Assembly (NCBI GenBank): GCA_030595055.1
Contig: JAUVEB010000005.1
Coordinates: 1-32,298 of the forward strand
From: Desulfuromonadaceae bacterium
Lineage (GTDB): Bacteria > Desulfobacterota > Desulfuromonadia > Desulfuromonadales > Geopsychrobacteraceae
Direction of reading: 5' to 3'
DNA: 32,298 bases
In this document: in pieces, positions 1 through 32,298 of the stretch
Numbering within the stretch: position 1 is the stretch's first letter
How the letters are laid out: each line of letters opens with the position of its first letter
Notes under the pieces: model-generated
The model's input: only the letters and a program-made list of their open reading frames with translations
What the model was told of the DNA's origin: nothing
The model's database searches: none
Position numbers and translations under genes: made by a program

Positions 1-506
1 AAGTCAGCAATGCCATGTCTGCTTATCTGGACAGGGAGCCGCAGCCGAGTTTGGCCGGTTTTCTGGAAAAAGTTTCCCTGCTTGACGATGAGCGGCCCGG
101 CCGCAACGACAAGGACAAGAAACTGGCGGCCGATGCGGTCACCCTGATGAGCCTGCATTCGAGCAAAGGGCTGGAGTTTCCGGTGGTTTTCCTGGTCGGG
201 ATGGAAGAGGGTTATCTGCCGCATAAGAAAACCATCGATGAGACTTTTGATGTCGATGAGGAACGGCGGCTCTGTTATGTCGGGATGACCCGGGCGGAAA
301 AACAACTCATGTTGCTGGGGGCTCGCCGGAGGCGCAAATACGGTAAGTTGGAGCAACGTGAACCGAGTCGTTTCTTGAGCGAAATCCCGGAAACGTTGCT
401 CTTGAGGAATAAAAGCGGCAGACCTGAACAAGCAACCGCAGAACAGCAGGAGCAGAGTGCCAACCAGTTTTTCAGCGGCATCAGCCAGTTACTGGAAGAT
501 TCCTGA
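1..506 (+). CDS. UvrD/PcrA/Rep-family ATP-dependent DNA helicase, C-terminal part (5' truncated by window)
   Basis: Frame is open to the window edge; motifs [29 protein letters not shown] and [17 protein letters not shown] are typical UvrD motifs V/VI. Confidence 0.93.
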
Positions 507-629
507 CTTAATTCGTGCCGTCGGACTCTGTTCAGTGAAGAAAACGATCCTCAATCTGCCCGAGTTTGAACTGACGGCGGGATAACCGCACTGAACCGGG
601 GACAGAATTCAACTCTGTCCCCTGATGAT

Positions 630-1529
630 TCACTTCCGCAGATAGTCTCCGGCCCGATCGATCAGGTAGCGGGCAATGCTGCGACGCGGCGGCAATGTCG
701 GTAACTGATCGAGTTTATACCACGCGGCTTCCGCCAATTCATCTTCCTGTAGTTTGATCTTCCCGGCCAGATAATCGGCGACAAAACCGGTCATCATCTG
801 ACTGGGAAAAGGCCAGCACTGGCTGCCGACGTAGCGAAGATTGTTGACCTGAAGACCCGTCTCCTCGCGGATTTCTCTTTCCATCGCTTCTTCCAGTGAT
901 TCGCCGAATTCGACAAACCCGGCCACCAGTCCGAAACGACCGTCCGCCCATTCCGGTTTGCGCACCAGCAGAATTTCATCTCCTCTGACAATCAGACCGA
1001 TCACGCAAGGGTGAATGTGTGGGAAGTGCCGGCTGGCGCAGTTGTGACATTCCTTGCCCCATTCGCCCGGCAGTCGAACCAGCTGCTCTCCGCAATGGCT
1101 GCAGCGTCGGCTGGTTTTTTCCCAGTGTAAAATCATCTGTGCGATCCCGGCCAGCGACAAGAGTGCCGGCGGGAGCTGCGGGTTTCTGTCCTGCAACGAG
1201 ATCGTCTGAAAATCTGGCGGTAACTCTGCCTGCCGGGAAATGTCCAGCACCCGGCAGGGCTGCTCTTGCCAGTCACCGATATACAGGGGGGGGCGGACGC
1301 TGGTCAAAATCGGCGAATCCCCTTCAGGAAGCTGTGGCCCCGATGTTGTTGCCTTAATTAACAGGGAACTTCCTTGCAGGATCACCCATACTCCGGGGGT
1401 GCCCGGATCCCGGTCTGCTGTCGACAGCTGAAAATGGGCATCCAGGCCGGCCCGGTTGAACGGAAGATCGATTGTCGACGGGTAGCTGTCAGGTAGGCCG
1501 CAGTTCATTGGACCAGCCTGTTCTGCCAT
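630..1529 (-). CDS. nudC: NADH pyrophosphatase-type NUDIX hydrolase (NudC-like) with zinc ribbon
   Basis: Zn ribbon CSHCGEQ...CHNCASRHFPHIHPCVIGLI followed by NUDIX box GFVEFGESLEEAMEREIREETGL. Confidence 0.92.
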   Translation of the reverse strand: MAEQAGPMNCGLPDSYPSTIDLPFNRAGLDAHFQLSTADRDPGTPGVWVILQGSSLLIKATTSGPQLPEGDSPILTSVRPPLYIGDWQEQPCRVLDISRQAELPPDFQTISLQDRNPQLPPALLSLAGIAQMILHWEKTSRRCSHCGEQLVRLPGEWGKECHNCASRHFPHIHPCVIGLIVRGDEILLVRKPEWADGRFGLVAGFVEFGESLEEAMEREIREETGLQVNNLRYVGSQCWPFPSQMMTGFVADYLAGKIKLQEDELAEAAWYKLDQLPTLPPRRSIARYLIDRAGDYLRK

Positions 1530-2038
1530 GCATAACGCAGTAGGGTGATCTGGGTTTTCGCGTCGCAGATAACGCCGTCGGTGATCATTTGCAATGCCTT
1601 TTCAAGGGTTATCCTCACCGGCTCGATAAATTCGTTCTGCTCCAGGGCGGTGGCGGTTTTGGAGAGTTCTTCGGCGACAAACAAGTGAATCTGCTCATTG
1701 CAGAAACCGACACTGCTGTAAACCGCACCGAGCGGGGTGATCTTTGCCGCCTGGTAGCCGATCTCTTCCTGCAGTTCCCGAGCAATGCAGGCTTTGCCGT
1801 TCTCTCCCGGTTCCAGACGTCCAGCCGGAATTTCGTAAACATATTTCTCAACTGCCGGGCGAAATTGCCGGATCAAAATAACCTGCCCGTCGGAAAGGAC
1901 GGGCAATGCAGCCGCTCCGCCGGGATGCTGGACGATTTCAAAGCGGGCTTCGCGCTGATCCGGCATCCGGTGGGTCTCACGAGCCAGATCGAGAATGCGC
2001 CCCTGGTAGAGAATTTCTTCGCTTAGCTTACTCATCAA
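1505..2038 (-). CDS. NUDIX hydrolase, ADP-ribose pyrophosphatase-like
   Basis: NUDIX box GRLEPGENGKACIARELQEEIGY; overlaps the nudC start. Confidence 0.88.
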   Translation of the reverse strand: MMSKLSEEILYQGRILDLARETHRMPDQREARFEIVQHPGGAAALPVLSDGQVILIRQFRPAVEKYVYEIPAGRLEPGENGKACIARELQEEIGYQAAKITPLGAVYSSVGFCNEQIHLFVAEELSKTATALEQNEFIEPVRITLEKALQMITDGVICDAKTQITLLRYAWQNRLVQ

Positions 2039-2222
2039 TAAATCCTTTCTCGGTTGTTCCCGAGTGTAAAGAAATCCCGCTGAACTGGCAATGCGCAGGA
2101 GTAAAAAATAGTTTATTAAGGAAAAAATAATAATTAGCTGTTAATAATAGAAAAAAACCATTATTTTGCTAAACTCCCTGGAGAAATAAAAACGTTACTT
2201 TGTCCGCATAAGGGGGAACCGA

Positions 2223-2366
2223 ATGTCCGGTAAATTTCAGAAAATCAATTTTGAGCTCGATAAATTACCGACCATGCCGACTGTGGCGACGCAGATGCTT
2301 GAGTTGATCAGCTCCGAGGAGATGAGCGCTGGAGGTTATTCGGTGAATTTGAGTTTTTTTGCATGA
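2223..2366 (+). pseudogene. Truncated N-terminal fragment resembling an HDOD-domain protein
   Basis: 47-aa frame MSGKFQKINFELDKLPTMPTVATQMLELISSEEM...; LPTMPTVATQMLELI resembles the start of HDOD domains, and the ORF then stops. Confidence 0.45.
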
Positions 2367-2437
2367 GGGAGTACCGGATGAGTGAATATGCAGAGTTGTT
2401 TCGCGCCATTTACCCAGGTGCGGGGAGAGGCTAGTGG

Positions 2438-3913
2438 ATGTCACGCGGTTTTAAACACAGATTGATTCTCTCCCTCCTGCTGCTGTTCAGCGTGGTGCTT
2501 GCAGTAGCCGCTGGGTTCATCTCGCCGCCACCTGCGGTCGCGGTGGAACAGGAGCTGTTATGTCAGCTCCTCTGCCATGAAGATGTTATTTTATGGGGAA
2601 GTGTCGGAATGGCGCTGGTTCTGCTCGGGTTTGGCCTCTTTCTGGTCTGGAATCGGGGACTGCACGCCGAGGTGAAGCGACGTAAGGTGACCGAACGGGC
2701 GCTGTTCGATTCCGTTCTGCAGTACCGGCACCTGGTCCAGTCCGTTCCCCACGGTATTGTTGAGATCGGCCGGGCCGGAGAAATTCTCTTTAATAACGAA
2801 CCGTTTTGTCAACTGATCGGTGTGCAGGAAAAGAACTTACAGGGTCACAGTTTCGCCGAATTTGTGGTGGATAAGGAGCAGCTGACGGCTCTGTTGCCGC
2901 AATTGACGGCCGCAGAGGCTGTGCCGGGCCATTTCACCGAACAGCTTGAATTGCGTTCGCGGCAGGGGCAGAGCGTCGCGGTGCAGATTGATTTCGACCG
3001 CAGCCAGTCAGTGCTTGACGTACAGTCCGCCATCATCATTATCACCGACCTCACCCGTAGCCTGACGGCGGAAAAAGCCCGGGACAAAAATGCCGAGCTG
3101 GCGCGGGAGCTGAGGAGCCGGATTGACGAGGTTGAAGAACTGAACCGGGTGACGCTGTATCTTGCGGAAGATTTGCGCAGCAGCAACGCTGAACTGCAGC
3201 AAAAGACCGTGGATCTGAGTGAGGTGAACCGGGATCTGGAGTCGTTTTCCTACTCGGTTTCCCACGATTTGCGGGCACCGCTGCGCCATATCATGGGCTT
3301 TGCCGAGATTTTATCGGATGCTGCCGCGGCGGAACTTTCCGCAGACAATCGTCGTTATCTGGATAAAATCAAAAAATCTGCCGGTAATATGAGTCGCCTG
3401 ATCAACGATTTGTTGACTTTTTCGCGGGCCGGGCGTACAGAACTCACCTTTAGTGAGGTTGATACCGACCCACTCGTTAAGGAAGAGATCGAGAACTTTG
3501 CTGCTGAAACCGCCGGACGTCAGATTGACTGGCAGGTTGGGAATCTTCCGGTGGTTACGGCTGACCTGGGGACTTTGCGGCAGGTGTTCAACAACCTGCT
3601 GGAGAATGCGGTCAAGTACAGTTCGACCCGCGAACAGGCGGTTATCAAGGTTGAGGCTGAACAAACCGGCGATGAGTGGGTCTTTGCCGTGCATGATAAC
3701 GGAGCTGGTTTCAATCCGGAACTTGCCGATAAACTGTTCAAAGTTTTCAGTCGCTTGCATCGGCAGGAGCAGTTTGACGGAACCGGGGTCGGTTTGGCTA
3801 TCGTGCGACGCATTCTCCAACGGCACGGTGGGCGAATCTGGGCACAAGGAGCTGTTGATCAGGGCGCCGGCTTTTATTTTTCACTGCCGATTGTGAAGAG
3901 GGCTCAGTCATGA
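2438..3913 (+). CDS. Membrane-anchored PAS-containing sensor histidine kinase
   Basis: N-terminal TM segments, PAS-like region, HisKA SYSVSHDLRAPLRHIMGFAEIL, HATPase N/G boxes NNLLENAVKYSS, DNGAGF, GTGVGLAIVRRI. Confidence 0.93.
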   Translation: MSRGFKHRLILSLLLLFSVVLAVAAGFISPPPAVAVEQELLCQLLCHEDVILWGSVGMALVLLGFGLFLVWNRGLHAEVKRRKVTERALFDSVLQYRHLVQSVPHGIVEIGRAGEILFNNEPFCQLIGVQEKNLQGHSFAEFVVDKEQLTALLPQLTAAEAVPGHFTEQLELRSRQGQSVAVQIDFDRSQSVLDVQSAIIIITDLTRSLTAEKARDKNAELARELRSRIDEVEELNRVTLYLAEDLRSSNAELQQKTVDLSEVNRDLESFSYSVSHDLRAPLRHIMGFAEILSDAAAAELSADNRRYLDKIKKSAGNMSRLINDLLTFSRAGRTELTFSEVDTDPLVKEEIENFAAETAGRQIDWQVGNLPVVTADLGTLRQVFNNLLENAVKYSSTREQAVIKVEAEQTGDEWVFAVHDNGAGFNPELADKLFKVFSRLHRQEQFDGTGVGLAIVRRILQRHGGRIWAQGAVDQGAGFYFSLPIVKRAQS

Positions 3914-4020
3914 TGAACAAGGGAGGCCTCTGTAACCGCAGATTCGTTTCAGTATGTTGAGTCGGTGGTTATTTACGCGAATGTAGGGTGGGCGATGCAC
4001 TGATCATGGCATATCCCGCG

Positions 4021-4095
4021 TAGGGGCGCTGCTTGCCGCGCCCTCTTGACAGATTACAGCTTCGCTATCAGGGCGCAGCAAGCGGCGCCCCTACT
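4021..4095. repeat. REP/MITE-like imperfect palindrome
   Basis: Left arm taggggcgctgcttgccgcgccct and right arm agggcgcagcaagcggcgccccta are near-perfect inverted repeats (2 mismatches). Confidence 0.75.
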
Positions 4096-4142
4096 GACGT
4101 ACCAGGGGTGAATCTTGTATTCGACCGAACGGAGGAGATGCC

Positions 4143-6473
4143 TTGATTCCACCTGAACTGCATATCCTGCATATTGAAGACAGTGATCTGGATGCCGAAC
4201 TGGTGCGTTTTACCCTTGAAAACGGCGGTATCCCCTGTGACATCTGCTGGGTCGATAACTTTCCCGCCTTCGTGGAAGAGTTGGAAACCAACCGTTATGA
4301 TCTGATTCTGGCCGATTTTTCCCTGCCTGATTGCGACGGTTACAAGACCCTCGCGGTGGCTCAGGAAAAAGCCCCGCAAACCCCCTTTGTACTGGTAACC
4401 GGGGCCATCGGGGAAGAACTGGCCATTGACTCCATCAAGGCTGGAGTGACCGACTATGTCCTGAAAAGCAACCTGGTTCGCCTGAAAACGGCCGTTCCAC
4501 GGGCCATTGAAGAAGCCAGGGCCAGTTGGGAAAAACGTCAGGCCCTGGCCGATCTGCAACTGAGCGAAGAGCGTTTTGAGCTGGCGGTGAAGGGCTCCGG
4601 TGCCGGGCTCTGGGACTGGTCGGATGTCAATGAGGAGCAGATGTGGTGGTCGCCCCGGATCTATGAACTTTTTGGTCTGGATGATGGTGAACTGCCGCCG
4701 ACCCGCAGCCAGTTTTATACCTTGCTCCATCCCGATGATGTCGCCGAAGCCAAGGCGGCGATCCGGCGTCATCTGCTTGAGCGAGTGCCTTATGACGTGC
4801 AGTATCGCCTCTACAACAAACAGGGGAAGCTGATCTGGTTGCGTTCGCGGGGCAAGGCGATTTGGGATGCAAACGGTCAGGCCACGCGGATGGCCGGATA
4901 CCTCCAGGATATTACCGGCCGGAAAAAAGCCCAGGAGGAGCGCCGAAAGCTTGACGAGAAATATCGGGCGATCATCAAATCGGCCCGGGACGCCATCGTC
5001 ATGATCGATGCGGCGGGTCTGGTCACCCTCTGGAATCCAGCTGCAGAGCGGATGCTCGGTTTCTCCCCGGATGAGATCCTGGGCAGAGTATTGCACGAGA
5101 CGATTATGCGCCCTGCCGATCAGCAAAAAATCTGTCTGTGCAAGTATCTACAGGGCGCCAGAAAGAATGAAGCAGCGGTGGAATTGACGGTTGCTGACAA
5201 GAACGGTCAACAGGTGCCGGTCGAACTGACCGCAAGTGCTGTCTTTCAGGATGAACAGTGGTACGGTATCGGCATCCTGCGGGATATCAGCGAGCGCAAG
5301 CAGGCGGAACAGCGGCAGCGCGATCTGGAACAGCAGTTGCGGCAGACCCAGAAGATGGAAGCGATCGGGACTCTCGCAGGCGGTATCGCGCATGATTTCA
5401 ACAATATCCTGGCTTCGATCCTGGGTTATGCGGCGATGCTGGAAAAACAGCTGTCCGTCGGCAGTCGGCAGCATCGGGATCTGTTGGAAGTTCTCAATGC
5501 GGCCGACCGGGCTAAATTGCTGGTGCGGCAGATTCTGACCTTCAGCCGTCAGGGTGGGCAGGAAAAGTGTCCGGTTCAGGTCGGCCTGATCGTCAAGGAA
5601 GCTTTGAAGCTGCTCCGGGCTTCCCTGCCGTCAACGATTGAGATTGAGCAATCGATTGCCCCGATCGATGAAGTGGTCCTGGGTGATGCGACCCAGATCC
5701 ACCAGGTGATGATGAATCTCTGTACCAACGCCTACCATGCTATGCCGAAGGGTGGAGTGCTGCGGGTCTCTTTGCAAAAAACTGATCTTGGTGCAGCAAA
5801 TTTCTGGCAGTTGCCGGCTGGACCGTATCTGGAGCTGCAGGTTTGCGATACCGGGACCGGCATCGAAGCGGCCATTCTTGAGCGGATATTTGACCCTTAT
5901 TTTACCACCAAGGATGCCGAGACCGGAACCGGGCTCGGTCTCTCCATGGTCCGGGGAATCATCGATGGTTTACAGGGAAAGATCTCTGTTGCCGGCCGTT
6001 TGGGTGAGGGCACGACCTTTACCATCCTGCTGCCTTGCCGACTGTTTGTCGAGGAAGAGATTGAGGACATCATGGAAGTGACCGAGGTGTGGGGGAATGA
6101 GCATATTCTGCTGGTTGACGACGAGATGAGTCTGGTTGTCGTCGGCAAGGAGTACCTTGAAGATTTCGGCTATCGGGTGACGATCCAGACCGGCAGCTCC
6201 GCAGCATTGCGGCAGGTGCAAGCTGAGCCGGGCAGGTTCGATCTGGTCATCACCGACTTGACCATGCCGCACATGACCGGAATCGAGCTGGCCCGGGAAC
6301 TTAAAAAGGTTGCTCCGGAGCTGCCGGTTATTCTCTGCTCCGGCCTGCAGATGTCACTCGACTCTGAAGGGGTCGCTGGTACGGGTATTCGCCAGGTGTT
6401 GCTGAAGACAGAGATGTTTGATAGATTGCCGACCCTGTTGCGGATGATTTTTACTCAGGGAGGGGATGATTGA
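4143..6473 (+). CDS. Hybrid sensor histidine kinase: REC-PAS-PAS-HisKA-HATPase-REC
   Basis: TTG start after GGAGGAG; N-terminal REC (ILHIEDSDLDAELV...DLILADFSLPDCDG), PAS regions, HisKA GTLAGGIAHDFNNILASILGYAAML, HATPase, C-terminal REC (ILLVDDEMSL...DLVITDLTMPHMTG). Confidence 0.93.
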   Translation: MIPPELHILHIEDSDLDAELVRFTLENGGIPCDICWVDNFPAFVEELETNRYDLILADFSLPDCDGYKTLAVAQEKAPQTPFVLVTGAIGEELAIDSIKAGVTDYVLKSNLVRLKTAVPRAIEEARASWEKRQALADLQLSEERFELAVKGSGAGLWDWSDVNEEQMWWSPRIYELFGLDDGELPPTRSQFYTLLHPDDVAEAKAAIRRHLLERVPYDVQYRLYNKQGKLIWLRSRGKAIWDANGQATRMAGYLQDITGRKKAQEERRKLDEKYRAIIKSARDAIVMIDAAGLVTLWNPAAERMLGFSPDEILGRVLHETIMRPADQQKICLCKYLQGARKNEAAVELTVADKNGQQVPVELTASAVFQDEQWYGIGILRDISERKQAEQRQRDLEQQLRQTQKMEAIGTLAGGIAHDFNNILASILGYAAMLEKQLSVGSRQHRDLLEVLNAADRAKLLVRQILTFSRQGGQEKCPVQVGLIVKEALKLLRASLPSTIEIEQSIAPIDEVVLGDATQIHQVMMNLCTNAYHAMPKGGVLRVSLQKTDLGAANFWQLPAGPYLELQVCDTGTGIEAAILERIFDPYFTTKDAETGTGLGLSMVRGIIDGLQGKISVAGRLGEGTTFTILLPCRLFVEEEIEDIMEVTEVWGNEHILLVDDEMSLVVVGKEYLEDFGYRVTIQTGSSAALRQVQAEPGRFDLVITDLTMPHMTGIELARELKKVAPELPVILCSGLQMSLDSEGVAGTGIRQVLLKTEMFDRLPTLLRMIFTQGGDD

Positions 6474-6567
6474 AAGAGACAGTTTCCTGGGCGAAAAATT
6501 CTAATTGTTCAAGATACCCTGAAATCAATAGACCTCCATGAGAAACCTGTTATAATTCCTCTGCGAA

Positions 6568-7002
6568 ATGAGTTCGTCCCTGCCTGAAGAGAGGATCGAC
6601 TGTTCCATGTGTGCAGAATTTTTCACCGCCGGCGGCGGCGGAAAAAAAATTCTTTATGTCGATGACGAGGAAAGCCTGGCCTTGCTTGGCGAGGAGTTTC
6701 TGAGCGATCTCAACTACCGGGTGACCTGTGCCTTTGGCGGGGAACAGGCTCTCAGCCTTTTTCGGGATGCTGAAGATGGTTTTGATCTGGTCGTGACCGA
6801 CTTGACGATGCCGGGGATGAGCGGGATTCAACTGGCTCAGGAGTTTTACCGCATCTCGCCGGAGACGCCGGTGATCCTTTGCTCCGGGCATCTGTTGACG
6901 ATGGAAGAGGAGGGGATGGCAAAGACCAATATTAAAGCGGTGTTGATCAAGACAGATGTCTGCGTCAAGTTGCCGATGCTGCTGGAAAAATATCTTTGCT
7001 GA
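6568..7002 (+). CDS. Stand-alone response regulator receiver protein
   Basis: REC motifs ILYVDDEESL, DLVVTDLTMPGMSG, LIKTDV; similar to the C-terminal REC of the preceding kinase. Confidence 0.9.
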   Translation: MSSSLPEERIDCSMCAEFFTAGGGGKKILYVDDEESLALLGEEFLSDLNYRVTCAFGGEQALSLFRDAEDGFDLVVTDLTMPGMSGIQLAQEFYRISPETPVILCSGHLLTMEEEGMAKTNIKAVLIKTDVCVKLPMLLEKYLC

Positions 7003-7025
7003 TTGGTCATGTGAGTGCAGGGTTC

Positions 7026-7060
7026 AAAAAAGCCGCTTCTGAAAAGAAGCGGCTTTTTTT
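7026..7060 (+). terminator. Rho-independent terminator after the response regulator
   Basis: aaaaaagccgcttctgaaaagaagcggcttttttt hairpin with T-run. Confidence 0.88.
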
Positions 7061-7134
7061 GATGGGAACAACAGTGGTTCGTTACCCAAAAAACAGATCC
7101 CGGGAAAGCCAGAGAATCACGATCGGTCTGCTGC

Positions 7135-7398
7135 TCACTTCCAGGAAAAGAGCTTTTTCTTTTTCTTCAGCGCAGCTTCTTCCAGGTTGCCGATGACCGG
7201 GAAACGTTCAATGAGCGTCCGCACATGGGGGGCCGATTTCAGGGCTTGGGTCAGATCCTGACCGGCCTGGTGAATCCCTTCATGGTGACCGTTTTTCCAG
7301 CGGAGACTGTCAGAGACATTGTAGATTGTTCCGCTCACCGCGACGTAGGCGGGACGCCCTTCGCGACCATCATTTTGCGCCAGTTCTGTGGTTGTCAT
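7135..7398 (-). CDS. Cytochrome b5-like heme/steroid-binding domain protein
   Basis: RPAYVAVSGTIYNVSDSLRWKNGHHEGIHQAGQDLTQALKSAPH matches the cyt b5 HxxG/AG(Q/K)D(L/A)T pattern; ATG at 7398 chosen (ORF track gives 7413). Confidence 0.8.
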   Translation of the reverse strand: MTTTELAQNDGREGRPAYVAVSGTIYNVSDSLRWKNGHHEGIHQAGQDLTQALKSAPHVRTLIERFPVIGNLEEAALKKKKKLFSWK

Positions 7399-7400
7399 TC

Positions 7401-9323
7401 TCATTTCCCGCAACGTTTATAGTATGTCGACCCCCGCAGGCGGGCGGCGAACTGATCAAGGATCTCCCGTCGCTCGGTCAGGTTAATCTTGCCGTCGCGA
7501 ACCGCCTGTTCCGTCTTGGTACGAAAGTCTTCGAACAATGTTTCCGGATGATATTCCACGTAGCTGAGAACTTCAGCAATGCTGTCACCGGAAATTTCCT
7601 TGACCAGGTCAAAGCTGCCGTCCTCGTTGAGCCGGATACTGAGGACGTTGGTGTCGCCGAACAGGTTGTGCAGATCCCCGAGGGTTTCCTGGTAAGCTCC
7701 CATCAGGAAGACGCCGAGAATGTAATCTTCGTTTTCCTTGAGTTGGTGCAGGGGCAGGGTCTGCTGTTCCCCACCGTTGAGGACAAAACAGTCGAGCTTG
7801 CCGTCGCAATCGCAGGTCAAGTCGGAAATAATGCCGTCGCGGATCGGGGCTTCATGCAGTCGGTGGATCGGTAAAACCGGGTAAACCTGGCCGATGGCCC
7901 AAGTGTCGGGCAGCGACTGGAAAACGCTGAAATTGCCGTAATAGATATCTGCCAGACTTTTGCGCAGCTCATTCAGGCCGGGAGCGTCGGGGCTTGCCGC
8001 AGTCAGTTCAGTCGTGACTCGTCGGGCGATACTTAAAAACAGGTTCTCGGCCAACGAGCGTTGCCGCAGGTTGAGTTCTCCCTGACGGAAAAGTTCGCGA
8101 ATCCGGTCACGGTTGGCCAGCGCTTCGTTATAGGTGAGAAAGGGATCCGCTTCTTGTTGTTGCTGATGTAACACGAACTGACGGGCGACTAAGGGCGGTG
8201 CATCCGCCGGGCAGTTTTCAGGCAAGGACAGAGGTTCGAAGCGCAGCACGTCAAGGATGTCGAACAGCAGCATGGTGGTATGGGCCACCGTGGCTCGTCC
8301 CGATTCTGTGATCAGGGTCGGATGTGCAACCTGTTTGCGGTCGAGAGTTGCCGCGACGGTTTCCACCAGGCAGCGACAGTAACCGGCCATGTCGTAATTG
8401 CGTGAATGGCTCTGTTTTGATTGGTTGCCGATGTAGTCGACGGCCAGGCCGCCCCCCAGGTCAAGGTATTGCAGTGGCACACCTTCTTCTGCCAGATCGG
8501 CATAAAAGCGGCCGGCTTCACGAACCCCGGCGCGTATTTCCTCGATATCGGGAATCTGTGAGCCGAGATGGCAGTGGAGCAGTTGCAGGCAGCCGAGCAT
8601 ATCTGCCTGGCGGAGCTGATCAACGACAGCGACCAGTTGTGCCGTGCTCAGGCCGAAACTGCTGCGATCACCGGTGGTTTCGGTCCAGAGTCCACCGACT
8701 TTCACCGAAACCTTGATCCGCACACCGATCAGCGGCTTGATGCCGGTCGCCTTGCTGCGTTCGAGGAGCAGCGGCAGCTCGGTCGGCGACTCGATGACAA
8801 AGAAACAGCGGTAACCCAGCTTGCCGGCCCAGAGGCCGAGATCAATGAATTCACGGTCTTTATAACCATTACAGATCAGCAGCCCGCCTTCATTCAGGTT
8901 GGCCAGGGCGAGCAGCAGTTCGGCTTTACTTCCGGCTTCCAGGCCATGACCATAGGCGGCACCGAAACGACTGATTTCGCGGATGACCTGGCACTGCTGG
9001 TTGACCTTGACCGGAAAAACGCCCTGGTATCGACCCCGGTAACCCGCCTCGGCCATTGCCGTCGCGAAGCTCTCGTTGAGCAGTTGGATTCTTTCATCAA
9101 GCAGGTTTTCCACCCGCAGCAGCAAGGGAAAGTCATAGCCGCGTTGCTTGGCCCCGGTGACGATATCGATGAGCGGGATGGCGACTTCGCCGGACGGGAA
9201 TTGACCCTTGACCCGGACATTGCCGTCAGCGGAAAGGTCAAAATTCCCTTTGCCCCACTGGTGAATGCCGTAAAGCTCGGCGGAATCTTTGCTGCTCCAC
9301 GCGGTTGCTTGAGTTCGCTTCAT
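7401..9323 (-). CDS. speA: Biosynthetic (PLP-dependent) arginine decarboxylase
   Basis: 640 aa with SpeA-type motifs YGIHQWGKGNFDLSADGNVRV, GVFPVKVNQQ, LHCHLGSQI, YLDLGGGLAVDY, LTCDCDGKLD. Confidence 0.95.
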   Translation of the reverse strand: MKRTQATAWSSKDSAELYGIHQWGKGNFDLSADGNVRVKGQFPSGEVAIPLIDIVTGAKQRGYDFPLLLRVENLLDERIQLLNESFATAMAEAGYRGRYQGVFPVKVNQQCQVIREISRFGAAYGHGLEAGSKAELLLALANLNEGGLLICNGYKDREFIDLGLWAGKLGYRCFFVIESPTELPLLLERSKATGIKPLIGVRIKVSVKVGGLWTETTGDRSSFGLSTAQLVAVVDQLRQADMLGCLQLLHCHLGSQIPDIEEIRAGVREAGRFYADLAEEGVPLQYLDLGGGLAVDYIGNQSKQSHSRNYDMAGYCRCLVETVAATLDRKQVAHPTLITESGRATVAHTTMLLFDILDVLRFEPLSLPENCPADAPPLVARQFVLHQQQQEADPFLTYNEALANRDRIRELFRQGELNLRQRSLAENLFLSIARRVTTELTAASPDAPGLNELRKSLADIYYGNFSVFQSLPDTWAIGQVYPVLPIHRLHEAPIRDGIISDLTCDCDGKLDCFVLNGGEQQTLPLHQLKENEDYILGVFLMGAYQETLGDLHNLFGDTNVLSIRLNEDGSFDLVKEISGDSIAEVLSYVEYHPETLFEDFRTKTEQAVRDGKINLTERREILDQFAARLRGSTYYKRCGK

Positions 9324-10165
9324 TCGGCAATATTTTCCCTGGCGAAGGTCGGCAGCATGAAGGCGCCGAGGTGCAGGTCTTCGTTGTAGTACTTGGTGTA
9401 AAAACTACGCTTCGCAGCTCTCTGGCGATCAAAGTCTTTGACCGGATGGTATTTTTTGCCGGCAAAGGCAAAACTCCAGAAGCCGCTCGGGTAGGTCGGA
9501 ATAAAGGCCTGATACATCTCGACGATCGGATAGACGGCCCGCAGGTTACGGTACATGTTCTGCTGGATTTCGGCGTGGTAAAAGGGGGACTCGCTCTGGG
9601 CAACCATGATCCCGTCCGCTTTCAGGGCACTGTACACCAGGCGGTAGAAATCCTCTTCGAACAGGCCGACCGCCGGGCCGATCGGGTCGGTGGAGTCGAC
9701 CAGGATGACATCGAATTCGTTCCGGTGTTCACGGATGTAGGCCAGGCCGTCAGCAACATGCAGTTTGACGCGCGGATTGCTGCCGTCGATCTCGCAGGCC
9801 ATGCCGGGCAGCAGCTCGACAGATTTGTCGATGACCAGACCGTCGATTTCACAGAGGGTGGCCAGTTCAACCCCGGGGTGTTTGATGATTTCGCGGATGC
9901 TGCCGCCGTCACCACCACCGATGACCAGCACCTGCTTGGGATTCGGATGGGTGAAAAGGGCCGGGTGAACAATCATGTCATGATAGATGAATTCGTCCCG
10001 CTCGGTGACCATGACGAGCCCGTCAAGCAGCATCATCTTGCCATATTCCGGGGTATTGACGATATCAAGCTGTTGGAATTCACTCTTGCCCGAGAAGAGG
10101 GTTTCGGTCACCTTCAGGGTGATGCCGACATTCTCGCTATGTTTTTCCGTGTACCAGAGTTCCAT
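9320..10165 (-). CDS. speE: Polyamine aminopropyltransferase (spermidine synthase)
   Basis: MELWYTEKHSENVGITLKV..., MLLDGLVMVTERDEFIYHDMIVHPALFTHPNPKQVLVIGGGDGGSIREI; start chosen at MELW (ORF track gives 10204). Confidence 0.95.
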   Translation of the reverse strand: MELWYTEKHSENVGITLKVTETLFSGKSEFQQLDIVNTPEYGKMMLLDGLVMVTERDEFIYHDMIVHPALFTHPNPKQVLVIGGGDGGSIREIIKHPGVELATLCEIDGLVIDKSVELLPGMACEIDGSNPRVKLHVADGLAYIREHRNEFDVILVDSTDPIGPAVGLFEEDFYRLVYSALKADGIMVAQSESPFYHAEIQQNMYRNLRAVYPIVEMYQAFIPTYPSGFWSFAFAGKKYHPVKDFDRQRAAKRSFYTKYYNEDLHLGAFMLPTFARENIAE

Positions 10166-10187
10166 AGATGATGGCATCCTCGCAGGG

Positions 10188-10655
10188 TTAGGAATTCTGC
10201 TCAATGACCGCTACGGCAAGCACGCTGCCGAGTCGCTCGACACGATGCTGGACGGCGATGGAATGGATTTCGCGAACCGCGAGTCCGCGGGCTTTCAAGC
10301 CATCTTCGGCCATTCGCCGGGCAATCGCTTCGATATCCTCTTTATGCCCGGAGGCTGCGTATTCCATCACCAATCCCGCCCGTCCGGTCTCTGTCGGCCA
10401 GGCCACAGCGATCCCGGCAGAAATGATTTCATCCGGGGTTTCACTACAGATCGAGGCAACAACAGCGGGAAGCGTCGCTGCTTCGGCGAGTCGTTCCGGC
10501 GCTGTCTGCCTGGTTTGCGGTGGGACCAGGTGACAACCGGTGAGCAGGTTGATATTGTCGACACCGGCGGCAATGCGGGCCAGGTCCAGGGCGTTTTGGC
10601 AGGAACTTCCCTCGCTGGCTCCACAGCTGAGAAAAAATCGCTTGGCAACTTTCAT
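10188..10655 (-). CDS. Pyruvoyl-dependent arginine decarboxylase family protein with substituted maturation site
   Basis: MKVAKRFFLSCGASEGSSCQNALD...AGVDNINLLTGCHLVPPQ...DEIISAGIAVAWP...GLVMEYAAS...IHSIAVQHRVERLGSVLAVAV; full-length resemblance to the PvlArgDC family, start chosen at ATG 10655. Confidence 0.85.
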   Translation of the reverse strand: MKVAKRFFLSCGASEGSSCQNALDLARIAAGVDNINLLTGCHLVPPQTRQTAPERLAEAATLPAVVASICSETPDEIISAGIAVAWPTETGRAGLVMEYAASGHKEDIEAIARRMAEDGLKARGLAVREIHSIAVQHRVERLGSVLAVAVIEQNS

Positions 10656-10679
10656 TGGTTTTTCGGCTCCCTCAATTAT

Positions 10680-10993
10680 GATGCACTCGCAAAAAGTCAT
10701 GAGATGGCTAAGCAAAAATTTCGACCTACAAGGCCTAGGAGGCTGTCCGAGAATACAAGAACCTACTGTGAAACCGTCTGATCGGTTCATATTTTCGTAA
10801 GTTTTCGACAAATAGCGGTGTTATTCGCTCTCAAACCTACGAAAATCTGCCCTCGAACAGCTGATTTCTCGCTACGGTTCGTATTCTCGGACAGACTCCT
10901 AGTGGTTTTTCAGGGGTGAAGGCATACATATGGTATGTCGAGGTCCTGAAAAAACGCTGCAACGCAGTAGGGCGGACTTTTTGCTTAGTCATC
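10680..10993. repeat. Dispersed-repeat-like palindromic intergenic element, interrupted by a smaller element
   Basis: Outer imperfect inverted ends gatgcactcgcaaaaagt (10680-10697) and actttttgcttagtcatc (10976-10993), plus internal hairpin tttttcagg...cctgaaaaa. Confidence 0.5.
10735..10902. mobile_element. MITE-like element with terminal inverted repeats
   Basis: Terminal repeats ctaggaggctgtccgagaatac / gtattctcggacagactcctag (1 mismatch), flanked by CTAG; internal inverted pair attttcgta/tacgaaaat; no coding capacity. Confidence 0.65.
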
Positions 10994-11119
10994 AATTATG
11001 CCGGGTTGGAATCAGCTGTTACTATACTCGGTTTTCAGCCCTGTCAAGCATTTATTCTTAGCATCGCAACGGCTTTTCTCTTCTGCGAGTGCATTTTTTT
11101 CAATGCTGTGCTAAATAGT

Positions 11120-11144
11120 TCCCACCCGGAAACTCCGGGTGGGA
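11120..11144. other. Strong hairpin upstream of proC
   Basis: tcccacccgga-aac-tccgggtggga, perfect 11-bp stem with 3-nt loop and no T-run. Confidence 0.6.
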
Positions 11145-11219
11145 GCTGGTAGGTTTCCAGGTCGGGGACTAAACAAGACTGTAAAAGGACATCAGATAGG
11201 CATTTGAAAGGGAACAGCG

Positions 11220-12032
11220 ATGACCAATGTGCAAAAAATCGGTTTTATCGGTGGCGGGAACATGGCAGAGGCCATGATTAAGGGTTTGCTCTCCAGCAGT
11301 TTTCCCCTTGAGCGGATCATGGCGTCGGAACCGAGCGAATTGCGCCGGGAACATCTGCTGGAAACCTATGGGATTGAATTGACGACCGATAATCTTGAGC
11401 TGATGCGAAGTTGCGAGATTGTCATACTGGCCATCAAACCGCAGATTGTTGTTGAGGTACTTGAAGAGGTTGCTCCGGCTTATCGCGATGACAAGCTGAT
11501 TGTCTCGATTCTGGCCGGGGTTTCGTCAACCACCATTGAAGGGTATTTCCAGGGGTCACCGCGGGTTGTCCGGGTGATGCCGAATACGCCTGCCCTGGTC
11601 GGTGAAGGAGCCAGTGCCATCTGTCATGGACACCATTCAAGCAAAGAGGATCTGGCCCTGGTCAAGCAGTTGTGTGAAGCGGTGGGCAAGGTGCAGATTA
11701 TCGATGAGCGGCAGATGGATGCGGCAACCGGCCTGTCCGGTTCCGGGCCGGCCTACATTTACACCGTGATTGAGGCTCTGGCCGATGGTGGGGTGCGTGA
11801 AGGGTTGCGACGCGATGTTGCTCATGCCCTGGCGGTACAGACGGTGGTCGGTGCCGCATTGATGGTGCGCGAGACCGGCGAGCATCCGGCGATCTTGCGT
11901 GACCGGGTCTGTTCTCCCGGCGGTACGGCGATTACCGGTGTCAGTACTCTGGAGAAAAAGGGGCTGCGGACGACCCTGATGGAGGCCGTTTCCGCCGCTG
12001 CTGCCCGTTCTCGCGAGCTGGGGAGTCACTGA
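11220..12032 (+). CDS. proC: Pyrroline-5-carboxylate reductase
   Basis: IGFIGGGNMAEAMIKGL, VVRVMPNTPALVGEGASAI, ATGLSGSGPAYIYTVIEALADGGVREGL, CSPGGTAITGVSTLEKKGLR. Confidence 0.96.
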   Translation: MTNVQKIGFIGGGNMAEAMIKGLLSSSFPLERIMASEPSELRREHLLETYGIELTTDNLELMRSCEIVILAIKPQIVVEVLEEVAPAYRDDKLIVSILAGVSSTTIEGYFQGSPRVVRVMPNTPALVGEGASAICHGHHSSKEDLALVKQLCEAVGKVQIIDERQMDAATGLSGSGPAYIYTVIEALADGGVREGLRRDVAHALAVQTVVGAALMVRETGEHPAILRDRVCSPGGTAITGVSTLEKKGLRTTLMEAVSAAAARSRELGSH

Positions 12033-12052
12033 GCGGACTTTCAGATAAATAA

Positions 12053-12096
12053 TTGTCAAAAAAACAGGGGTTACTGATATTCAGTAACCCCTGTCC
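12053..12096 (-). terminator. Terminator for the minus-strand heme sensor gene (possibly bidirectional)
   Basis: caggggttactga-tat-tcagtaacccctg perfect stem; minus-strand 3' side followed by a T-run (aaaaaa on +). Confidence 0.75.
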
Positions 12097-12122
12097 CGCC
12101 TCCTGCTGTAACTCGCAAAAAG

Positions 12123-13001
12123 TTATTTTTTGAGAATATTTATCGCTTTTTCCAGTGAAACCTTCATCCGGTTAAACGCATCGGCCAGTAATTTGATTTC
12201 ATCATTGGTGTCGACATCGAAAGAGCGATCCATCTTGCCGCGACTGATATCGCCGGCAACATCGACGATATTTTCAATCGGTTTCACCACGCTGCGAATA
12301 ATGATGCGGTCAATGACGATCAGAGCGATCAGGAAGAGCAAGCTGATTGTGCCCCCCAGGTAGGCAAGTTTTGTCATGGCCAGCGCCTTGGATGCCTCGG
12401 TGGGGACATAAACAATCCGGGTGCCGACAATCTCTCCCAATTTGTAGCCGTAACCAGAGGTGTCTCCATACTCTGCAACCATATCAGGGTGGGCTACTTC
12501 CGGGGTGTCATGACACCAGATACAGCCTTTGCTCACTTTAATCGGTACGGCGGCCGCGTAGAAACTTTTGCCGTTGCGGGTGGTAAAGCCTCGCCATTCT
12601 TTGTAATCACCATTAGCGAAACCGGCAATGATCCTCTCTTCAAAAGAGGTCGACAGATTCTCCTGGTTCAGTGGGTTGGGCGAACTCACCCGGAGAATGT
12701 ATTCCGGATACTGCTCCTGGAGCAGCTTTGCTGTTTTAACCAGCATGACGGCGCCAACTGATGCTTCAGGAAAATAGACATCTTCGGCCAATTCTTTCAA
12801 GTTCGGGCGGACGAACTTTTTCATATATTGCTGGTTGGCCAGCATCGATGAAATGAACAGCTCCGTTTTTTCCGCCGCTTCGCGTTCGGTGTCCCGTTGC
12901 AGCAGGGAATAACCGATCCCTATAACGGCAACCATGGAAAAGATATAAACGACAGCGAGGATAACCATGATCCTCTTGCGGATACTCATATTTTTCAGCA
13001 T
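12123..13001 (-). CDS. Membrane sensor protein: DUF3365/Tll0287-like periplasmic domain with c-heme motif plus HAMP
   Basis: N-terminal TM, CIWCHDTPE heme c motif, second TM, HAMP-like VVKPIENIVDVAGDISRGKMDRSFDVDTNDEIKLLADAFNRM; ends right after HAMP. Confidence 0.8.
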   Translation of the reverse strand: MLKNMSIRKRIMVILAVVYIFSMVAVIGIGYSLLQRDTEREAAEKTELFISSMLANQQYMKKFVRPNLKELAEDVYFPEASVGAVMLVKTAKLLQEQYPEYILRVSSPNPLNQENLSTSFEERIIAGFANGDYKEWRGFTTRNGKSFYAAAVPIKVSKGCIWCHDTPEVAHPDMVAEYGDTSGYGYKLGEIVGTRIVYVPTEASKALAMTKLAYLGGTISLLFLIALIVIDRIIIRSVVKPIENIVDVAGDISRGKMDRSFDVDTNDEIKLLADAFNRMKVSLEKAINILKK

Positions 13002-13162
13002 ATTACCAACTCCTGTTTTTTTCGACCGGGGAATGGATTAGTTTCCATCCGGAAACGTCCCTTTTCCACAATCTCAGTGTTAAGTTGCGCGTTTGCTTGT
13101 GCGGAGGTGTAGATCGCTACGCCTACGCACAACAGCTTGATTGTCTTGATCTTGCATAAAAA

Positions 13163-13738
13163 TTAAATTGTGAATCGTTCAATAAAATCGCTGCGCTCAG
13201 TTTCCAGGACCTCTTTCGCCAAGGCTAGAACAAAAGCGTCGAAGAACGGCTTCTGAATCGGTTTTCCCAGGGTGTAATTCATTGCCGTGGCTGCCTGCTC
13301 GGCGAGAATTGTGCCGATCGGGCCGACCAAATCGATAAACCCGTCGATCACGAGGTTGACCCTGTCCGCGGAAATTTCGTCACCATCCCCGACGGAAACC
13401 GGTTTGACTTGTTCAGGGACGGCTGTTGGCGGTACGGGAGCCGCTGCTGCCGGAGGGGGGAGCGCAGAGTTGCCGAAAGTTGCCAGCAGTTGCTGATGAA
13501 GTGGATAGTCGAGCCTTTTGCGCACCGGGTAGCCCGCGATAAAATTGATCCATTCCACTGTTTTGGTTGTTAGTGCCGCAATGATCTGCTCGGGCGCCAG
13601 GCGGCCATGAGAAATATGCACCGCCTCGCCATTCTCAATAAGAATTTTGCACAGGTGGATATCCCCGGCCAGTTTTATGACCAGTTGTCCCTGCTGTCCT
13701 TTGACGAGATGCTGGCTGAAAGCTTCCACCAAGGTCAT
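13163..13738 (-). CDS. Hypothetical protein with DUF4388-like N-terminal region
   Basis: ATG-started 191-aa ORF abutting the response regulator; N-terminal pattern GQLVIKLAGDIHLCKILIENGEAVHISHG resembles DUF4388-type effector domains (weak). Confidence 0.6.
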   Translation of the reverse strand: MTLVEAFSQHLVKGQQGQLVIKLAGDIHLCKILIENGEAVHISHGRLAPEQIIAALTTKTVEWINFIAGYPVRKRLDYPLHQQLLATFGNSALPPPAAAAPVPPTAVPEQVKPVSVGDGDEISADRVNLVIDGFIDLVGPIGTILAEQAATAMNYTLGKPIQKPFFDAFVLALAKEVLETERSDFIERFTI

Positions 13739-14155
13739 TTAAATTCCTCCCAGCTGCTTTTTTATCTCCAGTAGCAATGCCATCGGATCATAGGGTTTAG
13801 TGATATAGGCGTCTGCACCCTGTTTTTTGCCCCAGAACTTATCGCCGGCCTCCGATTTTGAAGTCAGCAGGATGATCGGGATGTTTTTGAAGTTCGGATC
13901 GGTTTTCAGCGATCTGCAGACCTGAAACCCGTTCTTTTCCGGCATGATCACATCGAGAATAATCAGGTCGAACGGCTCTCTGTGGGCGACTGCTTCAGCC
14001 TCCTTACCATCACGTGTCGTGGTGATTTCGTAGGGCGTTGACTTGAGGATTTCCTGGAGAAAAAGAAGTTCTGTTTCGCTGTCTTCAGCAATAAGAATTT
14101 TGGCCATGATCGCTCCTTTATGTCTGCTTTGAGCCAAGGGGCACGCTTGAGTCAA
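13739..14155 (-). CDS. Response regulator receiver protein
   Basis: KILIAEDSETELLFLQEIL, DLIILDVIMPEKNGFQVCRSLK, PIILLTSKSEAGDKFWGKKQGADAYITKPYDP. Likely start at MAKIL (internal ATG). Confidence 0.9.
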   Translation of the reverse strand: MTQACPLAQSRHKGAIMAKILIAEDSETELLFLQEILKSTPYEITTTRDGKEAEAVAHREPFDLIILDVIMPEKNGFQVCRSLKTDPNFKNIPIILLTSKSEAGDKFWGKKQGADAYITKPYDPMALLLEIKKQLGGI

Positions 14156-14467
14156 GCATGAATTGTGCCCGATGTCTCTACGGTATGAAGATGTACTAAG
14201 GCCTGCTTATTACGTGAGTATAATGAAAGTTTAATTATTTTACAACTGGTGATATGGAGATATTCTGAAAAAAAGACCGCGGAAGCACGGAATTCTTGGT
14301 CAGCGGAACGAGGTGTTTTCAGCGAAGGGGATTCTCAGTAGTGTTTTGCGATGATCGGTAGGAGCTTTTGCCGCTCGGCAACAGGCTGCGGAATCTGCTC
14401 ATCTGGTAGTGACCGACCCGGCGGGTCAGATCAAGGACATGACTGAGAAGTTGCGGATCAGGCATGG

Positions 14468-15598
14468 TCAGGTGACTTTATTCCTTTCGCTGATGATCTG
14501 CGTGTGCGGATTGAAGGTCCGGCGATACTGACGAATCTCAAGAATAATGATGTTGATAATGCTGACGATCGGCACACCGATAATCATTCCCAGGACCCCG
14601 TAGAGTTTGCCGCCCATGACAATGGCGAGAATGACCAGCAGGGGATGCAGGTTTGAGACCCGTGAAATGAGAATCGGGATGAGGATGAAGTTGTCGAGAA
14701 TGACCTGGGCAATCAACAGGTAGACACAGAGAATCCACCAGAATTGCCCTCCCATTCCCAGGTCGACCAAGGCGATCAGCAGGCCGGGGATCATGCCGAT
14801 AATCGGGCCGATATAGGGAACCAGGTTGGTGACCCCGGCAACCACCCCGAGGATCGGGGCGTAGCGAATGTCGGTGAGGGAGAGCCCCATCCAGACAACG
14901 ATGCCGATGATCAGGGCTTCGAGGATTCTCCCGCGGATAAAATGTGTCAGCTGCCAGCTGACATGATCGTAGATGTCGAGCACCATCTCGAAGTAGCGGT
15001 TCGGTGTCAGGGAAATCAGGCCACGCATGAGCCACCGACTGTCGCGCAGAAAAAAGAAGGAAAAGAGCGGGACCAGTAGGAACAGACTGCCGATTCGCAT
15101 GGCCGATTTTGGTGTGTGGATGAGGATCAGGCCGAGGAAAGTCTCGGCCGATTGGCGCATTTTCTCCGGCAGATCATAGTCTTTGACGAAGGGAAAATGT
15201 TCCTGGGCCTTCATCAGCAAGCCGTTGAGGTACTCAATGGCACGACCGAGATAGCGTGGGAAGTCGGCTTTGAGGGCTTGCATCATCCCTTCCCAGTTTG
15301 GTGATCCGATCGATAACAGCAACAGCAGGATCAGCATTGAAAGCAGGAAATAAACAATGAAAATACTCCCGGTTCGGCCGATCTTTTCCCCTTCGAAAAA
15401 TTGCACCAGCGGGTCAAGCAGGAAGGCCGCGATCAGTGACAACAGGATCGGCAGGAACAGTCCGTCGGTTGCTGTCTGCAGCATTTTGGTGATGGTTGAT
15501 GCCGAGGAAAAGATGGCAATTCCGGAGGCAATGGCCGCCGTCAGGACAAAATAGAGCAGGAAAACCTGGGCGCGGCTGAGACCGCTCTGATCGGTCAT
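14468..15598 (-). CDS. AI-2E family transporter / PerM-like permease
   Basis: Polytopic membrane protein; VPYIGPIIGMIPGLLIAL and MGGKLYGVLGMIIGVPIVSIINII are typical of the family. Confidence 0.88.
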   Translation of the reverse strand: MTDQSGLSRAQVFLLYFVLTAAIASGIAIFSSASTITKMLQTATDGLFLPILLSLIAAFLLDPLVQFFEGEKIGRTGSIFIVYFLLSMLILLLLLSIGSPNWEGMMQALKADFPRYLGRAIEYLNGLLMKAQEHFPFVKDYDLPEKMRQSAETFLGLILIHTPKSAMRIGSLFLLVPLFSFFFLRDSRWLMRGLISLTPNRYFEMVLDIYDHVSWQLTHFIRGRILEALIIGIVVWMGLSLTDIRYAPILGVVAGVTNLVPYIGPIIGMIPGLLIALVDLGMGGQFWWILCVYLLIAQVILDNFILIPILISRVSNLHPLLVILAIVMGGKLYGVLGMIIGVPIVSIINIIILEIRQYRRTFNPHTQIISERNKVT

Positions 15599-16155
15599 GG
15601 CTGGTTATGTTCCCGGTCCGAACCGGTTTGCTGGCGTTTTAATTCGTGAATCAGCATCTGGCTATGGTGTAAACGATCGCTGATCACCCGGGTGAGCCCG
15701 AGTAAAATATTTGCCGCGCCGGACGGGTGTTTGCGGACAGCTTCCAGCATGTCGGAGCGAAACAGGCCGACCAATACGGTCTGTTCTGTGGTGCGGGCTG
15801 AAGCAATGCGTGGTCGTGAGGCGGTTAAAGCGACCTCGCCGAAAAAGTCTCCCGATTCGAGAACTGTCTCTTCGGTTTCCCGGTCATGTTCGTCACGTGT
15901 GTAAATGACGACCTGACCGGAACGGATGGCATACATCCCTGAGCCGATATCCCCCTCTTCAAAAATCACTTCATCTTTCTGATAGTTGCGGACATGGACG
16001 ATTGTTTCGAGAAAATTCAGTTCGCGCTTTTTCAGCTTGCTGAAAACCGGGACGGTGCTGAGGAAATAGGCCAGGGTGTCTTCATACCCGGATCCGCGGA
16101 AAATATTGCTCCAGAATGGATTCACAGTGGTTCCTCTTGAATAGCAACCGGTCAT
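15595..16155 (-). CDS. Cyclic nucleotide-binding domain protein
   Basis: VHVRNYQKDEVIFEEGDIGSGMYAIRSGQVVIYT...ESGDFFGEVALTASRPRIASARTTEQTVLVGLFRSDM (CNBD). Confidence 0.88.
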   Translation of the reverse strand: MTGCYSRGTTVNPFWSNIFRGSGYEDTLAYFLSTVPVFSKLKKRELNFLETIVHVRNYQKDEVIFEEGDIGSGMYAIRSGQVVIYTRDEHDRETEETVLESGDFFGEVALTASRPRIASARTTEQTVLVGLFRSDMLEAVRKHPSGAANILLGLTRVISDRLHHSQMLIHELKRQQTGSDREHNQP

Positions 16156-16281
16156 TTGGCTCAGGCTGCAGGGTATGTATTAAAAATCCTATTATACCGA
16201 TATGATAGCTGAGTACCAGCCAAAAAGCTTGCGGAGGAAAGAGTCCTTTATTCGCCAAGCGATCTTTATTATGCTAGACGG

Positions 16282-18108
16282 ATGCTATCCATCGACCTCA
16301 ACAGGTATCCTGCCGAGCCGGGTGTTTACCAGATGTACGGAGCAGGGGAGGAAATTCTCTACGTCGGTAAGGCGAAACATTTGCGCAATCGGCTGCGTAG
16401 CTATTTCTCCGCCGGTGGCGACGGTCGTCTGCACATTCCGCTGCTGATGGAGAAGGTGCAACGGATCGAGGTGATTGTCACCGATACCGAGAAGGAAGCG
16501 CTGTTGCTGGAAAATACCCTGATCAAGAAACATCGGCCGCGCTATAATATTGACCTGCGAGATGACAAAACCTACGTTTCGGTGCGCATCGACCTGAACG
16601 AAACGTTCCCCGCACTGCAGCTTGTGCGACGGGTCAAGAATGACGGTGCCCGTTATTTCGGTCCCTATTCTTCGGCCGCGGCGATTCGCGCGACCCTCAA
16701 GGAAATCTACCGGATTTTTCCGTTGCGACATTCTTCAATGGAACGTTGCCGCAAGCGGGGCCGACCTTGTCTATTTTACCAGATCGGCCAGTGCAGCGCT
16801 CCATGTCAAGGAAAGATTGGCGAAGCCGCATATCGAAAACTTGTCGACGGGGTTATCGATCTGCTCGAAGGGCGCGAAGCACATGTCATCGGTCTGTTAA
16901 AAGGGCAGATGCAAGCGGCCTCGGCGGAGCTGCGATATGAAGACGCGGCACGCTTGCGAAATCAGATCAACGCCATCAGGAAAAGTATCGAAAGGCAGAA
17001 AGTGACCGACTATGGCGGCGGTAATCAGGATGTTATCGGAATTCACCGCGCCGGGGGGGACGTCGAGGTGGTGCTGTTGTTTATCCGCCAGGGTCAGCTG
17101 ATCGGTCGGCGCAGCTATTCGCTGGAATGGATTTTTGGTTGGCAGGAACTGCTCACCGGGTTTTTACAGCAGTATTATTCGCGTGAGGTGATCATTCCCG
17201 ATCAGTTGTTACTTCCTGAACCCTTGGAGAATGCCGAGCTGTTGGCTGGCTGGTTGAGTGAAAAACGCGGCAGGAAGGTTCAGCTGCTGGCTCCGCAACG
17301 GGGAGAAAAGTTCCGCCTCTGCCGTTTGGCGCAGCGAAATGCGCGCGAAGCTTTTCGCCAAAGGGGCAGTCGGCGCGAGGCTCGCGCACAGTTGCTCGAA
17401 GAGCTGCAGGGGAAATTTCACTTGCCGGTGCTGCCTCGGCGCATTGAATGCTTCGATATTTCCAATGTGCAGGGAACCCATGCGGTTGGCAGCATGGCGG
17501 TGGTGATTGACGCTGAACCGGCCCTGGCCGAATACCGTCGCTTCAAAATTAAAACCGTAATTGGTCCCGATGATTATGCCTCGTTGGAAGAAGTGCTGCG
17601 GCGTCGCTTGCAACGCGGGATTGAGGAGCAGAATCTGCCGCAGTTGATCATGATTGATGGTGGTAAGGGACAGCTTGGAGTTTTGTCAGCGGTCCTGGAT
17701 GAGTTCGGCCTGCAGACGCAGATTGGTGCCGTAGGTATCGCCAAGAGCCGGGTTGTCGCCAATGTCCGTGGTAAGGCGGTGGAAAAAAGTGAAGAGCGTT
17801 TTTTTCTGCTCGGGCGCAAAAATCCCGTCAGTTTCCGGAGTGGAGCAGCCACCCTGTTTCTGCTTGAGCGGTTGCGGGATGAGGCCCACCGTTTCGCGGT
17901 CAGTTACCATCGTAAACTGCGCAGCAAGGCCGGTTTGCGCTCCTCCCTGGAAAATATTCCCGGTGTCGGCCCAGCGCGGCGGAGAGCTCTGCTGAAATGT
18001 TTTGGCAGTCTGAAACGGGTTCAGGCGGCTTCGCTGAGCGATCTGAAACAGGCGCCCGGCTTGCCGTCCAAACTCGCCGAAATAATCTATCATTCATTGA
18101 AAAGTTAA
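16282..18108 (+). CDS. uvrC: UvrABC system protein C (excinuclease subunit)
   Basis: GIY-YIG-like PGVYQMYGAGEEILYVGKAKHLRNRLRSYF, UVR motif, IECFDISNVQGTHAVGSMAV, LIMIDGGKGQLG, C-terminal HhH. Confidence 0.96.
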   Translation: MLSIDLNRYPAEPGVYQMYGAGEEILYVGKAKHLRNRLRSYFSAGGDGRLHIPLLMEKVQRIEVIVTDTEKEALLLENTLIKKHRPRYNIDLRDDKTYVSVRIDLNETFPALQLVRRVKNDGARYFGPYSSAAAIRATLKEIYRIFPLRHSSMERCRKRGRPCLFYQIGQCSAPCQGKIGEAAYRKLVDGVIDLLEGREAHVIGLLKGQMQAASAELRYEDAARLRNQINAIRKSIERQKVTDYGGGNQDVIGIHRAGGDVEVVLLFIRQGQLIGRRSYSLEWIFGWQELLTGFLQQYYSREVIIPDQLLLPEPLENAELLAGWLSEKRGRKVQLLAPQRGEKFRLCRLAQRNAREAFRQRGSRREARAQLLEELQGKFHLPVLPRRIECFDISNVQGTHAVGSMAVVIDAEPALAEYRRFKIKTVIGPDDYASLEEVLRRRLQRGIEEQNLPQLIMIDGGKGQLGVLSAVLDEFGLQTQIGAVGIAKSRVVANVRGKAVEKSEERFFLLGRKNPVSFRSGAATLFLLERLRDEAHRFAVSYHRKLRSKAGLRSSLENIPGVGPARRRALLKCFGSLKRVQAASLSDLKQAPGLPSKLAEIIYHSLKS

Positions 18109-18275
18109 TCGCATTATCTGTTTGAAAAGACTAAACAATCTATGATTTCTTGGTTGGTTAAAGATAATTAGTTGTTGATAATTATTATTGACTCGATTAA
18201 GAAAAAGGGCCAGAATGTCATATTGAGAATCTCTGATATATAGACAGGCTGATTGGCCGGCCCGAGCAAGGAGTC

Positions 18276-19679
18276 ATGTATTCAATGCAAAAAACATTCA
18301 AGCATCTCATGCAACTCGGTCTGTTGTTGATTCTGGCTGGCGGTGTTGTTTCATCGGCTTTTGCCGGGAGCCACAAAAAACGGGTTCAGGGGCCGATTAG
18401 CGAGCCTCAGGATGTCACTCGCCAGTGTCTCAAGTGTCACAAAGGTGTGGCGGGGGATTTCATGAAAACCTCGCACTGGAACTGGGGCTTGGAGCAGGAA
18501 GTTGACGGTAAGATGGTCGACCGTGGTAAGAAGAATTCTCTGAACAACTACTGCACTTCAATCGCCGGAAATGAACAGTTCTGCGCCAAATGTCATGCCG
18601 GTTACGGATTGACCGATGCCGGGACCTATGATTTCGGTAACGCTGAAAACATTGACTGCCTCGTCTGCCACGATACCACAGGGACTTATAACAAGGGCTC
18701 GAACGTGGCCGGTTACCCGTTGGAAAAGGTTAACCTGCTGCGGGTTGCGCAGAACGTCGGTTCGCCGAACCGTGACAACTGTGGACAATGTCATTTTTAC
18801 GGCGGCGGGGCCGATGCTGTCAAGCACGGCGATCTTGATTCTTCTATGTCTTATCCTGACAGAAAGACTGACATCCATATGGATGTCGATGGTAACGATT
18901 TCCAATGTATCGAGTGTCACAAAACGGAAGATCATCTGATTACCGGTCATTCTCTTGGTGTTTCCCCGGATGGGCATACCGAGGTCAACTGTGAACAGTG
19001 TCACGATGGTGAGGTTCACGAAGAAAGCCGTCTCAATGCCCACCTGGATACCGTTGCTTGCCAGACTTGCCATATCCCGGTTTATGCCAAGAACCTCGCA
19101 ACAAAAATCTGGTGGGATTGGTCAAACGCCGGTGAAGAGCGCCCGTTTGATAAAAAAAATAAGCATGGTTATCACACCTATGTAAAGAAAAAGGGTGAGA
19201 TGAAGTACGGCATGAATCTGGCCCCTGAATATCGCTGGTTTAACGGCAAAGGTGGTACCTATTTTCGTGGTGACAAGATCGATCCGAAAAAAGTGACCAG
19301 TCTGGCCTACCCGATCGGTGACATTGCTGATGCCGAGGCAAAGATTTATCCCTTCAAGGTGATGCGTGGTAAACAGATTTACGATACCGTGAACATGACC
19401 CTGATCACCGCCAAACTTGCGAACGAAGGCGGGTACTGGGTTGATTATGATTGGGACAAGGCGGCCCGTCTCGGTAGCGAAGCCAGTGGCTTGCCTTACA
19501 GCGGCAAGTATGGTTTCGCCGAAACTGATATGTACTGGCGGGTGAATCACATGGTCTCGCCGAAAGAGCAGGCCCTCGGTTGTCTCGACTGCCACGGTGA
19601 CAACGGCCGTATGGATTGGGTCGGGCTTGGCTATAAAGGTGATCCGATGAGTTGTCCTGAATGGGCACGCGAAAAGTAG
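18276..19679 (+). CDS. Octaheme c-type cytochrome, tetrathionate reductase (OTR)-like family
   Basis: Signal peptide and eight CxxCH motifs (CLKCH, CAKCH, CLVCH, CGQCH, CIECH, CEQCH, CQTCH, CLDCH) in an OTR-like arrangement. Confidence 0.88.
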   Translation: MYSMQKTFKHLMQLGLLLILAGGVVSSAFAGSHKKRVQGPISEPQDVTRQCLKCHKGVAGDFMKTSHWNWGLEQEVDGKMVDRGKKNSLNNYCTSIAGNEQFCAKCHAGYGLTDAGTYDFGNAENIDCLVCHDTTGTYNKGSNVAGYPLEKVNLLRVAQNVGSPNRDNCGQCHFYGGGADAVKHGDLDSSMSYPDRKTDIHMDVDGNDFQCIECHKTEDHLITGHSLGVSPDGHTEVNCEQCHDGEVHEESRLNAHLDTVACQTCHIPVYAKNLATKIWWDWSNAGEERPFDKKNKHGYHTYVKKKGEMKYGMNLAPEYRWFNGKGGTYFRGDKIDPKKVTSLAYPIGDIADAEAKIYPFKVMRGKQIYDTVNMTLITAKLANEGGYWVDYDWDKAARLGSEASGLPYSGKYGFAETDMYWRVNHMVSPKEQALGCLDCHGDNGRMDWVGLGYKGDPMSCPEWAREK

Positions 19680-19715
19680 GCCGATCATCGGCCCCTGCGT
19701 TGGGATAGATGTCGT

Positions 19716-19750
19716 TAAAAAGGGCTGCCTTGTCGGGCAGCCCTTTTTAA
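19716..19750 (+). terminator. Rho-independent terminator after octaheme cytochrome
   Basis: aaaaagggctgccttgtcgggcagcccttttta hairpin with T-run. Confidence 0.85.
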
Positions 19751-19794
19751 CGTTTAGAGATTCTCAACTTTTCTGAGATTGAGTCGAGAGGCCC

Positions 19795-20574
19795 TTATTC
19801 CACGGTCACCTGGGCATCCTCCATGATCAGGTTGTACTGATACCCGTAGCCGAAATCTTTGTCGAGAGTCAGAGGGCCGCTGATGAGGACGGTGTTGCCA
19901 ACCTGTGCAGTGACGTCGGTGTTGACGGTCAGATCATGAGTGTCAGCTGCGGCGTCGCCGCTGCCGTCTTGAACGTGTAGCCAGTTTTTCCCCATGATTT
20001 TCGGGCTGAACTTGACGACCTTGGCTCGCAGGGTGATATTTTGACCGGACAACTCAGTTTTTCCGGCGTAAATTTCAGCAATAGTCAAACCGTTTTCCGC
20101 TTTTTGCACATTGGAAAGATCAACATCCACCGGAGCGGTGGTGTCGGTCTGCGGGTGTCCAGTCGGCATGGTCATGCCGCCGGCAGTAGAGAGTTCCGGA
20201 GCACTGGCATTCAGCACCGAGTCGACAAAGTAGACCAGCGGAAAATCACGGTTCAGGGTTTTGCTGTGGTAGTTGTGCATCGGCATGCCATCGGGAACAA
20301 CCACTGAATCACCGACCGCAACGGTGAAAGCCGGGGCTGCCGCCCAGATTTTTTCGCCATTGTTGTCAACCTGAACATAAGTGTAACCGGCGGCGTTCAT
20401 GGTTTCCACAACGGTTCCGGATGTTCCCCCGCCTGACATCGGTGCGCTTGCAGCCATCTGTTCCGGATTTGCTGCCGAAGTGGCTGGTGTTGCAGATTGC
20501 GTCGGCTGGTCTTGACTGCAAGCGGTCAAGGCAAGAACCGCCAGGGAGAGAGTGATCATTAATCCTTTTTTCAC
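19795..20574 (-). CDS. Lipoprotein with NrfJ/OB-fold-like region
   Basis: Lipobox LAVLALTACSQ; SGTVVETMNAAGYTYVQVDNNGEKIWAAAPAFTVAVGD and MGKNWLHVQDGSGDAA...LISGPLTLDKDFGYGYQYNLIMEDAQV. Confidence 0.75.
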   Translation of the reverse strand: MKKGLMITLSLAVLALTACSQDQPTQSATPATSAANPEQMAASAPMSGGGTSGTVVETMNAAGYTYVQVDNNGEKIWAAAPAFTVAVGDSVVVPDGMPMHNYHSKTLNRDFPLVYFVDSVLNASAPELSTAGGMTMPTGHPQTDTTAPVDVDLSNVQKAENGLTIAEIYAGKTELSGQNITLRAKVVKFSPKIMGKNWLHVQDGSGDAAADTHDLTVNTDVTAQVGNTVLISGPLTLDKDFGYGYQYNLIMEDAQVTVE

Positions 20575-20680
20575 AACATATTCCTCCAGTGTTGAAGCCT
20601 TTCAGGCTTGGTTAATCGATTTCCATCCGGGAACGATAGCATAGCAGGAAAAACCTGTACAAGTGCTTATTGTGGCTTGC

Positions 20681-22183
20681 TTACGTTTCTGCGGGAATGC
20701 ACAGTGAGCGTCCGTATAGATGAGTAACATACTGTAATTGCACACTTATTTCTTCGCTCGGCTGCGTCGGGAGCAAGCGCCACAGCCAGTTTCCCTGGAC
20801 GGTACCGGGGCGGTTCATCCGGGCTTTTCCATCCAGGCCGAGAAAATCCTGCATCGGAATGATCGCGAGATCGGCAACGCTTGCGAGGGCGCAATCGATT
20901 AACGGCCAAGGCATGTCGCGGCAGGGACGTTTCAGGTATTCCCGGACCTGTGCTTTCCCCTCAGCGTCAAGTCCTTGCCACCAGCCGAGACTGGTGTTGT
21001 TATCATGGGTTCCCGTGTAGACAACTGAATTGGCTCGATGGTTGTGCGGCAGGTAAGGGTTTTTCGGACCCGAATCGAAAGCAAATTGCAGGATTTTCAT
21101 GCCCGGTAAAGCAAACTGGTCGCGGAGATTTTCGACATCAGGGGTGATAATTCCAAGATCTTCGGCAATAATCGGTAATTCTTCCAGCTCTTCTTTCAGT
21201 AGCGTAAACAGCCGTTCGCCCGGAGTCGTTACCCAGCTGCCGTTGATTGCGGTTTTTTCTTGAGCGGGAATGGCCCAGCAGGCGACAAAACCACGGAAAT
21301 GATCGACCCGTACCAGGTCGAACTGTTGCAGGTTCCAGTGAAAACGAGCCCGCCACCAAGCGAAATTATCGGTCGCCATGCGCTCCCAGTTGTAGAGGGG
21401 ATTGCCCCAGCGCTGACCGCTTTTGCTGAAGTAATCCGGGGGGACACCCGCCACCAGCGTCGGTCGATCCTTTTCATCTAAATGAAACAACGAGCGATTG
21501 GCCCAGACATCAACCGAGTTCTCTGCAACAAAAATCGGCAGGTCGCCGAGAATCATAACCCCTTGGCTATTCGCATAGTCTTTCAGTGCGAACCATTGTT
21601 CAAAGAAGACAAACTGCAGATATTTATGCCAGGCGATATCCCCTTGTAGTTTTGTTCCCCATTGATGCAGGCCCTCCTCCTGTCTTTGCCGGACAGCCTT
21701 CGGCCAGCGCTGCCAGCCCTTTTGCTGAGATTGTTGCATGGCTGCAAACATGGCGTAATCGTTCAGCCAATAGGCCTGTTCTGAACAGAATTGATCATAA
21801 TCCCGGTGTCTTTTTTGCTCGGCGTTCTCGATAAAATGCCGGTAGGCAGATTTTAATAACGGCAACTGCTGTTCAACGGCAACAAAATCAACAGCGTCGG
21901 AGACTTCAGGCGATTCCGGTAATTCTGTTGTCGATAGATCCCCGGCTGCCACCAGTTTTTCGAAGCTGATCAATTGCGGGTTGCCGGCAAAGGCAGAGTC
22001 GGCGCTATAAGGGCAGTTGCCGTAACCGGGTGGGCCCAGAGGCAGGATCTGCCAGACCGATTGTCCCGCGGCAACCAGAAAATCGATAAAATCGTAAGCT
22101 TCTTGTCCGAGGGTGCCGATCGCTTGCGGTCCGGCCAGTGAACTCGGGTGCAGCAGAATTCCGCTGCGGCGTTTTTGTGACAT
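20681..22183 (-). CDS. malQ: 4-alpha-glucanotransferase
   Basis: RRSGILLHPSSLAGPQAIGTLG, WQILPLGPPGYGNCPYSADSAFAGNPQLIS, VRVDHFRGF, PIIAEDLGIITPDVENLRD, VVYTGTHDNNTSLGWW. Confidence 0.96.
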   Translation of the reverse strand: MSQKRRSGILLHPSSLAGPQAIGTLGQEAYDFIDFLVAAGQSVWQILPLGPPGYGNCPYSADSAFAGNPQLISFEKLVAAGDLSTTELPESPEVSDAVDFVAVEQQLPLLKSAYRHFIENAEQKRHRDYDQFCSEQAYWLNDYAMFAAMQQSQQKGWQRWPKAVRQRQEEGLHQWGTKLQGDIAWHKYLQFVFFEQWFALKDYANSQGVMILGDLPIFVAENSVDVWANRSLFHLDEKDRPTLVAGVPPDYFSKSGQRWGNPLYNWERMATDNFAWWRARFHWNLQQFDLVRVDHFRGFVACWAIPAQEKTAINGSWVTTPGERLFTLLKEELEELPIIAEDLGIITPDVENLRDQFALPGMKILQFAFDSGPKNPYLPHNHRANSVVYTGTHDNNTSLGWWQGLDAEGKAQVREYLKRPCRDMPWPLIDCALASVADLAIIPMQDFLGLDGKARMNRPGTVQGNWLWRLLPTQPSEEISVQLQYVTHLYGRSLCIPAET

Positions 22184-22245
22184 GACTTATCCCTTATTTG
22201 ACTCTCCCTGGAAGCTGTCGGACTACCCGATAACCTCCTCGGGAT

Positions 22246-22280
22246 AAAAAAAGCTTTCCAGATAGTTGGAAAGCTTTTTT
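22246..22280 (-). terminator. Rho-independent terminator
   Basis: aaaaaaagctttccagatagttggaaagctttttt; downstream of the minus-strand response regulator. Confidence 0.75.
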
Positions 22281-22302
22281 CTTTCAGCAATGTGACAATG
22301 CT

Positions 22303-22677
22303 TCATGTTCCGGCACCAATATAGGCTTTAATTAATCTGGCCATTTCTGCCGATTTAAATGGCTTGGTGATATATTCGTCGGCCCCGGCTTTTACCCCTC
22401 GCTCGATATCCTCCGAGGTTTTTTTCGCTGTGACCATAAAAACGGGCATTGACGACGTGGCCGAGTTGTTACGAATGTGCTGACAAATTTTAAAGCCATC
22501 CATATCAGGTAAGACGACATCAAGCAGGGTCAAGACCGGATTTTCTTCAGCCAGAACTCTCAGGGCTTCGACACCGTTAGCGGCTTTGATCGGTTCATAC
22601 CCGAGCAATTTCAACATGGTCGAGGCAAGTTCCAGAATTGGCAGACTATCATCGACAATGAGTATTTTTTTCCTCAT
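22303..22677 (-). CDS. Response regulator receiver protein
   Basis: KILIVDDSLPILELASTML, VLTLLDVVLPDMDGFKIC, PVFMVTAKKTSEDIERGVKAGADEYITKPFKSAEM. Confidence 0.92.
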   Translation of the reverse strand: MRKKILIVDDSLPILELASTMLKLLGYEPIKAANGVEALRVLAEENPVLTLLDVVLPDMDGFKICQHIRNNSATSSMPVFMVTAKKTSEDIERGVKAGADEYITKPFKSAEMARLIKAYIGAGT

Positions 22678-22825
22678 GAGTTTTATTCTCCCCCCTTACA
22701 AGATAAAAACTGTTTGACCCTTTTTAAGTTGAAATATGATAATAACTTAAGGTGTAAAATATCTCAAGTTGATTGGTCGTTAGCTTGGTTGTGTTGTGAC
22801 GATTACCGATTATCTTCCTATACAG

Positions 22826-22853
22826 GGGGTGGGCAATGCCCGCCCTACGGATT
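22826..22853. repeat. Short palindromic GTAGGGCGGGC-type REP-like element
   Basis: gggtgggcaatgcccgccctac; the same core gtagggtgggc...gcccaccctac occurs at 23501-23560 and partly at 3983. Confidence 0.55.
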
Positions 22854-23432
22854 GATCAGGCGTCCGGCCTGCATTTGTGTTTCAGCAATCTCCAGCATAT
22901 TGGTTGCGCGGCCGACGGCCAGCTGCTCTTTGAGATTGTAGAATTCGAGACAGAGTCCACATGATGCGATATCGACGCCGCGGTCGGCCAGGATATTCAA
23001 GGCTTCCAGTGCTTCTGAACCGGTGCAGACCAGTTTGACACCGCTGTTGACAAACAGAATCGTTTCGGGGAGCGGATCAAGTTCAACCAAGGTGGCAAGA
23101 AAATTTTTCAGCAGCAGCCGGCCAAACTCTTCATCACCATTGCCCATCTGATCGCTACCGCAGAAAACGACGCTATCGCCACTGATGCCGGACGTTGTCA
23201 CAGTCTCTTGTTGCGGTGCGGAAGTGGGCGACAGGGTCAGTTTGTAGTTGGGTCCTGCCGATTTCCAGGTGGCCTGGTAGCCCATCTTGCCGGCCAGGCG
23301 GCTGATATTTTCACGGGCCGCCTGATCCCCGACCAAGACTTCGATAATTTCACCGGGATTTGTCAGCATCTGCTTGCGGGTTTCAACCACGGGGTAGGGG
23401 CATTGATGTTGATGATAATCGAGTTCAATCAT
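22845..23432 (-). CDS. yedF: Selenium metabolism protein YedF-like (TusA/SirA domain plus DsrE-like domain)
   Basis: MIELDYHQHQCPYPVVETRKQMLTNPGEIIEVLVGDQAARENISRLAGKMGY (TusA CPxP) followed by GSDQMGNGDEEFGRLLLKNFLATLVELDPLPETILFVNSGVKLVCTGSEALEALNILADRGVDIASCGLCLEFYNLKEQLAVGRATNM; start chosen at 23432. Confidence 0.87.
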   Translation of the reverse strand: MIELDYHQHQCPYPVVETRKQMLTNPGEIIEVLVGDQAARENISRLAGKMGYQATWKSAGPNYKLTLSPTSAPQQETVTTSGISGDSVVFCGSDQMGNGDEEFGRLLLKNFLATLVELDPLPETILFVNSGVKLVCTGSEALEALNILADRGVDIASCGLCLEFYNLKEQLAVGRATNMLEIAETQMQAGRLINP

Positions 23433-23500
23433 TGTTAAATCTCCAGAGGGTAAAGATTTCTGAAGCCTACGCCAAGCAATGGGGATTGTCCAGTCAGTCA

Positions 23501-23560
23501 AGGGTGGGTACCGCCCACCAAGGAAGAGGCAGCTCATCAGGTGGGCAGTGCCCACCCTAC
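23501..23560. repeat. REP-like element with two nested palindromes
   Basis: agggtgggtaccgcccacc ... ggtgggcagtgcccaccctac. Confidence 0.65.
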
Positions 23561-23601
23561 GAAACTACCAAACTGAGGAATGCCAGAGGTGTGTGGGTAA
23601 G

Positions 23602-23632
23602 AAAAAGCCCGGCTGTTTCCAGCCGGGCAAAA
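23602..23632 (-). terminator. Rho-independent terminator of the decaheme/barrel operon
   Basis: gcccggctg-tttc-cagccgggc stem, with a T-run on the minus strand after the stem. Confidence 0.85.
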
Positions 23633-23660
23633 GAAAACAATTCAAAAAGTTACTTTGAAA

Positions 23661-25931
23661 TCAGAACCGCCAGCCGATACCGGCGTAGCCATAATAGGCC
23701 GTTCCGTCTTCATCGCCGGAAACAAATTCTTCTTTTGCATCAAAGATGTCATAAGTGAAAGAAGCATTTCCATAGAATGTTTCGGTGAAGTTGTAGGTGC
23801 CACCGACAGTCATCTGATACTGCTCGTAAGAGAGATCAGAGTACTCGTCCATCAGGTTGTTTAGTTCCCAGGTATCATAGTTGTAATCACCACCACCCAT
23901 GATGAGAGAGTCACGCTCAGCAAAATCCCAGTCCAAAGTATCTTCGGCCTTATTATAGGTAAAGCCGGCATTAATTTGCAGTTTCTCGGTTGCTTGATAA
24001 TCAGTAGTCAGAGATAGCGTGTGGACTTCACTTTCGTACTCGGCAATATCACAGTACGATCCAAACTGGATCGATGCAACATTGTTCGCTCAGCCATGGT
24101 ACCAGCCGACACACATCCGATTTTCTGTGTCCTGCTTATTGAATGTGTAGGCCATGGTTAGATTTACCTTACTATTCGGTGCGTAGTAGAGGGAAACCCC
24201 GGGGACATAAGTGTTTTGTTGATACTTAACTGCATCATTTTCTTCCGTCCGCACTCGGGCAAATACTGTTGCTGCCATATTGGCCGAAGGTGTCCAGGTT
24301 GCAGAAAATTTGGCCTCATGGACACTTTCTGGGTCAACAGACGTTTCCAGCTTCCGGTTCGGATACACACTGTTCCAATAGAAAACAGCAGTTGTATTGC
24401 CTGGATCCCCAGCGTAATTAGCAGTGAGATCAGAGGCAAAGCCGGGATAAATGGCACTCATAAATTCTGCTGATTGTAAAATCCCTGTGTTTGCTCCACG
24501 AAGCGGCTCATCAATGTCTTGATATTGATAGCTGACCCGTCCTGAGAGTTGCTTATTCAAGCGCGATTTGACAGCCACTTTAAAGGTGTGGGTTTCAGTT
24601 TCACCCAACTCTGCTTCTTCCCGATCAATGTCTTCGTACTCATAGCCGAGACGCAGAGTTGTTCCCTTTGCCAACCGATAAACACCATCAATGCCGAATT
24701 CCGTTACATCACGAGTTTCAGCTGATTCATAATGCGCTGGGTTATCAAAGGTGTGATTGTGATTGGCAGCATCGTCCCTGTCAGGGAAAGTAACATAATA
24801 GTCCGGACCATCAATTTCATAGGTTCCACCACGGACAGACATACGTAAATCGCCAATACGGGTTGCGCCCTTGAGGAAAAATGATTCGAATTCGCTGGTT
24901 AACGCGTTGGTGTCCAGGGAGTAGGTACCTGCTTCACCAGCTTTGTCCGACTTGACTTCGGCATTGACATAAGTAGCTGAAAGTGATGAGTCACGGTTGA
25001 AATCAAGCCTGGTTTTCAGCATATGGCTGTCTTTTTTTGAATCCGGGGTCACTTTATAGGCCTGTGAACCTGAATACAACAACTGGTCGGCATCAGGTAT
25101 GCCGCCATGTGTACCAGGAGAGCTCAGGTAGTTATAAGTTGGATCCTGTCCGTCTTCAGTGAATTCGCGGGTCAGGTACTCATATTCAATTGTGGCCATG
25201 CCAAATTTTCCTGTGGCACCAAATGTCCAGTCCTCGGTCCGCTCATCTATCTCTTTGCCATTGGCTTGTACATGACATTGGTTACATTTACTTGACGTGA
25301 TGGCTTGCTCAAGCCCTTCGCGGGTTTCGATCCGCATCCCGGTATGGAAAGTGATGTTCGGTAGCTCGGGAATGGTCAGACTTGCTTCAGCCTTAGTTTC
25401 CCGACGGGTGACAATGTAATTATTGTCCATCTCTTGATAGTAACGCTCAAGGGCTCCAGCTTCAGGTACGGCAGGCGCACCAGCTAGTTGTCCAACCGTG
25501 GCATCTGTAGTGACTCGAGGCTGATTGCCGTTAACATCATTGCGGGCAGTGGCCCCGACGTGCTCCAGGGTGTCATGATCTTTCCAGTGTTCCAGAACCT
25601 GGTGATCAAAGCCGAATTTGAAGATTCTTTTGTAATCAAAACCCAGGCTGAATTCCTGATCACGTGGTCCCATGATGTCAGCCTCGAAATCAAAGGCTGA
25701 ACCATTATCCACAAATTCCAGAGACAGGCTCGGTGCAAAACTGAAGCCTTCCTCTGCTCTGGTGTTGACATATTCGTTGACGCGTGCAGGGCTGTCATCC
25801 GTCTCCATGCCCGAAATGCCGATTTCCACATGACCGCTCGCTTTTCCTTCTTCAGCGATTGCCAGGGTGGTGGTCGTCATTAAGGTCAGGATAGACAGCA
25901 ATGCAAGCAGCCATAAATGGCGTTGCTTCAT
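23661..25931 (-). CDS. MtrB/PioB-like outer-membrane beta-barrel protein; frame interrupted once by in-frame TGA (24090-24092), candidate selenocysteine codon
   Basis: ORFs 24090..25931 (613 aa) and 23661..23936 are in the same frame; manual translation of the intervening codons finds no other stop. Signal peptide MKQRHLWLLALLSILTLMTTTTLAIA, alternating beta-strand pattern, C-terminal ...YYGYAGIGWRF typical of OM barrels; downstream of a decaheme cytochrome gene. Confidence 0.78.
24044..24084 (-). promoter_or_regulatory. Candidate bacterial SECIS-like stem-loop immediately 3' of in-frame UGA
   Basis: mRNA sense: UGA-GCGAA-[CAAUGUUGCA]-U-[CGAUCC]-AGUUU-[GGAUCG]-UAC-[UGUGAUAUUG]. Apical stem 6 bp (7 with A-U), lower stem 10 bp including G-U pairs, 22 nt from UGA to apical loop, G at loop position 2 (or 1). 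Confidence 0.55.
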
Positions 25932-25947
25932 TTTTAGCCTCCTAAAG

Positions 25948-26925
25948 TTAACGGGTCAGGCCGCCACCGCCGAGCGGTTGAGACGGGAAGTCGCTGCCGT
26001 GAACAACCTGGTGGCAGGTTGTACATTTGGTGCCGAAGGATTTTTGAAAACCCTCAGCGCCGTGCGGATTCGCTGCAATTGTTGCGGCGTCAGAGGCACC
26101 ATCAGGCTCTCTTCCTAAGCGCAGCAGATGGAAATGTCCTTCATGGCACTGCAGGCAGAGGAACGGCTCATTTTGTACCAGCAGGTTGCCGGCAACGGAC
26201 CCATGCGGATCGTGGCAGATCGTGCAATCATCCTCAACCGGGGCGTGACCGAAGACAAACGGACCCTGGTAGCGGGTGTGGCAGTCGAGGCACAGATCGT
26301 TGGTGCGCTCGTGGGTGTTCAACTCACCGTGCGGGTTGTGGCAATCGCCGCAGCTCATCTTGCCTTCTTTGATTGGATGATGAGACGGGAAATTGGTTTT
26401 TGCCATCATCTCCTGGTGACAGGAGTAGCACAGCTCGGGATCTTCTTGTTTCAGGTTGGCTTTAAGAGGCTTTTCAGCGTGTATGCTGTGACAGTCGGTA
26501 CAGCTGAGGTCTGCCAAGGCGTGTTCACTGTGGGTCCAGTCCATCAGGTTGCCGTCGGTATGACAGGTGGCGCAGATGGCGCCGGTTTCTTCGGCGTTCA
26601 ATTCTGCCGGGCGGAGAATTTTCTCGGTGTCTCCATCGCTGTCAATGTGCAGACTGCCGGGACCGTGGCAGGATTCGCAGCCTTTTTCTGCACCCATCAT
26701 TTCGAAATCAGCCAGACGCCCGTGAACGTTGTGGCTGAAACTTTCTGCCATATCTTCATGGCAGTCCAGGCAGCTGTCCTGCCCGACGTAGGTGGCACCA
26801 TCAATGGCAGGCAAGGTGAGCATTTTTTCTCTGATCGCTCCCGTGGCGCAAGCGCCCAGGATCAGAACCAGGAAAAACAGCCCCACCAGTCTGCCGGTTT
26901 TGGTACCGGAAAACTTGGATGACAT
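25948..26925 (-). CDS. DmsE/MtrA-like decaheme c-type cytochrome lipoprotein
   Basis: Ten CxxCH motifs (CLDCH, CESCH, CATCH, CTDCH, CYSCH, CGDCH, CLDCH, CTICH, CLQCH, CTTCH) and a lipobox-like LILGACATG. Confidence 0.92.
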   Translation of the reverse strand: MSSKFSGTKTGRLVGLFFLVLILGACATGAIREKMLTLPAIDGATYVGQDSCLDCHEDMAESFSHNVHGRLADFEMMGAEKGCESCHGPGSLHIDSDGDTEKILRPAELNAEETGAICATCHTDGNLMDWTHSEHALADLSCTDCHSIHAEKPLKANLKQEDPELCYSCHQEMMAKTNFPSHHPIKEGKMSCGDCHNPHGELNTHERTNDLCLDCHTRYQGPFVFGHAPVEDDCTICHDPHGSVAGNLLVQNEPFLCLQCHEGHFHLLRLGREPDGASDAATIAANPHGAEGFQKSFGTKCTTCHQVVHGSDFPSQPLGGGGLTR

Positions 26926-27303
26926 GTTACCTCCTTTTGTGAATACAAGCTTGGGGGATTTTCCGCTTCATTTTTCAGTACTTAAACTTTCTGACAGAAG
27001 CTGACCCGAATATATAAACCTCCTTTTCCGTTAGGTCACTAAGCGATTATAGTAAGCTATTAAAAATGGGTGCTGATAGTTTGCTGCCGCCCATTCCAAG
27101 GGTCGCCGATTGAATGAATGCATGGCCACCCTTTCCATGGGCATCACCAGCACATCTTACTGAACAGTTACCGATTATATTTGACTAATGGTAAGAATTC
27201 ACAGAATATAATGACACATTTTTTGCAGCAGGACAAAACGAATCCTTTTTATATATATATTAAACTTGTTAATAGTGTTGATTCGTAATATTTGGATAAT
27301 TGT

Positions 27304-28215
27304 ATGGATACGCGATATTTGAAAACCTTGGTGACCGCTGTCGAGGCTGGTAGTTTTTCCAAGGCAGCGACAATCCTTCACCTGACCCAGTCGGCAGTTT
27401 CTCAGCGAATCAAATTTCTGGAAGATCGCTTCGGACAGAAACTCATGTGTCGTTTCGGTTCCAAGTTGAGTTTAACACAAGCCGGGGAACTTGTTCTGGA
27501 GATGGCAAACAGGGTTCTCGCTTTGCAGGATGCTCTGGTTCGTGATCTACAACGATTGACCGACAAACAGCAGCTCTCTCTTTGTTGTACGCCGACGTTC
27601 GGGACAGTTTTTCTGCCTGACGTGCTGAATACCTTTATGCTGGAAAACAGTAGTTCTGTTGATCTCAAGTTTCTGTTTCTCAGCCCCGATCAGGCTTTGG
27701 AGGGGGTTCGTAACCAGGAGTTTGACCTGGTGGTGATCGAGCATTGTCGGGAAAGAGATCTGAGTGGTTTTCAAACCTACCCTCTGCCGGAGGATGAGCT
27801 GGTTTTCGTCAGTGCCCCCGAGTTAGCTTTGTCAGCCCCTGATATTGATTTAGACGAGCTTTTAAAGATGCGGCTATTCGCCCGAAAAGATGGCTGCAGT
27901 TCCAAAAAGTTGCTTATGACAGGCCTTTCAAAGGCGGGTCGACAGTTGGAGGAGTTCACCGGAGTGATGGTTTCCGATGATCTGCATTTGACTTGCCAGA
28001 CAGTGCTGGCCGGTGGCGGTGTGTCTTTTATGTCGAAGAGCCTGGTCCAGAAATACCTGGACAGTGGCCAGATGGTGGCACATTATCTCAAAGGATTTAA
28101 CTCCCGGCGGTGCCGTACGGTCATTTTCAACAAAGGTCGTGACGAAGAGGAGATTTTCCGAAATTTTGTCAATGTTGTTTTTCGGGTGATGGGGGAGTCT
28201 CAACCTTTTAGCTGA
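27304..28215 (+). CDS. LysR-family transcriptional regulator
   Basis: MDTRYLKTLVTAVEAGSFSKAATILHLTQSAVSQRIKFLEDRFGQKLMCRF (HTH) plus substrate-binding domain; divergent from the decaheme operon; ATG at 27304 preferred over TTG 27292. Confidence 0.92.
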   Translation: MDTRYLKTLVTAVEAGSFSKAATILHLTQSAVSQRIKFLEDRFGQKLMCRFGSKLSLTQAGELVLEMANRVLALQDALVRDLQRLTDKQQLSLCCTPTFGTVFLPDVLNTFMLENSSSVDLKFLFLSPDQALEGVRNQEFDLVVIEHCRERDLSGFQTYPLPEDELVFVSAPELALSAPDIDLDELLKMRLFARKDGCSSKKLLMTGLSKAGRQLEEFTGVMVSDDLHLTCQTVLAGGGVSFMSKSLVQKYLDSGQMVAHYLKGFNSRRCRTVIFNKGRDEEEIFRNFVNVVFRVMGESQPFS

Positions 28216-28287
28216 AGCATCAACCGGGCAGATTTATACAAGTGGCGGTGACCGAGATATTCAGGTGCCGCTGTTTTTTTGCCCAAT

Positions 28288-28629
28288 TCAGTTTTCCCTG
28301 TTTCTGTGTGTATCAGTGCTGTTGACAAAATCGCTCAAACTCCTGAATCCGAGCAGTCTGGCCAAGGGTGGTTGCAGGAGGAAGGGGAACAGCAGAAAGT
28401 AAATGCCGGCTGCGACCATACCAAGCATCGTTGAAATTTGCAGGGTGAGATAAAAGCCATAGGCCACCATCAGCAACCAACTGAGGTCGAAGAGAAGCAT
28501 GCCGACGGTGGATGACGGGTACGGAATTTTCAGTTTTTCCTTGGGTAGCTTGCGGCACATGAAGCTGTAGTTGTGGATAATTCCGGCACAGATCAGTAAA
28601 ACGGCCGCCAGGGTTGTATCATTCAACAT
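28288..28629 (-). CDS. Small hypothetical membrane protein
   Basis: 113-aa ORF with several hydrophobic segments, 3 nt downstream of the RlmD-like gene. Confidence 0.65.
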   Translation of the reverse strand: MLNDTTLAAVLLICAGIIHNYSFMCRKLPKEKLKIPYPSSTVGMLLFDLSWLLMVAYGFYLTLQISTMLGMVAAGIYFLLFPFLLQPPLARLLGFRSLSDFVNSTDTHRNREN

Positions 28630-28631
28630 TC

Positions 28632-30107
28632 TCAGCCTCCGGAAAGATTCAGTTGGACAACCGTTTCCACGTGGGATGTCTGCGGAAACATGTCGACCGG
28701 TTGGACGCGAACCAGTTGATAACCCTGGTCCACCAGCAGTCGCAGGTCGCGGGCCAAACTGTCGGGATCGCAGGAGACATAAATGATCTGTTGTGGGCGG
28801 ATTTGACAGAGCTCCTGCAATAGTTCTTTTGAGCAGCCCTTGCGTGGCGGGTTGAGTGTCGCCAGGGCCAGATCCTCATTCTCCAAGCCCAGTTTCTGCA
28901 GCTCTTCCGCGGCATCACCGGCCACAAACCGGCAGTTCTTCAATCCATTCAATTCTGCATTATCCGCAGCGTTACGCACCGCTTCCGGGACATATTCGAT
29001 GCCATAGACCTGTCCGGCATCCTGTGCCAGATGCAGGGCGATGCCGCCGATGCCGCAGTAAAGGTCGATCGCCGAGTCTTTTCGTGTCAATTGGGCCCAT
29101 TCGCGAACCATGGTGTAGATACGTGCTGCCTGTAAACTGTTGACCTGGAAAAAGGCTTCCGGGGCAATCCGCAGCCGGATATCGCCGACCTGATCGATCA
29201 GGTCGGGCAGGCCGTGCAGCTTGAGAGTTTCCTGGCCGAGAATGACATTGCCGGTTGAGCTGTTGATGTTCTGGTGTACGGCAATGACCTCCGGAACCTT
29301 GCGCATCAGCCATTTGCCCAGTTTCGGTTGTTGTCGTAGGTCGCGGTCGTTGCTGACAAAGGTCACCAGTGCCTTGTTTCTGGTCGGACTGACCCGGATC
29401 AGCAGATAGCGCAGCAGACCCCGTTTGTGCTGCGGGTTATAAACGGACACCTCCTGCCGCTGGATTTCCTCGCGCAGCACCGCAGTGATTTTATTGATCA
29501 GCGGGTGATGAACCGGGCAATCAGGGCAATCGATAATTTCGTGGCTGCCCCGCCGATAAAGACCGATCAGCACTTTCTCCCGCTTGCGTCCAATCACCAG
29601 CTTGGCGCCGGCACGATAACCGAAGGGTGGGTCCGATGCCAGCGTTGTGCTGACCAGTTCGTCCCTCAGTAACTGTTCTCTCTCGAGAGCTTGTTCGACC
29701 CGCTGCTGTTTGTAATCAAGCTGCGCCTGATACTTCATGCGGATCAGCGGACAGCCGAGGCAGCTCTGCTCCAGCTCGCAGGCGATCTGGGCGGTGCGTT
29801 GCGGGGCATTGCGCAGCACTCTGCGCAGCCGGGTATAGATGTGGGTCCGCCCTTCGTGTTCGACTTCGGCGAGGACTGTTTCGCCCGGCAAGGCCCCCTG
29901 CACAAGGGCGGTTTTGCGCTGATGAGAGGCCAGGCCGATCCCCTCGTCGTCAAGGGCATCGATGGTCAGTTTCAGGGTTTCCCGGGGGGGCTGTTTTTTA
30001 CTCTGCTGTTTTTTCACAGAAATAGTCGTTTCTCTTCGGCGATTCAATAGTTGCTGGTGATTTCTCACGGGAAGCGCAGAGTACTCCCGGAGGCCGGTCG
30101 CTGTCAA
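28632..30107 (-). CDS. RlmD/RumA-type 23S rRNA (uracil-5)-methyltransferase
   Basis: TRAM-like N-terminus, Fe-S cysteines CELEQSCLGCPL, QVNSLQAARIYTMV, DLYCGIGGIALHLA, NPPRKGCSKELL, YVSCDPDSLARDL. True start probably internal (~MKKQQSKK or nearby). Confidence 0.9.
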   Translation of the reverse strand: MTATGLREYSALPVRNHQQLLNRRRETTISVKKQQSKKQPPRETLKLTIDALDDEGIGLASHQRKTALVQGALPGETVLAEVEHEGRTHIYTRLRRVLRNAPQRTAQIACELEQSCLGCPLIRMKYQAQLDYKQQRVEQALEREQLLRDELVSTTLASDPPFGYRAGAKLVIGRKREKVLIGLYRRGSHEIIDCPDCPVHHPLINKITAVLREEIQRQEVSVYNPQHKRGLLRYLLIRVSPTRNKALVTFVSNDRDLRQQPKLGKWLMRKVPEVIAVHQNINSSTGNVILGQETLKLHGLPDLIDQVGDIRLRIAPEAFFQVNSLQAARIYTMVREWAQLTRKDSAIDLYCGIGGIALHLAQDAGQVYGIEYVPEAVRNAADNAELNGLKNCRFVAGDAAEELQKLGLENEDLALATLNPPRKGCSKELLQELCQIRPQQIIYVSCDPDSLARDLRLLVDQGYQLVRVQPVDMFPQTSHVETVVQLNLSGG

Positions 30108-30181
30108 ACATCGGTCCGCTTGATTGTCGCTGGTGATAGCGGTAAACTCGCGGCTGAATTTATCGATAAGGAGTAGAGCCG

Positions 30182-31252
30182 TTGCGACGTAAAAGCCGTC
30201 AGATCAAGCTTGGCAATTTTGCCGTGGGGGGAGATGCGCCGATCAGTGTGCAATCGATGTGTAACACCGATACCCGCGATGTGACCGCAACTCTGGCGCA
30301 GATCGCTGCACTGCAGACTGCCGGATGTGAAATTATCCGTTGTGCGGTACCCGACCAACAGGCCGCGCAGTCTTTGGGTGCCATCATGCAGAGCTGCCGG
30401 ATGCCGCTGATTGCCGATATCCATTTCGATTATAAACTGGCCCTGACAGCCTTGGAGCAGGGGGTTGATGGCCTGCGGCTGAACCCGGGCAATATCGGTG
30501 AACGTTGGAAGGTGGCAGAGGTTGTTGCTGCCTGCCGGGAGCGAGCGATTCCGATTCGCATTGGGGTCAATGGCGGTTCGCTGGAAAAGCAGCTGCTGCA
30601 AAAATATGGGCATCCCACCGCCGCAGCGATGGCCGAGAGTGCTCTGGGGCATATCCACCTTCTTGAAGAGTTGAACTATGCGGAAATCAAGGTCAGCCTC
30701 AAGTCTTCCGATATCCGGCGGACCGTTGAAGCTTACCGTTTGTTGGCAACGCAGGTCGATTACCCTCTGCATATCGGGATTACCGAGGCGGGGACAACCT
30801 GGGCCGGCACCATCAAGAGTGCCGTCGGCCTGGGAACGCTGCTTTACGATGGTATCGGCGATACCCTGCGGGTCTCCCTGACCGGGGACCCGGTGGAGGA
30901 AGTGCGGGTCGGCTGGGAGATTCTCAAGAGTCTGGAGTTGCGGGAGCGCGGACCGGTGTTCATCAGCTGTCCGACCTGCGGGCGTTGCGAGATCGATCTG
31001 ATCGACATTGCCGAAGAGGTCGAACGGCGCTTACATGATTTGCCGAAACCCTTAACCATTGCAGTGATGGGTTGTGTGGTCAATGGTCCCGGCGAGGCTC
31101 GCGAGGCTGATTTGGGGATTGCCGGGGGGAGAGGGCAGGGGTTGCTGTTCCGGCGCGGGGAAGTGGTGCGCAAGGTCGCTCAGTCCGAACTGGCCGATGT
31201 GCTGGTGGAAGAAGCCTGGCGGATGGTTGAAGAGCTGACGGAGCAGGAATAG
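30182..31252 (+). CDS. ispG: 4-hydroxy-3-methylbut-2-en-1-yl diphosphate synthase
   Basis: VGGDAPISVQSMCNTDTRD, LIADIHFDYKLAL, LRLNPGNIG, FISCPTCGRCEIDL, MGCVVNGPGEAREADLGIAGG; TTG start. Confidence 0.96.
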   Translation: MRRKSRQIKLGNFAVGGDAPISVQSMCNTDTRDVTATLAQIAALQTAGCEIIRCAVPDQQAAQSLGAIMQSCRMPLIADIHFDYKLALTALEQGVDGLRLNPGNIGERWKVAEVVAACRERAIPIRIGVNGGSLEKQLLQKYGHPTAAAMAESALGHIHLLEELNYAEIKVSLKSSDIRRTVEAYRLLATQVDYPLHIGITEAGTTWAGTIKSAVGLGTLLYDGIGDTLRVSLTGDPVEEVRVGWEILKSLELRERGPVFISCPTCGRCEIDLIDIAEEVERRLHDLPKPLTIAVMGCVVNGPGEAREADLGIAGGRGQGLLFRRGEVVRKVAQSELADVLVEEAWRMVEELTEQE

Positions 31253-31258
31253 CCGACG

Positions 31259-32298
31259 ATGGAGATTCTCCTGCTTGAACCTTTTCTGGTCGGCTCACAT
31301 GCAGCCTGGGCGAGAGAGTACGCGACGCACAGTCGGCATCAGGTGAAGATTCTCGGTCTGACCGGCCAGTATTGGAAATGGCGGATGCACGGTGGAGCAG
31401 TAACTCTGGCACGTGAGTTTCTGGACGCTGATGATCGACCCGACCTGCTGTTGGCCACTGATATGCTCGACCTGACGACCTTTCTTGCCCTGACCCGCAA
31501 GGTAACGGCCGATATTCCCACCGCACTCTATTTTCACGAAAACCAGCTGACCTATCCATGGTCGCCGACCGATGCCGACCCCGCTCAACACCGAGATGCT
31601 CATTACTCTTTTATCAACTACTCTTCGACATTAGCTGCCGATGCCCTGTTGTTCAATTCCGCTTATCATCGGCGAGACTTCCTGGCCGAACTGCCCGGAT
31701 TTTTAGCGTCGTTTCCCGACCACACAGAGTCCGAGACGGTACAGCAGATCGCCGAGAAAAGCCGCACCCTGCACCTGGGTCTCGAGCTGCGGCAGTTTGA
31801 TGCTTTGCGCCCCGCGCCGGAGAGTGCCGGCAACCGACCGCCGCTGCTGCTCTGGAACCATCGTTGGGAGTACGACAAAAATCCCGAGGAGTTCTTCCGC
31901 GCCCTTTTTGTCCTGCAGGAGCAGGGCGTCGATTTCGAACTGGCCGTGTTGGGAGAATCCTATCGTAAGCAGCCGGCGGTTTTTGCCGAGGCGCGCGAGA
32001 GGCTTGACAGTCGGATTGTCCACTGGGGTTACGCTGAAAGTTTCACCGACTACGCCGCCTGGCTCTGGCGTGCCGATATCCTGCCGGTGACCTCGATTCA
32101 TGATTTCTTCGGTGTCAGCGTGATCCAGGCGATCTATTGCAACTGCCGGCCGCTGTTGCCCAAACGTCTCGCCTATCCTGAACATCTGCCGGAAGAGCAG
32201 CATGGCCGCTATTTTTATACCGACTTCGATGAGTTAGTCGTGCGTCTGACGCAATTGTGTCGGGATGTTGAAGCGTTGCGCAGCGAGAAGGTGCCGTC
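31259..32298 (+). CDS. GTDC1/QTMAN-like (DUF3524) glycosyltransferase, 3' truncated by window
   Basis: Frame missing from the ORF track because it runs off the window: MEILLLEPFLVGSHAAWAREYATHSRHQVKILGLTGQYWKWRMHGGA...LYFHENQLTYPW...LLWNHRWEYDKNPEEFFRAL...LAVLGESY...VHWGYAES...HDFFGVSVIQAIYCNCRPLLPKRLAYPE. Confidence 0.9.
   Translation, partial: MEILLLEPFLVGSHAAWAREYATHSRHQVKILGLTGQYWKWRMHGGAVTLAREFLDADDRPDLLLATDMLDLTTFLALTRKVTADIPTALYFHENQLTYPWSPTDADPAQHRDAHYSFINYSSTLAADALLFNSAYHRRDFLAELPGFLASFPDHTESETVQQIAEKSRTLHLGLELRQFDALRPAPESAGNRPPLLLWNHRWEYDKNPEEFFRALFVLQEQGVDFELAVLGESYRKQPAVFAEARERLDSRIVHWGYAESFTDYAAWLWRADILPVTSIHDFFGVSVIQAIYCNCRPLLPKRLAYPEHLPEEQHGRYFYTDFDELVVRLTQLCRDVEALRSEKVP

Follow-up and report, generated by a model that had tools for sequence, protein, structure and literature searches.

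Organization of the Locus

The window, a stretch of 32,298 nucleotides from a Desulfuromonadaceae bacterium (assembly GCA_030595055.1, contig JAUVEB010000005.1), carries a gene for an MtrB/PioB-like outer-membrane β-barrel protein of the GSU2204 family (Table 1). Its reading frame is interrupted by a single internal UGA at codon 614, and a second, genuine UGA ends the gene. The 756-residue product has a signal-like segment at its start and ...GIGWRF at its end. It matches the NCBIfam model NF041027 (“GSU2204 family CXXCH-containing (seleno)protein”) with 630 bits (E = 4.5e-189; curated cut-off 350 bits), and this match stops at residue 613, directly before Sec614. PF11854 (MtrB_PioB) is matched with 57.3 bits against a gathering score of 23 bits, while a score of 43.5 bits against the curated 240 leaves the protein related to the TIGR03509 subfamily but outside it.

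The best Foldseek match is MtrB (6r2q_B; E = 6e-24, TM 0.77 by target length), which is also reached by sequence profile, and 26 barrel strands were counted in an AlphaFold2 model with a mean pLDDT of 73.8. When strands are numbered backwards from the C-terminus, which is periplasmic, the loop containing Sec (611-622) and the CXXCH motif (216-220) are predicted to lie in hairpins of the outer face some 14 strands from each other, the confidence of both loops being below 50. Along with the cysteine at 607, Cys627 is invariant in the alignment.

Table 1. Positions in the window of the barrel gene, its predicted recoding signals and neighboring genes.
Feature	Position	Strand	Basis or remark
Predicted selenoprotein gene, 756-residue MtrB/PioB-like outer-membrane barrel, GSU2204 family	23661..25931	-	NF041027, PF11854, Foldseek
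In-frame UGA, read as Sec614	24090..24092	-	TGA in 54/54 distinct relatives; frame runs on to barrel C-terminus ending Phe
Conserved apical hairpin, predicted SECIS	24057..24073	-	7 bp + GUU loop, or 6 bp + AGUUU loop; 22-23 nt after UGA
Lower stem, 5' side	24075..24084	-	Present here (fold), not conserved
Lower stem, 3' side	24044..24053	-	Present here (fold), not conserved; contains Cys627 codon (24051-24053)
Cys607 codon	24111..24113	-	Invariant in alignment
CXXCH, residues 216-220, putative c-type haem site in barrel	25272..25286	-	C216, C219, H220 invariant
Likely intrinsic terminator	23601..23628	-	GC-rich inverted repeat + T-run after true stop, read directly
Decahaem c-type cytochrome, GSU2203/OmcK type, DmsE/MtrA family	25948..26925	-	NF041028 E=1.5e-144; TIGR03508 E=5e-73, above cut-off
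Divergent LysR regulator, multihaem-cytochrome-associated type	27292..28215	+	NF041036 E=6e-130

Immediately upstream of the barrel gene, and in the same orientation, lies a gene for a decahaem cytochrome, which occupies this upstream position in 35 of 41 named relatives; the LysR regulator is present in 30 of the 41. The barrel and the decahaem cytochrome are likely to act together as a two-part conduit that carries electrons across the outer membrane, and in which the barrel would bring its own haem motif and Sec. Among the neighbors scanned, none was identified as MtrC-like, and ExtKL is absent from this genome's incomplete assembly. An octahaem c-type cytochrome, assigned to the tetrathionate reductase family (TIGR04315; 18276-19679, plus strand), is encoded a few kb away from this operon. 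Just downstream of the barrel gene is a gene resembling the YedF selenium-metabolism sulfurtransferase (TIGR03527; 22845-23432, minus strand), and YedF is found near the equivalent gene in 7 of the 41 named relatives.

Conservation of the Internal UGA

We searched relatives, the 279 genomes of the class and a named collection of 85,488 genomes, and obtained 54 distinct sequences that cover the site. The codon is TGA in every one of them, within the context C-x-G-[WFL]-Y-x-G-U-[AG], and it is usually the sole in-frame internal stop. All 41 named loci likewise have TGA, though one of the two search patterns left this position free. Copies bearing the UGA come mainly from Desulfuromonadales, Desulfuromusa, Desulfuromonas and Geobacteraceae records, among them Desulfuromusa kysingii (L033), and a scan of viral_contigs found no relative. 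One copy (L016/L123, genome G050) has an in-frame TAG besides the UGA.

One alternative is that this UGA simply ends the protein, or arose by point mutation or assembly error in a decaying gene, and that the hairpin beyond it is incidental. Decay does occur in the family: one relative (G028, L018/L027) has a truly decayed copy with numerous stops and frameshifts, in which an inserted triplet disrupts the UGA. However, the same UGA is found in all 54 other distinct copies, which span many genera and in which it is nearly always the only internal stop. Moreover, the 142 codons past it are as conserved as those before it (protein identity is 50-78% on both sides in the nearer relatives) and encode a typical barrel C-terminus. 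The invariant codon and the conserved protein sequence downstream together refute this explanation, to which we give very little credence.

A distant barrel paralogue from two genera of the same order (L115-L120) also has a CXXCH motif, and places a cysteine, aligned without gaps, at the position of Sec. This Cys paralogue lacks the CAGU hairpin and has neither Cys607 nor Cys627.

Fold and Stability of the Hairpin

The sequence-only reading had proposed a SECIS-like stem-loop at 24044-24092, and both site and sequence proved exact, on the minus strand. RNAfold of these 49 nt returned the apical stem as described there, either 6 bp with a 5-nt loop or 7 bp closing on GUU (CGAUCCA-GUU-UGGAUCG, 24073-24057, minus strand). 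The proposed distance of 22 nt between the UGA and the loop applies to the AGUUU loop, and is 23 nt when measured to GUU. The fold reaches -17.4 kcal/mol, compared with -8.7 ± 2.3 in dinucleotide shuffles, a control that the earlier reading had itself suggested; the native sequence is more stable (z = -3.8), and a single shuffle in 200 equals it. Across the gene, 18 of 2223 windows of 49 nt match or exceed this stability, and several of the 18 overlap the same hairpin. In a further control, where the encoded protein was held fixed and codons were drawn from the gene's own usage, none of 1000 synonymous recodings folds as well as this copy.

Published bSECIS criteria (PMC13188914) place the loop 16-37 nt after an in-frame UGA and specify an upper stem of 4-16 bp, a loop of 3-9 nt with G in position 1 or 2, and an MFE of ≤ -7.5 kcal/mol. 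The hairpin falls within all of these sequence and energy limits, as had been anticipated for its spacing and loop G, with the apical part alone (-7.8 kcal/mol) barely under the energy cut-off. In neighboring genes, a hairpin that passes follows about 4% of ordinary codons (170/4189); shape alone therefore proves little, and it is conservation that carries the case. Scanning Rfam at gathering and at permissive thresholds gave no SECIS or other relevant match.

Evolution of the Hairpin

When 47 sequences (46 distinct) are aligned without gaps, 97.8% of the cells of the apical helix are paired, and RNAalifold finds no structure but this helix. The structural conservation expected of relatives that keep the UGA thus holds for the apical helix, with compensatory changes. 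The lower stem fared differently. The ten consecutive pairs, three of them G-U, that had been claimed for it do form in the RNAfold structure of this sequence, but its columns are paired in only 63.7% of cells against 61.8% in column shuffles. It was therefore rejected as part of the conserved element, and is lineage-specific.

The strongest signal comes from pair 23-33, in which the second base of codon 621, a variable codon, pairs with the wobble base of Gly624. The glycine codon is GGA after AUC or GUC, GGC (or GGU) after AGC or GGC, and GGG after ACC, GCC or UCC. On a tree built from the flanking protein sequence of 53 sequences, the pair changes 13 times, 12 of these being double changes, and pairing is never broken. 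It is paired in 53/53, whereas 2000 simulations with an independently evolving wobble base reach at most 41. The hairpin is also kept in two lineages with a 7-residue insertion after Gln (L039, L049) and in four sequences with a 1-residue deletion (L057, L065, L068, L069), where it is built from different pairs with GU at or beside the start of the loop.

Could the hairpin simply result from conservation of the protein segment Ser/Thr-Gln-Phe-Gly-Ser, with no signal in the RNA itself? The codons CAG-UUU-GGN do specify the conserved QFG, part of the conservation of CAGUUUGG is due to this encoded Gln-Phe-Gly, and the background of passing hairpins noted above would also suit such an origin. Against this stands the synonymous control: beyond the 0/1000 for this copy, the mean z across 53 relatives is -2.1, with 38 of them below -1.645. 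The silent choice of wobble base at Gly624 follows the middle base of codon 621 without exception, and the hairpin persists where the insertion replaces FGS. A mere by-product thus seems most improbable. The strict bSECIS model as coded (perfect stem, ≤ -7.5 kcal/mol) is passed by 45 of 54 relatives and missed by nine, and five relatives (L057, L065, L068, L069 and L103) show no excess stability over synonymous recodings. The weaker hairpins of the deletion lineage and of L103 limit the case.

Selenocysteine Machinery and Other UGA Codons

The same genome has selA, selB and selD in a row on one contig (C210) and tRNA-Sec on another (C31), and its SelD itself contains a UGA (SRSSG-U-AAK). SelB scores above the cut-off in 237 of the 279 genomes of the class, so nothing can be learned from how often it and the barrel gene occur together there.

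A downstream hairpin can in principle stimulate readthrough of a stop codon. The UGA might accordingly be read by a near-cognate or suppressor tRNA, or under a code in which UGA is Trp or Cys, with the hairpin serving as a generic pausing element. Yet the same gene terminates at a genuine UGA that is followed by a terminator-like repeat, the genome encodes SelA, SelB, SelD and tRNA-Sec, and the paralogue has Cys rather than Trp at the site. Of the alternatives weighed here, decoding by such a route is the one we find hardest to credit.

When the family covariance model was run against this genome, the only significant match was the hairpin of the barrel gene. A sub-threshold match on another contig (C141, E = 2.8) falls in a rhodanese-domain gene that has a UGA (L138, G000:C141). 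This UGA, at about position 1501 of the locus on the plus strand, stands in FYCLGRK-U-TATV, an active-site-like position, and the hairpin after it has the same CCAGUUUGG apical loop as that of the barrel gene. The rhodanese gene is likely to be a second selenoprotein gene of this genome, and its CCAGUUUGG loop hints, as an independent pointer, at the loop that the local SelB may recognize. The decayed G028 copy of the barrel gene still scores 63 bits with the SECIS model.

Two further UGA codons of the window also have open frame on either side; they were considered and rejected, neither showing any sign of recoding. The frame of the one at 9322 on the minus strand overlaps the point where the spermidine synthase and arginine decarboxylase genes meet, and that of the other, at 19124 on the minus strand, is antisense to the octahaem cytochrome gene.

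A Selenocysteine-Dependent Electron Conduit?

The invariant UGA, the frame that continues beyond it, the conservation of the hairpin at the level of RNA and the complete selenocysteine machinery lead us to read the stem-loop as a bacterial SECIS, whose apical hairpin would be bound by SelB so that Sec is inserted at the UGA of the MtrB-like barrel protein. From the sequence evidence, we put the probability of this reading at roughly 95%. SelB with Sec-tRNA(Sec) would bind the apical hairpin of the mRNA, with its stem closed by CCA/UGG and its GUU loop, and would deliver selenocysteine at the UGA 22 nt upstream of the loop. Translation would then run on through 142 more codons and complete the 26-strand barrel. 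To judge from the operon and the fold, Sec would sit at the outer mouth of an MtrA/MtrB-type conduit and serve either redox chemistry or ligand binding.

A more specific proposal is that Sec, Cys607, Cys627 and the haem of the barrel CXXCH form an exit site, redox-active or metal-binding, at the outer face of the conduit, in place of an MtrC-like outer cytochrome, and that extracellular electron transfer in these bacteria is thus selenium-dependent. We regard this as speculative and rather unlikely. More generally, the Sec codon is invariable in the conduit copies examined and the C-terminal strands lie beyond the UGA, so selenium supply might limit this route of electron export. For annotation, gene calls terminated at the UGA would be short of the final 143 residues, the closing strands of the barrel included.

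The family itself is not new as a selenoprotein, since it is already catalogued in NF041027 and in two reviews, where it appears as “MtrB/PioB family outer membrane beta-barrel protein” (PMC9312934, 2022; PMC13188914, 2026). It is thinly documented, and no published covariation analysis of the GSU2204-family SECIS was found in the literature examined. The present analysis adds evolutionary evidence at the RNA level and the exact apical consensus. Less explored is the place of this selenoprotein family in an MtrA/MtrB-type conduit operon of the OmcK/GSU2203 type, with both Sec and CXXCH predicted on the outer face. The OmcK/OmcL class of conduit is discussed for extracellular electron transfer, and every copy from Desulfuromonadia that we examined carries the Sec codon. 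On iron oxides both GSU2203 and GSU2204 are induced (PMC4070692), and for methane-oxidizing consortia homologues of OmcK/OmcL have been put forward as conduits (PMC10553843); the word selenoprotein does not occur in the latter paper.

Comparison with Known Systems

The hairpin differs in nothing essential from the bSECIS consensus (PMC13188914, Fig. 2). It shares the 22-nt spacing, an upper stem of 6-7 bp, a loop of 3-5 nt, G in loop position 1 or 2, an energy below -7.5 kcal/mol, and a flanking A-U able to pair in the pattern N1-G-U-N-N2. The family apical consensus is NCC-A-GUU-U-GGN, and the lower stem of this copy lies outside the conserved element. With the NF041027 family the protein shares the Sec position, the CXXCH motif and the decahaem partner gene, and is matched up to the residue before Sec; the model ends at 613, which leaves the SECIS and the 142-residue C-terminal part outside it. 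MtrB of the Shewanella Mtr complex (6r2q chain B) is the best fold match, likewise with 26 strands and a decahaem partner of the DmsE/MtrA family, but identity is only 14% and the barrel described here has its own CXXCH and a predicted Sec. As in the OmcK/OmcL porin-cytochrome conduit (PMC10553843), the barrel gene is paired with a cytochrome of the GSU2203 family.
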